From: Cyanobium sp. FACHB-13342
GTDB lineage: Bacteria > Cyanobacteriota > Cyanobacteriia > PCC-6307 > Cyanobiaceae
Direction: 5' to 3'
DNA length: 64,000 nt
Assembly (NCBI RefSeq): GCF_014697415.1
Contig: NZ_JACJRT010000008.1
Span: 62,001 to 126,000, forward strand
The notes beneath the pieces were generated by a model. That model saw only the letters and a program-made list of their open reading frames with translations, was not told the origin of the DNA and did no database searches. How positions within the stretch are numbered: position 1 is the first letter of the stretch; the number at the start of each line of letters is the position of its first letter. The translations under genes were made by a program, and so were the position numbers. Positions 1 to 64,000 of the stretch are shown in pieces.

Positions 1-887
1 GGGAACACCCGGGCGGAGGTTTCGTTGGTCTTGGCGATCACGACCTTGTCGTACTCGCGGGCATCGAGGCCCAGGGCTTCGTAGAACTCCTTGCGGGCCA
101 CGTCGCGCACGTACATCGTGGCGAACACGGCCAGCAGGAAGAACCGACACCAGAGGCGAGCGCTCAGGCCGCGCACCGTGTCGGGCTGGGCCTTCATCAG
201 GGCGTCAAAGAAGTCGCCGTGGCGGTTTTCGTCCTGGCACCAGTTTTCGAAGAAATTGAAGATCGGGAAGATCTTGCTCTCGGGATGCTTTTCGAGATGG
301 CGGTAAATGGCGATGTAGCGCCAGTAGCCGATCTTCTCGCTCAGGTAGGTGGCGTAGAAGATGAACTTTGGCTTGAAGAAGGTGTAGGCCTTGCTGGCCG
401 TGAGGAAGCCCAGGTCGAGCTGCAGGCCGAAGTCGCCCATGGCCTTGTTGAGGAAGCCGGCGTGGCGGGCTTCATCGCGGGCCATGTGGGCAAAGCACTC
501 AGCCAGCAGGGGATTTTTCTCCTTGATGCGCCGGCTCAACTCCTTGTAGAGCAGAAAACCTGAAAATTCGGAGGTGCAGCTCTGCTCAAGGAATTCGATG
601 AAAACCTGGCGGGTTTCGGGATCGAGCTTCTCGGCCGCCCCCTCAAACTCCCCGTTGCGCACGAAGTGATGACGGTTGTAGTCCTTGCGGAATTCTTCGC
701 AGATCGCCTCCAGCTCCACTTCGTTGGGCCGCAGATCCATCGCCGCCATGGCGTCGAAATCCGTGGTGTAGAACCGCGGGGTCAGGATCGTGTCCTTGAC
801 CGGATCCTTGGTCGCCGGTGCGTCCGGGGTGCCCGTGGCGGCAGTAGGGGGGGCTGCGGGAGTGGCGGTTGCGGCGGGAGGCACCAT
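1..887 (-). CDS. acsF: Mg-protoporphyrin IX monomethyl ester (oxidative) cyclase, C-terminus cut by window edge
   Basis: This enzyme is the aerobic diiron cyclase that closes the isocyclic (E) ring of chlorophyll, converting Mg-protoporphyrin IX monomethyl ester to divinyl-protochlorophyllide at the thylakoid membrane. Reading leftward from the ATG at 885-887, the protein has an Ala/Pro/Thr-rich leader and then [32 protein letters not shown]-like [10 protein letters not shown], the [20 protein letters not shown] stretch, and [19 protein letters not shown]. The EARH motif and a second one, [11 protein letters not shown], are the diiron ligands of the family. About 295 residues are present against a usual 350-390, so the C-terminus lies beyond base 1. 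The match to cyanobacterial AcsF/ChlA(I) is very strong. The gene is not in an obvious operon with the next one (49 bp gap to the DUF2996 gene upstream). Confidence 0.95.
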
Positions 888-935
888 CGAGCGTTGCGGC
901 TTAGGGCAGTCCCTGCATCGTAGAGGGACTCGCCC

Positions 936-1331
936 TCAGTTCGGGCCGAGCCACTTCTGCCCGTTCAGCCGCTGCACCAGCCGGGACACCAGCAGCGCCA
1001 GGCTCATTTTTTTCTCGTCGATCAAAAAAGATTCGAGCAGGCTGGGTTCGCTGCCCGCCTCCGCCACGGCCACGGTTTTGGCGGCATTGATGTCGGCTCC
1101 GGTGAAGCAGAGCCAGAAGCGGCGCTCTCCCGGCAGGGTGCCCTTGACCATCCAGCAGTCCGCACCCACGACCGGCATGGCCCCCTGCTCAAAGGAGAGC
1201 TCGGGGGCGGGGCCGCCGTAGCCCTGAATTTCCTTGGCCAGGGCTGGCATCAACAGCTGGGGCACGTAGCTGTCGAAGGGTTGATCTTCCGGGCTAGGCG
1301 GCTTGGCCTTGGCGGGTTTGGCTTCGCTCAC
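936..1331 (-). CDS. DUF2996 family protein
   Basis: A 131-residue soluble protein matching the cyanobacterial DUF2996 family, whose function is not established. It starts with a Lys/Ala/Pro-rich segment (about residues 1-20). A conserved core follows, including LSFEQGAMPVVGADCWMVKG, RRFWLCFTGADINAAKTVA and a C-terminal LLVSRLVQRLNGQKWLGPN-type ending. No signal peptide or membrane segment is visible. It is transcribed in the same direction as acsF, 49 bp upstream of it, so it could share transcripts with acsF, but no promoter evidence separates the two possibilities. The family assignment is from recognition of the core; no biochemical role is claimed. Confidence 0.85.
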   Translation of the reverse strand: MSEAKPAKAKPPSPEDQPFDSYVPQLLMPALAKEIQGYGGPAPELSFEQGAMPVVGADCWMVKGTLPGERRFWLCFTGADINAAKTVAVAEAGSEPSLLESFLIDEKKMSLALLVSRLVQRLNGQKWLGPN

Positions 1332-1397
1332 CAGTGCAGGCCCCTTGCGGCATCTCGATCGATTTTACGCAGGTCAGACCTTGACCAGGGGCCGGTT

Positions 1398-2015
1398 TCA
1401 CCAGTCGTCGTTGGCCGGGCTGTCCCAGCCCTCGCCCACGGCGGCCGCCTGGGTCACCACCGGTTCGGGCACGGGTGGGGCCTGGGAGGGGGGGCTTGCC
1501 GGCGGCTTCCCCTTGCGGATCACCCGGAATGGCACGGCCACGGTGGGGGCCGGATCGCCCGGCGGCCTGGGCGGTCCGGCGGTCGGGCCTGGGGCCGCTG
1601 GGGCGCTCTGCCGCGGTGGAGGGGTGCGATCGGCGGCCGCCTCCCAGGGTTCCGGGCCGTCCGCGTTCCAGGCCTGGCGAGGATCGCGGGCCGATCGACG
1701 CACCTGGCGGCGCAGGCTCCCTGGTGCCGTTCCCAGGGCCAGGGCGGCACCGGCGGCGCTCAGCCCGGCCCCACCCCCGGCGGCGAGGGCGATCCATGCG
1801 CCAATCGGCAGGGCAGGAGAGGTCCACACCAGCAGCCGCAGGGCGATGCCCGGCCTGGGGTTCAGGGCGCCCACCAGCAGCACCAGCACCAGCGGGGCGA
1901 GCAGGGGGAGCAGCAGCAGGCGTTGCAGCAGAACCAACGGACGGACTGGTGGGTAGGGGGGATCTAGAGCGACCGGGCGCCCGGGGATCCTGGCTGCTGG
2001 GGCGGCCCTTGCCAA
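1398..2015 (-). CDS. hypothetical membrane protein with Pro-rich C-terminus
   Basis: I do not recognise a named family. The protein has two hydrophobic stretches near its N-terminus (about residues 26-48, [20 protein letters not shown]-like, and about 62-95, rich in Ala, Gly and Leu). A long Pro/Ala/Arg-rich tail follows, ending in [13 protein letters not shown]. This suggests a two-helix membrane anchor with a disordered extension. The longest frame starts at the ATG at 2015 and overlaps the end of ubiX by 52 bases. A TTG at 1937 would remove that overlap and begin just before the first hydrophobic stretch, so the start is uncertain. The acidic WDSPANDDW end and codon usage support it being real. 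Confidence 0.6.
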
Positions 2016-2620
2016 CGCCGCAGGTTGCCAAGCTCAAAGCCCAACACGTCAAAGACGCGGATCACCAGGAAATCCACCATGTCCTCGATGGTTTGGGGTT
2101 GGTGGTACCAGGCCGGCACCGGCGGGGCGATGCGGGCACCGGCCTCTGCCAGGGTGGTGAGGTTGCGCAGGTGCACCAGGTTCCAGGGTGTTTCCCGGGG
2201 GCAGATCACCAGGGGCCGTCCCTCCTTGAGGTGCACGTCGGCGGCCCGTTCCACCAGATCGAGAGCGACCCCCGAGGCGATGCGTCCCACCGTGCCCATC
2301 GAGGCGGGCAGGATCACCATGCCCTTGGTGCGGAAGCTGCCGCTGGCGATGCCGGCCGCCTGGTCATTCCAGCGGTGGCAGCGCAACTGGCCCGACTGGA
2401 TGCCGGTGCGCTCCCGCCAGAACGCCTCTTGGGCCTGGGGTTCGGACGGCACCCGTAAACCCAGTTCGGCCTGCCACACCCCAATGGCGCCGCGGGAGGT
2501 CACCAGCTCCACCGCTTCGTCCGCCTCCAGCAGCAGCTGCAGGGCCCGTTGGGCCAGGGGCTGGGCGGAAGCGCCGGACACCGCCAGCACGACTGGAGCG
2601 GCTCCGGCCGCGGCACCCAT
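1964..2620 (-). CDS. ubiX: flavin prenyltransferase UbiX
   Basis: UbiX makes prenylated FMN from FMN and dimethylallyl phosphate. The product is the cofactor of UbiD-type decarboxylases, in cyanobacteria probably for plastoquinone head-group decarboxylation. Visible family signatures are the N-terminal [21 protein letters not shown] (GASG-type nucleotide loop, here SGAS), [21 protein letters not shown] (PASMxTxxxIA), and the [20 protein letters not shown] block with [18 protein letters not shown]. These are all diagnostic of UbiX/Pad1. Length (218) is in range for cyanobacterial members. It lies 3 bp downstream of the RNase R/II gene on the same strand, so the two are probably co-transcribed. 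Confidence 0.95.
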
Positions 2621-2623
2621 CGC

Positions 2624-4954
2624 TCAGGCCTCGCTCAGCACGGGGATCGGTGCGAAGGGATCGGCCTCATCGGCCTCGCGGGGGTCGCGGTCCCGGGAGG
2701 GGTCCGCCTCGGAGGGGCCCTCTCCTTCGGGAAGAATCACGGCCAGGTCGATCTGATGGCGCAGGGCATCCACCTTCTGGATTTCCACGTCCACCTGGTC
2801 CCCCAACATGTAGGTGCGGCGGTTCTTGCGCCCCACCAGCCGGTTCTGGCGTGAGCGGTATTCGTACCAGTCGTCCTTCAGGGAGCTGACGTGCACCAGG
2901 CCCTCCACCTGGGAGGGGGGCACTTCCACGAAGAAGCCGTAGCTCTGCACTCCGCTGATCACCCCGGGCAGCACCTGGCCCACCAGGGGTTCGGCCTGGC
3001 GCGCCTGCACCATGGCGAGCAGGTCGCCTTGGAATTCGGCGAGGAAGCGCCGGCGTCCATTGAGGCGCTGCACCAGCCCATGGTCGAGAACCTCCTGGTA
3101 GGGGGTGAGTTGGCTGGGGGCCAGCAAGGGCCAGTCGATGGCGCCATGGCAGGCATCGGAGGCCAGATCGACGCTGGTTTTGTGGCGCACGCTCGGACGA
3201 TCTTTCCCCTCGGTGAGCAGCACCACGAGCATCTGCTGGTTCCAGAGATCGGCGTAGTGCAGGGTTGGGCAGCACCAAGGGGCCAGGGCTGCCCCTTCCT
3301 CCGTCAGTCCGGCCAGGGCGTGGGGGCCGGGGCTGTCACTGAGCAGGATTGGTTTGAGGATGGCTTTCAGCTGCTGCTGGAGCGCCCGGCTGCGGTCGGT
3401 GCTGGCGAAGGCTGTGGCCAGCTCTGCCGCACTTGCGTTGCCCTCCTCGCTGAGTTCGAGGGGAATGTCGAGGGCCAGGGCGGCGCGGGCCACGTCGTTG
3501 AGATCGGCCGCATCCGCAGGGGCATTCGTGGCGTAAATCGCCGGCAGCGCCAGGGCGGCGAGGTGCTGCCCCAGGGCACGCTCGGCCACCAACACCGCTT
3601 CCCGCAGGATCGCCAGGGGATGGTGGCCTTCCAGGCTGACCATCCAGCCCTCCAGGGCCGCATCCGGACCTGGAACGGCCAGGTCGCCAAGGCTGGCAAT
3701 GGCGGGCAGGGGCAGGTTGAGATCCAGGGAGCCCGAGGCCTGGCGCTGGTGCCGCAGCAACCCGGTGACGGCGATCAGCTGGTCCAACAGGGTCAGCTGA
3801 TCCTTCAGGCCCTTCAGGGCCGGCGGCACCGTGCGGCTCTTGGGTTTGCGCTCGGCCAGGGCGGTCAGGGCGTCCAGGCCAGCGGCAGCCACGGGCTTGA
3901 TTTGGCTGCGGCAGAAGCGGTAGTGCTCCAGCTGGCCCTCCGGGCCGATCTCCAGCGCCACAGAGAGGGCTGCCTGGGCCTCCCCCGTTTTGAAGGCTGC
4001 GGCTTTGGTGAGGGCGGGGCTCAGCAGGGAAAGCCATTCGTTCCCCACGCAGAAAGCGTCAGCTTGCTGACGCAGCCAGGTGTCGAGGGCGCTGCCGGGG
4101 CCATAGCGCTCGCTGATGGCCGGGGTGTGCACCCACAGGGTCCAGCCCCCGTCGCGTTCTTCCAGGCCGAGTCCCGGCAGGGACGGAGCGTCCTTTCCGG
4201 CCCAGGGTTCCAGCAGCAGGACCGGCTGGGCGGTGAGGTCGGTGCGTTCCTTGGCCGCGAGGGCCTTGAGGGTGGCGCGGGGGGGCTGGGGACGGGCGTG
4301 GAGGCGGTGCTTGGTCAGCAGCAGGTCGCGGTCGGCCGTTTCGCCGCCGTTCACCGGCAGGCTGCGGGCCACGTGGCCCTGGGGCGCGAATTGGCCCACG
4401 GGATAGCGGTCGACCAGCACCTCCACCACCGAGGCCTGCTCAGCCTGGAGATGGCTGGCATCGGAGGGGGGAAGTTCCACCGCCGTCAGGAGACGGTCGT
4501 CGAGAGGCGTGGCGATGAGGCGCTCCTCCTGCTGGTCCACCTGGGCCAGCAAGGAGGTGGTGTGGCGCTCGAGAATGCATTGCACCCCGCCTTCCGGTGA
4601 GCGGCGCCGCCCCCCTTCCCGGGTCACCTTCACCAGCACCCGGTCGCCATTCCAGGCGTGGTTGAGCTGGTGGTCCCGGATGTAGATGTCTTCGCCGCCG
4701 TCTTCGCGCAGGGCAAAGCAAAAGCCCTTGCTGGAGCAGCGCAGGCGCGCCGGAATCAGCTCCGGATCCTGTCGCCTGGCGATGCCGGCTTCGGTCACCT
4801 CCAGCACGCCAAGTTTTCCCAAACCCTCAAGGCCGATCTGCAGTTGCTGCTTCTCGGCTTTCTGGGTCAGGCCAAGGGCCTTTTCCAGCTTCGGCAGGGG
4901 CAGGGCTTCAACGGCGGGAAGCTGGTCGAGCAGGTCGGCGACCGTGAACTTCAT
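2624..4954 (-). CDS. ribonuclease R/II family exoribonuclease (VacB-like)
   Basis: A 3'-to-5' hydrolytic exoribonuclease of the RNase II/R superfamily, expected to degrade mRNA and structured RNA in the cytoplasm. The N-terminus resembles a small winged-helix region (TVADLLDQLPAVEALPLPKL). A cold-shock-like segment follows (RCSSKGFCFALREDGGEDIY), then a central RNB-like catalytic region. A C-terminal S1 domain is clear: VGQVLPGVISGVQSYGFFVE, then EGLVHVSSLKDDWYEYRSRQ and YMLGDQVDVEIQKVD. The catalytic region looks divergent: I do not find the textbook DDxD cluster of RNase R and expected weaker conservation, as in the shorter RNase II-like proteins of cyanobacteria. An acidic tail ends the protein. 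I chose the ATG at 4954 rather than the longer GTG at 4984 because MKFTVADLL is the natural start of the domain. Confidence 0.85.
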   Translation of the reverse strand: MKFTVADLLDQLPAVEALPLPKLEKALGLTQKAEKQQLQIGLEGLGKLGVLEVTEAGIARRQDPELIPARLRCSSKGFCFALREDGGEDIYIRDHQLNHAWNGDRVLVKVTREGGRRRSPEGGVQCILERHTTSLLAQVDQQEERLIATPLDDRLLTAVELPPSDASHLQAEQASVVEVLVDRYPVGQFAPQGHVARSLPVNGGETADRDLLLTKHRLHARPQPPRATLKALAAKERTDLTAQPVLLLEPWAGKDAPSLPGLGLEERDGGWTLWVHTPAISERYGPGSALDTWLRQQADAFCVGNEWLSLLSPALTKAAAFKTGEAQAALSVALEIGPEGQLEHYRFCRSQIKPVAAAGLDALTALAERKPKSRTVPPALKGLKDQLTLLDQLIAVTGLLRHQRQASGSLDLNLPLPAIASLGDLAVPGPDAALEGWMVSLEGHHPLAILREAVLVAERALGQHLAALALPAIYATNAPADAADLNDVARAALALDIPLELSEEGNASAAELATAFASTDRSRALQQQLKAILKPILLSDSPGPHALAGLTEEGAALAPWCCPTLHYADLWNQQMLVVLLTEGKDRPSVRHKTSVDLASDACHGAIDWPLLAPSQLTPYQEVLDHGLVQRLNGRRRFLAEFQGDLLAMVQARQAEPLVGQVLPGVISGVQSYGFFVEVPPSQVEGLVHVSSLKDDWYEYRSRQNRLVGRKNRRTYMLGDQVDVEIQKVDALRHQIDLAVILPEGEGPSEADPSRDRDPREADEADPFAPIPVLSEA

Positions 4955-5025
4955 CGGTGGGGAGGCTGGTGGGCGGTGGGCCACCGTGGTCAGCCCCGGG
5001 GGGCGTGGCGGTTGGCGCGGTGAGG

Positions 5026-5044
5026 AAGCCCGCGAGCCGGGCTT
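5026..5044. terminator. GC-rich hairpin between the GDT1 pair and the RNase gene
   Basis: A 7-bp perfect stem (aagcccg / cgggctt) closes a 5-base loop, cgagc. It sits downstream of the last GDT1 gene and upstream of the RNase R/II gene, both on the minus strand. No U-run follows on either strand, so it is at best a weak or factor-dependent terminator, or an mRNA 5' stem. Confidence 0.3.
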
Positions 5045-5120
5045 TGGGCTTGGGAGGCCGGGGATGGCGGACTGGGCTCGGAGCGATGCCCACGGCCACC
5101 AAGGCCTTACCAGATGGATA

Positions 5121-5441
5121 TTAGTCCGCTGACGACCCCTCGTCTGCTGTGGCGTTGGCGGTCTCGCTGGTGCTCGAGCGCTGAATCAGGCGCAGGCCGA
5201 TCACCAGGAAGCCCACGGAAGCTGCCAGCTGCAAAGCATTGGTGGGGATGACGGCCGAGAGCGATCCACCGGCGGCCGCCCCCAGCAGGCTGGCCAGCAC
5301 CAGGGCGACGGAACTTCCGGCGAACACCGCCCCAGGGCGGGTGGAGGTGCCACTGATGGTCACGATGGCCAGCTGGGTTTTGTCCCCCAGCTCCGCCAGA
5401 AACACCGTGGCAAAGGTGGAGGCCAACAGGGCAATGGGCAT
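5121..5441 (-). CDS. half-size GDT1/TMEM165 family cation transporter, downstream partner
   Basis: A member of the UPF0016/GDT1 family, whose characterised relatives (including the cyanobacterial thylakoid exporter Mnx/Hmx1 and plant PAM71) move Mn2+ or Ca2+. The single family signature, FLAELGDKTQLA, is at residues 14-25 on the first hydrophobic segment. Two further hydrophobic segments follow (about 35-60 and 70-88), and the protein ends in a Glu/Asp/Ser-rich tail. At 106 residues it is half the size of the usual two-repeat protein. It lies 13 bp downstream of a second half-size copy, so the functional unit is probably a hetero-oligomer of the two. A start at the ATG at 5441 gives MPIALLASTFATVFLAELGD. 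Confidence 0.9.
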   Translation of the reverse strand: MPIALLASTFATVFLAELGDKTQLAIVTISGTSTRPGAVFAGSSVALVLASLLGAAAGGSLSAVIPTNALQLAASVGFLVIGLRLIQRSSTSETANATADEGSSAD

Positions 5442-5454
5442 GGGGCTGAAGGGG

Positions 5455-5823
5455 TCAGGTGAGGGGTAGGTCAGTGGGGGCCGGCACCAGGCCGACCACG
5501 GCCTGGCGCCCCAGCCAGAGACCGAGGGCCACCATCAGGATTCCCGCCAGGCGCTCGAGTTGCTGCGGCGGCATCACCCGGGCCAGCCAGCGGCCGAGCA
5601 GCACCCCCACCAGGCTGGAACTGATCAGGGCCAGGGAGGCTCCAACGAACACCACCCCCGGCCGACCCGACTGGGCCGACAGCAACAGGGCGGCCAGTTG
5701 GGTCTTGTCGCCCAATTCGGCCAGGAAGACGGTGGTGAAGGTCGTGACGAAGGCGGCTCCCCAGCTGCCGGCGTGGGAAGCCCCCTCGGTGGAGCTGGCG
5801 CTGGATTCGGGGTCGCTGCTCAT
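5455..5823 (-). CDS. half-size GDT1/TMEM165 family cation transporter, upstream partner
   Basis: This is the second half of the GDT1 pair, with the same FLAELGDKTQLA signature at about residues 34-45. A 25-residue hydrophilic, Ser/Glu-rich leader comes first, then hydrophobic segments at about 25-48, 56-78 and 90-110. It corresponds to one of the two inverted repeats of full-length Mn2+/Ca2+ exporters; in chloroplast and many cyanobacterial proteins both repeats are in one chain. It overlaps the YkgJ-type gene upstream by 4 bases (ATGA) and precedes the other half by 13 bp, so the three form one transcription unit. Supply or export of Mn2+ for photosystem II is the likely role, by inference from family members. 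Confidence 0.9.
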   Translation of the reverse strand: MSSDPESSASSTEGASHAGSWGAAFVTTFTTVFLAELGDKTQLAALLLSAQSGRPGVVFVGASLALISSSLVGVLLGRWLARVMPPQQLERLAGILMVALGLWLGRQAVVGLVPAPTDLPLT

Positions 5824-6215
5824 GAACGCGGTTGGATGGCGCGCAGGAAACGCTTCAACACCCTGCCACGGCCGCCGTATTCACTGCGGATCTGCTGGGT
5901 GCAGCAGGCGATGGCCAGGCGGTCGCCGGCGCCTGGATCCGTCTCCGTGCCGAACAGCTTGACGAGGTTGGCCACGTTGCAAAAATCGGGCCGGTCGGCA
6001 TAGATGCGGCAGCTGCGGGAGCCGGTGTTGAAGTGAATGCACCAGCCGTCCGGACCCACCATGGCCAGATAGCGCTCCTGTTGCTCGGCGCTGAGGGCAT
6101 CGATCGCCTCCTGGCGCAGGGCCGGATCGAGGCGGCAACAGGCCCCGCAGCCACTGATGCAGCGCCACTGCCCGTGGTTCTCCCTGGCCATCCCCTCGAC
6201 GCGGCTGGCCTCCAT
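5820..6215 (-). CDS. YkgJ-family cysteine-cluster protein
   Basis: A small soluble protein of the YkgJ/UPF0153 (zinc- or iron-chelating Cys-rich) family. The cluster CISGCGACCRLDP is at about residues 18-30. Further cysteines lie in the CIHFNTGSRSCRIYADRPDFC block (about 58-78) and in the AIACCTQQIRSEYGG block near the C-terminus. This spacing is typical of the family, which is thought to bind a metal or Fe-S centre; the function is unknown. It heads a three-gene unit with the two GDT1 genes, overlapping the first by 4 bases. The shared unit hints at a metal-linked role, but this is inference. Confidence 0.88.
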   Translation of the reverse strand: MEASRVEGMARENHGQWRCISGCGACCRLDPALRQEAIDALSAEQQERYLAMVGPDGWCIHFNTGSRSCRIYADRPDFCNVANLVKLFGTETDPGAGDRLAIACCTQQIRSEYGGRGRVLKRFLRAIQPRS

Positions 6216-6243
6216 TCAGCCACAGCCCATCGGCCCCGGCACG

Positions 6244-6262
6244 CTGTGACAAGCCGTCACAG
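6244..6262. promoter_or_regulatory. perfect 7-bp-arm palindrome, CRP-like half-sites
   Basis: The sequence ctgtgac-aagcc-gtcacag has perfect 7-bp arms around a 5-base centre. It contains TGTGA and TCACA, the two half-sites of CRP-type operators, but separated by 7 bases rather than the canonical 6. It is placed between two divergent genes, 28 bp from the ykgJ-type start and about 120 bp from psb30. An operator or a transcribed hairpin are both possible; no U-run follows. Confidence 0.4.
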
Positions 6263-6380
6263 ACCCCACACCCAGCCCTGGCGGAGTCTGCCCGCCGCCT
6301 AACCTGGCAGCGCAGGTGTTCTGCCCCTAAGCAGTCGCCGTCAGCATCGCCTTCCTCGCCACCACCGCGTCGCCGTCACC

Positions 6381-6488
6381 ATGGGTATCGACTTTCACCT
6401 GATCGCGAATTTCGCCGCCCTGGCGCTGATCACCCTGGCCGGTCCCGCCGTGATCTTCGTGCTCTTCTACCGCCGCGGCGCGCTCTGA
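6381..6488 (+). CDS. psb30: photosystem II reaction centre protein Psb30 (Ycf12)
   Basis: A 35-residue single-pass membrane peptide matching Psb30/Ycf12, a peripheral subunit of the PSII core near cytochrome b559 and PsbJ. After a short polar start ([11 protein letters not shown]), one hydrophobic helix runs from about residue 11 to 29, containing [17 protein letters not shown]. The protein ends in YRRGAL, a basic stromal end typical of the family (the LAGPxVIFxLFYRRG pattern is what identifies it). It is monocistronic, with about 165 bp of upstream region shared with a divergent gene. Its last 22 bases overlap the 3' end of the convergent ClC gene. Confidence 0.88.
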
Positions 6489-7804
6489 TCGGTTTCTGCT
6501 TTGGCTTCCCTGCCCAGTTCCCAGAGGGCGTGATAAATCGGCTCTCCCTGGATCCGGCGGCCCGCGTAGGCCCCGACCACGGCGCTGAGCAGGATGCCGA
6601 ACAGCCACTGCTGATCGCCGGCCATGCGCAGGGCGAACAGCACGGTCATCAGGGGTAGCTGGGTGGCTCCCGCCAGGCTGGCGGCCATGCCCAGGGCAAG
6701 ACCGAGCTGGGCATCGCCTCCCAGCAGTTCAAGGCTGCCACCACCGAACAGGGCCCCGATGGCGAAGGCCGGGTCGATCAAGCCGCCCGGCACACCGGCG
6801 GCCAGCGAGAGGACCGGCGCCACGATCCGGGCGATCAGCACCAGCAGCCAGCCCAGGATGCTCAGCGGTGCTCCGGGAACCGGCAGGCTGCCCTGGCCAT
6901 CGAGCAGCTGACCCATCAGGGCCTCGCCATCGCCGCCGCTCCAGCCACCGCTGGCCACGGCGATCAACCCGAGTGCAAGGCCGAGCCCCAGACCCCAGGT
7001 CAGGGGGCGACGCCGTACCCGCTGACGCAGGAGGGCGGTGGCCTGCCAGAGGATCCGGCTGAACAGCCCCCCCAGCAGTCCACCCACCAGCCCGAGTGGC
7101 AGGGCCCAGAGCAGTTGCTGCCATTCCGGTTGGAGGGTCTGCAGCAGGCCCAGGGTGAAGACCGGAATGCCGTCGAGGTTGCTCACCAGGGCCGCAGCGG
7201 CGCAGACCACGGCCGCCGGCCACAGCACGGTTGGTTGGAACTGGCCGGTGAGCTCCTCCATCACGAACACCGTGCCCATCAGGGGGCTGTTGAAGCCGCC
7301 GGCCAGGCCAGCGCCGGCACCGATGGCCATCAGGGTCCTGGTGTTGAGGCCGGGCCATAGTCGGGGGAAGCGTTGGCGCAGGCCATGGGCCACGGCCGCC
7401 CCCACCTGCACCACCGGGCCCTCCCGTCCCAGCGGCATCAGGGCCAGGCTGGCGAGCGTCCATAACGCCAGCCGAGCCCCGGTGGCCCCAGGCGCCATCA
7501 GCCGTGGGGCCTGCTCCGGTGTCTCCAGGCTTTCGAGGGTCTGGGGGATGCCGGAGCCGGCGCCGCGGGCCAGTCCCCCGGCCTGGAGCACGAGCAGCAG
7601 CGGCATGGTCAGCACCGGCGCCAGGGCCAGGGCCAGGGTGCGGCCGCTCCATCCCCCGCCGCTGAAGCCCGGCAGCTGGTGCAGCAGGAGGTCTTGGGCG
7701 TGGTCCACCAGGTTGAGCGGCCAGCAGGCCAGACCCACCACCAGCCCGAGCAGCAGCAGCTGGAGCAGGGGTTTGAGGGGCGTTGGCTTCAAGCTGAATC
7801 CCAT
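6467..7804 (-). CDS. ClC-family chloride channel or H+/Cl- antiporter
   Basis: A polytopic inner-membrane protein of the ClC family, with about ten or more hydrophobic segments over 445 residues. The selectivity-filter motifs are visible: [12 protein letters not shown] (GSGIP), [15 protein letters not shown] (GxEGP, carrying the external gating Glu) and [17 protein letters not shown] (the third, GxFxP-like, motif). VMEELTGQF is also typical. A gating Glu is compatible with either channel or exchanger. I chose the ATG at 7804 over longer options because it falls 1 bp before the recJ stop codon, so the two genes are essentially joined. The 3' end overlaps the convergent psb30 gene by 22 bases. 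Confidence 0.93.
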
Positions 7805-7805
7805 C

Positions 7806-9713
7806 TCAGGCCACGAGCCCCAGGGCAATGGCCGCATCCTGCATCAGGGCGCGCACGTAGGGATGGGCATGGTTGGCCCCCTCCGCGCAGCTGAGTTCCT
7901 CCCCCGCCGCATTGCGCACCACCAGGCCGGTGCCTTCCCGCCGACACCAGTAGGTGCGATCGCGCCGTTGCAGCCGCACCTCCGTGCTGCCGCAGGCCTG
8001 GGTGGCGCTGGCCCTCAGTCCCACCAGCTCCAGCTGGAGGCGCTCCTGCCCCTGCCAGTTGTCCAGCCGTAGGCGGTAGGCCACATCCACCAGGGACGGC
8101 AGGTTGGCCTCCCCCTGCCAGCGCCAGCCCATGGCCCGGAGCCGATGGCCCCCCTGCACCAGCTCCAGCTGCAGATGGCCGCCCCGCAACAGTTTCTGGG
8201 AGGCCACCTCACACCCCTGACTCCAGAACACGGGTTGGGGATGGCCGATGCCGAAGGGTTCCAGCCGTTGCTGTTGGCGGTGAAAGTCGCGGTCGATCCG
8301 GGCGAAGGACAGCAGGGCTTCCGGTTCCACCGGCGTGCCGGGGCCGGCTTGCTCCAGCCAGGCCTGGGCGAGCCCATTGAGTTGGGCCTGCAGCGCGGCC
8401 ACCTGTTCGGCCCGCACGGTGAAACCACCCGCCGCCGGATGGCCGCCGAACCGCTCCAGCAGGGCGGCGCAGTGGCCCAGGGCCCGGTCGACCGCAAAGC
8501 CCTTGGGCGCCCGAACGGAGGCCCGCAGTCGACCGTTGCCCTCGCCGGCCAGCAGGGCGGCCGGCAGGCCAAAGCGCTCCACCAGGCGGGCGGCCACGAT
8601 GCCGATCACCCCGTGATGCCAGTGGTTCTGGGCCAGGAGCAGGAAGGCGGGTCGCGCGGGGCCATCGGCCTCCAGCAGGGCCAGGGCCTCCGCTTCGATG
8701 GCGTCGCAGAGGTCCCGGCGCTGACGGTTCAGGGCTTCGCATTCCCGCGCCAGGGCCAGGGCCCGGTCGGGATCGTCGGTGGTCAGCAGTTCCACCACCA
8801 GCTGGGGATCGCCCAGCCGGCCCACGGCGTTGATGCGGGGGGCGATCTGAAAGCCCACCGCCTGGGCGTCGAGGGGGGCTTCGTCCAGTCCGGCCAACTG
8901 CTGCAGGGCCTGGAGGCCCGCCAGGGGGCTGCGGCCCAGCTCCGCCAGCCCGTCGATCAGCCAGCGCCGGTTGACTCCCACCAGGGGGGCCATGTCGGCA
9001 ATCGTGCCGATGCAGAAGAGGTCGCGCGCAATCTGCAGGCCATCGGCCCGCTTCAGCTGGCGGCAGAGCGCTGCAGCGAGCACGTAGGCCAACCCCACTC
9101 CGGCCAGGCCCCGGTAGGGCGATTGGGCTGGGGTGCGTTCCGGGTGGAGCAGGGCCAGATGGGGCGGCAGGGGATCGGGAATCGTGTGGTGGTCGGTGAG
9201 GATCGCCTCGATACCGAGGGCCTCCGCCCGCTCCAACGCCTCCAGGGCCGAGACGCCGTTGTCCACCGTCACCAACAGGGCCACCCCCTGCGCGGCCAGC
9301 CGCTCCACCATGGCGGCGTTGAGGCCGTAGCCGTCGTCCATGCGGCTCGGGATGGCGGCGATGGGCCTGGCTCCCAGCCGCTGCAGCACTCCCACCAGCA
9401 GCGCCGTGCTGGTCATGCCGTCGGCGTCGTAGTCACCGCAGATGGCCACCGGTTCCCCCTGGTGGCAGGCCTGTTTCAGCCGGGCCACGGCCTTGGCCAG
9501 GTCGGGGAAATGGCGGCCGGCCGGCGGGGCCACCGGCGGATCGAGTAGGGCTTCAATGCGGGCCTGGCTGTCAAAGCCGCGCCGTTGCAGGACCGCTAGC
9601 AACTCCTCGGGCAGCGGTGCTTCCAGTCCGGCCGTTGCCGCAGGCTCGCCCGCGGCACTGGTCGGCAGTGGGGCCGGCAGATGCCAGCGTTGCTGGTCGA
9701 GGGCAGGCAGCAA
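7806..9713 (-). CDS. recJ: single-stranded-DNA-specific exonuclease RecJ
   Basis: RecJ degrades ssDNA 5' to 3' in recombination and mismatch repair. The DHH-family metal motifs are present: VAICGDYDADGMTSTALLVG (motif I), VTVDNGVSA (II), LTDHHTIPDPLPPHLALLHP (DHH, III) and GTIADMAPLVGVNRRWLIDGL (IV). The DHHA1 domain follows, with FQIAPRINAVGRLGDPQL and the substrate-binding GxHxxAxG-type segment (LLERFGGHPAAGGFTV). A C-terminal OB-like region ends the 635-residue protein. The first codon of the open frame is a TTG at 9713 and no ATG or GTG lies close by in frame, so a TTG start is likely. It is divergent from the HAD gene across 88 bp. Confidence 0.95.
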   Translation of the reverse strand: MLPALDQQRWHLPAPLPTSAAGEPAATAGLEAPLPEELLAVLQRRGFDSQARIEALLDPPVAPPAGRHFPDLAKAVARLKQACHQGEPVAICGDYDADGMTSTALLVGVLQRLGARPIAAIPSRMDDGYGLNAAMVERLAAQGVALLVTVDNGVSALEALERAEALGIEAILTDHHTIPDPLPPHLALLHPERTPAQSPYRGLAGVGLAYVLAAALCRQLKRADGLQIARDLFCIGTIADMAPLVGVNRRWLIDGLAELGRSPLAGLQALQQLAGLDEAPLDAQAVGFQIAPRINAVGRLGDPQLVVELLTTDDPDRALALARECEALNRQRRDLCDAIEAEALALLEADGPARPAFLLLAQNHWHHGVIGIVAARLVERFGLPAALLAGEGNGRLRASVRAPKGFAVDRALGHCAALLERFGGHPAAGGFTVRAEQVAALQAQLNGLAQAWLEQAGPGTPVEPEALLSFARIDRDFHRQQQRLEPFGIGHPQPVFWSQGCEVASQKLLRGGHLQLELVQGGHRLRAMGWRWQGEANLPSLVDVAYRLRLDNWQGQERLQLELVGLRASATQACGSTEVRLQRRDRTYWCRREGTGLVVRNAAGEELSCAEGANHAHPYVRALMQDAAIALGLVA

Positions 9714-9801
9714 CGGGGCAACACCAGGGGCTCCGCCATTGTGCGGGGCCTGCCGTCTGGATGCATCCCCTTAATCTGCACGGGCCCCACCGGACCAGCC
9801 G

Positions 9802-10554
9802 ATGCCGTTGCAGGCCCTGCTCTGGGATGTGGATGGCACCCTGGCGGAGACCGAGCGGGATGGCCATCGGCTGGCCTTCAACCGGGCCTTCGTCGATCTG
9901 GGTGTGCCCCTGCACTGGGATGAGGACTCCTACGGCGCGCTGCTGGCCATCAGCGGCGGGCGGGAACGGATCACCGCCGCCCTTGAGGCGGCCCAGGGCG
10001 CGCCGGCCGATCCAGGCTTGGTGGCTGAGCTGCAGGCCCGCAAGCAGCGGCACTATGCCGCCTTGGTGGCGGCCGGTGAGCTGAGGCTGCGCTCCGGCGT
10101 GGCCGAACTGATCGCCGAGGCCAACGGCGCCGGGCTGGTTCAAGCCATCGTCACCACCAGTGGCCGCCCGGCCGTGACCGCCCTGGCCAACCATCTGCTG
10201 GCCGAGCTGGCGGGCTGCTTCCGCCTCTGGGTGTGTGGCGAGGATGTCGCCCGCAAAAAGCCCGATCCGGAGGCTTACCTGGGCGCCCTTCAGCAGTTGG
10301 GCCTGCCCGCCGAGGCCGCCCTGGCCCTGGAGGATTCCGGCAATGGCCTGGAGGCGGCGGATCGGGCCGGAGTGGCCTGCCTGCTCACCCCCAGCCACTA
10401 CGGCAATGCCGAGTCGCCGGAGCGCCTGTGGCCCGCCCGGGCGGTCGTCAGCCAGCTGGGTACGGGTGCCGTGGTGTTGCGGGGCCCCGCTTGCCAGGGT
10501 CCGCGGATCACGCTCTCCTATCTGCAGGATCTGCTGGAGGCTTCGTTGCCGTGA
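9802..10554 (+). CDS. HAD-superfamily hydrolase, CbbY-like sugar-phosphate phosphatase
   Basis: A subfamily IA HAD phosphatase. Motif I is LLWDVDGTLAETE (residues 6-18; nucleophile Asp9 and acid/base Asp11), motif II is VTTSGRP, and motif III/IV is KKPDPEAYLGAL with ALEDSGNGLEAA (DSxxG). The long cap and the LAETERDGHRLAFNRAF segment resemble CbbY, which in Rhodobacter and plants removes phosphate from xylulose-1,5-bisphosphate, a misfire product that inhibits Rubisco. It is the first gene of a unit with ycf20 and glycerate kinase, joined by overlapping stop/start codons. That context favours a photosynthetic carbon-metabolism role (XuBP or phosphoglycolate phosphatase); the exact substrate is inferred. 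Confidence 0.85.
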   Translation: MPLQALLWDVDGTLAETERDGHRLAFNRAFVDLGVPLHWDEDSYGALLAISGGRERITAALEAAQGAPADPGLVAELQARKQRHYAALVAAGELRLRSGVAELIAEANGAGLVQAIVTTSGRPAVTALANHLLAELAGCFRLWVCGEDVARKKPDPEAYLGALQQLGLPAEAALALEDSGNGLEAADRAGVACLLTPSHYGNAESPERLWPARAVVSQLGTGAVVLRGPACQGPRITLSYLQDLLEASLP

Positions 10555-10898
10555 CGCGCCTGCCCCTTCAGCGCACCCGCTTCAACCGTGCCCTCGAGCA
10601 GCTGGGGGCCCTGGTGCTGGGCAACATCCGGGGCAACTGGCGCTATCGCAGCAGCGTGCTGCTGGCCCTGCTGCTGGGCTTTTATGTGGGCAGCAACGTC
10701 ACCGTCTTCGTGGTGGTGCGGATCCCCGGGGGGCGCCCCATGGCGGTGCTGTTGATGGTGCTGCTGGTGGAGCTGGTCGTGCGGCTGCGGGGCCGTGTCG
10801 TGACAGCCCAGCCCGGGCTCGGCTGGGTGATCGCCGACAACCTGCGCATCGGCATGGTGTACGCGGTGGTCCTTGAAGCCTTCAAGCTCGGCACGTGA
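10551..10898 (+). CDS. ycf20: Ycf20 family protein (DUF565)
   Basis: A 115-residue membrane protein of the Ycf20 family, present in cyanobacteria and plastids and linked in Chlamydomonas to non-photochemical quenching. The start is a GTG at 10551 whose last two bases overlap the TGA of the HAD gene. After a basic N-terminus (about 1-35), hydrophobic segments cover about residues 36-55 (SSVLLALLLGFYVGSNVTV) and 64-78. Then come the polar RLRGRVVTAQPGLGWVIADNLRIG block and a C-terminal MVYAVVLEAFKLGT. The stop overlaps the GTG start of glycerate kinase (GTGA), so translation is probably coupled through all three genes. Confidence 0.85.
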   Translation: MTRLPLQRTRFNRALEQLGALVLGNIRGNWRYRSSVLLALLLGFYVGSNVTVFVVVRIPGGRPMAVLLMVLLVELVVRLRGRVVTAQPGLGWVIADNLRIGMVYAVVLEAFKLGT

Positions 10899-11695
10899 TC
10901 GACCCAGGCCTCGATGGCCATTTTCTCCAGCCCCTGCTGGCCGAACTCACGGCCCTGGGGGCGGGTGCTGGCAGCGGCGGGCGCCAGGTGCTGGCCCTCA
11001 ATGGTCCGGTCGGGGCCGGTAAATCGACCCTGGGAGCCCTGCTGCTCGAGCGGGCCCGCGCCCGGGGGCTGCGGCTGGCTGTCGCCTCGATCGACGACTT
11101 CTATCTGCCCTGGGAGCGCCGCCGCCAGGCGCTGGCCGGCAATCCCTTCGGGGTCTCGCGGGTGCCGCCAGGCAGCCATGACGTGGAGCTGGCCCTGGGC
11201 TGCCTGGCGGACTGGCGCGGGGGCGCTGCCTTACGCCTGCCCCGTTTTGATAAAACCCTGCGGGACGGCCAGGGGGATCGGGCCGGCGAGGTGCGACTCG
11301 ACGTTGACGTTGTGCTGCTGGAGGGCTGGCTGCTGGGCTGCCAACCCGTGGGACCGGAGCGGCTGGCGGAGGCAGAGCTGGAATGCCTCCTCCCCGAGGA
11401 ACGCGATTGGTTGCCCCACTGGGACCGGGCCCTGGAGACCTACCAGCCGTTGTGGCAGGCCTGTGCCCAGCTCTGGCTGCTGCGGCCGCGTACCTGGGAT
11501 CTCCCCAGGCGCTGGCGCTTCCAGGCCGAAGCCAGGCAACGCCGCAGGGGTGGAGCCTGGCTGCACCCCCAGCAACTCGACCGGCTGGTGCGATCCAGCC
11601 TCTGTTCCCTGCCGCCGACCCTTTACCAGGACCCCCTGATCAAGGGTGCCAGGGGGGTGGCTGTGCTGGATGGCCGCCGCCGCTGGGTGGGATAG
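10895..11695 (+). CDS. glycerate 3-kinase (plant/cyanobacterial GLYK type)
   Basis: This P-loop kinase phosphorylates D-glycerate to 3-phosphoglycerate, the last step of the photorespiratory cycle. Walker A is NGPVGAGKSTLGALLLERA at about residues 36-54. SIDDFYLPWERR and the basic-rich NPFGVSRVPPGSHDVEL block follow, then LPRFDKTLRDGQGDRAG and VLLEGWLLG (Walker B-like). This is the organisation of plant GLYK and related YggC/uridine-kinase-like proteins. The start is a GTG at 10895 overlapping the ycf20 stop. The pairing with an HAD phosphatase in one operon suggests salvage of 2-phosphoglycolate or related side products. It converges with rpmF, 30 bp away, with no clear terminator hairpin between. 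Confidence 0.88.
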   Translation: MIDPGLDGHFLQPLLAELTALGAGAGSGGRQVLALNGPVGAGKSTLGALLLERARARGLRLAVASIDDFYLPWERRRQALAGNPFGVSRVPPGSHDVELALGCLADWRGGAALRLPRFDKTLRDGQGDRAGEVRLDVDVVLLEGWLLGCQPVGPERLAEAELECLLPEERDWLPHWDRALETYQPLWQACAQLWLLRPRTWDLPRRWRFQAEARQRRRGGAWLHPQQLDRLVRSSLCSLPPTLYQDPLIKGARGVAVLDGRRRWVG

Positions 11696-11725
11696 GACCC
11701 CAGCCGGCCTGGACGCCCCTCGGCC

Positions 11726-11902
11726 TCAGCTCTCGTCGTCGTCGTCCTCAGCGACGGGGTAGACAAAGCCCTGGGCCCGGCCGCTCAGCACGGCCTTGCC
11801 GATGGAGAGTGCCTTCTGGGCCGCCACGGCAGCCTTGCCCTTCCAGGTGGCATGGCGCTGGTTGCGCTTGCCCTTGGAGGTTTTCTTCTTGGGAACAGCC
11901 AT
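11726..11902 (-). CDS. rpmF: 50S ribosomal protein L32
   Basis: A 58-residue basic protein. It begins [20 protein letters not shown], the diagnostic start of bacterial L32, continues [19 protein letters not shown], and ends with a [13 protein letters not shown] acidic tail. There are no zinc-ligand cysteines, as usual in the Cys-less (C-minus) cyanobacterial L32. The ATG is at 11900-11902, and upstream sequence is short because the plus-strand ftsH gene begins 88 bp away on the other side. Its 5' half lies opposite an open frame that would extend the ftsH gene, which argues against that extension. Confidence 0.95.
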
Positions 11903-11989
11903 CCCCGCTCACTCACTGCCAAACCAGGATCCTCCGCTGCCACCTGGCCTTTCGTCAAATCGCTAAGCTCCAGCCAAAGCCGGAACCCT

Positions 11990-13855
11990 GTGAGCAACAG
12001 CCTTCCTCCGGACAGCCTTCCGTCAGGAAGCCTTCCTCCGGACCGGCAGCCCTTCCGATTGAGTTCGCTCTCGCCTCGGGACCCGGCCCCTTCCTACAGC
12101 CAGCTGCTGGCTGATCTGCGGGCTGGCAAGGTGAAGGACCTGGAACTCTCCCTGCGCCAGCGCGAGGTGCGGGTCCAGTTCGACGACGGTCGCCAGGCGG
12201 CGGTGCCGGTGTTCAGCAACGACCAGCTGCTGTTGCGCACCGCGGAGCAGGCCAAGGTTCCCCTCACCGTGCGGGATGACCGGGCCGATGGGGCCATGGC
12301 TGGTTTGGTGGCCAATGGCCTGCTGGTGCTGTTGCTGGTGGGGGGGCTGGCCCTGTTGATCCGCCGCTCCGCCCAGGTGGCCAACCGGGCCATGGGGTTT
12401 GGCAGCAGCAAGCCGCGGTTGCAGGACGAGGGTGCCGTGGCCGTGCGCTTCGAAGACGTGGCCGGCATTGCCGAGGCCAAGGAGGAGCTTCAGGAGGTGG
12501 TCACCTTCCTGAAGGAGCCTGAGCGCTTCACCGCGGTGGGCGCCAAGATTCCCAAGGGGGTGCTTCTGGTGGGGCCTCCGGGTACCGGCAAGACCCTGCT
12601 GGCCCGGGCCATCGCCGGGGAGGCCGGCGTGCCGTTCTTCTCGATGGCGGCCTCCGAATTTGTCGAGATGTTTGTGGGGGTGGGCGCCAGTCGGGTGCGC
12701 GACCTGTTCCGCAAGGCCAAGGCCAAGGCCCCTTGCATCATTTTCATTGACGAGATCGATGCGGTGGGCCGCCAGCGGGGTGCGGGCATCGGTGGGGGCA
12801 ATGACGAACGGGAGCAGACCCTCAACCAGTTGCTCACCGAAATGGATGGCTTCGCCGACAACTCCGGTGTGATCCTGCTGGCGGCCACCAACCGCCCCGA
12901 TGTGCTGGACACGGCGCTGATGCGTCCAGGCCGGTTTGATCGCCGCATCACCGTCGACCTGCCTGACCGCCGCGGCCGTGAAGCGATCCTGGCGGTCCAT
13001 GCCCGCACCCGCCCCCTGGCGGCGGAGGTGTCCCTCTCCGCCTGGGCCAGCCGCACCCCAGGATTCTCTGGCGCCGATCTGGCCAACCTGCTCAACGAGG
13101 CCGCCATCCTCACGGCCCGGCACCACCAGAGCGCCATCGACGATGGGGCCATGGCGGGTGCTCTGGAGCGGATCACCATGGGGCTGTCGGCGGCGCCCCT
13201 GCAGGACAGCGCCAAGAAGCGATTGATTGCGTACCACGAAGTAGGCCACGCCCTGCTGGCCACCCTGGTGCCCCACGCCGACCCCCTCGACAAGGTCACC
13301 CTCTTGCCCAGGGCCGGGGGCGTGGGGGGCTTTGCCCGGATGATGCCCGATGAGGAGATCCTGGATTCGGGTCTGATCAGCAAGGCCTATCTGCAGGCGC
13401 GGCTCGTGGTCGCCCTCGGTGGCCGGGCGGCCGAATTGGTGGTGTTTGGTCCCAGTGAGGTCACCCAGGGCGCCAGTGGTGACCTGGAGCTGGTGACGCG
13501 CATCTGCCGCGAGATGGTGACCCGCTACGGCTTTTCCAGCCTGGGGCCGGTGGCCCTGGAAGGGGATGGGGCTGAGGTGTTCCTCGGCCGGGATTGGATT
13601 CACACCCGGGCCGGCTATGCCGATCGCACCGGTCGTCAGATCGATGCTCTGGTGCGGGGGCTGGCCTGCGGGGCCCTCGACCAGGCGGTGGGGCTGCTCC
13701 AGCCCAGGCGCGCCCTGATGGACACGTTGGTGGAGATGCTGATTCGCGACGAGACCATCGAGGGCGAGGCGTTCCGGGCGGTGGTGGCCCGTTCACATGT
13801 CGATCTGGAGCCCTCCGGCAAAGCGGATGTCGAGGCTGCGCAGGTAGGTGTGTAG
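11990..13855 (+). CDS. ftsH: ATP-dependent zinc metalloprotease FtsH
   Basis: A membrane AAA+ protease that unfolds and degrades membrane proteins; cyanobacterial FtsH complexes act in PSII repair and other turnover. The AAA module has [20 protein letters not shown] (Walker A), [16 protein letters not shown] (Walker B), the pore motif [15 protein letters not shown] and the [23 protein letters not shown]. The zinc site is [12 protein letters not shown] (HEVGH), with the third ligand Asp in [13 protein letters not shown]. Only one membrane segment is visible in the mature part (about residues 100-122, [20 protein letters not shown]); the usual N-terminal one is missing. I chose the GTG at 11990 because the longer frame from 11852 runs opposite rpmF. 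The 3' end overlaps the convergent cupin gene by 63 bases. Confidence 0.92.
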
Positions 13856-14758
13856 GCCCGCATCCTGAATCGGCAACAGGCGGGCCAGCCGATCACTGGT
13901 GTTCACGTGCGAGTGCCAGTGGCCCGGCGGTGTGATGAACGCTCCGCCGGACTGCCAGTCGATGCGACGGGGGTTGGCGATCTGGCCGCTGCCATCGAGC
14001 TCGGTGCCCACCAGGGTGTAACAGCCGGGATCGCAGTCGATGATCAGATCCAGGGCGACCGACTGGTGCCGATGGGGGGGCTGCACGGCCCCGGGGGGCA
14101 CGACGCCGAGCATGGCCCACAGGGTGTGGGTCACCGTGCGGCTCTCGGGCAGGTCGCTGTTGGCCAGCAGCAGGCTGAGCCGGTTGCTGCGGGCTGCCGT
14201 TGGATCCGCCAGCAGCTGGTCGAGCTCCCGTTGCAGCAGCACGGCGGGATAGTGGGTGGCCTCGAAGCGGGGCAGGGTGGCTTCCACCCCGAGATGGGTC
14301 AGCAGGGGGCCGTCGTGCACCCAGTAGAGAACGCTGTCCTGGTGGCCTTCCAGCAGGGGAGTCTCCCCGGCGGGCAGCACGAACAGGTCGCCGGCGCCCC
14401 ACGCGAGGTGCTGGCCACCCCGGTGCAGGTCGCCGGCACCCTGGAGCACATAAAAGAGGGAGCTGGTGGCGTTGGCGGCGGCCTTCAGCCCCTCGCCCGC
14501 CTGGATGCGCAGAAAATGGGCTGCCAGCCCCGGGCTGGTCGCCGGTCCGCTGCAGCCCAGCTCAGCACTGAGATCGAGGGGCAGCACGGCCGTTGGTCCG
14601 GACTGGTGCAGCTCGGATCCCCACTGGTGGTAGCGCAGTGGTTCGGTGAGACCGGCCCGGATGGGGTTGGCGGCCTGGCGATAGTCGAACAGCTGGGCCT
14701 TCGCCTGCCAGGAACTCTCCAGCACGGGGCTGTCTGGCTGCATCGGGGCTTGGGTCAT
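13793..14758 (-). CDS. cupin-domain protein, gentisate-dioxygenase-like bicupin
   Basis: A 321-residue soluble protein with two cupin-like halves. The first half has LRIQAGEGLKAAANATSSLFYVLQGAGDL and GAGDLFVLPAGE. The second half has GVVPPGAVQPPHRHQSVALDLIIDC (a HRH metal-ligand motif), followed by GGAFITPPGHWHSHVN with more histidines (HWHSH). That arrangement is close to bicupin gentisate/homogentisate-type dioxygenases, but the first half lacks the HxH motif, so only the second half is likely to hold a metal. No pathway neighbours suggest an aromatic substrate, and the function is unknown. Its 3' end overlaps ftsH by 63 bases on the opposite strand. Confidence 0.75.
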   Translation of the reverse strand: MTQAPMQPDSPVLESSWQAKAQLFDYRQAANPIRAGLTEPLRYHQWGSELHQSGPTAVLPLDLSAELGCSGPATSPGLAAHFLRIQAGEGLKAAANATSSLFYVLQGAGDLHRGGQHLAWGAGDLFVLPAGETPLLEGHQDSVLYWVHDGPLLTHLGVEATLPRFEATHYPAVLLQRELDQLLADPTAARSNRLSLLLANSDLPESRTVTHTLWAMLGVVPPGAVQPPHRHQSVALDLIIDCDPGCYTLVGTELDGSGQIANPRRIDWQSGGAFITPPGHWHSHVNTSDRLARLLPIQDAGLHTYLRSLDIRFAGGLQIDM

Positions 14759-14866
14759 GGTGGAGGGGCTCCAAGCAGGATCTGTACCCTATTGAGCCCA
14801 GAGCGGTGGCTGTTGGGCTGCCGCATTCGGCACCGTTTGCACAGGCGGGTTTGACTGGCGTCTCCC

Positions 14867-15142
14867 TCAGCCGCCGGCCACGGCGGGCACGATCGACACC
14901 TCGTCGCCATCGGCCAGGGCGGTGGCCTGGTTGTCGAGGAAGCGGATGTCCTCGCTGTTGACGTACACGTTCAGGAAGCGACGCAGCTTGCCGCCCTCAT
15001 CGCAGAGGCGTCCTTTGATGCCGGGGTAGCAGCCCTCCAGGGCATCGATGAGTGCATCCACGCTGGTGGCCTCGAGGTCAACGCTGGCCTCGTCGTTGGT
15101 GAATTTCTGCAGGGGGGTGGGGATCAGAACCTGAACGGCCAT
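14867..15142 (-). CDS. MoaD/ThiS-family sulfur-carrier-like protein
   Basis: A 91-residue ubiquitin-like protein. Family features are the N-terminal beta strand [16 protein letters not shown], a central [32 protein letters not shown] stretch (given here in parts: [16 protein letters not shown] and [11 protein letters not shown]), [21 protein letters not shown], and the carboxy-terminal Gly-Gly needed for adenylation and thiocarboxylation. It lies 30 bp downstream of threonine synthase and is transcribed with it. This pairing resembles ThiS-like carriers that work with PLP enzymes (for example CysO with CysM in actinobacteria), so a carrier role in sulfur delivery is possible but inferred. A molybdopterin-synthase small subunit is the alternative. 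Confidence 0.88.
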
Positions 15143-15172
15143 GGCGTGAAGTGGACGACGAGGGGATGACGG

Positions 15173-16438
15173 TCAGTTGTGGTGTGCCGCTTGGGCTTGG
15201 GCCCAGGCGGCTTTGAAGCTATCGAGCTGGGCTTCGATCGTGTACGGGGCGCCGATGCAATCCGCCACGGCCTCGGTGGTCTTGAGGCCGTTGCCAGTGA
15301 TGTAGGCCACCGTGGTTTCGTCGGGGTTGATCTTGCCCTGGTCCACCAGCTTCTTGAGCACCGCAATGGTGGTGCCGCCGGCGGTTTCGGTGAAGACGCC
15401 CTCGGTTTCCGCCAGCAGCTTGATGCCGTCAATGATCTCGGCGTCGGTCACATCGGCGATGCTGCCGCCGGTGCGGTTGGCGATGTCAATGGCATAGGGG
15501 CCATCCGCCGGATTGCCGATGGCGATCGATTTGGCGATGGTGTTGGGCTTCACCGGGGTGATGAAGTCGCGGCCCTCGCGGAAGGCGGTGGCGATGGGAT
15601 TGCAGCCCTCTGCCTGGGCCCCGCTGAAGCGCACGGCCTTCTCTTCCACCAGCCCCACCTTGATGAATTCGTCGAAGCCCTTGCGGATCTTGGTGAATAG
15701 GGATCCGGAGGCCAGCGGCGCCACGATGTGGTCAGGCAATTGCCAGCCCAGCTGCTCGATCACCTCATAGCCGAGGGTCTTCGAGCCCTCCGAGTAGTAG
15801 GGCCGCAGGTTGATGTTCACAAAGCCCCAGCCGAAGGTGTTGGCCACTTCCGAGCACAGGCGATTCACCTGGTCGTAGTTGCCTTTCACCGCCATCAAGG
15901 TGGGGTTGTAGATCAAGGTGCCCAGCACCTTGCCGAGTTCGAGATCGCTGGGGATGAACACGCAGCAATCCAGGCCCGCATGGGCGGCGATCGCGGCGGT
16001 GGAGTTGGCCAGGTTGCCGGTGGAGGCGCAGCTCACCGTGGTGAAGCCCAGCTCCCGGGCGCGGGTGAGGGCCACCGACACCACCCGGTCCTTGAACGAG
16101 AGCGTCGGCATGTTGACGCCGTCGTTCTTGATGTAGAGGCTCTTGAGCCCCAGGCGCTTGGCCAGGTTGCCCGCTTTGAGCAGGGGCGTGAAGCCCGTGC
16201 CCACGTCGATCGGCTCGCCCTCGATCGGCAGAAATTCCCGATAGCGCCAGATCGAGGCGGGGCCGGCTTCGATCGTGGCGCGGCTGACGCGGTTTTTGAT
16301 CGCCTCGTAGTCGTAGACGACTTCGAGCGGGCCGAAACAGACGTCTTCGCAGACGTGACGGGCCCCGGCTTCATAGGGGTGGCCGCATTCCTTGCAGCGC
16401 AAGCCTGTGAAGGTGGAGCGGGAGAGGGTGGCCGTCAC
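15173..16438 (-). CDS. thrC: threonine synthase
   Basis: A PLP fold-type II enzyme that converts O-phosphohomoserine to threonine. The N-terminus carries a rubredoxin-like zinc-binding region (LRCKECGHPYEAGARHVCED, with a further Cys). The PLP lysine is in TLSFKDRVVSVALTRARELG (SFKDR), and the phosphate-binding loop is SCASTGNLANSTAAIAAHAG (STGN). ADVTDAEIIDGIKLLAETEG and TAGGTTIAVLKKLVDQG are typical of the plant/cyanobacterial group. I set the start at a GTG at 16438, giving MTATLSRSTFTGLRC; an in-frame TTG at 16459 and a GTG at 16444 are alternatives. It is followed after 30 bp by a MoaD/ThiS-like gene and is divergent from the UPF0182 gene. Confidence 0.95.
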   Translation of the reverse strand: MTATLSRSTFTGLRCKECGHPYEAGARHVCEDVCFGPLEVVYDYEAIKNRVSRATIEAGPASIWRYREFLPIEGEPIDVGTGFTPLLKAGNLAKRLGLKSLYIKNDGVNMPTLSFKDRVVSVALTRARELGFTTVSCASTGNLANSTAAIAAHAGLDCCVFIPSDLELGKVLGTLIYNPTLMAVKGNYDQVNRLCSEVANTFGWGFVNINLRPYYSEGSKTLGYEVIEQLGWQLPDHIVAPLASGSLFTKIRKGFDEFIKVGLVEEKAVRFSGAQAEGCNPIATAFREGRDFITPVKPNTIAKSIAIGNPADGPYAIDIANRTGGSIADVTDAEIIDGIKLLAETEGVFTETAGGTTIAVLKKLVDQGKINPDETTVAYITGNGLKTTEAVADCIGAPYTIEAQLDSFKAAWAQAQAAHHN

Positions 16439-16617
16439 GATCACGCCCGGGCAGATCAACGGAGGCTAACAGCGTGGAACGGACCCCTTGCTTAATCCCG
16501 ACTTTAAGAGTCGGATATGTGGTTCTGTTGCCGGAGCGTCTTGGTGATGGGCGGCTTCTGGGCTGGGCTTGCTGTTGCGCCAGGGCTTCCTAGCCTCGGT
16601 CGGTGGACCGATTCCCC

Positions 16618-19452
16618 ATGCCGAGGCGCCCGAAGCCCTCCAAGTTCCCTTTCCTGGTTGGCCTGATCCTGGGGTTGGTGCTCTTGGCCGGAGCCATCCT
16701 CCTGGTGGCCCGCCTTTGGGTGGAATGGCAGTGGTTTGAGCAGTTTTCCTGGGGTGGGGTGCTGCTGCGGCGCTGGCTGCTGCAGCTTGGGGGCGCCCTG
16801 TTGGGGCTGGGGCTGGGCCTAGGCCTGCAGTGGTGGTTGCGGGACTTCTGGAGTGCGGGGTCGGATGGCTCCCAGACTCTCCGCTTTGGTCTGGCGCCTG
16901 GGCCCTACGCGGTCAGCCTCGGGCTGCTGGCCCTGGCCCAGCTGGTGCCCCTGGCCCTGTTGCTGCGCCTGGCGGAGCGGCTCGTGCGCAGTCCCTTCGA
17001 TCCCAGCCGTTTGCACGGCCTCACCATGCTCCAGGGCCTGCCCTGGCCGCTGTTGCTGGTCCTGGGAGTGCTGTTGGTGGGGTTGCTGCTCCGCCCGCAG
17101 CGCACTCCCCTCGTGGTGGCGGGCATGGCGTCCCTGGCCACGGCGACGGCCCTTGGTCGGTCCTGGGGCGTGTGGTCGCTGGCGCTCCTGGCGCCCGACA
17201 GCGGCATCCAGGAGCCCATGCTCTCGGCTGACATCAGCTTTGGCTTGGTGCGCTTCCCGGCCCTGGCGTTCGGGCTCACCCTGCTGCTGGCCCTCTTGAT
17301 CTGCCACCTGGCGGCGGGACTCTGGGGAATCCTGGCCCGCACGCCCCAGCTCAGTGATGGCCGCTTCCACGGCTTCACGGCCACCCAGCTCGTGAACCTG
17401 CGGGTGCCTCTGGCCCTGCTGGTGCTCCTGGTGGCCTGCAGCTTTTGGTTGGGTCGGCACCAGCTGTTGCTCAGCACCGCGGGCAGCGTGCCGGGCGCCG
17501 GCTGGTTGGATGTGCATCTGGTGCTGCCCCTGCGCACCCTGGCGGCCGTGGTGGCTGTGTTGACGGCCGTAGCCCTGCTCTTGCCCCTGCGCCGTCAGGG
17601 GATCCGTGGGCCCCTGCTGGCGGGGGTCTCCCTGGCCTTGCTGCTGGTGCCGCTGCTTGAGGCCCTGCTGACGCCTGTTCTCCAGTTGCTGCTGGTGAAG
17701 CCGCGGGAACTCCAACGGGAAACCCCCTACCTGGCGCGTTCGATCCGCGCCACCCGCGCGGCGTTTCAGCTGGATGCCATCGCCAGCCGCAATGTCAAAC
17801 CCCGCCGCCGCCTCACCCGGGCCGACGTCAAGGCGGGAGAGGCCACCCTTCGCAATATCCGCCTCTGGGACAGCCAGCCCCTGCTCTCGACCAACCGTCA
17901 GTTGCAGCAGCTGCGGGTGTACTACCGCTTCTCCGGCGCCGCGGTGGATCGCTACAGCCTCAATGACGCCAGGGGCAAGGATCGACACCAGCTGGTGATC
18001 ATTTCGGCCCGCGAGCTGGACCAGGCCTCCCTGCCGCCAGCCGCACGCACCTGGCTCAACACCCATCTGGTGTTCACCCACGGCTATGGATTCACCGTCT
18101 CACCGGTGAACACCAGCAGCCTCGATGGCTTGCCCGACTACTTCATCAGCGACTTGGGGGCTTCCACCCGGGTGCAGGGAAATGACCGGTTGGGCATTTC
18201 CACCTCTGAGGTGAGGGCCGGCATCCCGATCGGCAAGCCCTCTCTCTATTTCGGAGCGCTGGTCTCCCCCTATGCCCTGGCGCCGACCCGGGTGCAGGAG
18301 TTCGACTACCCCCAGGGCGACGAAAACCTCTACACCCATTACGACGGGAGCGCTGGTGTGCCGATCGGGTCGGCCTGGGGCCGGTTGGCTGCCGCGTTGT
18401 ATTTGGGGGAGCCGAAGTTGTTGGCGCAGGGCGCCATCACACCGGCAACCCGACTGCTTCTGCGTCGGGAGGTGCGTGAGCGGCTGCGCACGTTGGCTCC
18501 CTTTGTTCGGTTTGAAGGGGATCCCGTTCTGGTGTCGGTGCAGTTGGACGGGAATGGGCCCTTCTCCCGCGACCAGCACCAGTACTGGCTGGTGGAAGGT
18601 TTCACCACCAGCCGGAGCTACCCCTACAGCGCCGCCGTTCCCACCGATCCCAACATCCGCTACCTGCGCAACTCCGTGAAGGCGGTGGTGGATGCCTACA
18701 ACGGCTCGGTGGTGCTCTACGTGTCGGATTCCCGGGATCCGATCATTGCGGGCTGGCAACGGCTCTTCCCCGACCTGTTCCAGCCCCTGGCTTCGATGCC
18801 TGCCCCCCTGCGGGCCCACATCCGCTATCCCCAACGTCAGTTCGAGCTTCAGACCGCCCAGCTGCTCCGCTATCACGTCACCGATCCACGGGTCTTCTAC
18901 AGCGGTGATGACGTGTGGCAGGTGCCCATGGAGCTGTATGGGCGCAGTCAGATCCCGGTGAAGCCCTATCACGTCAGCGCCCAGCTGGCTCCAGACCTCC
19001 CCCCCGAATTTCTGCTGCTGCAACCGCTCACCCCCCTGGCCCGACCGAACCTGGCCGCCTGGTTGGCGGCCCGCAGCGATGCGCCCAACTACGGCGAATT
19101 GGTTTTGCTCCGCTTCCCCACCCAGACGCCGATCTTTGGCCCCGAGCAGATCCAAGCCCTGATCAACCAGAACCCTCGCATCAGTCAGCAGTTCGGTCTC
19201 TGGGATCGGGCGGGGTCGGAGGTGATTCAGGGCAATCTGCTCGTGGTTCCGGTCGGAGAGGCCTTGCTCTATGTGGAGCCGGTGTATCTCAAGGCCCGGA
19301 ACGGTGGTTTGCCCACCCTCACCCGGGTGGTGGTGAGCGATGGCAGCCGGGTGGCGATGGAAACCTCGCTGGAGAAGGCCATTGAAGCCCTGCTGGACCC
19401 TCGCCTTTCCCAAGCGGGCGCCCCCACCAGCCCAGCCGAAACAACTCCCTGA
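16618..19452 (+). CDS. UPF0182 family large membrane protein
   Basis: A very large protein (about 944 residues) of the UPF0182 family, found in cyanobacteria and actinobacteria with no established function. The N-terminal third has seven hydrophobic segments (about residues 12-35, 55-80, 100-125, 140-160, 165-185, 210-240 and 265-285), followed by one or two more. The remaining two-thirds is a large soluble region, probably outside the cytoplasm, with family blocks such as ETPYLARSIRATRAAFQL, YYRFSGAAVDRYSL, THGYGFTVSPVNTSS, YFGALVSPYAL and NNSVKAVVDAY-type RNSVKAVVDAYNGSV. An ATG at 16618 (MPRRPKPSKFPFLVG) is preferred over a GTG at 16603. It is convergent with fba, whose terminator follows immediately. 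Confidence 0.9.
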   Translation: MPRRPKPSKFPFLVGLILGLVLLAGAILLVARLWVEWQWFEQFSWGGVLLRRWLLQLGGALLGLGLGLGLQWWLRDFWSAGSDGSQTLRFGLAPGPYAVSLGLLALAQLVPLALLLRLAERLVRSPFDPSRLHGLTMLQGLPWPLLLVLGVLLVGLLLRPQRTPLVVAGMASLATATALGRSWGVWSLALLAPDSGIQEPMLSADISFGLVRFPALAFGLTLLLALLICHLAAGLWGILARTPQLSDGRFHGFTATQLVNLRVPLALLVLLVACSFWLGRHQLLLSTAGSVPGAGWLDVHLVLPLRTLAAVVAVLTAVALLLPLRRQGIRGPLLAGVSLALLLVPLLEALLTPVLQLLLVKPRELQRETPYLARSIRATRAAFQLDAIASRNVKPRRRLTRADVKAGEATLRNIRLWDSQPLLSTNRQLQQLRVYYRFSGAAVDRYSLNDARGKDRHQLVIISARELDQASLPPAARTWLNTHLVFTHGYGFTVSPVNTSSLDGLPDYFISDLGASTRVQGNDRLGISTSEVRAGIPIGKPSLYFGALVSPYALAPTRVQEFDYPQGDENLYTHYDGSAGVPIGSAWGRLAAALYLGEPKLLAQGAITPATRLLLRREVRERLRTLAPFVRFEGDPVLVSVQLDGNGPFSRDQHQYWLVEGFTTSRSYPYSAAVPTDPNIRYLRNSVKAVVDAYNGSVVLYVSDSRDPIIAGWQRLFPDLFQPLASMPAPLRAHIRYPQRQFELQTAQLLRYHVTDPRVFYSGDDVWQVPMELYGRSQIPVKPYHVSAQLAPDLPPEFLLLQPLTPLARPNLAAWLAARSDAPNYGELVLLRFPTQTPIFGPEQIQALINQNPRISQQFGLWDRAGSEVIQGNLLVVPVGEALLYVEPVYLKARNGGLPTLTRVVVSDGSRVAMETSLEKAIEALLDPRLSQAGAPTSPAETTP

Positions 19453-19459
19453 ACCCATG

Positions 19460-19481
19460 AAAAAAGGCCCCTTGCGGGGCC
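19460..19481 (-). terminator. rho-independent terminator of fba
   Basis: Reading the minus strand, the stem GGCCCC-GCAA-GGGGCC is followed at once by six T residues. The stem is perfect (6 bp, all G:C) with a 4-base loop. It starts 25 bp after the fba stop codon, exactly where an intrinsic terminator is expected, and also separates fba from the convergent UPF0182 gene. Confidence 0.9.
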
Positions 19482-19506
19482 CTTGGCTCTGGTGGAGCCA
19501 GGTGGA

Positions 19507-20580
19507 TCAGACCGCCACGGCGGTCTTGGGGTCGAGTTCGCCCTTGGCGTACAGACCGGCGTAGTAGTTGATGTCGCGCTGCTTGATCTTGCTGGCGTTG
19601 CCGGCACACCAGAACTGCTGGTAGCGATCCAGGCACACCTGCTTCATGTACTGGCGGGCCGGCTTGTTGAAGTGGCGGGGATCGAAGTTGGTGGGATCCT
19701 TGAAGGCCGCTTCGCGAACCGCAGCGGTGAAGGCCAGGCGGTTGTCGGTGTCGATGTTGACCTTGCGCACGCCGTTGCGGATGCCTTCCTGGATCTCTTC
19801 CACGGGCACGCCATAGGTTTCGGGGATGGCACCGCCGAACTTGTTGATCATGTCCAGCCACTCCTGGGGAACGGAGGAGGAGCCGTGCATCACCAGGTGG
19901 GTGTTGGGGATGGCCTTGTGGATCTCGGCGATGCGGCTGATGGCCAGCACTTCGCCGGTGGGCTTGCGGGTGAACTTGTAGGCGCCGTGGCTGGTGCCGA
20001 TGGCGATCGCCAGGGCGTCCACTTTCGTTTTGGCCACGAAGTCGGCGGCCTCGGCGGGATCGGTGAGCAGCTGGCTGTGGTCGAGCTTGCCCTCGAAGCC
20101 GTGGCCGTCCTCGGCCTCACCCATGCCGGTTTCCAGGGAACCGAGGCAACCCAGTTCGCCCTCCACGCTCACGCCGATGGCGTGGGCCACGTCCACCACT
20201 TCCTTGGTGACGGCCACGTTGTACTCGTAGCTCGCGGGGGTCTTGGCGTCCGCCATCAGCGAGCCGTCCATCATCACCGAGGTGAAGCCGTTGGCGGCCG
20301 CACCGAAGCAGGTGGCGGGGCTGTTGCCGTGGTCCTGGTGCATCACCACCGGGATGTCGGGATAGGTTTCCACGGCAGCCAGGATCAGGTGGCGCAGGAA
20401 GTTCTCACCGGCGTACTGGCGGGCACCGCGGGAGGCCTGCAGAATCACCGGAGAGTCGGTCTCGTAGGCCGCCTCCATGATCGACTGCACCTGCTCCAGG
20501 TTGTTCACGTTGAAAGCAGGGATGCCATAGCCGTTTTCAGCGGCATGGTCGAGCAGGAGGCGAAGCGGAACGAGCGCCAT
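19507..20580 (-). CDS. fba: class II fructose-bisphosphate aldolase (CbbA/Fba type)
   Basis: This Zn2+-dependent aldolase joins dihydroxyacetone phosphate with glyceraldehyde-3-phosphate or erythrose-4-phosphate in the Calvin cycle and gluconeogenesis. Zinc and substrate motifs are visible: [12 protein letters not shown] (His ligand), [26 protein letters not shown] (His ligand) and [15 protein letters not shown], with [20 protein letters not shown] and [17 protein letters not shown] at the C-terminus. Its length of 357 residues fits the cyanobacterial class II CbbA subgroup. A good ribosome site (AGAGG about 7 bases before the ATG) supports the start at 20580. It is monocistronic, bounded upstream by the terminator of a small gene and downstream by its own terminator. 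Confidence 0.97.
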
Positions 20581-20644
20581 GGGAAAACCTCTCGGGGTCG
20601 GGCGTTGGGACTGGGGGGGAGTCTAGGGGATGCCCCTGGCCCGC

Positions 20645-20676
20645 AAAAAGCCCCGCTGGAATCACTCCAGCGGGGC
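20645..20676 (-). terminator. rho-independent terminator downstream of the 37-residue gene
   Basis: On the minus strand an 11-bp perfect stem (GCCCCGCTGGA with its complement) around a 5-base loop is followed by TTTTTG. It begins 33 bp after the stop of the small gene at 20709 and ends upstream of fba, so the small gene and fba are separate transcripts. Confidence 0.85.
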
Positions 20677-20708
20677 GCCATTGGGCCTGGGGGCCCAGCC
20701 GGGATCGA

Positions 20709-20822
20709 TCAGTCGATCAGGCTCTGCTTGCGCAAGGCCAGCACGGCGTAGCCGTTCTGGCGGGCCGCCCGCCGGGCTTCTTCAGCCTGGCGAACGAGTT
20801 GTTTGGCGGTGGTGATGGTCAT
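20709..20822 (-). CDS. small conserved-looking protein, 37 residues
   Basis: I do not recognise the family. The frame starts with an ATG at 20820-20822, preceded at a good distance by GGAGG-like cacGGAGGcactgcc (a strong Shine-Dalgarno). It encodes MTITTAKQLVRQAEEARR, then AARQNGYAVLALRKQSLID. It is mostly helical and basic, with no membrane segment. A strong intrinsic terminator lies 33 bp downstream. The clear ribosome site, tidy length and own terminator make a real short gene likely, even though it is too short for automatic calling. It lies alone between fba and an oxidoreductase gene. Confidence 0.7.
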   Translation of the reverse strand: MTITTAKQLVRQAEEARRAARQNGYAVLALRKQSLID

Positions 20823-20944
20823 GGCAGTGCCTCCGTGGAAACCCCGATGGGGTGGGTGGATGGCGCGTTGCTTCGGGTCTGATCCCTACTTCCACCTGCA
20901 GAGCCGCAGCTCTGAGGCCAACGATGGTCAAACGGTAGCGGTTG

Positions 20945-22054
20945 TTACTGAATCCCGGGGGTGGCCGGCGGCGGGAATCCCGAACCCCCCTGGCCCAGGC
21001 GGGCCCAGTCACAGCAGCGTTGGCTGAGCACCGCCTCTCCCAGGCCGGGCAGCATCGGCCGCCCTTCGCGCACCGCCGCGCTCCACCAGCCGTGGATCCG
21101 TTCCACCGGGGCGATCCTGCCGTCTTCCCAGGTGCGGGCGAAGCTCCAGCGGGGATCGCTGTCCACCGGTCGCAGCGGCTCGCCGGCCTGGGAAAGCCAG
21201 AGACCGAAGCCGTGCACATAGTCGGCCTGGTTGTCCGAGCCCAGCACGGCAGTGCCGTCTCGGCCGTAGAGCTCGAGCCAGCAGCCCCTGCCCCGCCGGG
21301 TCACCGAGGCCAGATTGAGCTGGGCGGGCACGCTCCCCCCCTGGGGGGTCTCCAGGTTGAGTTGCACCAGGGCGATGTCCTCGGCATCGACGCTGGCCTG
21401 GCGGCCGCTGCCATCGGCCAGGGGCCGGGAGCGGATGGCGGTGCTGAGCTGGGACCGAAGTTGCCGGCTCGGTCCCACCAACCAGTGGAGGGTGTCAAAG
21501 GCATGGGTGCCGAGGGCGCCCAGCACACCCCCACCCTCGGCGGCCTGGGAATACCAGCTCCAGGGGCGGCTGGCGTCGGCGCGGCTGCCCATCAGCCAGT
21601 CGAATTTCACCAGCACCAGCTCCCCGAGGGCGCCGCTGGCCACCAGCGCCGCCAGCTGCTGGAACAGGGGGACGGCCCGGTACTCGAAATCCACCGCCAC
21701 GGTGAGGCCCCGTTGCAGGGCGAGGCGCTGCAGGTCCTCCACCTGGTCGGCGCAGAGCGCCACAGGTTTCTCCAGCAGCAGGTGCTTGCCCGCTTCCAGG
21801 GCTTGGCGGGCCAGGGCATAGCGGGGGGTCGGGGGGGTGGCGATCACGATCGCCTCGACGCTGGGATCCTCCAGCAGGGCGTTGAAATCGCAATGGCCGG
21901 GCAGCTCGGCCTGGCGGCAGGCGGCCTCCAGCCGTTCGGGGCGGGGATGCCACAGCGCCACCGGTTCGGTGCCGGAACAGCTGCGCAGGGCGGGCAGATG
22001 CACCGATTCGCCGAAACCCAGACCGGCGATGGCGACCCGGAGTGGAGCGGTCAT
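20945..22054 (-). CDS. Gfo/Idh/MocA-family oxidoreductase
   Basis: An NAD(P)-dependent oxidoreductase with an N-terminal Rossmann fold. The dinucleotide motif is VAIAGLGFGESVHLPAL (GxGxxG-like), then AIVIATPPTPRYALARQAL, and the family EKP motif in HLLLEKPVALCADQ. The C-terminal alpha/beta domain includes GGGVLGALGTHAFDTLHWL, typical of this family. The substrate, probably a sugar or inositol-like molecule, cannot be read from sequence. I placed the start at the ATG at 22054, which overlaps the stop of the upstream gene by 4 bases (ATGA), although the frame is open for another 88 codons. It is the last gene of a run starting at accD. Confidence 0.9.
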   Translation of the reverse strand: MTAPLRVAIAGLGFGESVHLPALRSCSGTEPVALWHPRPERLEAACRQAELPGHCDFNALLEDPSVEAIVIATPPTPRYALARQALEAGKHLLLEKPVALCADQVEDLQRLALQRGLTVAVDFEYRAVPLFQQLAALVASGALGELVLVKFDWLMGSRADASRPWSWYSQAAEGGGVLGALGTHAFDTLHWLVGPSRQLRSQLSTAIRSRPLADGSGRQASVDAEDIALVQLNLETPQGGSVPAQLNLASVTRRGRGCWLELYGRDGTAVLGSDNQADYVHGFGLWLSQAGEPLRPVDSDPRWSFARTWEDGRIAPVERIHGWWSAAVREGRPMLPGLGEAVLSQRCCDWARLGQGGSGFPPPATPGIQ

Positions 22055-22437
22055 GGCAGTTGGCTGCTGGCGGCGGCGCACACCTCGGCGATCATGCTGC
22101 TGATCAGGCTGTCGCCGGCGGCTGGTTGCCACTCGGCTCCAAACTGGGGCAGGCCGTTGATCGAGGTGTCGCGGTAGAGATCCTCGCCGCAGGCGATCTC
22201 CATCACGTAGAGGTCGCTCACGGGCCGGGGCTTGTCCTCGCTGACGGCAGGTTGGAACCGGCTCAACACCGAGACGTTGCCGCCGCGGCTGCGCCGCAGG
22301 CTGCCCCCATCCCACCACTGGCGGCCTTCGCTGGTGCTGGGCACTTCGTGCCAGTCCACCGGGCCGGCCAGGCCTGGTGCTGCTTGGACGGTGAGCACGA
22401 GGGCCAGCAGCAGCAGGGCGGCCAACCGGTGCCCCAT
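22051..22437 (-). CDS. secreted protein of unknown function
   Basis: The protein has a clear Sec-type signal peptide: MGHRLAALLLLALVLTVQAA with a likely cleavage after PGLAG. The mature part of about 100 residues contains two cysteines (in EIACGEDLYRD and AEVCAAASS), WHEVPSTSEGRQWWDGGSLRR and SDLYVMEIACGEDL. I do not recognise the family, but the pattern is like small conserved cyanobacterial lumen or periplasmic proteins. The ATG at 22437 was chosen because it places the signal peptide at the N-terminus; a GTG at 22458 is possible. It lies 31 bp after accD and overlaps the oxidoreductase gene by 4 bases. Confidence 0.75.
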   Translation of the reverse strand: MGHRLAALLLLALVLTVQAAPGLAGPVDWHEVPSTSEGRQWWDGGSLRRSRGGNVSVLSRFQPAVSEDKPRPVSDLYVMEIACGEDLYRDTSINGLPQFGAEWQPAAGDSLISSMIAEVCAAASSQLP

Positions 22438-22468
22438 CGTGGAGAGGAGCTGTTTCACGCCGGGGTGC

Positions 22469-23344
22469 TCACGCGGACACCGTTTCGCGGCAGCCATGCA
22501 TCTTCAGCAAGCTGGCCAGGGTGGTCTTGAGGGCGGTGCGATCGACGATGGCGTCCACAAAGCCGTGGTCGCGCAGATATTCGGCGGTCTGGAAGCCCTC
22601 GGGCAGTTTTTCCCTCAGGGTCTGTTCGATGACCCGCCGGCCGGCGAAGCCGATCAGGGCCTTGGGCTCGGCCAGGATCAGATCCCCCAGCATGGCGAAG
22701 CTAGCCGTTACCCCCCCGGTGGTGGGGTAGGTGAGCAGGGGCATGTAGAGCAATTCGGCCTGGCGATGGCGCTCGAGCGCGCCGGAGATCTTGGCCATCT
22801 GCATCAGGCTGAGCATGCCCTCCTGCATGCGGGCGCCACCGGAGGCGCACACGATCAGCACCGGGTAGCGGCGGGCGGTGGCCGTTTCGATCAGACGGGT
22901 GAGTTTTTCGCCCACCACCGAGCCCATCGAGCCGCCCATGAAGCGGAAATCCATCACGCCCAGGGCCAGGGGCAGACCGCTGGTGCGGCAGAGGCCCGTC
23001 ACCACCGCATCCCGCAGCCCCGTGCTCTGCTGGCTGTCGCGGATCCGATCGGCGTAGCTGCGGCGATCCTTGAAGGCCAGGGGGTCGGTGGGCGAGAGGG
23101 CCGTGTCGAGCGGTTCGAAGCTGCCGGCATCGGCGATCAGGGCGATGCGCTCCTCGCTGTCGATGCGGTTGTGGTGGCCACATCCCTTGCACACACTGGC
23201 GTTGGCCACCAGGTCTTTGCGATACACCACCAGGCCGCAGTCGGGGCATTTGCTCCACAGCCCATCGCCCTCCTCCACGTCCTGGGTGACCCGCACGGTC
23301 GGGGCATTTTTCTGGCGATCCGCAAACCAGTCGAACAACGACAT
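22469..23344 (-). CDS. accD: acetyl-CoA carboxylase carboxyltransferase subunit beta
   Basis: AccD is the beta subunit of the carboxyltransferase that, with AccA, transfers CO2 from biotin-BCCP to acetyl-CoA to give malonyl-CoA for fatty-acid synthesis. The N-terminal four-cysteine zinc ribbon is present ([10 protein letters not shown] and [13 protein letters not shown]). The crotonase-like carboxyltransferase core follows: [40 protein letters not shown] and [16 protein letters not shown]. Length is 291, typical. The ATG at 23344 begins [13 protein letters not shown]. It starts a unit with the secreted protein and the oxidoreductase downstream. Confidence 0.97.
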
Positions 23345-23394
23345 GCGATCTCAGGGGCGCGGGGGCCCGTCGGCTGATCCCTATTTAAGGCGTT

Positions 23395-24243
23395 TCACCA
23401 CACCAGCCCGAGCCACGGCAGCCAGACGTCGTTGCCCAGCAGCCACACCGCCGCGCCGCCGGCCGCCAGGAACGGGCCGAAGGGGAAGGGCTGGTGCTTG
23501 CCCAGCAGTCCGCTGAGCCGGCCGATGCTGCCCACCACGGCACCGCCAAACACGGCGAGATACACCGTGATGCCCAGGCCGGTGAGGCCCAGCCACGCTC
23601 CGAGCAGGGCGGCGAGTTTGGCGTCCCCCAGCCCCAGGGCAGGCTTGCCAATCAGCTTCTGGGCCACGGCGCTCACCGTTTCAAAGCCCACCAGGGCCAC
23701 GCCCGCGGCCACCAGATGGTGGAACAGCAGTTCCCGGCCCACGGCGCCACCTTGCTGGAAGCCGATCACGGCCGTCACCGCCAGGCCAAGTACCAGGCCG
23801 ATGCGGCAGAGGGGTTCGGGCAGCCAGAGGTGGTCGAGGTCGATCAGCACCAGCGGAATCAGCCAGCTCAGCAGCAGCCACCCAGCCGCCACCAGAAGCC
23901 ACGACAGCGGCTGGGGGCCCATGGCACTGGGTTGGGCCAGCAGGGCTGCCACCCAGAGGCCGGAGCAGAGCAGTTCGACGAGGGGGTAGCGGATGGCGAT
24001 GGGGGCGCCGCAGTGGTTGCAGCGGGCTCGCAGCAGCAACCAGCCCAGCAGGGGCACATTTTCAAACCAGCGCAACCGGCTGCCGCAGTGGGGGCAGTGG
24101 CTGGGGGGCAGCACCACCGACTCCTCCCGCGGCAGGCGCCAGGCCACCACGTTCAGAAAACTGCCCACACAGGCGCCGATCAGGGCGACCACGATCGGCA
24201 GACCTGGCACGCTGGAGAGCAGAAACGGGCTGACGGCGCTCAA
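23395..24243 (-). CDS. pilD: prepilin peptidase / N-methyltransferase
   Basis: This integral-membrane aspartic protease cleaves and N-methylates type IV pilins and pseudopilins, supporting motility, DNA uptake or secretion. The zinc-binding cytoplasmic loop has both CxxC pairs (HCPHCGSRLRW and ARCNHCGAPIAIRYPLVE). The catalytic Asp pair is in VLIDLDHLWLPE and the GxGD motif GLGDAKLAALLGAWLG. About eight hydrophobic helices fit the family. The open frame starts at a TTG at 24243; a GTG at 24210 is the next option. It lies 7 bp after a small hypothetical gene on the same strand. Confidence 0.93.
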   Translation of the reverse strand: MSAVSPFLLSSVPGLPIVVALIGACVGSFLNVVAWRLPREESVVLPPSHCPHCGSRLRWFENVPLLGWLLLRARCNHCGAPIAIRYPLVELLCSGLWVAALLAQPSAMGPQPLSWLLVAAGWLLLSWLIPLVLIDLDHLWLPEPLCRIGLVLGLAVTAVIGFQQGGAVGRELLFHHLVAAGVALVGFETVSAVAQKLIGKPALGLGDAKLAALLGAWLGLTGLGITVYLAVFGGAVVGSIGRLSGLLGKHQPFPFGPFLAAGGAAVWLLGNDVWLPWLGLVW

Positions 24244-24250
24244 GCGGGCC

Positions 24251-24619
24251 TCAGATGGACGAGGGTTTGCGGGGCAGGCGCAGGCGCGCCGGACCGGAGC
24301 GGCTTTGCCGGCCGCGGATCAACTCGATCGGCACGAACTGTTCCTCCGGGAGCAGCACGGGCAGATCAAAGACAAGGCGACCGTGGAGACGGCTGAGCAC
24401 CACCCCTGAAGGATCCATCCCAGCCGTACCCAGCTCCAGGGACTGGAACAACACCCGACGTGCGGCCTGGATGACTTGACGGCTGTTGATCCGGTCCAAG
24501 CGAAGGGAAGGGGCGGCCTTGCTTGATGCTCCCGCAATCAAAAACGAAGGAGAGCCCTTGTCGGCACGAAGTGCCGCTTCCGATGTCGTTGTGGGTGTGG
24601 CGAAGGAGATCGGCCTCAC
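24251..24619 (-). CDS. hypothetical protein upstream of pilD
   Basis: No family recognised. The 122-residue frame from a GTG at 24619 begins with a Ser/Thr/Ala-rich segment, then has RLDRINSRQVIQAARRVLFQ, SLELGTAGMDPSGVVLSRLH and LVFDLPVLLPEEQFVPIEL, ending in a basic QSRSGPARLRLPRKPSS tail. It looks like a small mixed alpha/beta soluble protein. It sits between prk and pilD on the same strand, 7 bp from pilD, so it is probably co-transcribed with that gene. Start choice is weak, since no clear ribosome site is seen; the coding-like central part is what supports it. Confidence 0.55.
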   Translation of the reverse strand: MRPISFATPTTTSEAALRADKGSPSFLIAGASSKAAPSLRLDRINSRQVIQAARRVLFQSLELGTAGMDPSGVVLSRLHGRLVFDLPVLLPEEQFVPIELIRGRQSRSGPARLRLPRKPSSI

Positions 24620-24660
24620 CAGAACGCTGGGCAGCCCCAGACTAGGGGCTGCCGCTGCAA

Positions 24661-25563
24661 TCAGGCCAGCTTCTTCTTCTCTTCGATCATGCGGTGAATG
24701 ATCGGGGTGAGGATCAGCTCCATGGCGAAGCCCATCTTGCCGCCGTTCACCACGATTGAGGTGGGGCTGGACATGAAGGAGTCGTGGATCATGTCGAGGA
24801 GGTAGGCAAAGTCGATGCCCCACTTCTCCCGGGCTCCTTTGCGGAAGTGGATGATCACGAACGATTCATCCGGGGTGGGGATATCCCGGATCATGAAGGG
24901 GTTGGAGGTGTCCACGGTGGACACCCGCTGGAAGTTGATGTCGGTGCGGCTGAACTGGGGGCAGATGTGGTTGATGTAATCCGGCATGCGGCGCAGAATC
25001 GTGTCCACGGTGGCCTCGGCCGAGTAGCCACGCTCCTTGTTGTCCCGCGCGATCTTCTGGATCCATTCCAGGTTGACCACCGGCACCACGCCCACCAGCA
25101 GGTCGGCGAGGCCGGCCACGTCGTACCCCTCACCCTGCACGCCGCCATGCAGGCCTTCGTAGAAGAGCAGGTCGGTGCCGCTGGGGATGGTTTCCCAGGG
25201 GGTGAACTGGCCGGGTTCGAGGTTGGTGCCGAGACGGGCATTGTGCTCGGCGGCCTCTTCGACAGAGTGCAGGTAGTAGCGCTTCTGGCCACTGCCGGTT
25301 TCGCCGTAGGTCTGGAACAGCTCGGCCAGCTTGTCGAACAGGTTGGCCTCGGGGCCGAAGTGGGAGAAGTTCTCGCCCTTGGCCAGGGCGGCGTTCATGG
25401 CCTCCTTCATGGGGCCGCGCTCATAGCGGTGGTAGCTGTCGCCCTCCACCACGGCGGGCACGATGCCTTCACGCTTGAAGATGTGCTCGAAGGCGCGCTT
25501 GACGGTGCTGGTCCCAGCGCCGGAGGAGCCGGTGACAGACACAACCGGGTGACGCTTCGACAT
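24661..25563 (-). CDS. prk: phosphoribulokinase, class I (proteobacterial) type
   Basis: This enzyme makes ribulose-1,5-bisphosphate from ribulose-5-phosphate and ATP for the Calvin cycle. The Walker A motif is SVTGSSGAGTSTVKRAFEHI at about residues 9-28, and VVEGDSYHRYERG, LLFYEGLHGGVQ and VNLEWIQKIARD follow. The C-terminal part has FSRTDINFQRVSTVDTSNPF. The 300-residue length and these motifs match class I PRKs such as Rhodobacter CbbP, not the class II enzymes (about 330 residues) of most cyanobacteria and plants with GDSGCGKST and paired redox Cys. No Cys pair suited to thioredoxin/CP12 control is seen near the P-loop. It appears to be monocistronic. Confidence 0.95.
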   Translation of the reverse strand: MSKRHPVVSVTGSSGAGTSTVKRAFEHIFKREGIVPAVVEGDSYHRYERGPMKEAMNAALAKGENFSHFGPEANLFDKLAELFQTYGETGSGQKRYYLHSVEEAAEHNARLGTNLEPGQFTPWETIPSGTDLLFYEGLHGGVQGEGYDVAGLADLLVGVVPVVNLEWIQKIARDNKERGYSAEATVDTILRRMPDYINHICPQFSRTDINFQRVSTVDTSNPFMIRDIPTPDESFVIIHFRKGAREKWGIDFAYLLDMIHDSFMSSPTSIVVNGGKMGFAMELILTPIIHRMIEEKKKLA

Positions 25564-25665
25564 GCGCAGGGATCCAGAAACCGACCGTGAGTTTGGCAGG
25601 TCGCCGGACCGTCCTCTGCCTCAACGGGGCTTCTGAAGGAATTGGGTCCGCGAAGCGGCTGGTGG

Positions 25666-26748
<1,083 letters not shown>

Positions 26749-26773
26749 GGGGGCGCTGGGGCTGGGCGCGAGG

Positions 26774-27826
26774 TTACGGCCTGGCCTGCTTTTCCAGCTG
26801 GCGCAGGGCCCGGGCCAGCTCCGGCAGTTTGTTGAAGGCGGCGGAACAGCGCAGCCACAGCCGGTTGGGGATGGCCGGGTAGCCGCTCACCACTTCGCCG
26901 GCGGCCACCTCGCCGTGGATGCCCGATTTGGAGCTGGCGATCGAGCGATCCCCCATCACGGCCTTGTTGGCCAGGCCCACCTGACCGGCCAGGATCACGC
27001 CGTTGCCCAGGCGGGCGCCGCCGGCGATGCCCACCTGGGCCGCCAGGGCGCAGCCCTGGCCGGTGGTCACGCCGTGGCCGATGTGCACCAGGTTGTCGAT
27101 CTTGGTGCCGGCGCCGATGCGGGTTTCCCCCACGGAGGGCCGGTCGATGGTGCTGCTGCAACCCACCTCCACCCCCGCCTCGAGGATCACCTGGCCGGTT
27201 TGGGGCATCTTGCGCCAGCCCTGGGCGGTGGGCACGAAGCCGAAGCCCTCGCTGCCGATCACGGCATTGGAGTGCACCACGCAGCCAGGCCCCAGGCGGG
27301 ATCCGGGATGGAGCACCGCGCCGGCGTGCAGTTCACAGCCCTCGCCGATCTGCACATCGTCGTAGAGCACCACCTGGGGGTGGAGTGTGCAGCTGGCGCC
27401 GATCTGCGCATGGGCACCGATCACCACGTGGGGCCCGATGTGGCTGCCCATGCCCACCACGGCCGTGGGATCGACCACGGCGCTGGGATGGATGCCGGGC
27501 TCCGGCCGGCGGCGGGGATGGAGGGCGTCGAGAGCCTCGGCGAAGGCCAGGCGGGGATCGTTGACGGCGACCCAGGCCAGGCCCCGCTCCCGGGCTTGCT
27601 GCTGCAGCGCCTCGGCCCCGTCGCCACGGGCGGGGATCAGCACGGCGCTGGCGCCGCTGCCGGCCAGGGCCGCCGCCAGGGCATTGCCGGGTTCGAGAAA
27701 ACTCAGCTGGCCACTGCTGGCCCGATCGAGCGCCTCAGCGCCACGGATCTCGGGATCGTGGGCCAGGTCGCGGGCGTTGGCCTCAGTCACCTCGTTGAGA
27801 TGGCTGAGCAATTCGCTGAAGCGCAT
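26774..27826 (-). CDS. lpxD: UDP-3-O-acylglucosamine N-acyltransferase LpxD
   Basis: LpxD adds the second acyl chain in lipid A synthesis at the cytoplasmic face of the inner membrane. The N-terminal uridine-binding domain (about 1-110) contains [20 protein letters not shown]. From about residue 110 to 300 the chain is a left-handed beta helix of hexapeptide repeats, for example [20 protein letters not shown] and [19 protein letters not shown], with [17 protein letters not shown] characteristic of LpxD. The C-terminal helix has [19 protein letters not shown]. Length is 350, typical. It lies 37 bp downstream of proB on the same strand. Confidence 0.96.
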
Positions 27827-27863
27827 TCCAGGGGCACCGGCCTGGCGGGATCGTAGGTCGGGC

Positions 27864-28952
27864 CTAGGAGCCCGTGATCACCAGCTGGTCGCGGTGCACC
27901 ACTTCGACGCCGGCCTGGCCCATCAGCTCCCGCAGCTCCCGGCTGCTGAGGGTGGCCAGACCCCGCCCCAGTTCGCGCCCATCGCTGGCCACCAACCGCA
28001 CGGCCTCCCGGCGGCCGAAGTCGCCCTCCACCGCCCGCACCCCGACCGCCAGCAGGGAGGCGCCCTGACGCGTCAGGGCCCGCTCGGCCCCCGCATCCAG
28101 GTGCAGGCTGCCCTTGGGCAACAGGGCATGGGCCAGCCAACCCTTGCGGTCGGGCAGGGGGGTGGGGCTGGGCTGGAAGACGGTGCCCACCCGCTCGCCG
28201 GCCAGCAGGGCCTCCAGCACCGCCGGATCCCGGCCATCGGCCAGCCGCACCCGGATGCCGCTGGAGGTGGCGATGCGGGCCGCGGTGAGTTTGGTGGTCA
28301 TGCCGCCGGTGCCCCACTGGCCGCCGCCGGTGGCGACGCTCTGGAGGCTGTCCAGTTCCGCCAGGCTGCCCACCTCCTCGATCGGCTGGGCATCGGCATC
28401 GGTGCGGGGGTCACCCGAGTAGAGCCGATCCACATCGGTGAGCAGCACCAGCTCATCGGCGCCGATCGCCACCGCCACCAGGGCGGAGAGGGTGTCGTTG
28501 TCGCCGAAGCGCAATTCGTCGGTGGCCAGGGTGTCGTTTTCGTTGACCACGGGCACCACCCCCCAGGCAAGCAGTTGCTCCAGGGTGCGGCAGGCGTTCT
28601 GGTAGCGGCGGCGGGAGGCCAGGTCGCCCCGGGTCAGCAGCACCTGGGCCACGGCCAGGCCCCGCACGGCGAAGGCGTCCTGATAGAGGGCCATCAGCCG
28701 GCCCTGGCCCACGGCAGCGGCGGCTTGGAGGGCCACCACCTCACTGGGCCGCTGGCCCATTTCCAGCGCCACGCACCCCAGGCCCACGGCCCCACTGGTG
28801 ACCAGCGCCAGCGCATCGCCGCGGCGCTGCTGACGGCTGAGGCTGGCCGCCAGGTCGGCGATCACCGCCGCCGTGGGCCGTTCGTTGCTGCCCCGCAGCA
28901 GGCTTGTGCCCACCTTGATCACCCGGCGCATGGAACCCTGCTCGCGTGCCAT
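27864..28952 (-). CDS. proB: glutamate 5-kinase
   Basis: ProB phosphorylates L-glutamate in the first step of proline synthesis. The amino-acid-kinase domain has [16 protein letters not shown] at the N-terminus, [39 protein letters not shown] (the GK signature) and [21 protein letters not shown]-terminal PUA domain starts at about residue 275 ([20 protein letters not shown]). At 362 residues it has the full two-domain length, so feedback inhibition by proline is likely. Its ATG shares bases with the stop of the yqeG-like gene (TGATG), which indicates translational coupling. Confidence 0.96.
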
Positions 28953-29461
28953 CAGCCCAAGGTCGTGCCGACCCAGCGGGCCAGGCGCAGCTCCAGTTTC
29001 TGCAGTCGATCCCGTTGGCAGGGCCGGCCCAGGGGATCGATCGGCTTCACCAGCACGGTGAACAGGCCGAGGCGGTTGCCCGCGATCACATCGGTGAACA
29101 GCCGGTCGCCGATCAGGGCCACCTGCCCGTGGGGCAGCTTGAGATCGGCCAGCACCTTGCGCAGGGCGCTGCGCCGGGGTTTGCCCGCCGAAATGGTGTA
29201 GGGCAGGTTCAGTTCGGCCGCCACCGCTCCGATCCGCTGGCGGGACGGGTTGTTGCTGAACAGGTGGATCGGCATGTGCTGCTGCGCTGTCTCCAGCCAG
29301 CGCCGGGCGCTGTCGGGCAAGGCGGCCTGGCGGCGGGGCAACAGGGTGCGGTCCACATCGAGCACCAGGGCCCGGATTGGCTGGTCGAGCAACTCCTGCA
29401 GGGGCAGCTCGGCCAGGGTGCAGTCCCGCAGCCAGTTAGGGCGCAGCAGCTGGCGCAGCAT
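28952..29461 (-). CDS. YqeG-family HAD IIIA-type phosphatase
   Basis: A small HAD hydrolase without a cap domain. Motif I is LVLDVDRTLLPRR (DxDxT, about residues 34-46), motif II is IHLFSNNPSRQR, and motif III is VALIGDRLFTDVIAGNRLGL. This fits the YqeG family, and related mitochondrial proteins (PTPMT/GEP4-like) dephosphorylate phosphatidylglycerophosphate. It might supply the PgpA/PgpB-like step missing here after PgsA, but that is inference. The start (ATG 29461) and the stop both overlap neighbouring genes by the TGATG pattern, so it is within a DUF3727-yqeG-proB unit. Confidence 0.88.
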   Translation of the reverse strand: MLRQLLRPNWLRDCTLAELPLQELLDQPIRALVLDVDRTLLPRRQAALPDSARRWLETAQQHMPIHLFSNNPSRQRIGAVAAELNLPYTISAGKPRRSALRKVLADLKLPHGQVALIGDRLFTDVIAGNRLGLFTVLVKPIDPLGRPCQRDRLQKLELRLARWVGTTLG

Positions 29462-30021
29462 CAGTCGTCGCCCTCCCGCTCCTCCAGCTCGGCCTCGATC
29501 CGGGGTTGCACCCGTTCGAACTCCTCGCCTTCCACCAGCACGGCGCCGTCTCCGTTCATGCGGGCCACCACGAAGAAGGGATCGAGGGGGATGTAGAGCC
29601 CGTACTCCCGCTCGTCCACGAGGAAGCTCACCAGCAGCTCGTAGGTCTCGGAATCGTCATCGTCGTCCTCATCGTCCTCGAGTTCATCGGGCTCCGGCTC
29701 GTCCAGTTCACCGCTGACGGTGAGGGTGACGGCCGAGCGCACCAGGGTGAGGTCGTGCTCCTGCAGCACCACATCCGCCACCGACAGGATCGGCTCGGTG
29801 GCATCAATGGTGTCGATCAGTTCCGGGTCTTCGTCGTCGTCGAGGCGGAACAGGCAGACCGGGGTATCCACCGGGGTCAGCAACACGTAGTCGTGGCCAT
29901 CCAGGGGGATCAGCTGCTCGAGGAAGCAGAGCAGCTGGCGGCCGCGGCTGTCGTGCACCAGCACGGTGGGCACGTCGGCGGGGATCTCCGAAGGCGTGGA
30001 GGAAGGGGGTTCGGGGCTCAT
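29461..30021 (-). CDS. DUF3727 family protein
   Basis: A 186-residue acidic soluble protein with two similar halves. The first half has VPTVLVHDSRGRQLLCFLEQ, LIPLDGHDYVLLTPVDTPV and CLFRLDDDEDPELIDT; the second has YELLVSFLVDEREYGLYIPL and DPFFVVARMNGDGAVLVEGE, separated by a long Asp/Glu run (about residues 112-125). It matches the cyanobacterial DUF3727 family (with a DUF1292-like half), which commonly sits beside ruvX, as here (19 bp). Function is unknown. The ATG at 30021 is used. Confidence 0.85.
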   Translation of the reverse strand: MSPEPPSSTPSEIPADVPTVLVHDSRGRQLLCFLEQLIPLDGHDYVLLTPVDTPVCLFRLDDDEDPELIDTIDATEPILSVADVVLQEHDLTLVRSAVTLTVSGELDEPEPDELEDDEDDDDDSETYELLVSFLVDEREYGLYIPLDPFFVVARMNGDGAVLVEGEEFERVQPRIEAELEEREGDD

Positions 30022-30040
30022 GCGCTGGGATTGGCTCTCC

Positions 30041-30514
30041 TCAGGATGGTGCAGCGTCGGCCGTCTGGCCGCCAGCCATGGTCGCCGGCGTCACCGGTTC
30101 CGGTCCTTCCTGCAGCCATTGCTCCAGCAGCAGGGCCGCCGCGGCGCTGTCGAGGGCGCCGCTGCGGTCGCCGTGGAGGCCGTGGCGCTCGGCAGCAGCC
30201 CAGCTGCTGGAATGTTCATTCACCCAGGCCAGGGGCAGGGCCAGGTGCTGGGCCAGCCGTACGCCGTAGCGCCGGCAGTGCGCGGCCTGGGCGGTGGGGG
30301 CTCCGGCCTGATCGAGGGGGAGTCCCACCACCAGGGCCTCGATCCGACGCTGGTGCACCACTGAGCCCAGGTGCGCCAGATCGGTCGCAAAAGCTCCCCG
30401 GGCCAGGGCCGGCAGCGGCGTGACCGTGAGTCCCAGGGGGTCACAGCCCGCCAGGCCGATGCGGCGGCGTCCCACGTCGAGGGCCAGCACCGAGCGGGGC
30501 CGGGGGGGCGTCAC
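30041..30514 (-). CDS. ruvX: putative pre-16S rRNA nuclease / Holliday-junction-resolvase-like protein YqgF
   Basis: A YqgF-family RNase H-fold nuclease, thought to finish 16S rRNA 5' ends. The N-terminal SVLALDVGRRRIGLAGCDPL strand holds the first catalytic Asp. ALVVGLPLDQAGAPTAQAA and LPLAWVNEHSSSWAAAERH follow, with DSAAAALLLEQWL at the C-terminus giving the last acidic residue. I chose the GTG at 30514 because it overlaps the stop of the upstream gene (GTGA) and puts the conserved strand 8 residues into the protein. A longer frame reaches 30568 but would run into the neighbouring gene. Confidence 0.92.
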   Translation of the reverse strand: MTPPRPRSVLALDVGRRRIGLAGCDPLGLTVTPLPALARGAFATDLAHLGSVVHQRRIEALVVGLPLDQAGAPTAQAAHCRRYGVRLAQHLALPLAWVNEHSSSWAAAERHGLHGDRSGALDSAAAALLLEQWLQEGPEPVTPATMAGGQTADAAPS

Positions 30515-31602
30515 GGGGTGGGCGCCAGGGGTGTGGGCGTGGGCAGGGGGCGGCGCCGTGGCTGCCATTGGTCGAGCATGGCCTCGAGGCGCAGACCGGC
30601 ACGCCCCGGGGCGTGCAGCGCCTGACGGCGCCAGACACTGCGGGCCATCAGCACCCGTTCCCCCCGTTCCTCCGCGCCCAAGCTGGCCAGCCAGCGTTGC
30701 TGGGCCCCATCGCGCAGGTCACAGCGCAGCCAGAGGGGTTCCTTGGAGCCAAGGGCGGCGTAGGCCTGGCGCAGCAGCAGCTCGCTGGCGCCTCCCACCA
30801 GGTGCTCCCACCCGGGGTGGACGCTCAGTTCCACGTCATGGCCACCTCCGGCGTGCTCCCCGATCCAGCGCACCGCCGCTACAGCCTGCTCCCGGCTGGA
30901 ATCCACAAGCATCCAGCCGCGGCCATGGCTTTGGTCGAGCAGGTCTTCAACGCGGCGATCGAGCAGTTGCCGCAACTGGGCTGGACAGGTCGCCTGTTCG
31001 AGATGCCAGAGCAGGGCTGCGCTGCGGCGGTTGAGGGGGGTGAGCTGGAGGTCGGGGGGCAGGGCCGGCATAACGGGGCCGCTGGCGGCCGGGTTGGGTC
31101 GCCAGCACCAGAGCCGGTCGGTGCGCAGGGGTTGGAAGCCCTGCTCGCGCAGCATGGCCAGGCGGGTGTCATCCAGGGTGGAGGCGGCGGCGATCCAGCT
31201 GGCGGCTCCGCGGGCGCGCTGGATGGCGGCGCGCAACAGGGTGGCGGCCAATTCCTGGCGGGCGGCGCCGGGGGCCAGGCGCAGATGCTGCATCTGCCAG
31301 CAGGTGCCGCTGCGATTCAACCGGCGGCACACGATCAACCCGAGCGGGGTCTGGCCGCTGAGGGCCACCAGCACCTGGGGGGCCAGGGATGGCCGCGCCA
31401 GCAGGGCCTGCATCAGCCGCTCCGGCAGGCCGAGCAGGACGGCCCGTTGCAGCACGGCCTGCAGGGGCAGGAAGACGGGGTCGCTCAGCAGGGGCAGGTG
31501 CCAACCGGCCAGGGGTTGGAGGCGCCAGCTCTCCGGATCGGTTCGCGCCGGCCCCGACGGGGGGCTGGGACTGGAGCTGGGCGACGACTGGATCCCGGGC
31601 AT
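30511..31602 (-). CDS. GNAT-like acetyltransferase-fold protein, cyanobacterial
   Basis: A 363-residue protein of two GNAT-like halves as far as I can see. The first half has LVALSGQTPLGLIVCRRLNR and MQHLRLAPGAARQELAATLL (a strand-helix pattern like the acetyl-CoA site), then DDTRLAMLREQGFQPLRTDR. The second half has HDVELSVHPGWEHLVGGASE and LLLRQAYAALGSKEPLWLRC. Canonical motif A (Q/RxxGxG/A) is not clean, so activity is uncertain. It precedes ruvX with a 4-base overlap, so it belongs to the same unit as ruvX, the DUF3727 gene and yqeG. Substrate unknown. Confidence 0.65.
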   Translation of the reverse strand: MPGIQSSPSSSPSPPSGPARTDPESWRLQPLAGWHLPLLSDPVFLPLQAVLQRAVLLGLPERLMQALLARPSLAPQVLVALSGQTPLGLIVCRRLNRSGTCWQMQHLRLAPGAARQELAATLLRAAIQRARGAASWIAAASTLDDTRLAMLREQGFQPLRTDRLWCWRPNPAASGPVMPALPPDLQLTPLNRRSAALLWHLEQATCPAQLRQLLDRRVEDLLDQSHGRGWMLVDSSREQAVAAVRWIGEHAGGGHDVELSVHPGWEHLVGGASELLLRQAYAALGSKEPLWLRCDLRDGAQQRWLASLGAEERGERVLMARSVWRRQALHAPGRAGLRLEAMLDQWQPRRRPLPTPTPLAPTP

Positions 31603-31659
31603 GGGGCGTGGCGACGGCTGCCGGGTGGACCAACTCTATCGGCGCCGCGGGGATGGAGC

Positions 31660-32889
31660 TCAGGCCGGTGGTCGCACCAGCACCAGGGGGGTGCGCTCGT
31701 TGGCGTTGCCGGCGGGGTTGGGGCGGAGGGCGCGCTCCAGCAGGGCCTCATCACAGCCCGGGCTGGAGGCCAGCACCTTGACCCGGCCCAGGTCGTTGAC
31801 ATCCACGACGGCGACAGCTACCCCGAGGGAGCGGGCCATGGCCGCACAGAAGGCGGCGGGCCGTTCCGGGCCCAACACAATCGTCTGGTCGTAGGGCGGG
31901 GTGGTGCCGGTGATGTCGTCGATCAGCCGGGCCTGATCGCCGGCCAGCCGGTAGAACCAGCCCTTGCTGCCCACCAGCTTGAGCGCCAGGCCCACCAGCC
32001 AGGCCCCGAGCACCCGCGCCGGTCCCACCACGTCGATCAGGCTTTGCAGGCCGCAGGCCGTGGCCAGGGAGCTGGTGGGGTGGAACACCCGGCAGAGCAG
32101 CCGGGCCAGACCACTGGGCTGCACGGTGGCGGGATGGTGGTAACGGCCCTGCATCACGGCCAAGGGCGTTTCACCGATGGTGAGCACGTCACCGGGTTGG
32201 ACCAGCTCGCCGGCGTAACGGCGCAACACCGCTTCGGGGTCGTCCAGCACCCCCAGCAGGTGGGTGCCCACCGGGAGCACCCTGCAGCGGTCGCCCTCGC
32301 GCCAGCGGGCGCTGGCGGCGGCCTGGGGACTGGGCTTCTGCAGCGGCACCAGCACCCCATCGCGCCGCTCCAGCCGGCCGAAGGGGCCGTAGTTGATCCA
32401 GAGGATCTCCAGCCACAAAGTGTCGAGCAGCTGGTCGAGGGTCTGGCCCGGGGCGCCGGCCAGGCTGATGTGGAGGCGGGCCGTGGTGCTCTTGCGCCCC
32501 TTGACGATGTAGGCCGCCCAGTAGCCATCGGGGCGCGACTCCTCATCGGGGTGCAGGGCCTCGATCCGACTGCTCACCGTGACCCCGGTTAAATCGCCCC
32601 GGCCCAGCAGGGTGGGACGCAAGGCAATCTCGGGCACCATCACCTCCATGCGGCGATGGGGATTGCTGATCGTGACCGTGCCGGTCACCTCCAGCCCCGT
32701 AGATGTTCGCTCCACCTGAAAGCCATCGGCCCGCAGCTGCAGTGGTGACGCGGGCCGCAGCCGGTGGCGCAGCTCCAGCCAGAGCAGGGTGAGGCCCAGC
32801 AGCAGGGCCAGCACCAGCACGACCTTCAGCAGGAGCAGGGCGACCAGGGCGGGGGCCAGTTGGGTCGAAGCCAGTTGGGTCGGAGCCAA
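31660..32889 (-). CDS. membrane-anchored CofE-like (F420-0:gamma-glutamyl ligase family) protein
   Basis: A 409-residue protein. One strong hydrophobic segment at about residues 15-40 (VALLLLKVVLVLALLLGLTL) is followed by a beta-rich domain (about 50-190). The C-terminal part is similar to the CofE/F420-0:gamma-glutamyl ligase family: LPVGTHLLGVLDDPEAVLRR, VQPGDVLTIGETPLAVMQGR, and IDDITGTTPPYDQTIVLGPE. Cyanobacterial members are usually annotated as F420-0:Gamma-glutamyl ligase; many cyanobacteria lack a complete F420 route, so the real substrate is not known. The frame begins at a TTG at 32889. It is divergent from the PIN-PhoH gene 79 bp away. Confidence 0.75.
   Translation of the reverse strand: MAPTQLASTQLAPALVALLLLKVVLVLALLLGLTLLWLELRHRLRPASPLQLRADGFQVERTSTGLEVTGTVTISNPHRRMEVMVPEIALRPTLLGRGDLTGVTVSSRIEALHPDEESRPDGYWAAYIVKGRKSTTARLHISLAGAPGQTLDQLLDTLWLEILWINYGPFGRLERRDGVLVPLQKPSPQAAASARWREGDRCRVLPVGTHLLGVLDDPEAVLRRYAGELVQPGDVLTIGETPLAVMQGRYHHPATVQPSGLARLLCRVFHPTSSLATACGLQSLIDVVGPARVLGAWLVGLALKLVGSKGWFYRLAGDQARLIDDITGTTPPYDQTIVLGPERPAAFCAAMARSLGVAVAVVDVNDLGRVKVLASSPGCDEALLERALRPNPAGNANERTPLVLVRPPA
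32856..32885. repeat. two tandem 15-bp units at the start of the CofE-like gene
   Basis: The unit ccagttgggtcgaag is repeated with one mismatch (ccagttgggtcggag), and a degenerate third unit follows. It encodes the repeated Thr-Gln-Leu-Ala near the N-terminus of the CofE-like protein (residues about 3-12). Confidence 0.8.
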
Positions 32890-32968
32890 TTGCGACCGGG
32901 CAAGAATCGCCGGAGCGTAATGGGGCCTGCGGCCTTAGCTTCAAACGGTCGCGATTTCGGTGCCGGGC

Positions 32969-34381
32969 ATGCGCAAGACCTTCGTGCTCGACACGAACGT
33001 GCTGCTGCACGATCCGGCGGCGCTGACCCGGTTTGAAGACAACAACATCCTGATTCCGATTGAGGTGGTCGAGGAGATCGACCGCTTCAAGCGCGACCCC
33101 GCCGAGAAGGGCCGCAATGCCCGCCAGGTGTCACGGCTGTTGGATGCGTTGCGGGCCCAGGGCAACCTGGCCGATGGGGTCCCCAACGGGGAGCAGGGGG
33201 GCACCCTGAAGGTGGTGTTCTGCCGGGCTGAAACCCTCAGCCAGCTGCCGCCCGAGCTCAAGGCCGGCAACGGCGACAACAACATCCTGGCGGTGGCCCT
33301 GGAGGAGCAGCGGCTGCAGGCGGTGATGGGCAGCCAGCCGCCGGTGATCCTGGTCACCAAGGACACCAACCTGCGCATCAAGGCCGATGCCGTCGGCCTG
33401 AACGCCCAGGACTACACCAGCGATCGGGTCGACCTTGGCGACCTCTATCCCGGCCTGTGTGAGCTCTGGGTAAGTGCCGAGCAGATGGACCGGGTCAAGC
33501 AGCCTCCGGGCCTCGCCGTGGAGGGCTTGGCGGTGGAGAGTCCCCTGCAGGCCAACGAAGGGGTCACCCTGATCGATCAGGCCCAGCCGGCCCACACCCT
33601 GCTGGCCCGCTTCAATGCCGCCACCGCCACCCTGCAGCCCCTGCAGCGGGCCCCCAAGGCCAAGCTCGGTCGCATCCAGCCCCGCAACCGGGAACAGACC
33701 TTTGCCCTGGACCTGCTGCTGGATCCGGAGATCCAGCTGATCACCCTGGTGGGCAAGGCCGGCACCGGCAAAACCCTCCTGGCCCTGGCGGCGGGCCTGC
33801 ACCAGGTGGCCGATGAGCGCCTCTACGAGCGCCTGCTGGTGACCCGGCCCGTGATCTCCCTGGGCAAGGAGATCGGCTTTTTGCCCGGGGATCTCGAGGA
33901 GAAGATGGGCCCCTGGATGCAGCCGATCATCGACAACCTCGACTTCCTGCTGGGCGGCAGCGGCGAGGACGAGGGGCGCGGCGCCCCCCGGGGTGGCGGC
34001 AGCGGTGGGGCAGGCGGCCGGGGCGGCAGCCACCGGGGTCCGCGCAGCAACTGGACCGACCTCAAGGGCATGGGCCTGCTGGAGGTGGAGGCGATCAGCT
34101 ACATCCGCGGCCGCTCGATTCCCCGCCAGTTCATGGTGGTGGATGAGGCCCAGAACCTCACGCCCCATGAGGTGAAGACGATCGTGACCCGGGTGGGTGA
34201 GGGCACCAAGATCGTGCTCACCGGTGACCCGTACCAGATCGACAACCCCTACGTGGACGCTGAGAGCAATGGCCTCACCTGGCTGGTGGAGCGGTTCAAG
34301 GGCCAGCCGCTCGCTGGCCACGTGACCCTGCTGCGGGGCGAGCGCAGTGAACTGGCCGAGCTGGCCGCCAACCTGCTCTAG
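32969..34381 (+). CDS. PIN domain-PhoH ATPase fusion (PhoH2-type)
   Basis: A fusion of a PIN-type RNase (about residues 1-140) to a PhoH ATPase, the PhoH2 architecture described as an RNA helicase/RNase. PIN acidic residues are visible in TFVLDTNVLLHDP, VVEEIDRFKRDP, NGDNNILAVALEEQ and VTKDTNLRIKADAVG. The ATPase has [20 protein letters not shown] (Walker A), LLVTRPVISLGKEIGFLPGD and MVVDEAQNLTPHEVKTIVTR (Walker B), then LTGDPYQIDNPY. An unusually long Gly-rich insert (about residues 328-360) lies between Walker A and B. The start is the ATG at 32969; a GTG at 32960 adds three residues. Its TAG stop shares the palindrome CTAG with the convergent glnT gene. Confidence 0.93.
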   Translation: MRKTFVLDTNVLLHDPAALTRFEDNNILIPIEVVEEIDRFKRDPAEKGRNARQVSRLLDALRAQGNLADGVPNGEQGGTLKVVFCRAETLSQLPPELKAGNGDNNILAVALEEQRLQAVMGSQPPVILVTKDTNLRIKADAVGLNAQDYTSDRVDLGDLYPGLCELWVSAEQMDRVKQPPGLAVEGLAVESPLQANEGVTLIDQAQPAHTLLARFNAATATLQPLQRAPKAKLGRIQPRNREQTFALDLLLDPEIQLITLVGKAGTGKTLLALAAGLHQVADERLYERLLVTRPVISLGKEIGFLPGDLEEKMGPWMQPIIDNLDFLLGGSGEDEGRGAPRGGGSGGAGGRGGSHRGPRSNWTDLKGMGLLEVEAISYIRGRSIPRQFMVVDEAQNLTPHEVKTIVTRVGEGTKIVLTGDPYQIDNPYVDAESNGLTWLVERFKGQPLAGHVTLLRGERSELAELAANLL

Positions 34382-35694
34382 CCGTCCAGCCCGGTGCGCC
34401 GTTCCCAGGGGGTCACCTCGGAGCGGTGCTCGTTCCATTGGCGCCGCCGCAGCCGCTCGTAGGCAACGCAGAAGTTTTCGCCCAGGGCCTGGCGCAGGGC
34501 GGTGTCGGCGGCAAAGGCGTCGAGGGCCTCCCCCAGGCTGTTGGGCAGTCGGCCACAGGCGTCGGCGCTGAGGGGAGCGGCGTAGTTGTCGTTGTCGTGG
34601 CGGGGGCCGGGGTGGAGCTGGCGCTCGATGCCGTCGAGCCCCGCCGCCAGGATCGCCGCCTGGAGCAGGTAGGGGTGGGCGGCGCCGTCGGGTAGACGCA
34701 GCTCCAGGCGCTGGTCATCGGGGATGCGCACCATGTGGGTGCGGTTGTTGCCGCTGTAGCTGATGCCGCCCGGGCTCCAGGTGGCGCCCGAGCTGGTGGG
34801 CGGAGCGGCCAGCCGGCGGTAGCTGTTCACCGTGGGGTTGGTGAGGCAGCTGAGCGCCGGGGCGTGGGCCAGCAGGCCGCCCAGGAACTGGTAGGCCAGC
34901 TCTGAGAGGCCCAGCGCTCCGGCCGGGTCGTGGAACAGGTTTTGGCCGGCGTTGGCCCTGCCGGCAGCGCCCCACAGGGAGAGGTGGGTGTGGCAGCCGT
35001 TGCCGGTGAGGGCGGCGAAGGGTTTGGGCATGAAGCTGGCCCGCAACCCCTGCTGCTCCGCCAGGGATTTCACCATCACCTTGAAAAAGGCGTGGCGATC
35101 GGCGGTGGTGAGCGCCTCGGCGTAGGTCCAGTTGACCTCGAATTGACCGTTGGCGTCCTCGTGGTCGGCCTGGTAAGGGCCCCAGCCCAGCTGCTCCATC
35201 GCCTCCAGCAGCGGCGCGATCAGGGGGTAGCGACGCATCAGGGCCAGCTGGTCGTAGCAGGGTTTCTCCTGGGTGTCGGCCCTGTCGGCGATCTGCGCAC
35301 CCGTGGGATCGAGCAGGAAGAACTCGGCCTCCACGCCGCTGCGCAGCTCCAGCCCCCGCTCGGCAGCCCGCTCCAGCTGGTGGCGCAGCAGGCGGCGGGG
35401 GCATTGCGCCATCGGCTGGCCGTTGAGCTGCAGCTCGGCCGCCACCCAGCCCACCTCCGGCTGCCAGGGCAGGGGGGTGAGGCTGGCCGCCGCCGGGATC
35501 GCCATCACGTCGCCATCGGCGGGGGAGAGATCCAGCCAGGCCGCAAAGCCGGCGAAGCCGGCCCCGTCCCGGGCCATGGCCGCCACGGCCGAGGCCGGCA
35601 CGAGTTTGGCCCGCTGGATGCCGAACAGGTCGGTGAAGGAGATCAGCAGGAACCGCAGGTTCAGTTCCTGCACCCGCTGGGCGAGATCAGACAT
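34378..35694 (-). CDS. type III (GlnT-like) glutamine synthetase family protein
   Basis: A member of the glutamine synthetase superfamily (438 residues) matching the short GlnT type III group. Visible motifs are SGVEAEFFLLDPTGAQIADR (N1/N2 metal Glu), GPYQADHEDANGQFEVNWTY, GNGCHTHLSLWG (NGxxxHxHxSLW), CLTNPTVNSYRRLAAPP and SYSGNNRTHMVRIPDDQRLE (Arg block). The group includes enzymes that couple Glu to ammonia or amines (for example gamma-glutamylmethylamide synthetase-like proteins), so the amine substrate may not be ammonia. The ATG at 35694 is used; the frame upstream of it is not coding-like. It is the last gene of an operon with an alpha/beta hydrolase and a desaturase. Confidence 0.85.
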   Translation of the reverse strand: MSDLAQRVQELNLRFLLISFTDLFGIQRAKLVPASAVAAMARDGAGFAGFAAWLDLSPADGDVMAIPAAASLTPLPWQPEVGWVAAELQLNGQPMAQCPRRLLRHQLERAAERGLELRSGVEAEFFLLDPTGAQIADRADTQEKPCYDQLALMRRYPLIAPLLEAMEQLGWGPYQADHEDANGQFEVNWTYAEALTTADRHAFFKVMVKSLAEQQGLRASFMPKPFAALTGNGCHTHLSLWGAAGRANAGQNLFHDPAGALGLSELAYQFLGGLLAHAPALSCLTNPTVNSYRRLAAPPTSSGATWSPGGISYSGNNRTHMVRIPDDQRLELRLPDGAAHPYLLQAAILAAGLDGIERQLHPGPRHDNDNYAAPLSADACGRLPNSLGEALDAFAADTALRQALGENFCVAYERLRRRQWNEHRSEVTPWERRTGLDG

Positions 35695-36688
35695 GGGAGG
35701 GCTGCTGGAGGAGGGTGTCAACGATGCGGCGCAGCTGCCGCTGCTCGGCAGGGCTGCTGTGGGGGTTGCCCGCCCGGTGGCCGAGCTGCGAGGGGAGCAC
35801 GTGCAACGCCGCGCCGGGGATGGCGTCGGCGTCGGCGGCCAGGTCGTCGGGCGGGAAGTAGAGGTCGTGGCTGCCGGCCACCACGGCGGTGCGGGCGGTG
35901 ATGGAGCCCAGGCTTGCGGCCAGGTCGCCACCGGCGGCCACGTCGTGGGCCAGCCAGGTGTCGAGCATGGCGATCAGGTCTCGGGGGTCGTGGCGCTGGT
36001 AGTGGGGCAGCCACTGGCGCTCCACGTGCTCCTCCACCGGTTCGGCGACGGTGCGGAAAAAGGGTTGGCTGGCGGCCCAGCTGGCGTAGATCAGGGCGTA
36101 GGTGCGCAGCCCCTGGTCCGGCGGGGCGTCGAAGCCGCTGCCGTTCCAGTGGCGATCGGCGGTGAGGGCCTGGCGCAGGCTGAGGAGGAACAGGCGGTTG
36201 TGGGGGGAGGTGCGGGCCGTGCCGCAGACGCAGCAGATCCGCTCCACGGCCCCCGGGTGATCAACGGCCCACTGGTAGGCCTGCTGGGCCCCCATCGACC
36301 AGCCGTAGATCAGCGGGAGCCGTTCGACACCAAACGCCTCCGCCAGCAGGTGCCGTTGGGCGGCGACGTTGTCGCGGTGGCCCACCACCCAGCCCTGTTC
36401 GGCCAGGCCCATGGCGCCGTGGCTGGGGCTGCTGGAGGAGCCGTTGCCGAACATGCCAGCAATCACGATGCACCAGCGCTCCGGATCCAGCACCGGGCCG
36501 GCCAGCCAGGCCAGATCCTCGGGTCGGGCGCCGTAGGAGGTGGGTACCAGGATCAGGTTGGAGCGCTGGGCGTTGAGCTCACCGATCTGGAGGTAGGTGA
36601 GCTGGGCCTGCGGCAGGGTGTGGCCGCAGGCCAGGGGAAAGGGGCCCAGGGGTTGCTGGGCCCGGCGGGCGACGGCGGTGGCGCTCAT
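35687..36688 (-). CDS. alpha/beta-fold hydrolase, homoserine acetyltransferase (MetX)-like
   Basis: A 333-residue alpha/beta-hydrolase-fold protein resembling MetX-type acyltransferases. The first strands are TYLQIGELNAQRSNLILVPT, then WCIVIAGMFGNGSSSSPSHG, and the nucleophile elbow is PLIYGWSMGAQQAYQWAVDH (GWSMG, nucleophile Ser). An acid Asp is in TAVVAGSHDLYFPPDDLAAD and the His is in LHVLPSQLGHRAGNPHSSP. The full triad is present, so it is likely catalytic as either an acyltransferase or a hydrolase. It overlaps the desaturase stop by 4 bases (ATGA) and the glutamine-synthetase-like gene by 8 bases, strongly indicating one transcript. Confidence 0.85.
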   Translation of the reverse strand: MSATAVARRAQQPLGPFPLACGHTLPQAQLTYLQIGELNAQRSNLILVPTSYGARPEDLAWLAGPVLDPERWCIVIAGMFGNGSSSSPSHGAMGLAEQGWVVGHRDNVAAQRHLLAEAFGVERLPLIYGWSMGAQQAYQWAVDHPGAVERICCVCGTARTSPHNRLFLLSLRQALTADRHWNGSGFDAPPDQGLRTYALIYASWAASQPFFRTVAEPVEEHVERQWLPHYQRHDPRDLIAMLDTWLAHDVAAGGDLAASLGSITARTAVVAGSHDLYFPPDDLAADADAIPGAALHVLPSQLGHRAGNPHSSPAEQRQLRRIVDTLLQQPSHV

Positions 36689-37602
36689 GCCGGCAGGGCC
36701 AGGGCCGGCAGGTTGCGCAGCAGCCGTCGGTGCACCGCCAGGTAGCCCCGATCGCAGTGGCGCAGGTGGGGGGCGATGGCGGCATGGGCCACCGGCAGGG
36801 CGTGGAAGGGCAGGGAGGGGTAGAGGTGGTGCTCGGCATGGAACGGCATGTTCCACATCAGCCAGCGCACGGCCGGGTGGGTGAGGGTGGTGCGGGTGTT
36901 CTCGGTGCCGTCACTGCTGAAGCTGCAGCCGCTGTGTTCCGCCAGCAGCAGAACCCGCAGCACGGGCTGCCCCACCGCCAGGGGCAGCAGCCAGAACCAG
37001 AACAGAAAGCCCGTGCCGCTCACCAGGGAGGCCAGGGCCAGGGCGGCGTACACGGCGAACTGGAGCCGCACCGAGCGGCGCACCTGGGGGATGGCCTCCG
37101 GGCTCAGATAGCTCAGGTCATTGAGGTTTCCCCAGAGCAACCGGGCGTAACCGCCCCACTTGCCGCTCCACCAGTTCCAGCCGCTCACCTCGCGCAGGTA
37201 GCCCCAGGCGTCGGTGGGCACGGGATCGTCCAGTTCGGGATCGAGCCCGGGTTGGTGGGTGTAGCGGTGGTGCCACTGGTGGTAGCGCCGGTAGTAGGTG
37301 GCGTTGTAAAAGCTCAGCAGCCCGGCGATCCAGGCCACGGTGTCGTTGCTGCGGCGGCTGCGGAACGCCGTGCGGTGGCAGCACTCATGCAGGGGGGCGA
37401 AGCAGGTGGCCAGGCCGATGCCGCACACCAGCAGCCCAACCAGCCTCAGGGCCAGGGGCCAGGGCTGCTGGGCCCATGCCAGCCCGCCCGCCAGGGTGAA
37501 CAGCAGGTGGCTGGCCAGGCGCACGGCTGCAGGGCCATTGCGCAGCTGGTTGAGGCTGGCCAGCGCCTCGCGCTCCAGCAGGGGTGTGGTGGGATGGGCC
37601 AT
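36685..37602 (-). CDS. membrane fatty-acid desaturase/hydroxylase-family diiron protein
   Basis: A 305-residue integral membrane protein of the desaturase superfamily. Three histidine boxes bind the diiron centre: LHECCHRTAF (HxxxH, with the first box HECCH), YHQWHHRYTHQPGLDPELDD (HQWHH) and PFHAEHHLYPSLPFHALPV (HAEHH). Four hydrophobic segments at about residues 30-55, 57-78, 180-200 and 205-230 match the family. It could be a desaturase, ketolase or hydroxylase; the box pattern does not separate these. It starts at the ATG at 37602, only 5 bp after the stop of the GGDEF/EAL gene, and is followed by two overlapping genes. Confidence 0.9.
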   Translation of the reverse strand: MAHPTTPLLEREALASLNQLRNGPAAVRLASHLLFTLAGGLAWAQQPWPLALRLVGLLVCGIGLATCFAPLHECCHRTAFRSRRSNDTVAWIAGLLSFYNATYYRRYHQWHHRYTHQPGLDPELDDPVPTDAWGYLREVSGWNWWSGKWGGYARLLWGNLNDLSYLSPEAIPQVRRSVRLQFAVYAALALASLVSGTGFLFWFWLLPLAVGQPVLRVLLLAEHSGCSFSSDGTENTRTTLTHPAVRWLMWNMPFHAEHHLYPSLPFHALPVAHAAIAPHLRHCDRGYLAVHRRLLRNLPALALPA

Positions 37603-37607
37603 GGCCC

Positions 37608-39368
37608 CTATCCCACCAGGCCGGAGGCCCCGGCTTCGGTAGGGGATGTGACCATCTGCGGGTCCGGCTGGGCGCCATGGGGCTGGAGGCTTTGAATCTC
37701 CAGCACGTCCCGCGCGGGGCCGAGGAAGGCCCCCTGGCCCAGGCGCACCCCCATCTCCAGCAGGTCTTGGCGGGTCTCCTGGTCGCCCACGAACTCCGCC
37801 ACCACCAGGGTGCCGAGCCCCTTGGCCAGCTTGACCACCGCCTCGATGATCAGGCGGTCGGCGGGATCGTTTTCCGTGCCCAGGCCGCGCACGTACTCCC
37901 CGGCAATCTTGAGCAGATCGACGGGCATGTGTTTGAGGTAGAAGAAGCTGCCGAAGGCCGCCCCGAAGTCGTCGAGGGCCAGCTGGCAGCCGAGTTTGCG
38001 GAGCACCCGGCCGAACTGGCGGGCCCGTTCCAGGTTGGCCATCGCCACCGACTCGGTGAGTTCGAAGATCAGCAGCTCGCGGGGGAAGGTGGCGTTTGCC
38101 AGATGGGCCTCCAGAAACTGGGCGAACCGCTCCCCCTGCAGGGATGCGCCACTGAGATTCACCGCCAGGGCTCTGGGGTGTTCGGGGTCCATCTCCTCCA
38201 ACAGGGTGATGGCCCGTCCGGTGACCCACTCATCGATGTCAATGGCCATGCCGAAGCGTTCCGCCGTGTAGAGGAACACCGCCGGGGGGATCAGGATGCC
38301 GCCGGGCGCCCTCAGCCGGATCACCAGCTCGTAGAAGGCCACCGCATCGGTTTGCAGATCGATCACCGGTTTGGCATGGAGCGCGAAGCCGTCGTGGTCG
38401 AGGGCGTCCCGGATCCGCTCCGACCACAGCAACCGGGCCGTCACCTTCTCGTGCAGACCGCTGTCGGTGGTGAACACCTTCACGCAGCCCCGGCCAGACT
38501 CCTTGGCCTGATAGAGCGCCAGATCGGCGTTGATCAGCACGTCGTCGGCGCACTGGCCGTCGTCGCTCTGGAAACCCGCCACGCCGCAGCTGGCGGCCAC
38601 GGTGATGCTCAGGCCGGCCCCCTCCACCACCACCGCAGCGATGGCTCGAAGCAACTGTTCGGCGTGGCTGTGGGCTTCGTCAAGGCTGGATTCCGGCAGC
38701 AACACGGCGAATTCATCCCCCCCCAGCCGGGCCACCAGATCGGTTTCGCGCGAGTTGCCGCTGAGGGCCGCGGCCACGGCGATGATCAGGGCATCGCCGG
38801 CGGCGTGTCCGTATTGGTCGTTGACGCCCTTGAAGTTGTCGAGGTCGAGCATCAGCACGGCGCCGCCGCCACCATGGCGACGGGCGTAGGCGAGCTGGCG
38901 GTCGACGTCGATCCGGAAGCGCCGCTGGTTGTAGAGCGAGGTGAGCGGGTCGTGGTCGGCGAAGTATTCGAGCTGGCCGACGAAATGCTTGCGTTCGGAG
39001 ATGTCATGCACCTGCACCACCAGGGCCCCTTGGCGATCGCCCGTCAGCTCATGGCCCCGCGCCACCGTGATCAGTCCCCAGGTGCGATGACCATCGGCGT
39101 GCTCGAAGCGCTTCTCGAAGCTGCAGGTTTCCATCTCCCCGCGGCAGAGGCGGGCGATCAGGTCTTCGAAGAGGGCGACGTCGTCGCGGTGCACCAACTC
39201 GGCGAAGGAGAGGCCGCCCAACTCCTGCTTGGTGCGGCCGGTGAAGAAGGCCATGGCACCGTTCGCCGCCAGGATCCTGCCAAGGCCTCCGCGTTCCTGG
39301 CTGGGCGCCACAAAGGCCATCGGAATGCCCGCATCGGCAAAGGCGCTGTCGCCCAGTTCTTTGGGCAT
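37608..39368 (-). CDS. PAS-GGDEF-EAL protein (diguanylate cyclase/phosphodiesterase)
   Basis: A soluble 586-residue c-di-GMP enzyme. PAS region about residues 10-130 (ILAANGAMAFFTGRTKQELG, VHRDDVALFEDLIARL), then GGDEF at about 150-310 with DHDPLTSLYNQRRFRIDVDR and LVARLGGDEFAVLLPESS (intact GGDEF). The EAL domain at about 325-560 has AFYELVIRLRAPGG (ELV in place of EAL), ALAVNLSGASL, IFELTESVAMANLERAR, QLALDDFGAAFGSFFYLKHM, LLKIAGEYVRGLG and GQGAFLGPA. The metal and acid residues Glu, Asn, Glu, Asp-Asp, Lys are kept, so phosphodiesterase activity is plausible despite the variant motifs. I chose the ATG at 39368 to avoid running into fumC. It is 5 bp upstream of the desaturase gene. Confidence 0.92.
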   Translation of the reverse strand: MPKELGDSAFADAGIPMAFVAPSQERGGLGRILAANGAMAFFTGRTKQELGGLSFAELVHRDDVALFEDLIARLCRGEMETCSFEKRFEHADGHRTWGLITVARGHELTGDRQGALVVQVHDISERKHFVGQLEYFADHDPLTSLYNQRRFRIDVDRQLAYARRHGGGGAVLMLDLDNFKGVNDQYGHAAGDALIIAVAAALSGNSRETDLVARLGGDEFAVLLPESSLDEAHSHAEQLLRAIAAVVVEGAGLSITVAASCGVAGFQSDDGQCADDVLINADLALYQAKESGRGCVKVFTTDSGLHEKVTARLLWSERIRDALDHDGFALHAKPVIDLQTDAVAFYELVIRLRAPGGILIPPAVFLYTAERFGMAIDIDEWVTGRAITLLEEMDPEHPRALAVNLSGASLQGERFAQFLEAHLANATFPRELLIFELTESVAMANLERARQFGRVLRKLGCQLALDDFGAAFGSFFYLKHMPVDLLKIAGEYVRGLGTENDPADRLIIEAVVKLAKGLGTLVVAEFVGDQETRQDLLEMGVRLGQGAFLGPARDVLEIQSLQPHGAQPDPQMVTSPTEAGASGLVG

Positions 39369-39435
39369 GGTGAAACCTGCTGCGGGTCCCCGATGGAATG
39401 GGCCCTTGGGTTCATCGTGACAGCAATTCAGCCGT

Positions 39436-40808
<1,373 letters not shown>

Positions 40809-40809
<1 letters not shown>

Positions 40810-41453
40810 CAGCGGCTCACCACCTCCGAATTGAGCTCGTTGAAGCTCTCGGTGCTGCTGCGGGTGCCCCCTTCGGGCAGGGGGATGCCGGTGGCCTGGC
40901 TCACGGCGGCGTTGATCGCATCCACATCCACGGCACCCTGTTCATCGAAGATCACCCGCCCCTCGGCGTTGAACACCACCACCTGGGGCACCAGGCCGCG
41001 CCAGTAGTGGGCCGGATCGGTGGGGCCGCCATCGCCGCGGTTCTGCAGGGGGTCGGTGACCAGCGGGATCAGCTCGATGCTGTTGAGCCACACCCGTTGC
41101 AGCTCCGACACCACCGCCGAGAACTGTTTGCTGGCGGCGTCGTCGTCGAGGTAGTAGATCACCACGGCGGGCCGGTGGTCGGCCAGGGCCTGGGCCAGGC
41201 TGCTGCGCGGCGGCACCAGGGAGCCGTTGCCGGCGTAGAGGGCATAGATGTTGCCGTCGTAGCTGTTGCTCGTGAGCGAGGCCTGGGCCGCGGCGGCGGG
41301 CACCAGGCCCCAAAGGCCCACCGCCAGCAGCACCCCCAGGGCGGAGGTGAGCACGCCCTGGAGGAGGCTTGTGAGGCTGGTGGGCACTGACCCGATCCCG
41401 TTGCGATCTCCCCCGATCCGTCCCATCCCGAACTGCCCGCCAAGTGGAGCCAT
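40809..41453 (-). CDS. thioredoxin-like thylakoid protein, photosystem I accumulation factor family
   Basis: A 214-residue protein with a hydrophobic segment at about residues 35-58 ([20 protein letters not shown]), serving as signal/anchor, followed by [29 protein letters not shown]. That block, with [20 protein letters not shown] and [20 protein letters not shown], is like cyanobacterial proteins named thylakoid membrane photosystem I accumulation factor. The fold is thioredoxin-like, but the CxxC is absent, so no disulfide chemistry is expected. It lies 12 bp downstream of the DUF3685 gene and its stop overlaps the fumC start. The family identity is from recollection of the motif, so moderately sure. 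Confidence 0.65.
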
Positions 41454-41465
41454 TGTGACGGGGCG

Positions 41466-43115
41466 TCAGCTGCGACCCAGGCTGCGGCCCATGCCCTGGG
41501 CGATGCCCCGGCCCACCAGGCCAATGGCCCGGCCCAGCACGCGGGTGAGCAGCACCACCACCAGATCCCCCAGGCCCCGCACCAGGGCCTGCACCTGGGG
41601 GGCCAGGGCATCGCGGGTTTCCAGGCTGAGGGTCACCAGTTGCTGCAGCCAGCCCAGCTGACGCAATTCGGCATCGCGGGGCTCGGTGAGCTCCTGGCAG
41701 CGGATGGCGCCATCGCGCAGGCAGTAGAGCCGGCGGCGGCTCTCGTAGAGGCTGATCGGCCGCTCCACCCAGCTGGTCCAGCGCTGTTGGGCATTGAGCT
41801 GGTTGCGCAGCCGTTCGAGGTTGCGGGTGGCCAGCAGATCGGGTTGGAGCAGATAACGGCGCAGCTCCGGCCAACTGCCGCAGCTGGCGAGCACTTCGGC
41901 GCTCACCAGTTCGGCGCTGCGCACCAGCCAGTTGCTGAGCAGCAGCTCGAGGTGCAGCACGGCCCGGGGCTCGTCGGCGGCCACCAACTGGCCTTCCACC
42001 AGCAGGGGCTGGGCCCGCACCAGGGCGGCCAGCATCGGCTGGGGATCGGGCAGTTCCGGGTCGCTGGCCCCCAGCTCGCTGCTGCGGATCAGGGTCTCGG
42101 CCACGGGCTGGAGTTGGCCCTCCCGGGGCAGTTGCACGTAGGGGTTCACCAGGCTGCGCAGGGCCTGCTGGCGGAGTTCCGGCTGCCAGGTGAGCCAGCG
42201 CTCCTGCAGCGGCTGATGGGGGAACTCCTCCGCCAGCAGGCGTTGGCGCAGGCTGTCCACCTGGCTCAGCAGGGCCCGCAGCAGGTCGCGGCGGCGCTCC
42301 GGGCTGAGGCCCTCCAGGGCCAGCAGCTGGCCGCTGCGGTTGGTCAGTCCGGCCTCGGCCCCGGCCTCCAACCGTTGGCGAATGGCCCGCCAGATGCCGT
42401 CGGCGCTGCGCTGCTGCAGGGTGATCGCCAGCACCGGTTCCCCATCCTTCGGACCGGCGGAGCTGCCGGCTGCTGGGGGGCGCGGCGTCTCGACCACCGG
42501 GCCCCAGGCCAGGCTCATCGGCCCCCACAGCAGCACCAGCAGCTGCCGGGCCGCCGCCAGCTCCCGCAGGCGGCCCTGCAGCACGAGCAGGTGCACCAGG
42601 TTGGTGGGTGGCGGCGTGAGCAGCCGTTGGATCGCCTGGCTGTCGGCGTCGATCTGCTGCAGGCCACTGATCAGCAGCCACTGGCCCAGCCCCAGGGTGG
42701 CCGTGGGATTGGGGGCCGCCTCTGGGGCTGACCCGGAGGCCACCGCCAGCACCCGGCCACCGGCGAGCAGGGTGGCGATGGCCTCAAGCAGCTCCTGGGG
42801 CGTCGGGGCCTCCAGCACCCCCGCGGCGGGCAGCTGCAGCAGGGCCCCATGGGCCAGGCCATGGCCGGATGGCAGCAGCACCAGCAGGGGCGCGGGCTGC
42901 CAGCGCTCCTGGAGCAGCTGAAGCTCCTGGGCCAGGCCCTCCAGCGAGGCCGCCCCGCCGCCCGCACGGCTCACCTGCCAGAGCACCAGTTGGGGCAGGC
43001 CGTTCAGCTCCTCGGGGGATTGGGCCACCGTGTAGCGATCAGCCTGGGCGATGAGCAGGCGGGTGAGCCCATCGCGCAGCAGTGGTTCGGCAAACAGCAG
43101 CAGCTGCGAACTCAC
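41466..43115 (-). CDS. DUF3685 family protein with receiver-like N-terminus
   Basis: A large cyanobacterial protein of about 549 residues. The N-terminus (about 1-130, SSQLLLFAEPLLRDGLTRLL, LPQLVLWQVSRAG, PLLVLLPSGHGLAHGALLQL) resembles a response-regulator receiver fold but lacks its phospho-acceptor Asp, so it is probably not phosphorylated. The rest matches DUF3685, of unknown function, with a C-terminal hydrophobic stretch (LVRGLGDLVVVLLTRVLGRAI). I used the GTG at 43115 (MSSQLLLFAEP); the longer frame starts at a TTG at 43139. It may be co-transcribed with the PSI-factor gene and fumC. Confidence 0.8.
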   Translation of the reverse strand: MSSQLLLFAEPLLRDGLTRLLIAQADRYTVAQSPEELNGLPQLVLWQVSRAGGGAASLEGLAQELQLLQERWQPAPLLVLLPSGHGLAHGALLQLPAAGVLEAPTPQELLEAIATLLAGGRVLAVASGSAPEAAPNPTATLGLGQWLLISGLQQIDADSQAIQRLLTPPPTNLVHLLVLQGRLRELAAARQLLVLLWGPMSLAWGPVVETPRPPAAGSSAGPKDGEPVLAITLQQRSADGIWRAIRQRLEAGAEAGLTNRSGQLLALEGLSPERRRDLLRALLSQVDSLRQRLLAEEFPHQPLQERWLTWQPELRQQALRSLVNPYVQLPREGQLQPVAETLIRSSELGASDPELPDPQPMLAALVRAQPLLVEGQLVAADEPRAVLHLELLLSNWLVRSAELVSAEVLASCGSWPELRRYLLQPDLLATRNLERLRNQLNAQQRWTSWVERPISLYESRRRLYCLRDGAIRCQELTEPRDAELRQLGWLQQLVTLSLETRDALAPQVQALVRGLGDLVVVLLTRVLGRAIGLVGRGIAQGMGRSLGRS

Positions 43116-43186
43116 GGGTGGGGCTGAGGAATGGGCCAACGTTAACGAGCCCGATTCGGTTTCTCCAGTGGCGTCCTGACCCCAGC

Positions 43187-43678
43187 TCAGCCGGCGCGCC
43201 GCCGACCGGTGAGGTGCAGGGTGTAGCTCTCGATGGCGAAGCCGGTGTGGCGCTCAATCTGGTCGAGCAGGTCGCGGGGCAGCTCCACATCCAGGTCCTG
43301 GATCGCGCCTGACTCGGCGCAGGTGAGGTGGCTGTGCGGATCGCTGCGGTAGCCGTAGAGGCGCCCACTGGCCCGATCCAGGCACTCGATCACCCCAGCC
43401 GATTGGAGAGCCTCGAGGTTCTGATACACCGAGGTGTGGCCGATGTTGCGCCCCAGGTTGTTCAGCTTTTCAAAAATGTCGCGGGCGCTCAGGTGGCTTT
43501 TCTCCGCCCAGAGCAGGTCCAGCACCATGCGGCGCTGGCGGCTGAGCCGCATGCCCAGCTCCCGGCAGCGCTGGTAGACGTCGTCCACGTTGCCGGAGGC
43601 CACCTTGCTGGAGGCCACGTTGCTGGAGTGCCCGTGGCTGGCCGGGGTGGAAAGGGCGTCGGCGAGCACGCGACACAC
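43187..43678 (-). CDS. Fur-family transcriptional regulator without the CxxC zinc site
   Basis: A 163-residue metal-dependent repressor of the Fur/PerR/Zur type. The winged-helix DNA-binding part (about 33-110) has MRLSRQRRMVLDLLWAEKSH, LSARDIFEKLNNLGRNIGHT and SVYQNLEALQSAGVIECLDR. The metal site has RSDPHSHLTCAESGAIQDLD, so HxH is present, but where canonical Fur has Cys-x-x-Cys this protein has Cys-Ala-Glu-Ser, losing the structural zinc site. There is also a poly-Ser/Ala/Val extension at the N-terminus. Upstream, TATAAC (43698-43703 on the complementary strand) could be a -10 element. It could be an iron, peroxide or zinc sensor; the sequence does not decide. Confidence 0.88.
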   Translation of the reverse strand: MCRVLADALSTPASHGHSSNVASSKVASGNVDDVYQRCRELGMRLSRQRRMVLDLLWAEKSHLSARDIFEKLNNLGRNIGHTSVYQNLEALQSAGVIECLDRASGRLYGYRSDPHSHLTCAESGAIQDLDVELPRDLLDQIERHTGFAIESYTLHLTGRRRAG

Positions 43679-43725
43679 CTCAAATCGTGATCAATCTGTT
43701 ATAGGCCAACCCGCAACCGATCCGC

Positions 43726-44475
43726 TTACGGTGTGGGCAGGGCCCCACGGGTCTCCAGCTCCATCAAGCGGCCGAGGCCCGTTACCGGGGCGTGCAGGCC
43801 CAGGTGGTTCAGGGCCTGCCAGTAGGTGGCGGTGTTGACCGCGATCACTGGTTTGCCCAGTTCCTGCTCCAGCTCCTCCACCAGGGAGGTGGCCACCAGG
43901 TTGGTGCCCACCTGGAGCAGCCCATCCACGCCGCTGTGGTTCACGGCCCGGAAGGCCTCCCGGATCCGTTCGGCGCTGATCCGCGCTGAAAATACCTTGC
44001 CCTTTTGGGCGCTGGCCAGGCATTCCATGGCCCCCACCTCAAATCCCTCGGCCTGGAAGTGGCTGAGCACGGCGGCATTCGCCTGCTCGGGAAAGGGATT
44101 GACAATGCCCAGCCGACGGCAGTTCAGGGCCCGCAGCGCCGCACTGACGGCGGCGGTGGCGGTGGTGACGGCCAGGCCGCTGGCCGCCTCCAGGGTGGCG
44201 CTGAGCTGCTGGGCCACGCCGGCCGCCCCCGGCATGTATTCGGGGGAGTAGCCGAGCACCAGGTGGTCGGGCTCGCAGGCCAGCATCATGGCGATGGCCG
44301 GCTCCATCAGCTCCAGCAGCCGCTCCGGGTTGGCCGGCAATTCCGGAAACGGAAAGCGGAAGGTGTGGTTGGTCACCCCCGGGGGCTGGAGGGAGGCCAG
44401 GTCGGGTTCCACCATCGTGTTGGTGGCGGGCACCAGCACCGCCAGCACGGCCCGCGTGCCCAGGGCATCGGTCAT
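43726..44475 (-). CDS. Asp/Glu racemase-fold protein (maleate isomerase/arylmalonate decarboxylase family) lacking both Cys
   Basis: A 249-residue protein of the aspartate/glutamate racemase superfamily, closest by eye to maleate cis-trans isomerases and arylmalonate decarboxylases. The N-terminal VLAVLVPATNTMVEPDLASL (NTxxEPD) is diagnostic, and the first catalytic loop reads HLVLGYSPEYMPGAAG, with Tyr where maleate isomerase has its first Cys. The second loop, VDGLLQVGTNLVATSLVEEL, has Gly-Thr-Asn where the other Cys is expected. So neither catalytic Cys is present. Its biochemical activity is therefore uncertain. It sits between fur and hisA, on the same strand. Confidence 0.8.
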   Translation of the reverse strand: MTDALGTRAVLAVLVPATNTMVEPDLASLQPPGVTNHTFRFPFPELPANPERLLELMEPAIAMMLACEPDHLVLGYSPEYMPGAAGVAQQLSATLEAASGLAVTTATAAVSAALRALNCRRLGIVNPFPEQANAAVLSHFQAEGFEVGAMECLASAQKGKVFSARISAERIREAFRAVNHSGVDGLLQVGTNLVATSLVEELEQELGKPVIAVNTATYWQALNHLGLHAPVTGLGRLMELETRGALPTP

Positions 44476-44499
44476 GGCGGGCCGGGTCGGGAGGGTGGA

Positions 44500-45264
44500 T
44501 CAGGCCATCATCGACGCGCCGGCCGGATCCTGCAGCCGGCCCTCATCAATGGCCTGCAGGGCCTCGGCCAGGTCGACGCGGCCGTCGTAGAGGGCGCGGC
44601 CCACGATCACCCCCTCCACCCCGAGGGGGGCCAGGGCCAGCAGGGAGAGCAGGTGCTCCAGGGTGCCGATGCCACCGGAGGCGATCACCGGCACGGCACT
44701 GGCCTCGGCCATCGCCCGCAGGGCCTCCAGGTTGGGCCCCGCCAGGGTGCCGTCGGTGGCGATGTCGGTGCTGATGATGGCGGCGATGCCGCTGGCGGAG
44801 AAGCGCCGGGCCAGTTCGGTGGCCTCGGTGCTGCTCTCTTCGATCCAGCCGCGGGTGGCCACCTTGCCGTTCTTGGCGTCGATGCCCACCACGATTCGGC
44901 CGGGATGGCGGGCGGCCAGCGTGTCCACCAGCTCGGGCTGCTCCAGGGCCACGGTGCCGAGGATCACCCGATCCAGTCCGCAGGCCAGCAGCTCCTCGGC
45001 CCGCTCGGCGCTGCGCACGCCTCCGCCGAGTTGCACGGGGATGGTGAGGGCGGCGGTGATCGCCTTGATCGCAGCGTCGTTGGCCGGCTCGCCGCTGCGG
45101 GCGCCGTCGAGATCCACCAGGTGCAGCCGCCGGGCCCCCTGCTGCTGCCAGCTGAGCGCCTGGGCCACGGGGTCGTCGCTGAAGCGGGTCACCTGGTCGT
45201 AGTCGCCCTGGTGCAGCCGCACGCAGTGGCCGTCGAGCAGATCAATGGCGGGGATCACCTGCAT
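44500..45264 (-). CDS. hisA: phosphoribosylformimino-5-aminoimidazole carboxamide ribotide isomerase
   Basis: HisA isomerises ProFAR to PRFAR in histidine synthesis; it is a (beta/alpha)8 barrel. The first catalytic Asp is in QVIPAIDLLDGHCVRLHQGD and the second in IISTDIATDGTLAGPNLEAL; the phosphate-binding loops are PVQLGGGVRSAERAEELLA and VIASGGIGTLEHLLSL. Its length of 254 fits the family. The start is the ATG at 45264. The frame stays open upstream with a strong coding pattern for 74 more codons (see the entry at 45265), so an N-terminal extension is possible. It lies 24 bp from the racemase-fold gene, on the same strand. Confidence 0.96.
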   Translation of the reverse strand: MQVIPAIDLLDGHCVRLHQGDYDQVTRFSDDPVAQALSWQQQGARRLHLVDLDGARSGEPANDAAIKAITAALTIPVQLGGGVRSAERAEELLACGLDRVILGTVALEQPELVDTLAARHPGRIVVGIDAKNGKVATRGWIEESSTEATELARRFSASGIAAIISTDIATDGTLAGPNLEALRAMAEASAVPVIASGGIGTLEHLLSLLALAPLGVEGVIVGRALYDGRVDLAEALQAIDEGRLQDPAGASMMA

Positions 45265-45486
45265 GGAGGGGGCCGGGGGCAAGGGCTGCCAGCCAGGCTG
45301 CCAGAGCTGGCGATTGCGCAGGTCGCGCAACGGCACCACCAGGCGGTAGTCGGGCGCCAGCACGGCCTGGAGTTCCGCCGCCCGGTCAGCCCCCCGGCCC
45401 CGCTCCCCCAGCAGGGCGAAGTGGCGGTAGCCCTGGGTTTGGCCCAGCAGCGCGGGCTGGGCGGTGTACGCAGGGCTCAGGCGCAT
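45265..45486 (-). other. coding-like, stop-free segment in frame with hisA (possible 74-residue extension)
   Basis: The 74 codons before the usual hisA start have no stop, begin with an ATG at 45486 (MRLSPAYTAQPALLGQ) and show third-position GC of about 90% or more, with second-position near 55%, a clear coding pattern. They contain YRHFALLGERGRGADRAAEL, VLAPDYRLVVPLRDLRNRQL and a Pro-rich linker (QPLPPAPS) leading straight into HisA. This could be a HisA N-terminal domain, the remnant of a fused gene, or chance in a GC-rich frame. The rest of the 364-bp gap upstream to 45628 shows no coding pattern I can support and probably holds the promoters. Confidence 0.5.
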
Positions 45487-45628
45487 GGCGGCAGCGTCGC
45501 GGGCCGTTGGATTGTGGGCCCCGTGGAGCCCCTTGGGGCCCCCAAGGCTCCGGTGTGACTCAACATTTCGGCCTGGGCTGGGGCCCTGGACCGCCGCCAG
45601 ATTGGGGGTCAGCTTGCGTGGCCTTGGG

Positions 45629-46570
45629 ATGGTGTTGAGTCTGATCCGCCTGCTCGGCCGCGGTGCCGGGGCTGTGCTGGTGAGCGGTTTGATGGGTGCC
45701 CAGGCGCTGCCGGCCGGGGCGGCCCCGGCGAAACCAGCGCTCCGCGTGGTGATGGTTCCCAAGGTGAGCCACCCCTGGTTTGAGGCGGTGCGCCAGGGGG
45801 CCCTGGAGGCCGGGCGGATGATCACCGCGGAGACGGGCCGGGCGGTGCGCGTCGACTACCAGCCTCCGGCCGAGGCCACCATTGAGCAGCAACAGCAGGT
45901 GCTCCGCCGGGCCATCGCCTCCAAACCGGACGGGATCTTCATCGATTTGCTCGACGCCTCCCGGTTGACGCCCCTGCTGCGGCAGGCCCGGGCGGCGGGG
46001 ATCCGCTTGGCGGTGTTCGACTCCGAGGCACCAGCGGATCTGGCCATCACCAGCGTGGGCAACGACTACTGCAAACAGGCCACCTTGGCTTCCGAGCGGC
46101 TGGTGACCCTGCTGGGCGGCCGCGGCCAGGTGGCGATCATGCAGGGGGTGCCGACGGCGCCGAATCATGCGATCCGGTTCCGCTGTCACCAGGAGGTGTT
46201 CCGCCGCTACCCGGCCATCCAGGTGGTGGCCACCCCCAGTGATCAGGACTCCATCGCCACCGCTGAACGGGAGGCCCTGGCCACGATGCAGGCCCACCCC
46301 GCGCTGCGGGGCTGGGTGGCCAGCGACGCCAGCGGGCCGATCGGCATCGGGCGTGCCATCCGCAGCCTGGGGGCCCAGGGGCGGGTGCAGGCCGTTGGCC
46401 TCGACGACCTGCCCGAACTGGTGGCCCTGATCCGCGAGGGGGTGGTGCAATCCAGTGTGGCCACCAAGCCCAAGGCCCAGGGCTACTGGGCCGTGCTGGC
46501 CCTGTGGCAACAGCAGCTGGGAGCCCCGGTGATTGAACGGATCGACACGGGGATCACGCTGGTGGAGTGA
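45629..46570 (+). CDS. RbsB-like sugar-binding periplasmic protein
   Basis: A 313-residue substrate-binding protein of the ribose/galactose type (Peripla_BP_4). The signal peptide has the Ala-rich end GAGAVLVSGLMGAQALPAGA with a basic start, and the mature protein begins LRVVMVPKVSHPWFEAVRQGAL. IDLLDASRLTPLLRQARAAG, AITSVGNDYCKQATLASERL and GWVASDASGPIGIGRAIRSL are typical. No ABC permease or ATPase gene is nearby, so partner genes must lie elsewhere, or the protein feeds a chemotaxis or sensory role. It is divergent from hisA and 60 bp ahead of a CSP41-like gene. Confidence 0.85.
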   Translation: MVLSLIRLLGRGAGAVLVSGLMGAQALPAGAAPAKPALRVVMVPKVSHPWFEAVRQGALEAGRMITAETGRAVRVDYQPPAEATIEQQQQVLRRAIASKPDGIFIDLLDASRLTPLLRQARAAGIRLAVFDSEAPADLAITSVGNDYCKQATLASERLVTLLGGRGQVAIMQGVPTAPNHAIRFRCHQEVFRRYPAIQVVATPSDQDSIATAEREALATMQAHPALRGWVASDASGPIGIGRAIRSLGAQGRVQAVGLDDLPELVALIREGVVQSSVATKPKAQGYWAVLALWQQQLGAPVIERIDTGITLVE

Positions 46571-46630
46571 ACGCGGCTGCTGGCCGGGGGCTTGAATGGC
46601 GCCCAGTTTCGTGGCCCGGTGGGCAGCAGC

Positions 46631-47548
46631 ATGGACATCCTGGTGATGGGCGGCACCCGCTTCGTGGGCAAACCGCTGGTGGCGCAGCTGCTGGCAGAGG
46701 GCCATCGCCTCACCCTGTTCACCCGGGGCAACAAGCCCGCCCCGGCCGGCGTGGAGCACCTGGTGGGCGACCGCAGCACTCCCGAAGGTCTGCAGCAGCT
46801 TGAGGGCCGCAGCTTCGATGTGATCGTCGACAGTTCCGGCCGCACCCTGGAGGATTCCCGCGCCGTGGTGGAGCGCACCGGCGCCCCCCGCCATCGCTTT
46901 GTGTATGTGAGCTCGGCCGGGGTGTACGCCGACAGCGAGCTGTGGCCCCTGGATGAAGACAGCCCCACCGATCCCAACAGCCGCCACGCCGGCAAGGCGG
47001 AAACGGAGGCCTGGCTGCGTCAGCAGGGCATTCCCTTCACCAGCTTCCGGCCCACCTACATCGTGGGCCCGGGCAATTACAACCCGGTGGAGAGCTGGTT
47101 CTTTGACCGGATCGTTCACGGTCGGCCCGTGCCCCTGCCGGGTGACGGCAGCACCATCACCCAGCTGGGCCATGTGGGCGACCTGGCCGCCGCCATGGCC
47201 CGCTGCATCGAGGTGGATGCGGCCGCCAATCGCATCTACAACTGCACCGGCCGCCAGGGCATCACCTTCCGCGGCCTGGTGCACGCCGCCGCCCGGGCGG
47301 CTGGTGTGGATTCGGCGGCGGTGGAGATCCGCAGCTTCGACCCGGCCGGGCTCGACAAGAAGGCCCGCAAGGCCTTCCCGCTGCGGTTGGCCCACTTCCT
47401 CACCGACATCACCCGGGTGCGGCGCGAGCTGGCCTGGGAGCCCGAATTCGACCTGGACGCCACCCTGGCCGACAGCTACGCCAACGACTACGCCAAGCGG
47501 ATGCCGACGACGCCAGATTTCAGTGCCGATGCGGCGTTGATCGGCTGA
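46631..47548 (+). CDS. NAD-dependent epimerase/dehydratase-fold protein, CSP41-like
   Basis: An SDR-type protein of 305 residues, with MDILVMGGTRFVGKPLVAQL (GxxxGxG-like NAD site), a FDVIVDSSGRTLEDSRAVV segment, HRFVYVSSAGVYADSELWPL and FTSFRPTYIVGPGNYNPVES. These fit the CSP41b-like group, chloroplast stem-loop RNA-binding proteins and their cyanobacterial relatives, which are linked to ribosome and transcript stability. The active-site Tyr-x-x-x-Lys is not intact (Tyr is in GVYADSELW but the Lys is missing), so it probably does not catalyse classic epimerisation. The ATG at 46631 is used. It is convergent with pgsA (17 bp). Confidence 0.85.
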   Translation: MDILVMGGTRFVGKPLVAQLLAEGHRLTLFTRGNKPAPAGVEHLVGDRSTPEGLQQLEGRSFDVIVDSSGRTLEDSRAVVERTGAPRHRFVYVSSAGVYADSELWPLDEDSPTDPNSRHAGKAETEAWLRQQGIPFTSFRPTYIVGPGNYNPVESWFFDRIVHGRPVPLPGDGSTITQLGHVGDLAAAMARCIEVDAAANRIYNCTGRQGITFRGLVHAAARAAGVDSAAVEIRSFDPAGLDKKARKAFPLRLAHFLTDITRVRRELAWEPEFDLDATLADSYANDYAKRMPTTPDFSADAALIG

Positions 47549-47564
47549 GGCTGCCGGGCCTGGC

Positions 47565-48107
47565 TCAGCCCCGGCGCAGGTAGCCCCAGGCCGAGCTGAG
47601 GGCCAGCAGCAGGGATGGCCAGAACAGCCAGAAGCCTGCGCTGTGGAATGCCGCCGCCAGTCCGAGACCCCAGCCGTTGGGCCACAGCAGCAGCAGCAGG
47701 GCCAGGAACTGCAGGATGGTTTTCGCCTTGCCACCGAGGGACGCCGGACCGCCGCCGGTGGCGGCGCTGCGCCAGCCGGAGATCAGCAGTTCCCGGGCCA
47801 GCAGCAGCCAGATCGCCCACAGCGGCAGCAGGCCCTCAGCACCAATCCAGAGCAGGGGGGCGGCGATCAGGATCTTGTCGGTGAGGGGATCGAGCCGGGC
47901 CCCCCATTCGGAGCCGCCGCCGGCGCGACGGGCCAGCACGCCGTCGGCCCAGTCGCTCAGACCACCCAGCAGCAGCAGGCTCCAGGCCAGGGCCAGCTGG
48001 CCGCACGCCAGGGCCAGGATTAGGGGCAGGCCCAGCACGGCCCGGCCCACCGTGAGCCCATCGGCCAGTTGGCGCCACCTCTGCGGCCCGATCGCCTGCC
48101 TCGCCAT
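47565..48107 (-). CDS. pgsA: CDP-diacylglycerol-glycerol-3-phosphate 3-phosphatidyltransferase
   Basis: PgsA forms phosphatidylglycerol phosphate from CDP-diacylglycerol and glycerol-3-phosphate, the committed step to phosphatidylglycerol, an essential thylakoid lipid. The CDP-alcohol phosphotransferase signature D-x2-DG-x2-AR-x8-G-x3-D-x3-D reads SDWADGVLARRAGGGSEWGA then RLDPLTDKILI. About five hydrophobic helices over 180 residues match the family. The ATG at 48107 was chosen; an in-frame start at 48167 would overlap the divergent CBS gene. It lies opposite the CBS gene across about 51 bp. Confidence 0.93.
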   Translation of the reverse strand: MARQAIGPQRWRQLADGLTVGRAVLGLPLILALACGQLALAWSLLLLGGLSDWADGVLARRAGGGSEWGARLDPLTDKILIAAPLLWIGAEGLLPLWAIWLLLARELLISGWRSAATGGGPASLGGKAKTILQFLALLLLLWPNGWGLGLAAAFHSAGFWLFWPSLLLALSSAWGYLRRG

Positions 48108-48158
48108 GGTGCGTGCCCTGCTCGGCCCCAGAATGGCTCCAGTCTTGAGTTCGCGCCC

Positions 48159-48623
48159 GTGGTGCAACAGCTGGTTTCTGCCGTGATGTCGGCTCCGGTG
48201 CTAAGCGTGACGGCGGCCAGCCCCCTGCAGGAGGCCGTGAAGCTGATGAGCGACCACCACATCAGTGGCTTGCCGGTGCTGGATCAGGCGGGGGTGCTGG
48301 TGGGTGAACTCACCGAGCAGGACCTGATGGTGCGGGAGAGCGGTTTTCAGCCGGGCCCCTACGTGATGCTGCTCGATGCGGTGATCTACCTGCGCAACCC
48401 GCTCAACTGGGATAAGGAGGTGCATCAGGTGCTCGGCAGCACGGTGGCCGAGGTGATGAACACCAAGGTGCACACCTGCAGCGCCGGCCTGCCCCTGCCG
48501 GCGGCGGCTGGCCTGTTGCACGAGCGCAGCACCCAGCGTCTGTTCGTGCTGGATGACGCCAAGCGCCCCGTGGGGGTGCTCACCCGTGGCGATGTGGTGC
48601 GGGCCCTGGCGGCTGAGGGCTGA
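48159..48623 (+). CDS. tandem CBS-domain protein
   Basis: A 154-residue protein made of two CBS motifs: VMSAPVLSVTAASPLQEAVK with LMSDHHISGLPVLDQAGVLV, and VMNTKVHTCSAGLPLPAAAG with STQRLFVLDDAKRPVGVLTR. Such stand-alone pairs bind adenosine nucleotides and regulate partner enzymes or channels. The start is a GTG at 48159 (MVQQLVSAVMS). The two motifs are joined by a segment with YVMLLDAVIYLRNPLNWDKE. In cyanobacteria similar proteins influence redox, thioredoxin or metabolic enzymes, but no partner is evident here. It converges with a secreted/membrane protein gene, 16 bp apart. Confidence 0.9.
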   Translation: MVQQLVSAVMSAPVLSVTAASPLQEAVKLMSDHHISGLPVLDQAGVLVGELTEQDLMVRESGFQPGPYVMLLDAVIYLRNPLNWDKEVHQVLGSTVAEVMNTKVHTCSAGLPLPAAAGLLHERSTQRLFVLDDAKRPVGVLTRGDVVRALAAEG

Positions 48624-48639
48624 ACCCCGGCATCGCTGA

Positions 48640-50097
48640 TCAGGGCAGCGGCAGGGGCAGGGGCGGTGGCGCTCCGGGCAGGGGCAGGGGGCCCACCGCC
48701 GAATCCATCGCCTTATCCACCGGGGCTTCCGCCGGCTCGGCGGGCTCCAGTTCGGCGGCACCCGGGCCCATCGGATCGAAACCCGAGGGTTGCCGTGTCG
48801 CGGCGCCCTCCTCCGGCAGCATCTCCCCTTCCGGCAGCACCAGGGGCTGGGGTAGGTCGGATGGCAGGCCCAGGGTCTCCAGCTCCACGCCCGTGATTGC
48901 TGGGCTGGCGGCGGCCTGTTCCTGGCGAGTGCGCAGGGCCAGGGGGTCGGCACTGATCGGCGGCTCCCGTAGGGGGGCCTTGGCGCTGGCCCGCAGGGGA
49001 TCCTTCGGCCCCCGCGGGGCCCAGATCAGCTGGGCGATCGGTTCCACGCCCTGCTCCATCAGCCGGTTGAAGCCGGCCAGGGCCCGATCCACCAGTTGGC
49101 CGCCCAGGGTCTGGCCACATTGGAAGGGGTTGCCGCAGCCCTCCGCCGCCGTGCGTCCCGCCAGGCCGGCCAGCAGCGAGCCCTGGAGGGGGGTGGGGCG
49201 CCGGCTCAGCCGCAGCAGGTAGGGCACGTGCACGAAGCTGGTGGCACCGCCGCTGATCCAATTGGCGTCGGCGGCGCTGAAGCCCTTTTCGCCGGGAATG
49301 ATGAAGCGGCTCTTGGAGGCGTGGTCGGGCAGGTAGGCGGCCCGTAAGCCCCGCTGGCGTGCCAGGGAGCGAGTCTGCTCCAGGGTGAGGCCATCGCGGC
49401 TCATCAGCACCTCCAGCCGGCCGTCGGGGCGCAGGCCGATCACCATGCGAATCCGGGGCAGGAAGTAGCGGATCTGCTGGCCCATCGAGATGCTGTAGGC
49501 CCCCCGATAGGCGGCCGGGGGCCGTTCCAGGTCGTTGTAGACGCTGTGCAGCCCGCCGATGAAGCTGTCGTACTGGCGTGCCCGATCGGCCGTCAGCTCG
49601 CCGTAACCGAAGTCGACCCCACCGTCGCGGCGGATGCCCACAAAGGCCCGCTGGCGGGCGGCGGTGCGGTTGCGGCCGCGCCAGATCCGATCGCCAAGCT
49701 TGATGTCACCCAGGGGCACGGTGATTTCCCGTCCCCCCGCATCGACGTGGCGCTCATACATGGGCCCTGAAAAGAAGGCCAGGGCCTGGCGGTCGGCGTA
49801 GGCCTCCTGCTCCCGATCCCAGCCTTCGAACAGGTCGATCTGCACGGCTCGGGGATCGAAGTCGAGGGCATAGACCCTGTCGTCAGGGAGGTAGCGAAAG
49901 GGCTGGCCGTCGGCGCGGGTGAGCAGGGGCGCCCCTGCTCGGGGGCCAGAACCGGGCAGGGGCGGGGCAATGGCCACCAGGAAGGTGAGCACGCTCGCCG
50001 GCAGGGCCACCGTGAGCATCCGTTTGCGCCGCCAGAGCGGCCGTTTGGGTCGGGGGGTCAGGCGGCCCGGTCGCGGCTGGGTGGTGCTTGCGTCCAA
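48640..50097 (-). CDS. membrane-anchored hypothetical protein, phosphodiester-glycosidase-like
   Basis: A 485-residue protein with a basic N-terminus (RPKRPLWRRKRM), one hydrophobic segment (about residues 27-45, LTVALPASVLTFLVAIAPPL) and a large extracytoplasmic domain. The domain has YALDFDPRAVQIDLFEGWDR and GQALAFFSGPMYERHVDAGG-like ALAFFSGPMYERHVDAGGRE, resembling the phosphodiester glycosidase (NAGPA) fold, then EQTRSLARQRGLRAAYLPDH and DANWISGGATSFVHVPYLLR. The C-terminal 100 residues are Pro/Ala/Glu-rich and likely disordered. The open frame begins at a TTG at 50097, overlapping pdeM by 40 bases; an ATG at 50019 lacks the basic part. Function unknown. Confidence 0.65.
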   Translation of the reverse strand: MDASTTQPRPGRLTPRPKRPLWRRKRMLTVALPASVLTFLVAIAPPLPGSGPRAGAPLLTRADGQPFRYLPDDRVYALDFDPRAVQIDLFEGWDREQEAYADRQALAFFSGPMYERHVDAGGREITVPLGDIKLGDRIWRGRNRTAARQRAFVGIRRDGGVDFGYGELTADRARQYDSFIGGLHSVYNDLERPPAAYRGAYSISMGQQIRYFLPRIRMVIGLRPDGRLEVLMSRDGLTLEQTRSLARQRGLRAAYLPDHASKSRFIIPGEKGFSAADANWISGGATSFVHVPYLLRLSRRPTPLQGSLLAGLAGRTAAEGCGNPFQCGQTLGGQLVDRALAGFNRLMEQGVEPIAQLIWAPRGPKDPLRASAKAPLREPPISADPLALRTRQEQAAASPAITGVELETLGLPSDLPQPLVLPEGEMLPEEGAATRQPSGFDPMGPGAAELEPAEPAEAPVDKAMDSAVGPLPLPGAPPPLPLPLP

Positions 50098-50726
50098 TCC
50101 ACGACGGCGCCGTCCGCCACCAGCCAGATCCGATCACGTTGGGAGCAGGGATGGCCTCCCGTCAAGCGCCCGAAGGCCGGCAGGGCCAGCCGTTCGCTCC
50201 GTGCGCAGTAGCTGAAGCAGGGCAGCCGCAGGCGATCGGCACCCCCGCCCACCACCGCCACCGGATGGAGGTGGCCGCAGAGGTTCAGCAGGCCGTCCCG
50301 GGGGTCGGGCGCGTGGCTGAGCCACCAGGGCCCCACCGCCTGGGAGGGCTCCTGGGGCAGGCCCTCGATCCAGCTGCCCAGCTCGTGGTTGCCGCCGATC
50401 AGGCGCAGGGGGCAGCCCAGCAGCTCCGGTAGGGCCGCGAGTTTGGCGCGCAGCTCGCCGGTGAGCCCCAGCCGGCTGTGGATCAGGTCGCCCAGCACCA
50501 GCACCTGCTGGGGCCGCCAGCGGTGGGCCAGGGCCAGCAGGTCGTTGAGGGTGGCGCCATCGCCGTCGCTGGGCAGGGGAATGCCATGGGCCTGGAAGGT
50601 TTCGGCCTTGCCCAAGTGCAGATCGGCCACCAGCAGCAGGCGTCGCTGGGGATCCCATAGACCCTTGGCGCCGAGCAGCTCCAGCGGCTCGCCCCGCCAG
50701 TGGAAGCTGATCTGCTCAGCGGCCAT
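50058..50726 (-). CDS. pdeM: ligase-associated DNA damage response endonuclease PdeM (metallophosphoesterase)
   Basis: A 222-residue calcineurin-like phosphoesterase matching PdeM, a member of the ligase-associated DNA damage response set. Metal-site motifs are RRLLLVADLHLGKAETFQAH (Asp-x-His), QVLVLGDLIHSRLGLTGEL (Gly-Asp), LRLIGGNHELGSWIEG (Gly-Asn-His-Glu) and LCGHLHPVAVVGGGADRLR (Gly-His-x-His), all complete. It is expected to act as a DNA nuclease with a dedicated helicase and ligase, whose genes are at 60-64 kb here rather than next to it. The ATG at 50726 overlaps the stop of the GST gene by 11 bases. Confidence 0.9.
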   Translation of the reverse strand: MAAEQISFHWRGEPLELLGAKGLWDPQRRLLLVADLHLGKAETFQAHGIPLPSDGDGATLNDLLALAHRWRPQQVLVLGDLIHSRLGLTGELRAKLAALPELLGCPLRLIGGNHELGSWIEGLPQEPSQAVGPWWLSHAPDPRDGLLNLCGHLHPVAVVGGGADRLRLPCFSYCARSERLALPAFGRLTGGHPCSQRDRIWLVADGAVVDWTQAPPSRDRAA

Positions 50727-51336
50727 CGAGCCCCATGCCGCGTCGGTAGGCCGGGCGGGTCTGGGTGGCAGCAATGGTGGCCTGCACGTTGGGCCAGGGG
50801 CTGAGGTCGATCTGGGGAAAGAAGATCGGCAGGTAGGCCAGATAGGCGTTCACTGCGCAGTCGGCCACCGTCCAGCTTGGGGTGCCCCAGGGGCCCGCCA
50901 GCAGGGAGCGCCCCCCTTCCAGCAGGCCATCGAGCACCCCCATCAGCCTGGGGAATTCCCGTTCCCGATTGGCTGGCACAAACAGGGCCACCGCCAGGGT
51001 GGCATTGGCAAACAGGATCCACTGGGTGGCCAGGGCCCGTTGGGCGGCCACCTCCGCTGGGGTGCCCTGGAAGTCGTGGCCGTGGTGATCGGCGAGATGC
51101 AGCAGGATCGCGCCGCTTTCAAACAGCTGCAGGGGCTCCCCGCCTGGCGCCCTCAGGCTGTCGTCCACCAGGGCGGGCACCTTGGCAAAGGGGTTGATCG
51201 CCGTGAAGGGGGGCTGCTGGTGCTCGCCAGCCTCCATGTCGAGCTGGATCCAGTCGTAGGCCAGCCCCTTCTCCTCCAGATACCAGCGGGGCATGGAGGC
51301 GCGGCTGCGGGCGCCGCCGTACAGCGTCAGGCCCAT
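50716..51336 (-). CDS. glutathione S-transferase family protein
   Basis: A 206-residue GST. The N-terminal thioredoxin-like part reads MGLTLYGGARSRASMPRWYL with INPFAKVPALVDDSLR (cis-Pro before Ala-Leu) and LQLFESGAILLHLADHHG (Glu-Ser of the glutathione gamma-glutamyl site). The C-terminal helical domain has TPSWTVADCAVNAYLAYLPI, with the conserved Asp of the GST N-capping motif. The active-site Ser is plausible at SRAS. The ATG at 51336 is used. It overlaps pdeM by 11 bases, so the two are co-transcribed; substrate unknown. Confidence 0.9.
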   Translation of the reverse strand: MGLTLYGGARSRASMPRWYLEEKGLAYDWIQLDMEAGEHQQPPFTAINPFAKVPALVDDSLRAPGGEPLQLFESGAILLHLADHHGHDFQGTPAEVAAQRALATQWILFANATLAVALFVPANREREFPRLMGVLDGLLEGGRSLLAGPWGTPSWTVADCAVNAYLAYLPIFFPQIDLSPWPNVQATIAATQTRPAYRRGMGLDGR

Positions 51337-51394
51337 GGAGGTCTGTGGTGATGGGAGGTTTGTCAGTCTCGCTGGCCGCTGTGGGTTGGTCCAG

Positions 51395-51517
51395 TTACGG
51401 GTTTGCTGAACCGGCGTCACGTCGTCTGAACACACTTCTGATCCACCAGAGCTGAAGAGCGCCAACGACCAGGGCGACCAGACCCAAGTGGAGGTATCCA
51501 GAGTTCAGTTGCTCCAT
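51395..51517 (-). CDS. 40-residue single-pass membrane protein
   Basis: I do not recognise it. After MEQLNSGYLH there is one hydrophobic helix of about 17 residues (LGLVALVVGALQLWWI) and a basic end, RSVFRRRDAGS. Its ATG shares bases with the stop of the 63-residue gene upstream (TGATG), so the two are translationally coupled. The Trp-Ile-Arg-Ser-x-Phe-Arg-Arg end resembles the Trp-Arg-Leu-Thr-Ser-Leu-Phe-Arg-Lys segment of its neighbour, suggesting related roles or a duplication. Confidence 0.6.
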   Translation of the reverse strand: MEQLNSGYLHLGLVALVVGALQLWWIRSVFRRRDAGSANP

Positions 51518-51708
51518 CACACCGCCTGCTGGTCCTTCTCCCAGATTCGCTCGAGCATCTGCCGCATCCGCTCCGTTCTGGAGGGGATCCCCAGGACGCG
51601 CTTGCGGAACAGGGAGGTCAGGCGCCAGAACTTGACCCCTGCCGCAAGGGCAAAGACCAGCCAGGGCACCAGCATCCAGAGGGGGTTGGGCATCACGCTG
51701 CTTTCCAT
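51517..51708 (-). CDS. 63-residue single-pass membrane protein
   Basis: No family recognised. It has a short start (MESSVMPNPLW), a hydrophobic helix at about residues 12-28 (MLVPWLVFALAAGVKFW), then a basic RLTSLFRKRVLGIPSRTERM and a helical tail (RQMLERIWEKDQQAV) likely on the cytoplasmic side. Coupled to the 40-residue gene by TGATG. Together they look like a two-subunit small membrane complex. The ATG at 51708 is the first in frame; MPN at residue 6 is another option. Confidence 0.6.
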   Translation of the reverse strand: MESSVMPNPLWMLVPWLVFALAAGVKFWRLTSLFRKRVLGIPSRTERMRQMLERIWEKDQQAV

Positions 51709-51836
51709 GGGCTCCAGAGCAACGGCCCACTCCCCATCGTATGCAGAAACCGCATTGGCGTCTGCAATTCTTGATCTTAAGGCCGCTGAAATTCATTCTC
51801 CCGTTATGGTCAAAATTAATGGGACCCGTCTTTGCG

Positions 51837-52745
51837 ATGGTTCACCCGGATACACTTGCCTTGTTTGACCACGTCCAGTGGTTGAGGACTGGCCAGCGCG
51901 CGTCTGAAAAATTGCAGCGACACCAGTCGACGATTAGTCGTGCTGCCACCAGATGTGAGCAGGTTTTTGATGTAAAATTGGTTAAGGAGTCGGCTGAGTG
52001 GATTGTGTCTGGTAACTCCGAACTGCTTGATGCAGAGCGCAGGGTGCACCAACGCTGGCGATGGCAAAAGGGTCACCCCCTACGGTTTGATTGCCAGCAC
52101 TGGGTTCGCGATTTTTATTCCTCTCTGGTCCTTGGGGATTGGACCACGGGAAATATGAACTATCTAGAGTATGGGCGCCCGCGCTACCTGCTTCGATCCT
52201 CCATTATTGATGCCTGGCTGTGCTCCTTGCCTGATGCCCCTGATGATGCCGACCTGCATACTTTTGAATTGTGCTCAATGCCAACCCTGTTGGTGGCAAA
52301 GCAAAACCATCCCCTCTTTTTGCTCGGAGACTCGTTAACGATTGATGATGCAGTGCGGTTTCCGGTGCTTCCGTTGCCGGCTCAGGCATTTCCAGTGTTT
52401 CAGGATATTTTTTATGGCATGGGCTTTTCCCATAGCCGTGCATTACTCAGCCATGGGTTGTTGGGGGATGCCATGGACGCGGGGTTGCCCGTTGAGGATC
52501 TTTATTTGGGTGTTGCCTCACCGCTGACTCTTGGCACTTATGAGTCAGATTGGAAGCCGCTTCCTCTGGTGATTCCCATTGCCGTCGGCGATGCCTTGGT
52601 TGTGCGCTCTGACTATGCAACCCATCCCAGAACCAGGGATTTGGTCTCAAGACTCCTCTTCCACCTTGAGCTGAAGGCAGGCGGTGTCAAAGATGTTCGC
52701 ATTGTCAGCATGCAGCCTTCGTTGTTCACGGCCCATGTTCCCTGA
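51837..52745 (+). CDS. LysR-type regulator-like protein in AT-richer DNA
   Basis: A 302-residue protein like LysR-type regulators. The N-terminal helix-turn-helix includes LALFDHVQWLRTGQRASEKL and QRHQSTISRAATRCEQVF (Gln-Ser-Thr-Ile-Ser-Arg matching the recognition helix QSSxSR). The rest is a periplasmic-binding-like effector domain (LELCSMPTLLVAKQNHPLFL-like FELCSMPTLLVAKQNHPLFL, then ITIDD and VVRSDYATHP). The closest relative visible is the protein at 62826-63710, which shares Trp-Leu-Arg-x-Gly-Gln and Gln-Ser-x-x-Ser-Arg and an ERRVHQ helix. The DNA here is visibly AT-richer than neighbours, with many A/T-ending codons, suggesting transfer. I chose the ATG at 51837 because the frame before it reads as noise. 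Confidence 0.75.
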   Translation: MVHPDTLALFDHVQWLRTGQRASEKLQRHQSTISRAATRCEQVFDVKLVKESAEWIVSGNSELLDAERRVHQRWRWQKGHPLRFDCQHWVRDFYSSLVLGDWTTGNMNYLEYGRPRYLLRSSIIDAWLCSLPDAPDDADLHTFELCSMPTLLVAKQNHPLFLLGDSLTIDDAVRFPVLPLPAQAFPVFQDIFYGMGFSHSRALLSHGLLGDAMDAGLPVEDLYLGVASPLTLGTYESDWKPLPLVIPIAVGDALVVRSDYATHPRTRDLVSRLLFHLELKAGGVKDVRIVSMQPSLFTAHVP

Positions 52746-52767
52746 TTTGTAGGTTCGATCTCCTTGT

Positions 52768-53937
52768 CTATGGTCCCATGGGCAAGCTGTGGCGGCGCTG
52801 CCAGCGGCGGCGTTCCAGCTGGGAGCTGGGTTGGTTGCCATCGGCTGAGCGGCCGCGTAGCAGAAAGGCTTCAATGGAACCGTGGCCTTTGAGGGCCACG
52901 TTGCCGCGGATGTCGCAGCGGAACCGCGGTGGTAGCAGTCGTCTGGTTTCCACCGAGATCTGAATTTCGCCAGGGATGCCGGTTGACTCCATCCGACTGG
53001 CCACGTTGACGCTGTCACCCCAGAGGTCGTAGGCGTATTTGCGATGGCCGATCACCCCGGCCACCACCGGTCCGGTATGGATGCCGATGCGGATGTCCAT
53101 CGTCACGCCCTCCTCTTGCACCACCTTGTTGTGGGTGGCGAGCATGTCGAGGGCGAGGTCGGCAATCCGTTCGGCATGGTCTTCCGTGGCGAGGGGCACC
53201 CCGGCCGCCGCCATGTAGGAATCGCCAATGGTTTTGATTTTCTCGACGCCCCGCTGATCACAGAGTTCATCAAAGCAGCGGAAGATATGGTCGATCAGGG
53301 ACACCACCCTGTGGGCATCCATGTGGCTGGCAATCTCCGTGAAGCCCACCATGTCGCTGAACAGGATGGTGGCGGAGGGGTGGTAGTCGTAAATCGTTCC
53401 CTCCTCACCTTTGATGCGCTCGACGATCACATCGGGCAGCATGTTGTGGAGCAGGGCTTCGGCCTTGGCCTTTTCATCCTTGAGGGCGTCAAACAGTTCA
53501 TCGCGGCTGAGTTCGGTGAAGATCGCGCCGATCTGCTGCACCTGGTTGTCGGTGGGCGTCTGCCAGAGCTTGATGGGAATGATGTAGTCATGCCGATTGG
53601 CGCGGTTCTGACTGCTCACCCCGATGGAGTCGCGCACGATCACCTGCTGGAGATGGGGCGGCAGGGGGTAATCCACCCCATCGGCGATGAGGCGCACCAG
53701 CAGTTGGGCGGTTTGGGCTGCGGACGCTTCGGGGGCTTGCAGGTAGAGCTCGATCGCCGCCTCCGCCTGCCAGTGCAGAAACCAGCGCAGGGCATCGGAA
53801 ATCAAGGCTAGGCAGGGAATGAGCTGGGTTTCCCGGGCCTCCAGCATCCCCAGGATGCGCAGCATCTTGTGGCGGGTCTCCTCCAGGGAGGCGTCCCGCT
53901 GCATGTCCACCCGACCAAGCGCAATTAGTGTTGACAT
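52768..53937 (-). CDS. class III adenylate cyclase, stressosome-linked
   Basis: A 389-residue soluble cyclase. The catalytic domain (about residues 185-345) keeps both metal Asp (ATILFSDMVGFTEIASHM, Asp195; KIKTIGDSYMAAAG, Asp239). The ATP-specifying Lys is in EKIKTIGD (Lys235) and the Asp in RKYAYDLWGDSVNVASRMES (Asp304), with transition-state Asn311 and Arg315 following. That pattern predicts ATP, not GTP, as substrate. A helical linker (KDEKAKAEALLHNMLPDV) comes before it. The first 165 residues form a mostly helical domain of no recognised family, a candidate for the RsbT or stressosome input. It overlaps the RsbT-X gene by 13 bases, so it is the last gene of the operon. It converges with the LysR-like gene. 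Confidence 0.93.
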   Translation of the reverse strand: MSTLIALGRVDMQRDASLEETRHKMLRILGMLEARETQLIPCLALISDALRWFLHWQAEAAIELYLQAPEASAAQTAQLLVRLIADGVDYPLPPHLQQVIVRDSIGVSSQNRANRHDYIIPIKLWQTPTDNQVQQIGAIFTELSRDELFDALKDEKAKAEALLHNMLPDVIVERIKGEEGTIYDYHPSATILFSDMVGFTEIASHMDAHRVVSLIDHIFRCFDELCDQRGVEKIKTIGDSYMAAAGVPLATEDHAERIADLALDMLATHNKVVQEEGVTMDIRIGIHTGPVVAGVIGHRKYAYDLWGDSVNVASRMESTGIPGEIQISVETRRLLPPRFRCDIRGNVALKGHGSIEAFLLRGRSADGNQPSSQLERRRWQRRHSLPMGP

Positions 53938-55085
53938 CGCATCACCAGCACACTGGCGTCGTCACTGCGCGAGGCCTGGCTCATCAGCAGATCGGCGAGG
54001 GCCGCCAGCGGCAGGAGGGGGTCGGTGTGTTGTCGAAGCTGGCGCACCTGGGATTCCCGCAGGCCGTCGGAACATTGCACCACGGTGTCGGTGTCGTGCA
54101 GGGGAAAGTGCTGCACCATCGGCGTTGGGAATCGATCGCCCAGTTGGCCATCCCGGCTCACGCCGGTCCATCCCCGGGGCTTGAACTGCAGGATGCGCGT
54201 GTTGCCGATGCCGCTGAACCACAGGTCCCGCCGCTGCCCATCCACCAGGGAGAGTCCGATGGCCGCGCCGCGGCTGCCACAGGCCCGCTCGTGGGCGGTG
54301 CGCAACAGGTCGGTCAACCACTCCTCTGCCGGACACGCGGGTGCAAGGGGTGGGCCCGACCCAGATCCCGCAGCACTGGTCAGGGTCGTAAAGCGCTGCT
54401 GCAACGCTTCCACCACGGCACAGGCCACCGCATGGGCGTCGGGTCCATGGCCGCAGCCATCCACCACACCCAGCAACCACAGGTCCCCCTGCTGGAGGGC
54501 CAGCACCTGGTCGCCGCTGACACGCTCCGGATAGCAGGCCCGGATCCGTTGTTCGAGTTTCAGCTGGCAGGGCGCGTGGACCACCGAGGTTTCGGGGAGG
54601 GGCTCTGGATTGGGTTCGAGCCGGGGCCCAGCTGAGGGGAGAATCGTGGTGCGTCGGCTGCCTGTCTGGGGGGGCTCCTGCCGCACCCAGCGCAGGGCGC
54701 GCACCTCGGTGCCTTCGCCAGGGCCGGTGATGATGCCCAGCTCATCGGTCATCCGCTTCACCGCCGGCAGCCCGAGCCCGAGGGTGTTGCCGGTGGTGTA
54801 GTGCTCCTGCAGGGCCCGGTCCAGGTCGGGAATGCCGGGGCCCTGGTCGGCGGCCTCCACCAGGATGCCAACGCGATGGCCATCTTCCACCTGGCTGACC
54901 CGGATGCTGCCCTGCTGGCCGTACTTGAGGATGTTGGTGCCCAGTTCGGCGATCACCGTGCCCAGGGCGGTCCGGTCGAGGGCACTGAGGCCGGGGTAGT
55001 AATCCTCCCGCTGCAGCGACACTGCTGCGATCTGCACGTCGGAACGCCGCTGGATTCGGTACTGGCGGGTGTTGACGTTATCCAT
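53925..55085 (-). CDS. RsbT-type kinase fused to RsbX/PP2C-type phosphatase
   Basis: A 386-residue fusion. Residues about 1-135 form an RsbT/SpoIIAB-like GHKL serine kinase: TVIAELGTNILKYGQQGSIR (N box with Glu and Asn), VEAADQGPGIPDLDRALQEH (G1), and NTLGLGLPAVKRMTDELGI (G2). After a Pro-rich linker (about 136-170), residues 185-386 form a PPM/SpoIIE-type phosphatase: LGVVDGCGHGPDAHAVACAV (Asp-Gly), LWFSGIGNTRILQFKPRG, TVVQCSDGLRESQV (Ser-Asp-Gly) and SRSDDASVLVMRCQH (Asp-Asp). In Bacillus the two activities are separate proteins, RsbT (kinase that leaves the stressosome and switches on a partner) and RsbX (phosphatase that resets it). It overlaps rsbS by 8 bases and the cyclase by 13. Confidence 0.92.
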   Translation of the reverse strand: MDNVNTRQYRIQRRSDVQIAAVSLQREDYYPGLSALDRTALGTVIAELGTNILKYGQQGSIRVSQVEDGHRVGILVEAADQGPGIPDLDRALQEHYTTGNTLGLGLPAVKRMTDELGIITGPGEGTEVRALRWVRQEPPQTGSRRTTILPSAGPRLEPNPEPLPETSVVHAPCQLKLEQRIRACYPERVSGDQVLALQQGDLWLLGVVDGCGHGPDAHAVACAVVEALQQRFTTLTSAAGSGSGPPLAPACPAEEWLTDLLRTAHERACGSRGAAIGLSLVDGQRRDLWFSGIGNTRILQFKPRGWTGVSRDGQLGDRFPTPMVQHFPLHDTDTVVQCSDGLRESQVRQLRQHTDPLLPLAALADLLMSQASRSDDASVLVMRCQH

Positions 55086-55443
55086 CGCATGCCTCCAGGG
55101 CGCTCGCCATGTCGACCCGGAAGATGAGGTCGTCGATGGTGATCGGCATCTGGCAGAGATAGGCGGCGATGCCCGGGCGGATCCCCATCAGCACCGTGGG
55201 CACACCGAGCACCTCATTGGTCTGCACCAGGTGGCGCAGCACCTGGAACTCGGCCAGGTCCAGCAGGGTGACGGTGCTGAGGTTGAGGATCACCCCCCGG
55301 ATGCTGTCTTCCGTCACCCGCTGAGTTACATCGGCCACGATCCGGTTCAGCACCGCATCGGAGAGTTCGCCTGGCAGCGACACCACCAGCAGGCCATCCA
55401 CCGCCGCCATGGAGGTTCGGATATCGATGGCGGGGCTGGCCAT
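55078..55443 (-). CDS. RsbS-like STAS-domain stressosome protein lacking the usual phosphoserine
   Basis: A 121-residue single STAS domain. It aligns with RsbS over GVILNLSTVTLLDLAEFQVL and GVPTVLMGIRPGIAAYLCQM. In Bacillus RsbS the phosphorylated residue is Ser59 in the VDMIDSF segment; here the aligned segment is VTLLDLA, with Leu63 in that place. Other nearby hydroxyl residues (Ser56, Thr57, Thr59) might substitute. RsbS normally forms the core of the stressosome and holds RsbT until it is phosphorylated. It sits 11 bp after the RsbR-like gene and overlaps rsbT-X by 8 bases. The ATG at 55443 is used. Confidence 0.9.
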   Translation of the reverse strand: MASPAIDIRTSMAAVDGLLVVSLPGELSDAVLNRIVADVTQRVTEDSIRGVILNLSTVTLLDLAEFQVLRHLVQTNEVLGVPTVLMGIRPGIAAYLCQMPITIDDLIFRVDMASALEACDG

Positions 55444-55454
55444 GATTGCCCCCT

Positions 55455-56834
55455 CTATCGATAGGTGCGTTGCCGGTGCAAGGTGGGTTGCTGGGAGCGG
55501 AAGGGCATCCGTCCCCGCTGGAGATCCAGCACGCCCATTTCGGCCAGGCAGGTGGAGAAGGCATCCTTCAAGGTGGCGGTCGTGCGCAGCTCGCTGATGT
55601 CCACGCCCAGTTCCACAATGGTGTGGGCAATGGAAGAGGACACCCCGGAGACCAGGGTTTCGCAGCCCATGATTCGGGTGGCCTTGGTGATCTTGATCAG
55701 TTGATTGGCCACGGCGGTGTCCACCGTGGGCACTCCGCTGATGTCGAGAATGAACATCTTGGAGCCGGTCTGACTGATGCGGTCGAGGGTCTTGCGCATC
55801 ACGTCGTCGGTGCGGGTGGAATCCACGATTCCCACCAGCGGGAGGAGCAGGATTTCATCCCAGATCGGGGTCACTGGGGTTGACATCTCCTGCAGGGTGC
55901 GATCCAGCTCTAGGCGCACCCGCTCGGCTTCCCGGGACTCCTCCAGGGCCGATTCCAGTTGGGCCGATTTCGCTCCCATCAGTGCCGCGGCCTGGTTGAA
56001 CTGGGCGGTGATGTCGTAGGCGAACTTCACCACCCGCACCAACGTGCCGCTGGCATCAACAATGGGGTTGTAGGACGCCTCCAACCACACTGGCTCACCG
56101 GATTTGGTGATCCGTTGGAATTGTCCCCGCTGGCTCTCGCCGCGGGAGAGGGCTGTCCAAAACTGTTTGTAGGCCGGGGAGGACGCCTCCTCCTTGGTGA
56201 CGAACAGGCGATGGTGCTGGCCACTGATCTCCTCTTCGCCGTAACCCAACACCTGCAGCATGATGGGGTTGGCCCGCAGGATGGTGCCATCGGGAGCAAA
56301 TTCGATCACCGCCATTGAGCGCTCAATGGCCGCAATGGTGCTGGCATCGATGGCACTTCTGTTCTTGGTTTCGGTGATGTCGGTGGCCAGCCCGATCACG
56401 CTCTCGGGCTTGCCGTTGCTGGTCAACACCGGGCTGAAGCTGGTCTGGAGCCACACCTCCTGGCCGTCCTTGTTGCGGTGCAGGAACTCGCCCCCTTGGG
56501 AGTTTCCCTTGGCGAGGCTGGCCCACAGCTGTTTCCATTTCGCAGAGCGCGTTTCCTCCGGATCGAGGACCAGGCTGTAGGGCTGGCCGATCACGTCGGC
56601 TTCGCTGGAGCCGATCAACGCCAGAAAGTTGGCGTTGGCACTTAACACCGTGCCCTGGAGATCAAATTCGGCCACGGCGTTGGAGCGATCGAGAGCTGTC
56701 CAGAGCGCCAGGGCCCGGCCGTTGTCGATCGTGGTCGGTGATTTGGGTGTTGGGGTTTTGGTTGTGGATGTCTTCGCTGTGGATGTCTTGCTTGTGGATG
56801 TCTTGGCTGTCGATCGCTTGCCTGTCGTTGTCAC
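55455..56834 (-). CDS. RsbR-like stressosome sensor, PAS-PAS-STAS
   Basis: About 459 residues. The N-terminus is a repetitive Lys/Thr/Ser segment (KTSTx units). Two PAS domains follow: first NAVAEFDLQGTVLSANANFL to VIGLATDITETKN, second AVIEFAPDGTILRANPIMLQ to VVKFAYDITAQFN. A coiled helix (QLESALEESREAERVRLELD) links them to a C-terminal STAS domain: KMFILDISGVPTVDTAVANQ and ETLVSGVSSSIAHTIVELGV. Both Thr sites of RsbRA that RsbT phosphorylates (Thr171 and Thr205 in Bacillus) have counterparts: Thr in VDTAV (codon 55716-55718) and in AHTIV (codon 55620-55622). PAS domains suggest redox, light or small-molecule sensing. The start is taken as a GTG at 56834; a TTG at 56891 is the alternative. 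Confidence 0.9.
   Translation of the reverse strand: MTTTGKRSTAKTSTSKTSTAKTSTTKTPTPKSPTTIDNGRALALWTALDRSNAVAEFDLQGTVLSANANFLALIGSSEADVIGQPYSLVLDPEETRSAKWKQLWASLAKGNSQGGEFLHRNKDGQEVWLQTSFSPVLTSNGKPESVIGLATDITETKNRSAIDASTIAAIERSMAVIEFAPDGTILRANPIMLQVLGYGEEEISGQHHRLFVTKEEASSPAYKQFWTALSRGESQRGQFQRITKSGEPVWLEASYNPIVDASGTLVRVVKFAYDITAQFNQAAALMGAKSAQLESALEESREAERVRLELDRTLQEMSTPVTPIWDEILLLPLVGIVDSTRTDDVMRKTLDRISQTGSKMFILDISGVPTVDTAVANQLIKITKATRIMGCETLVSGVSSSIAHTIVELGVDISELRTTATLKDAFSTCLAEMGVLDLQRGRMPFRSQQPTLHRQRTYR
56761..56820. repeat. four tandem 15-bp units in the RsbR-like gene
   Basis: Units begin gttgtggatgtcttc, gctgtggatgtcttg, cttgtggatgtcttg, gctgtcgatcgcttg; a degenerate fifth follows. 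They encode the five-residue repeat Lys-Thr-Ser-Thr-x near the N-terminus, giving a flexible basic arm. Confidence 0.85.
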
Positions 56835-56912
56835 GCGCCCATCGTCCGGAATCTGACTGTGTTCTGGAACCGCAGGCGACGCTTCAGGCAAACCGCTTGG
56901 TTCTCTTAAGGC

Positions 56913-57176
56913 TCAGGGGGTGCGGCAGAGGCGGCGCAGATCGGCGCTGCGATACAGGCTGTGCGTATCACCGGGCTGGGCTTCGGCGAACCGTTGGTTT
57001 TTGGTGAGGCCATTGCCGGCACCCAGGCGGTTGGCGAGGGTGGCCTTCTCCGCCCCGTGGGCCCCTTGCCAGCGGGCGCAGAGCTCCAGGTTTCCCGGCG
57101 GAAGGGCTGCTCCGGGCCGGGCCAGGGCAAGTCCAAACCCCAGTGCAAGGAACGCCAGCTTGGCGGCGGGGCTCAT
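56913..57176 (-). CDS. small secreted protein, 87 residues
   Basis: I recognise no family. A signal peptide (MSPAAKLAFLALGFGLALA, probable cleavage after PGAA) is followed by about 60 residues, LPPGNLELCARWQGAHGAEK, LANRLGAGNGLTKNQRFAEA and SLYRSADLRRLCRTP, with two Cys that may pair. The ATG at 57176 overlaps the stop of the GGCT-like gene (ATGA), and its stop lies 78 bp before the RsbR GTG start. It therefore sits inside the diguanylate cyclase-stressosome run. It could be a periplasmic component tied to either neighbour, but nothing shows which. Confidence 0.6.
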   Translation of the reverse strand: MSPAAKLAFLALGFGLALARPGAALPPGNLELCARWQGAHGAEKATLANRLGAGNGLTKNQRFAEAQPGDTHSLYRSADLRRLCRTP

Positions 57177-57622
57177 CGCAGCGATTCCGAGCGCTGCCAG
57201 CGGGGGTGGCGCGGACCGCACCAGTGGCCATCGGCAATCCGGGGCGCGTGGCGCACCTGGGTTGGCCGTCCCAGGTAAACCCAGGCGTCCTGTCCGTCCC
57301 TCAGGCGCAGCCAGTGGCGCTCGAACAGGCGCGGGGTGCCTTCGAGGCGATCCAACTGGCTCAGGCTGGCCTGGGGGATCCGGTAGAGCTCCCCCTGCAG
57401 CGCCGGCCACCCCGGGGAGGAGGGTTCCCCGGCATGGCGAACGGCCATCGGGAAAGGCCCCAGGTCGAACAGCTGCACCCCCTCGAGTTGGCCCTCGCCC
57501 ACCCTGGTGGCCCCCGCCAGCCAGTGGTGGTTGGGCTGGCCCCGCTTGAGGCTGCCGTAGACAAACACCGTGGTTGTGCCTTGGCCGGTGATAATCGTTG
57601 TTGATGCTTCCGTTTCAGCCAT
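57173..57622 (-). CDS. gamma-glutamylcyclotransferase-family protein
   Basis: A 149-residue GGCT-like protein (BtrG/AIG2-like fold). The substrate loop is TVFVYGSLKRGQPNHHWLAG (YGSLxxGxxNH). GELYRIPQASLSQLDRLEG carries the family Glu in GELYRI, and RLRDGQDAWVYLGRP follows. Members form 5-oxoproline from gamma-glutamyl compounds, or act on related substrates in antibiotic synthesis; the substrate is not evident here. The ATG at 57622 is used (a longer frame would run into the diguanylate cyclase gene). It overlaps that gene by 8 bases and the small secreted gene by 4, so all are probably co-transcribed. Confidence 0.85.
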   Translation of the reverse strand: MAETEASTTIITGQGTTTVFVYGSLKRGQPNHHWLAGATRVGEGQLEGVQLFDLGPFPMAVRHAGEPSSPGWPALQGELYRIPQASLSQLDRLEGTPRLFERHWLRLRDGQDAWVYLGRPTQVRHAPRIADGHWCGPRHPRWQRSESLR

Positions 57623-60170
57623 GACCATTGCCCTGCTCATCGCCCTGGCTGGCTCCCTGGTGCTGATGGCGGTGATCGTCAAGCGGCTCGAGCAGGCCTG
57701 AGGCAGGCTCCGGCATGGTTTGGTTGCCGTTGCAGAGCTGTACGGCGTTGCCTTTGTCGCGCTTTGCGGCATACATGGCGTTGTCGGCAGCGGTCAACAG
57801 CTCGGCGCTGCTGTTGCCATGCTCGGGGTACCGGGCGATGCCCACGCTGGCCGAGATGGCGATGGCTGGATCGAGCGTGTTGTAGGCAGCCCGGCTGGCC
57901 TCCACCAGTTTCCATCCCATCTTGAGCAGCTCGTCGGTGCTGCCCGCTTCCGGCACCAGCACCACGAATTCATCGCCGCCCTGGCGGCAGAGCAGGTCGC
58001 CGTCGCGGATCACCTGGCGAAACCGCTGCGCCACGATCTGCAGCACCTGATCCCCCACGTGGTGGCCGAAGCGGTCGTTGACGGGCTTGAAGCCATCGAG
58101 ATCGAGGTAGATCAGGGCCACCCCATGGCCATGGCGTTTGGCCAGGGCCAGCTGGCGCTCCAGCTGCTCCATGAGCATGGCGCGGTTGGCCAGGCCCGTG
58201 AGGGTGTCGTGCTGGGCCATGAAGCGCACCGCCTCCTCGGCCTGATGGCGCTCAGTCACGTCCTGCAGCATGCCCACGTAGTAGCGGGGTTGGAGATTTT
58301 CATCCCGCACCGTGGTGATGCTGAGGTGATGGCGACGGACCTCACCACTGCGCAGCCGATTCCAGATGTCGCCTTCCCAGAAGCCCTTCTGCAGCAGTCC
58401 ATCCCACATCGCCTTGTAGAAGGCAGCGTCGTGGCGGCCGGATTTGAGCAGGTTGGTGCGCTGCCCTTTGATTTCTGAAATCCGGTAGCCGGTGAGCTGG
58501 CTGAAGGAACTGTTGGCCTGCACGATGCGGCCCTCAGGATTGCTCACCACGATGGCCTGGCCGCTCTCTTCAAACACGGTCGAGGCCAGGGCCCGTTCCC
58601 GGCCTGCCTTTTCGCTGACGGCCAGGGCCTCCTTGGTGGCCAGATGGTTGCTGACCAGAATTCGGGTGACTAGGGCGGCGATGGCGCTGCCACTGACGCC
58701 GAGCAGGAGGTTGAGCCAGAACGCCGGACTGATTCCGTTTGGCCCCACAAGCTGGGGTGAGAGCTGTACCCCCACAAGCCAGGTGCGGCCGGCGATGTTG
58801 AGGCGCTCGTAGGACGGGTGCCGCACCTCATTCCGGCGCACGAGGTTCTTGTCATCGAAGAGGAGGTTTGGGGTGAGGGGCTGGTCGCCGTCGAACACCA
58901 GCACTCCGGTGCCATCCAGATCGGCGTTGTCCACCGTGTCCAAGGCACTCTTCACCAGATCCTTGAGGCGCAGGGGTGAATAGGTCCATCCCACCAGATG
59001 GCGCTTGTTGGCTTGCGTTGCCGCTCCCTTTTCGGCATACACCGGGAGATAGATCAAGGCTCCGCGCTGCAGGTCTTCGTCGGTTTCCTGAACCAGACGC
59101 ACCTTGCCGCTCAGGGCAGCGCGGCCTGATTCCGCTGCCCGCTGCATCGCTTCACGACGGATCGGCTCGGAGTACATGTCGAATCCAAAAGCTCTCTGGT
59201 TGCGCCAATCAAAGGGCTCGAGAAACTCAATGGCGCCGTAACCCTGGCGTGGGCCTGGAGGGCGCACGGAAAAGGCTGGGAACCCTTCGGATCGAATTCT
59301 GCGTTCAAAGCGGGTCAGTTCCGTGGCTGGAATCCAGCGGGCAAAACCAATTCCCTGGACCCCTTTCAATTCCCGCGTGTTGAGAATGACGGTTTCGTAA
59401 AAGGTGTTGAACTCATCGCGGTTGACTTCATTGGAGGCATTGAACAGGCCTGCCAGGGCGCCGAGAACTGAAATATCGATCTCCAGCTTGTTCTGAATGG
59501 CGTCTGTTACAGCCTCGAGAAGATTGCTTTCGATGCGGAGGTGCTCTTGGGCGCCGAAGCGGCGTGTCTGTTCGCTAATGGCTGCCGTGATCAGCAGTCC
59601 GCCTACCAAAACGATCCAGGGCAGCGCTGTGATTTTGGCGATCTTTTTCCAAGTCTTTCTGCAGGCATTGAGCCAGGATCTTCGTCGGTTGACGAGGTGT
59701 CGACGATCGGAAAGAAATTCATTTGTTGTTTGCCAATTCTGTTCGGCCTGGTCGATTTTTTTCTGAAGTTCTTCCAGTGAGATGCGGGTGCTGATGTCGC
59801 GGAAGACAAACAGGAAAGGATTCGGCTCTTCGGTGGGGATCGGCCGCCACTCCACTTCGAGGGCGCGGATCGGATCCCGGCTCAGGATTGCGGTGATGCG
59901 TCCGGTTTTGGTGATCCCGCCGCGGGTTTGCTCGATGGTGAGGATCGGTGCCCCAACGATGTCCAGCGGAAGAAGACTGTGCAGATCGTGTCCAAGGCTG
60001 GCCAGTCTCGCTCTGCCCACCAGGGCATCGAAGGGGGCGTTGCACCACTGCACCTCCCCAGCCTCATTGACCAGGACGAGCCCTTCGTCGATCTCGCCGA
60101 GGGCCGTGTCCAGGCGACCCATGGTGCGGCGCAATTCCGCGACCAAGGTGCCCGTGTCCATCAGAGCCAT
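57615..60170 (-). CDS. membrane diguanylate cyclase, PAS-TM-CHASE-TM-PAS-GGDEF
   Basis: An 851-residue sensor enzyme. PAS 1 is at about residues 20-130 (GLVLVNEAGEVQWCNAPFDA). Two membrane helices at about 183-200 (PWIVLVGGLLITAAIS) and 485-510 (FWLNLLLGVSGSAIAALV) bracket a CHASE-type periplasmic sensor domain (about 230-440, GVQGIGFARWIPATELTRFE). PAS 2 is at about 530-650 (IVVSNPEGRIVQANSSFSQL), and GGDEF at about 655-815 is intact in LLCRQGGDEFVVLVPEAG. A further tail of about 35 residues has Gln/Gly/His-rich sequence. It makes c-di-GMP in response to an external signal. Its stop overlaps the GGCT-like gene by 8 bases. DNA around 59,380-59,800 looks AT-richer than neighbours. Confidence 0.93.
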   Translation of the reverse strand: MALMDTGTLVAELRRTMGRLDTALGEIDEGLVLVNEAGEVQWCNAPFDALVGRARLASLGHDLHSLLPLDIVGAPILTIEQTRGGITKTGRITAILSRDPIRALEVEWRPIPTEEPNPFLFVFRDISTRISLEELQKKIDQAEQNWQTTNEFLSDRRHLVNRRRSWLNACRKTWKKIAKITALPWIVLVGGLLITAAISEQTRRFGAQEHLRIESNLLEAVTDAIQNKLEIDISVLGALAGLFNASNEVNRDEFNTFYETVILNTRELKGVQGIGFARWIPATELTRFERRIRSEGFPAFSVRPPGPRQGYGAIEFLEPFDWRNQRAFGFDMYSEPIRREAMQRAAESGRAALSGKVRLVQETDEDLQRGALIYLPVYAEKGAATQANKRHLVGWTYSPLRLKDLVKSALDTVDNADLDGTGVLVFDGDQPLTPNLLFDDKNLVRRNEVRHPSYERLNIAGRTWLVGVQLSPQLVGPNGISPAFWLNLLLGVSGSAIAALVTRILVSNHLATKEALAVSEKAGRERALASTVFEESGQAIVVSNPEGRIVQANSSFSQLTGYRISEIKGQRTNLLKSGRHDAAFYKAMWDGLLQKGFWEGDIWNRLRSGEVRRHHLSITTVRDENLQPRYYVGMLQDVTERHQAEEAVRFMAQHDTLTGLANRAMLMEQLERQLALAKRHGHGVALIYLDLDGFKPVNDRFGHHVGDQVLQIVAQRFRQVIRDGDLLCRQGGDEFVVLVPEAGSTDELLKMGWKLVEASRAAYNTLDPAIAISASVGIARYPEHGNSSAELLTAADNAMYAAKRDKGNAVQLCNGNQTMPEPASGLLEPLDDHRHQHQGASQGDEQGNGHG

Positions 60171-60252
60171 GGTGAGGAGGGCTGGTGGGTCACCTTCGGG
60201 AGTGTTGGGGCCGCCGAGCCATACTGGCCTGATTCCAGTGAATTGGCTGTTG

Positions 60253-62829
60253 TTAGGCCCATTCCGCCTTGCGAGCTTCAGCGATCAGCCGCTGCAGGCG
60301 CTCCAGCAGGGATTCATTGCTCATGCGGTTGTTGAGGCGCTCTGCCAGCAGGGGAAAGGCCAGGGGGCCGGGCCGGGGGGTGGCCTCCAGCTGCAGGCTG
60401 CAGCGTTGGAGGCGCTCGAGGGCGCCGGTAATTCGGGGGAGGTCCAGTTGGTCGCCCAGCACCTCAGATCGGGCCTGGGCCAGTAAGAGATTGGTGGGCT
60501 CGTGGCGGCTGAACACATCAAAGAGGAGGGCGGCGCTGATCTGCAATTGCCCTCCCGACTTGGCCTGGCCGGGATAGCCATTGCGCACCAATCCACTGAT
60601 CTGGGCAATGGCCCGGAAGCGGCGGCGGCAGAGCTCTGAGAGGTTCACCGCCTGCTGGAGATCGTCCTCCAGGTTGGCGCCGTCGAGCAGGGCGTCGCTG
60701 TGTTGGGCGAACAAGTCTTCGAAGGGGTAGCCCTTGGGGGCCAACAGCTCAAAGCCGTAGTCGTTCACCGACACGGTGATCGTGCTGGGCTGCTGGCGGG
60801 CCAGACGCCAGGCCCAGAGGAAGCCCAGGCCCTCATGCACGAAGCGGCCCTCAAAGGGATAGGCGTAGAGGTGGCTGCCCTCCCGGCTGCGGCACACCTC
60901 CACTAGAAACTCGTCGTTGCGGGGGAGCCGCGAGAGCTGGGCCTGGCGCTGCAGCAGGGGCTCCAGGGCCTGCAGTTCCGGGCTGTCGAGGCGCGTCTCC
61001 CCCGCCAGGGCCCGGGCGCAGCGGTCGACCTCGGCCCGCAGGTGCTGGCTGAGCAGATCGGAGAGGGCCATCTGGCCGCCGGCCCAGGCGGGCACGGTGG
61101 AGCTCTTTTTGGTGGTGGCCTTCACCTGGGCGGTCATCTCCCGTAGCCGCACAAACTCCAGTTGCCGGCCGGCAAAGAAGAACACATCCCCGGCTTTGAG
61201 CCGGCCGATGAAGGCCTCCTCCACGTGGCCGAGCACGGCGCCGCGCACAAAGCGCACGGTGACGGCGCGGTCGGCGGTGATGGTGCCGATGTGGAGCCGG
61301 TGCAGCCGGGCGATGGTCTTGTCCTTCACCCGGTAGCGAAAGGACTTGCTGGTGCCGGGGCTGATGGGCTCGCGCTCGAGCTTGCGGTAGCGGGGATAGG
61401 CACCGAGGCAGTCGCCGCCGTGTTCGAGAAAGCGCAGGCACCACTGCCAGTCGGCGTCGCTGAGCTGGCGGTAGCTCCAGGCCGTGCGCACCGCCGCCAG
61501 GGCCTGGGCCGGTTCGAATCCAGGGCCGCAGGCCAGGCTGGTGAGGTGCTGCAGCAGCACGTCGATGGGAGCGACCGGCGGCCGGCGCTGCTCCACCAAG
61601 CCCCCGGCCAGGCCCCGCCGCAGGGCACTCAGCTCCAGCAGCTCCAGGGCGTGGGTGGGCATGAACAGCACCTGGGAGGTGCCGCCGGGGCTGTGGGCGC
61701 TGCGGCCGGCCCGCTGCAGCAGCCGCGCCACGTTCTTGGCCGAGCCGATCTGCACCACCCGCTCCACCGGTTGAAAATCCACGCCCAGATCGAGGGAGCT
61801 GGTGGCCACCACCCAGCGCAAGGCCCCGCTCTTGACCCCAGCCTCGATCGCCTCCCGCTCCGCCCGGTCGATGGCGCTGTGGTGGAGGGCCAGGGCTCCC
61901 TCCATTTCGGGGCAGGCGTAGCGCAGGCACTGGTGCCAGCGCTCGGCCTGGTTGCGGGTGTTGGTGAACAGCAGGGTGCTCACCCCCGGCTCCAGCGCCG
62001 CCACCAGCTCCTCGTACATGCGCAGGCCCAGGTGGCCGGCCCAGGGGAAGCCATCGATGCTTTCGGGCAGCAGGCTGCGGATCGCCGTGGGGCGTTGGAT
62101 ATCGGCGGTGATAAGACGTGGTTCGCGGCTGACGGCCTCCCCCATGCCGACGCCCACCGCTGCCCGGGCCGCTTCCTCCAGGTTGCCGATCGTGGCGCTG
62201 ATTGCCCAGGTACGCAGATTTGGCCGCAGCGACCGCAGCCAGCTGAGGCAGAGCTCGGCCTGCACGCCGCGCTTGCTGCCCATCAGCTCATGCCATTCAT
62301 CCAGCACCACCGCCTGCAGGCCCCCGAACAGGTCGGGGGCCTTGGGATTAGCCAGCAGCAGGCTGAGGGATTCCGGCGTGGTGATCAGGATTTGGGGTGG
62401 GGTGCGCAGTTGGCGGGTGCGCTCGCTGCTGGGGGTGTCGCCGTTGCGGATCGCGACGCGCAGCGGCCAGCCCATCGCATCGATCGGCGCCTGGATGGCC
62501 AGGGCCAAGTCGCGGCTGAGGGCCCGCAGGGGCGTGAGGTAGAGCAGGCGCAGGCCGCTAACGGTGGCTCGTTGTTGCGAGCGTGTGGCGTTCTGTACAA
62601 GCTGTACAGAATCCAAGACACTGGCCCGGTCACCCCACTGGCCAGCGTCCTGGTGCAGCATCTCGGCGATTGGGCCCATCACCGCCGCATAGGTTTTGCC
62701 GGAGCCGGTGGGCACCTGGATCAGGCCGCTCTCCCCCGCCAGGTAGGCCTGCCAACACGCGCGCTGGAAGGGAAGCGGCGTCCAGCCCTGCTCAGAAAAC
62801 CAGGCTTCGATCGGCGCCAGCAGAGTCAT
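60253..62829 (-). CDS. ligase-associated DNA damage response DEXH-box helicase
   Basis: An 858-residue superfamily 2 helicase of the Lhr-like group that partners the ATP-dependent DNA ligase. Walker A is GLIQVPTGSGKTYAAVMGPI; the DExH box is AVVLDEWHELMGSKRGVQAE (DEWH); motif III, WAISATIGNLEEAARAAVG; motif V/VI, VVATSSLDLGVDFQPVERVV and GSAKNVARLLQRAGRSAHSP. A C-terminal region (about 480-840) includes the DNA-binding module typical of this set. It probably unwinds damaged duplexes with the ligase and PdeM nuclease. It overlaps the LysR-like gene by 4 bases (ATGA), and 82 bp separate it from the diguanylate cyclase gene downstream. Confidence 0.93.
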   Translation of the reverse strand: MTLLAPIEAWFSEQGWTPLPFQRACWQAYLAGESGLIQVPTGSGKTYAAVMGPIAEMLHQDAGQWGDRASVLDSVQLVQNATRSQQRATVSGLRLLYLTPLRALSRDLALAIQAPIDAMGWPLRVAIRNGDTPSSERTRQLRTPPQILITTPESLSLLLANPKAPDLFGGLQAVVLDEWHELMGSKRGVQAELCLSWLRSLRPNLRTWAISATIGNLEEAARAAVGVGMGEAVSREPRLITADIQRPTAIRSLLPESIDGFPWAGHLGLRMYEELVAALEPGVSTLLFTNTRNQAERWHQCLRYACPEMEGALALHHSAIDRAEREAIEAGVKSGALRWVVATSSLDLGVDFQPVERVVQIGSAKNVARLLQRAGRSAHSPGGTSQVLFMPTHALELLELSALRRGLAGGLVEQRRPPVAPIDVLLQHLTSLACGPGFEPAQALAAVRTAWSYRQLSDADWQWCLRFLEHGGDCLGAYPRYRKLEREPISPGTSKSFRYRVKDKTIARLHRLHIGTITADRAVTVRFVRGAVLGHVEEAFIGRLKAGDVFFFAGRQLEFVRLREMTAQVKATTKKSSTVPAWAGGQMALSDLLSQHLRAEVDRCARALAGETRLDSPELQALEPLLQRQAQLSRLPRNDEFLVEVCRSREGSHLYAYPFEGRFVHEGLGFLWAWRLARQQPSTITVSVNDYGFELLAPKGYPFEDLFAQHSDALLDGANLEDDLQQAVNLSELCRRRFRAIAQISGLVRNGYPGQAKSGGQLQISAALLFDVFSRHEPTNLLLAQARSEVLGDQLDLPRITGALERLQRCSLQLEATPRPGPLAFPLLAERLNNRMSNESLLERLQRLIAEARKAEWA

Positions 62830-63710
62830 GGCGCTGGGGGCAGTGGCAACAGGGTGAGCTCGGGCGCCGCCGCGGCGAAGGCCTCCAGGCGCCGGTGCAG
62901 TTCAGCCGCCAGGGCCAGGGTGTGGGGGTGGGGGCCAAACTCCCGCCGCACCACCAGGGACTCGCCGCTGGTGAGCGGCAGATCGAGAGGCAGCCGTACC
63001 AGGCTGCCGGCCACCCGCTCACTGAGCACGGTGGCGTAGCCGATGGTGAGGTCGGCCTCGGTCTGGCCTTCCCAGCGCTCCCGCCGATAGCGCCGCATCC
63101 GCACCGGGGCGTTCCACAATCCCAAGTGCTTCAGGCAGGCCTCCACCTTGGGATAGGTGCCCGGCGGGAGGGCCAGGCTGGGGAAGGCGGCCACGTCGTC
63201 CCAGCTGATGGGCCCCTGGTTCAGCAGGGGATGGTTGGGGCCCACCACCAGGTGCACCGGATAGCGGCACAACGGCAGGGCCACCAGCTCGGGGTCGTCG
63301 GGGTCGGGCCAGTCGGGCCCAGCGGCGATCCAGCCGTCGATCACCCGCTGGCGCAGCAGGGCCATCGGGAGCCCCACCCCCACGATGTCGCAGGTCCCGA
63401 GCAGCCAGCCCGCGGGCGCTGGCGTGGCCAGCAGGGGCCCGGACCAATAGGTGGCCTCCAAACGCAACGGGGCCAGGTCTTGCCAGCGGGCCAGCTGGTG
63501 CACCCGCCGTTCCAGCTGGAGCAGGGCAGCATCACCCTGCAGGCTCCACTCCTGGTCCTGTTTGACCAGCTCCAGGCCGAACAGCTCGAGGGCCTGATTG
63601 CATTTGCGGCTCACGGACGACTGGTTGAGGCCCAGGCGCTGACCGGCGGCCTGCCCGGAGCGGAGCCATAGGGACAGATCCAGGCTGGCCAGGCACTCCA
63701 GTGTCAGCAC
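62826..63710 (-). CDS. LysR-type regulator-like protein between DNA ligase and helicase
   Basis: A 294-residue protein with an N-terminal LysR-like helix-turn-helix: SLDLSLWLRSGQAAGQRLGL and NQSSVSRKCNQALELFGLEL. The effector domain has PLCRYPVHLVVGPNHPLLNQ, FPSLALPPGTYPKVEACLKH and LTSGESLVVRREFGPHPHTL. It is related to the LysR-like protein at 51837-52745 (shared WLR-x-GQ, QS-x-x-SR, and ERRVHQ). It begins with a GTG at 63710, overlapping the ligase stop by 7 bases, and ends in a 4-base overlap with the helicase. Being inside this operon, it may regulate the repair genes or be a passenger. Confidence 0.82.
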   Translation of the reverse strand: MLTLECLASLDLSLWLRSGQAAGQRLGLNQSSVSRKCNQALELFGLELVKQDQEWSLQGDAALLQLERRVHQLARWQDLAPLRLEATYWSGPLLATPAPAGWLLGTCDIVGVGLPMALLRQRVIDGWIAAGPDWPDPDDPELVALPLCRYPVHLVVGPNHPLLNQGPISWDDVAAFPSLALPPGTYPKVEACLKHLGLWNAPVRMRRYRRERWEGQTEADLTIGYATVLSERVAGSLVRLPLDLPLTSGESLVVRREFGPHPHTLALAAELHRRLEAFAAAAPELTLLPLPPAP

Positions 63711-64000
63711 GGGCCACGCTCGAGCAGCGCCAGGGCGGTGGCCAGGGTGTCGGCCTCCTGGGCCGGCTTGTCGTGGCGCCAGCGGCGAATGCGGGGAAAG
63801 CGCACGGCCAGGCCGCTTTTGTGGCGGGGCGATTGTTGCAGGCCCTCGAAGGCCAGCTCAAACACCTGCAGGGGCTCCACGGCCCGCACCGGACCAAAGC
63901 GCTCGGTGGTGTGCTGGCGGATCCAGCGGTCCAGGGCCGTGATCTCGCCGTCGTCCAGGCCGGAGTAGGCCTTGGCGAAGGTCACCAACCGGCCGTCACC
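63704..64000 (-). CDS. ATP-dependent DNA ligase, C-terminus (window edge)
   Basis: Only the last 98 or so codons are inside the window; the frame stays open to base 64000. The end has LVTFAKAYSGLDDGEITALD, RWIRQHTTERFGPVRAVEPL, QVFELAFEGLQQSPRHKSGL and AVRFPRIRRWRHDKPAQEAD. These match the C-terminal OB-fold (motif V/VI, FELAFEG and RFPRxxRWR-DKP) of the ATP-dependent ligase associated with the cisplatin-type damage response. With the helicase and pdeM it completes most of that repair set. It overlaps the LysR-like gene by 7 bases. Confidence 0.9.
   Translation of the reverse strand, partial: GDGRLVTFAKAYSGLDDGEITALDRWIRQHTTERFGPVRAVEPLQVFELAFEGLQQSPRHKSGLAVRFPRIRRWRHDKPAQEADTLATALALLERGPC

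Follow-up and report, generated by a model that had tools for sequence, protein, structure and literature searches.

An adenylate cyclase in a Cyanobium stressosome operon, probably coupled to the sensor complex through an N-terminal pseudokinase

In stressosomes, RsbR and RsbS build a core of STAS domains, and RsbR senses stress through its PAS domains. Moorella thermoacetica reportedly has a stressosome with a diguanylate cyclase, MtG (said to have been described by Quin in 2012), and this system is cited in the available parts of PMC4976288 and PMC12143880. In the Vibrio system the genes run R-S-T-X and then an output, as they do in the locus described here, the output being the two-component pair VvD1/VvD2 (available text of PMC9237108 and PMC10014275). 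For V. vulnificus, the accessible portion of PMC9237108 states that an RsbU_N domain was not found in the outputs and that RsbT-VvD1 binding could not be shown. The module analysed here lies in a 64-kb stretch of Cyanobium DNA (the window). We propose, with a probability of about 0.55, that it is one stressosome signalling operon in which an adenylate cyclase is the effector, tied in through its own N-terminal pseudokinase.

Composition and distribution of the operon

Open reading frames and Pfam bear out the initial annotation of four adjacent minus-strand genes as RsbR, RsbS, an RsbT-RsbX fusion (TX) and a class III adenylate cyclase. The features, with the evidence for each, are:

55455..56834, minus strand: RsbR-like sensor/core protein, PAS-PAS-STAS, 459 aa (Pfam, 7o0i match)
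55078..55443, minus strand: RsbS-like single STAS protein, 121 aa (Pfam, alignment)
53925..55085, minus strand: RsbT-RsbX fusion, 386 aa (Pfam, closest chains, GHKL tree)
54681..55085, minus strand: T domain, GHKL Ser/Thr kinase, TX residues ~1-135 (invariant alignment columns)
53928..54548, minus strand: X domain, PPM phosphatase, TX residues ~180-386 (Pfam, alignment, closest chain)
52768..53937, minus strand: adenylate cyclase with predicted N-terminal pseudokinase domain, 389 aa (Pfam, profile and fold comparison)
53473..53937, minus strand: putative degenerate RsbT/RsbW-like GHKL domain, cyclase residues 1-155 (profile homology, fold)
52855..53382, minus strand: class III cyclase catalytic domain, residues 186-361 (Pfam E 9.6e-61, AC9 alignment)

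The tight junctions claimed earlier are there, with an R-S gap of 11 nt, an S/TX overlap of 8 nt and a TX/cyclase overlap of 13 nt, as are the cyanobacterial host (among the matches listed, the TX of Cyanobium sp. T1B-Tous shows 91% identity) and the absence of RsbU, RsbV, RsbW and sigma genes from the neighbouring open reading frames. Pfam finds only PAS, STAS, HATPase, SpoIIE and cyclase domains in the module, which, as judged from sequence, is of the RsbRST(X) type, with all component types in a single operon and T and X fused. The four-gene order, which the same annotation proposed to look for in relatives, recurs with the identical 8- and 13-nt overlaps in two other Cyanobium genomes (L026, the same contig as L033, and L027), where the R-S gap is 14 nt. 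Pairwise dN/dS among module genomes is 0.05-0.24 for all four genes; this, together with the conserved order and overlaps, indicates that the arrangement is more than chance. The module is present in 3 of the 16 Cyanobium genomes examined, a survey that scored between 4 and 10 first-look candidates in each genome and whose absences are thus not strict. Its site is empty in three relatives, and in a further one (G531) synteny stops at the helicase, so that this genome is uninformative on the empty site.

A promoter/terminator scan returned neither a promoter-like site nor a minus-strand terminator-like site, no tRNA lies within the window, and the repeats at 51000-58000, which are short, appear to be due to chance. 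Elsewhere, the genome carries one further STAS match, two further SpoIIE-type phosphatases and a SiaABCD-like operon.

The catalytic domain of the cyclase matches Pfam Guanylate_cyc and can be aligned to both halves of AC9, with both metal Asp residues, the Lys/Asp pair and the Asn/Arg pair kept. We take the two Asp to bind metal, Lys/Asp to recognise adenine and Asn/Arg to serve catalysis, and by this residue set the enzyme is predicted to be catalytically intact. The loci were scored with a class III cyclase model made from three closely related sequences, and a structure model of the full-length protein from its single sequence reached a pLDDT of 35.

Phosphorylation sites, kinase and phosphatase

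RsbR comprises two PAS domains and a STAS domain (Pfam, 2.4e-12), the latter having Vibrio RsbR 7o0i as its closest solved chain by sequence (E 2e-41); its start is GTG 56834, an in-frame TTG at 56891 being a possible alternative. Thr373 (55716-55718) aligns with the B. subtilis RsbR phosphosite Thr205, and this acceptor is kept in 18/18 TX-fused rows (16 distinct). RsbS (STAS, 8.1e-9) has Listeria and Bacillus RsbS as its closest solved chains by sequence, and carries Leu63 (55255-55257) in place of the phospho-acceptor Ser59 of B. subtilis. This loss was found in all 18 distinct TX-fused modules, against a Ser or Thr in 56/56 unfused loci, associations that do not count as independent events since the shared traits are confined to essentially one clade. 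The 18 stand for 21 fused rows, because each of the pairs L026/L033, L028/L036 and L029/L041 is a single contig; the alignment drew on the window and 85 loci, 86 sources in all, and has 77 RsbS rows, with no RsbS open reading frame past the filter in nine loci (L046, L054, L055, L072, L090, L094, L098, L105 and L109). The Ser is also lost in an unfused Vibrio relative (L116), and nevertheless kept in two loci with the pseudokinase (L051 and L069). As the loss is common to a subgroup, the Cyanobium module reads as a variant of the stressosome and not as a non-member.

TX matches HATPase_c (1.8e-10) and SpoIIE-type PPM (1.2e-11) in Pfam. Its T domain has intact N-box and G-box residues at invariant columns, its X domain has the conserved Asp/Gly motifs, and the closest solved chains by sequence are SpoIIAB for the T half and Moorella 3zt9 for the X half. 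The alpha-1 Arg, which contacts the STAS domain in SpoIIAB/RsbW, is present in 0/16 fused T domains as opposed to 58/63 separate ones. This count and the GHKL-domain tree omit copies or near copies (L026, L035, L036, L041 and L061); the best 80 of at least 502 relatives were kept, and neither L046 (a T open reading frame with a 70-aa X piece) nor L025 (a broken plasmid copy) was counted as TX. We also considered TX as a 'GHKL-X' protein that has lost RsbT, which was rejected: 39 GHKL-X domains form one clade that excludes TX (FastTree support 0.97). Since the T half falls outside that clade, the designation 'RsbT fused to RsbX' is correct.

These residues bear on the classical Bacillus-type switch, in which stress leads RsbT to phosphorylate RsbS, and RsbT, once freed, acts on the cyclase, as the initial annotation had supposed. 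All four component types are there with kinase and phosphatase motifs intact, but the acceptor is a Leu here and gone throughout the fused modules, T lacks its alpha-1 Arg, and Pfam finds no RsbU_N in the cyclase, whose N-domain gives no match of any kind at E<=5. We consequently find this route highly improbable. Of the proposed stress-to-cAMP switch, the part supported is a cyclase serving as the dedicated output of a stressosome core; the Bacillus-type path between them is not supported.

The N-terminal domain of the cyclase

The link between cyclase and stressosome is better evidenced by a shared domain than by gene adjacency. Indeed, hhalign shows the N-domain of the cyclase to be homologous from end to end to that of histidine-kinase outputs, with 95.7% and P 1.1e-8 where the controls (T, X, S and BN) reach 0.1-0.2%. 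Besides the cyclase, 15 other distinct RsbTX modules have an output with this domain, in each case a histidine kinase. In five other phyla, the histidine kinases encoded after RsbT/RsbX have a homologous N-terminus. The domain stands directly after TX in 18/18 distinct TX loci, plus a nineteenth found later, and occurs exactly once, at the module, in 10/10 module genomes.

No GHKL family was named for this domain, either by a Pfam search with 15 members or by comparison of its profile with PDB sequences. However, a model from an alignment of 15 sequences (pLDDT 77) has an alpha/beta GHKL fold, and in VIA-align anti-sigma/GHKL kinases fill rows 1-11 (Z 10.2-8.4) before Z drops to 6.0, while Foldseek gave E 0.07 and nothing below 0.001. 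In a first hhalign, 13 histidine-kinase N-domains matched RsbT at 0.4% and, in two Bacteroidota outputs, the intact GHKL domain at 27.5%; 18 more diverse N-domains gave 93.1% against intact GHKL output domains and 87.3% against RsbT (controls <1%), a profile link that rests on the wider sample, as the score was high only once L069, L115 and L116 were added. The top 25 of that comparison hold 21 GHKL open reading frames, many of them near relatives of each other and one (L094) matching via its histidine-kinase ATPase.

In the hhalign alignment, the N-box Glu/Asn has become Asp/Trp, and neither DxGxG nor GxGxG can be read in cyclase residues 1-155. The domain has an invariant Arg22 (53872-53874) and ends in an SRDELF signature; the alpha-1 Arg is retained in 15/15 pseudokinase domains. 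By model and sequence, the N-domain is thus predicted to have the RsbW/SpoIIAB/RsbT fold without ATP-binding motifs. Taken with the homology to histidine-kinase N-domains, this suggests what is new here: the cyclase carries an unannotated pseudokinase apparently shared with other stressosome outputs.

The cyclase could also be co-transcribed but outside stressosome control, its N-domain merely dimerising the enzyme or serving another partner-switch system, for which the further STAS match, the two SpoIIE proteins and the SiaABCD-like operon would provide candidates. We give this little credence, since every N-domain copy examined adjoins RsbT/RsbX genes and the domain is common to two unrelated catalytic types.

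We therefore return to the pseudokinase as the element that probably plugs the cyclase into the sensor complex. RsbR and RsbS would form the STAS core, with the PAS domains of RsbR sensing stress, and TX would write and erase phosphate, most likely on RsbR, whose acceptor Thr is kept while the RsbS Ser is not. The cyclase would be joined to this system by its degenerate RsbT/RsbW-like GHKL domain, and on our best reading the coupling to the STAS core, or to RsbT, is made by this pseudokinase and not by a released RsbT. Tentatively, it may dock on the STAS surface at the seat of the active kinase, so that the state of the core would set the hold on the dimer-dependent cyclase, and hence the amount of cAMP.

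Alternatively, the pseudokinase would bind not the STAS core but the T half of TX, as a GHKL heterodimer, and T being on or off the core would decide whether the active cyclase homodimer forms; in this version the kinase would still be released, though the surface it targets would be new. According to the available passages, RsbW dimerises through beta-1/alpha-1 (PMC7340262), and RsbT switches RsbU on when it binds the N-domain of RsbU and orders a linker that dimerises the output (PMC12143880); moreover, the modules with a pseudokinase are just those in which T is without its alpha-1 Arg. Yet the Arg kept on the pseudokinase matches a STAS/sigma contact and not one named as a dimer contact in the available passages, and VvRsbT-VvD1 binding went undetected (PMC9237108, in part), so that we consider this arrangement rather unlikely.

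Origin and comparison with known systems

In the tree, the cyclase appears as an output that has taken the place of a histidine kinase, the exact position of its branch being unsure because the branch is long (1.27). Grouping the Cyanobium modules with the picocyanobacterial histidine-kinase modules (L036 and L041) as one clade was rejected (AU p 0.0007).

With more reserve than we attach to docking, we suggest that these modules might represent a second stressosome class, in which the core holds effectors directly via a pseudokinase derived from an RsbT-like domain. The STAS-contacting Arg would have moved from kinase to effector, the RsbS phospho-switch would be gone, kinase and phosphatase would be one protein, and dimeric catalytic domains (histidine kinase or adenylate cyclase) would be pluggable, here making cAMP. 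An unannotated effector pseudokinase offers a concrete, testable answer to how non-Bacillus stressosomes reach their outputs, one that spans a histidine-kinase family and a cAMP version. It also suggests a rewiring route, in which the coupling domain stays fixed and the catalytic domain is swapped, giving one sensor complex a new second messenger.

The Bacillus/Listeria RsbRST-RsbUVW-SigB pathway has its core proteins and its kinase and phosphatase types in common with the Cyanobium module, which differs in having no adjacent RsbU, RsbV, RsbW or sigma gene, no RsbS Ser, and T and X fused. The Moorella stressosome resembles our proposal in that a second-messenger cyclase is under control (cited in the available parts of PMC4976288 and PMC12143880), but MtG produces c-di-GMP and carries a four-helix RsbU_N domain (PMC12143880, in part), whereas the enzyme here is predicted to make cAMP and its N-domain to be a GHKL pseudokinase. 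The Vibrio RSTX system has unfused T and X, an RsbR that senses through a globin, and a hybrid histidine kinase as its output (PMC9237108 and PMC10014275, in part), whereas here TX is fused and the output is a cyclase. The Vibrio relative L116 shares with Cyanobium an RsbS without Ser and a T without the alpha-1 Arg, and its 1057-aa output carries the same N-domain (E 2.7e-5), a match to L116 and not to V. vulnificus VvD1 itself. Class III adenylate cyclases such as mycobacterial Cya 4p2m and mammalian AC9 have the complete catalytic residue set in common with the Cyanobium enzyme, in which the putative pseudokinase replaces the usual sensor or membrane part. Finally, the fused-TX RSTX modules of Aeromonas, Magnetobacterium, Synechococcus CS-1328 and others, among the matches listed, share the core, the fusion and the output N-domain; in these modules the catalytic part is a hybrid histidine kinase, in Cyanobium a cyclase.

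A stressosome operon ending in an adenylate cyclase

The initial annotation had read a set of stressosome genes that ends in an adenylate cyclase, and this module is real and conserved, since the same four-gene operon is found in three genomes of the genus. Its genes follow each other on the minus strand, with one 11-nt gap and then overlaps of 8 nt and 13 nt:

55455-56834 (minus): RsbR (PAS-PAS-STAS)
55078-55443 (minus): RsbS (STAS)
53925-55085 (minus): RsbT-RsbX fusion (TX, with halves T and X)
52768-53937 (minus): class III adenylate cyclase

The catalytic domain of the cyclase can be aligned with each half of mammalian AC9 and retains two Asp residues, a Lys/Asp pair and an Asn/Arg pair, of which we take the Asp residues to be metal ligands and the Lys/Asp pair to contact adenine. 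The N-box and G-box residues of the T half and the PPM motifs of the X half are intact (invariant columns in five TX proteins), and pairwise dN/dS is 0.05-0.24 across the four genes and 0.044 in the cyclase catalytic domain. The best match of the RsbR tandem PAS (56022-56663, minus strand) is 3ewk, a tandem-PAS sensor protein (E 6e-20) that we take to be the FAD-binding MmoS, so redox is a possible candidate signal.

The genome (2.37 Mb) is close to Cyanobium sp. T1B-Tous. In a scan with 4 to 10 candidates scored per genome, a TX-like protein is encoded in 5 of 400 family genomes. In two of these, from other genera (39% and 37%), TX is followed by a histidine kinase; the other three, all Cyanobium, carry the identical operon: this genome, G547 (91%) and G522 (73%). 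The module is thus present in 3 of the 16 genus members within the family scan, some of the 13 genomes lacking it being just 82-88% complete. Across 386 genomes of the phylum, scanned in the same way, a full-length TX match occurred in this genome only, and six more matched the T part alone. In three genomes (G239, G364 and G322) the flanks adjoin and the module is absent, the distance from the GST match to the GGACT-like match being 180, 243 and 194 bp, respectively. The same interval spans 5.7 kb in the window and holds the module and a LysR-like gene, and the module of L027, another Cyanobium locus, sits in the same neighbourhood. The module is therefore accessory, and located at one site.

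Two neighbours were recorded. The LysR-substrate-like protein (51741-52745, plus strand; under the Pfam cut-off), whose gene separates the GST gene from the module, is also present in the Cyanobium locus L026, whereas L027 and the three empty-site loci lack a match. Directly upstream of the module lies a CHASE-PAS-GGDEF diguanylate cyclase gene (57615-60170, minus strand), which in L027 precedes rsbR by ~110 bp, so that a c-di-GMP enzyme adjoins a cAMP module.

Outputs of related modules and their shared N-terminal domain

A genome-collection scan with TX, of which the best 80 of 502 relatives were used, gave fusions among the matches listed in Aeromonas, Vulcanococcus, Synechococcus, Thiosymbion, Magnetobacterium, Magnetominusculus, a Gemmatimonadete, Rhodobacter and others. 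Outside Cyanobium, at least 15 distinct TX loci (L115 included) have a histidine kinase directly after TX (6 checked by Pfam, 9 read from sequence); the six comprise five HisKA-HATPase-REC-REC-Hpt proteins and one plain kinase. The search of 85 loci found a cyclase domain only in Cyanobium, at L026/L033 (one contig) and L027. A layout with three GHKL kinases per operon, R-S-T-[GHKL-X]-[GHKL-histidine kinase], is common (L048-L050, L052, L058, L064, L070 and others). Modules are also found on plasmids: NZ_CP121799.1 of Aeromonas dhakensis (L025) holds an Aeromonas-type copy with R, S and TX in broken, overlapping frames, and the archaeal NZ_CP058531.1 of Halobaculum halophilum (L118) an R-S-T-GHKL/X module, after which come a PAS-containing output and a response regulator.

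Pfam and NCBIfam named no family in the first ~150 residues of the cyclase, only its catalytic part. This N-domain is homologous over its full length to the N-termini of the histidine kinases (hhalign 95.7%, P 1.1e-8; controls T, X, S and BN, 0.1-0.2%), and in both the signature [ST]-[RK]-[DENT]-x-L-[FL] closes it just ahead of the catalytic part. It directly follows TX in 18 of 18 distinct TX loci among the matches listed, and in 10 of 10 module genomes it is present once and sits at the module. With at most ten candidates scored per genome, 1 of 386 cyanobacterial genomes had the domain, as did 2 of 398 pseudomonadotal and 2 of 375 nitrospirotal ones, beside TX every time.

An AlphaFold2 model of the N-domain (15 sequences; pLDDT 77, pTM 0.68) has the topology beta-alpha-alpha-beta-beta...beta-alpha. 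In VIA-align, rows 1-11 were RsbW, UsfX, Rv1364c, SpoIIAB and SiaB (Z 10.2-8.4; next row 6.0); the first nine Foldseek rows were SpoIIAB and RsbW, yet with E of at least 0.07 and 0 rows below 0.001. An 18-sequence profile matched intact GHKL domains of other stressosome outputs (93.1%, P 3.2e-7) and RsbT (87.3%, P 3.8e-6), compared with 23.4% for GHKL-X (another GHKL domain fused to X) and <1% for the controls X, S and CYC. Of the 25 best ORFs outside the family in a permissive search, 21 were T-type GHKL ORFs, many of them close relatives of one another (background 148/4669), and direct Pfam and PDB-sequence searches with the domain named no GHKL family. In the window's copy, profile alignment places Asp and Trp at the N-box Glu and Asn, and the G-boxes are absent. 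With this homology, modelled fold and loss of residues, the N-domain can be read as an RsbT/RsbW-like pseudokinase. Outputs of Bacteroidota-type modules (L112 9333-10994, L091 9387-11048 and L086 3627-5573) also have an N-terminal GHKL-like domain with a degraded N-box, perhaps an independent pseudokinase.

Switch residues and a proposed route to cAMP

The RsbS phospho-acceptor is missing in 18 of 18 distinct TX-fused loci among the matches listed (Leu 7, His 5, Ala 2, Phe, Arg, Val and Met 1 each), while unfused loci have Ser (54) or Thr (2) in 56 of 56. The RsbR Thr205 equivalent is kept in all 18 TX-fused rows (16 distinct). An Arg in alpha-1 is found in 58 of 63 separate RsbT versus 0 of 16 fused T, and Arg22 of the pseudokinase, placed on this column by profile alignment, is invariant (15/15). 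By our reading, the column would correspond to SpoIIAB Arg20, which sits where the STAS partner binds and which mediates binding of sigma (PMC10345196), and to RsbW Arg23, which bonds to RsbV (PMC7340262).

The separate T proteins lacking the Arg are those of L046, L051 and L069 and the second copies of L078 and L106. In a Vibrio module whose T and X are unfused, the RsbS site is Arg, T lacks the alpha-1 Arg (by eye) and the pseudokinase heads a 1057-aa output; L051 and L069 have the pseudokinase and a T without the Arg, but their RsbS retains its Ser, and their T and X are likewise unfused. Given these exceptions, the trait that tracks the pseudokinase most closely is the missing T Arg rather than the fusion of T to X. 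Pseudokinase, T Arg loss and RsbS site loss all belong to what is essentially one clade and are not independent events. Loss of RsbS sites in Vibrio brasiliensis is already published (PMC4976288).

We propose that TX would act on RsbR and that the cyclase would be the stressosome output, its pseudokinase docking on the STAS core. Docking on the T half of TX instead is a less favoured alternative. A switch that operates without the RsbS phosphosite is plausible, as B. subtilis with RsbS S59A still responds to strong ethanol 60% as robustly as wild type (PMC3944199).

Six cNMP-binding matches were obtained in this genome. Two are CRP-type proteins resembling what we take to be NtcA and a divergent paralogue, and what we take to be the canonical cassette was seen, by eye, in one protein only, the best candidate cAMP receptor:

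L001 433-1911 (this genome, contig C6, ~137 kb): MscS-type channel with cNMP-binding domain

So cAMP may act on this channel rather than on CRP. Two further cyclase domains lie 9-12 kb from its gene on the same contig. Elsewhere in the genome (L030 7818-10838; C17, ~18.8-21.8 kb), a SiaABCD-like operon encodes HAMP-SpoIIE, DUF6272 (presumably of SiaB type), SiaC and GGDEF proteins, a second cyclase-tied partner-switch system.

Origin of the putative cyclase output and relation to known stressosomes

A phylogeny built on R-STAS, S and TX (21 rows, 600 columns) unites the three cyclase modules as a clade (100/100) inside the histidine-kinase type (97/98), with Aeromonas as sister at modest support (87/83). 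Grouping them with the two other picocyanobacterial modules (L036 and L041) was rejected (AU p 0.0007), though the cyclase branch is long. From this nesting, the cyclase looks like an output swapped in behind a retained coupling domain.

We compared these results with the available parts of a literature that includes PMC9237108, PMC4976288, PMC8115616, PMC10345196, PMC7340262, PMC9237128, PMC12143880, PMC10014275 and PMC3944199. Within this scope, to which the Pané-Farré surveys (2005, 2017) and Quin 2012 are external, we found no published account of a stressosome with adenylate cyclase output and no description of the N-domain pseudokinase. The Pané-Farré surveys report second-messenger outputs, according to PMC10014275, and may include a cyclase example; what is new within the scope covered is an RsbTX-type stressosome with a proposed cAMP output, as a variant, and a previously unrecognised domain, by profile and model a putative pseudokinase coupling domain, common to the cyclase and its relatives' histidine-kinase outputs. 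An "exchangeable toolkit" has been argued (PMC12143880) in which RsbU_N, PAS and further input domains combine with phosphatases, histidine kinases and GGDEF enzymes, and a cyclase swap behind a fixed N-domain would fit this idea.
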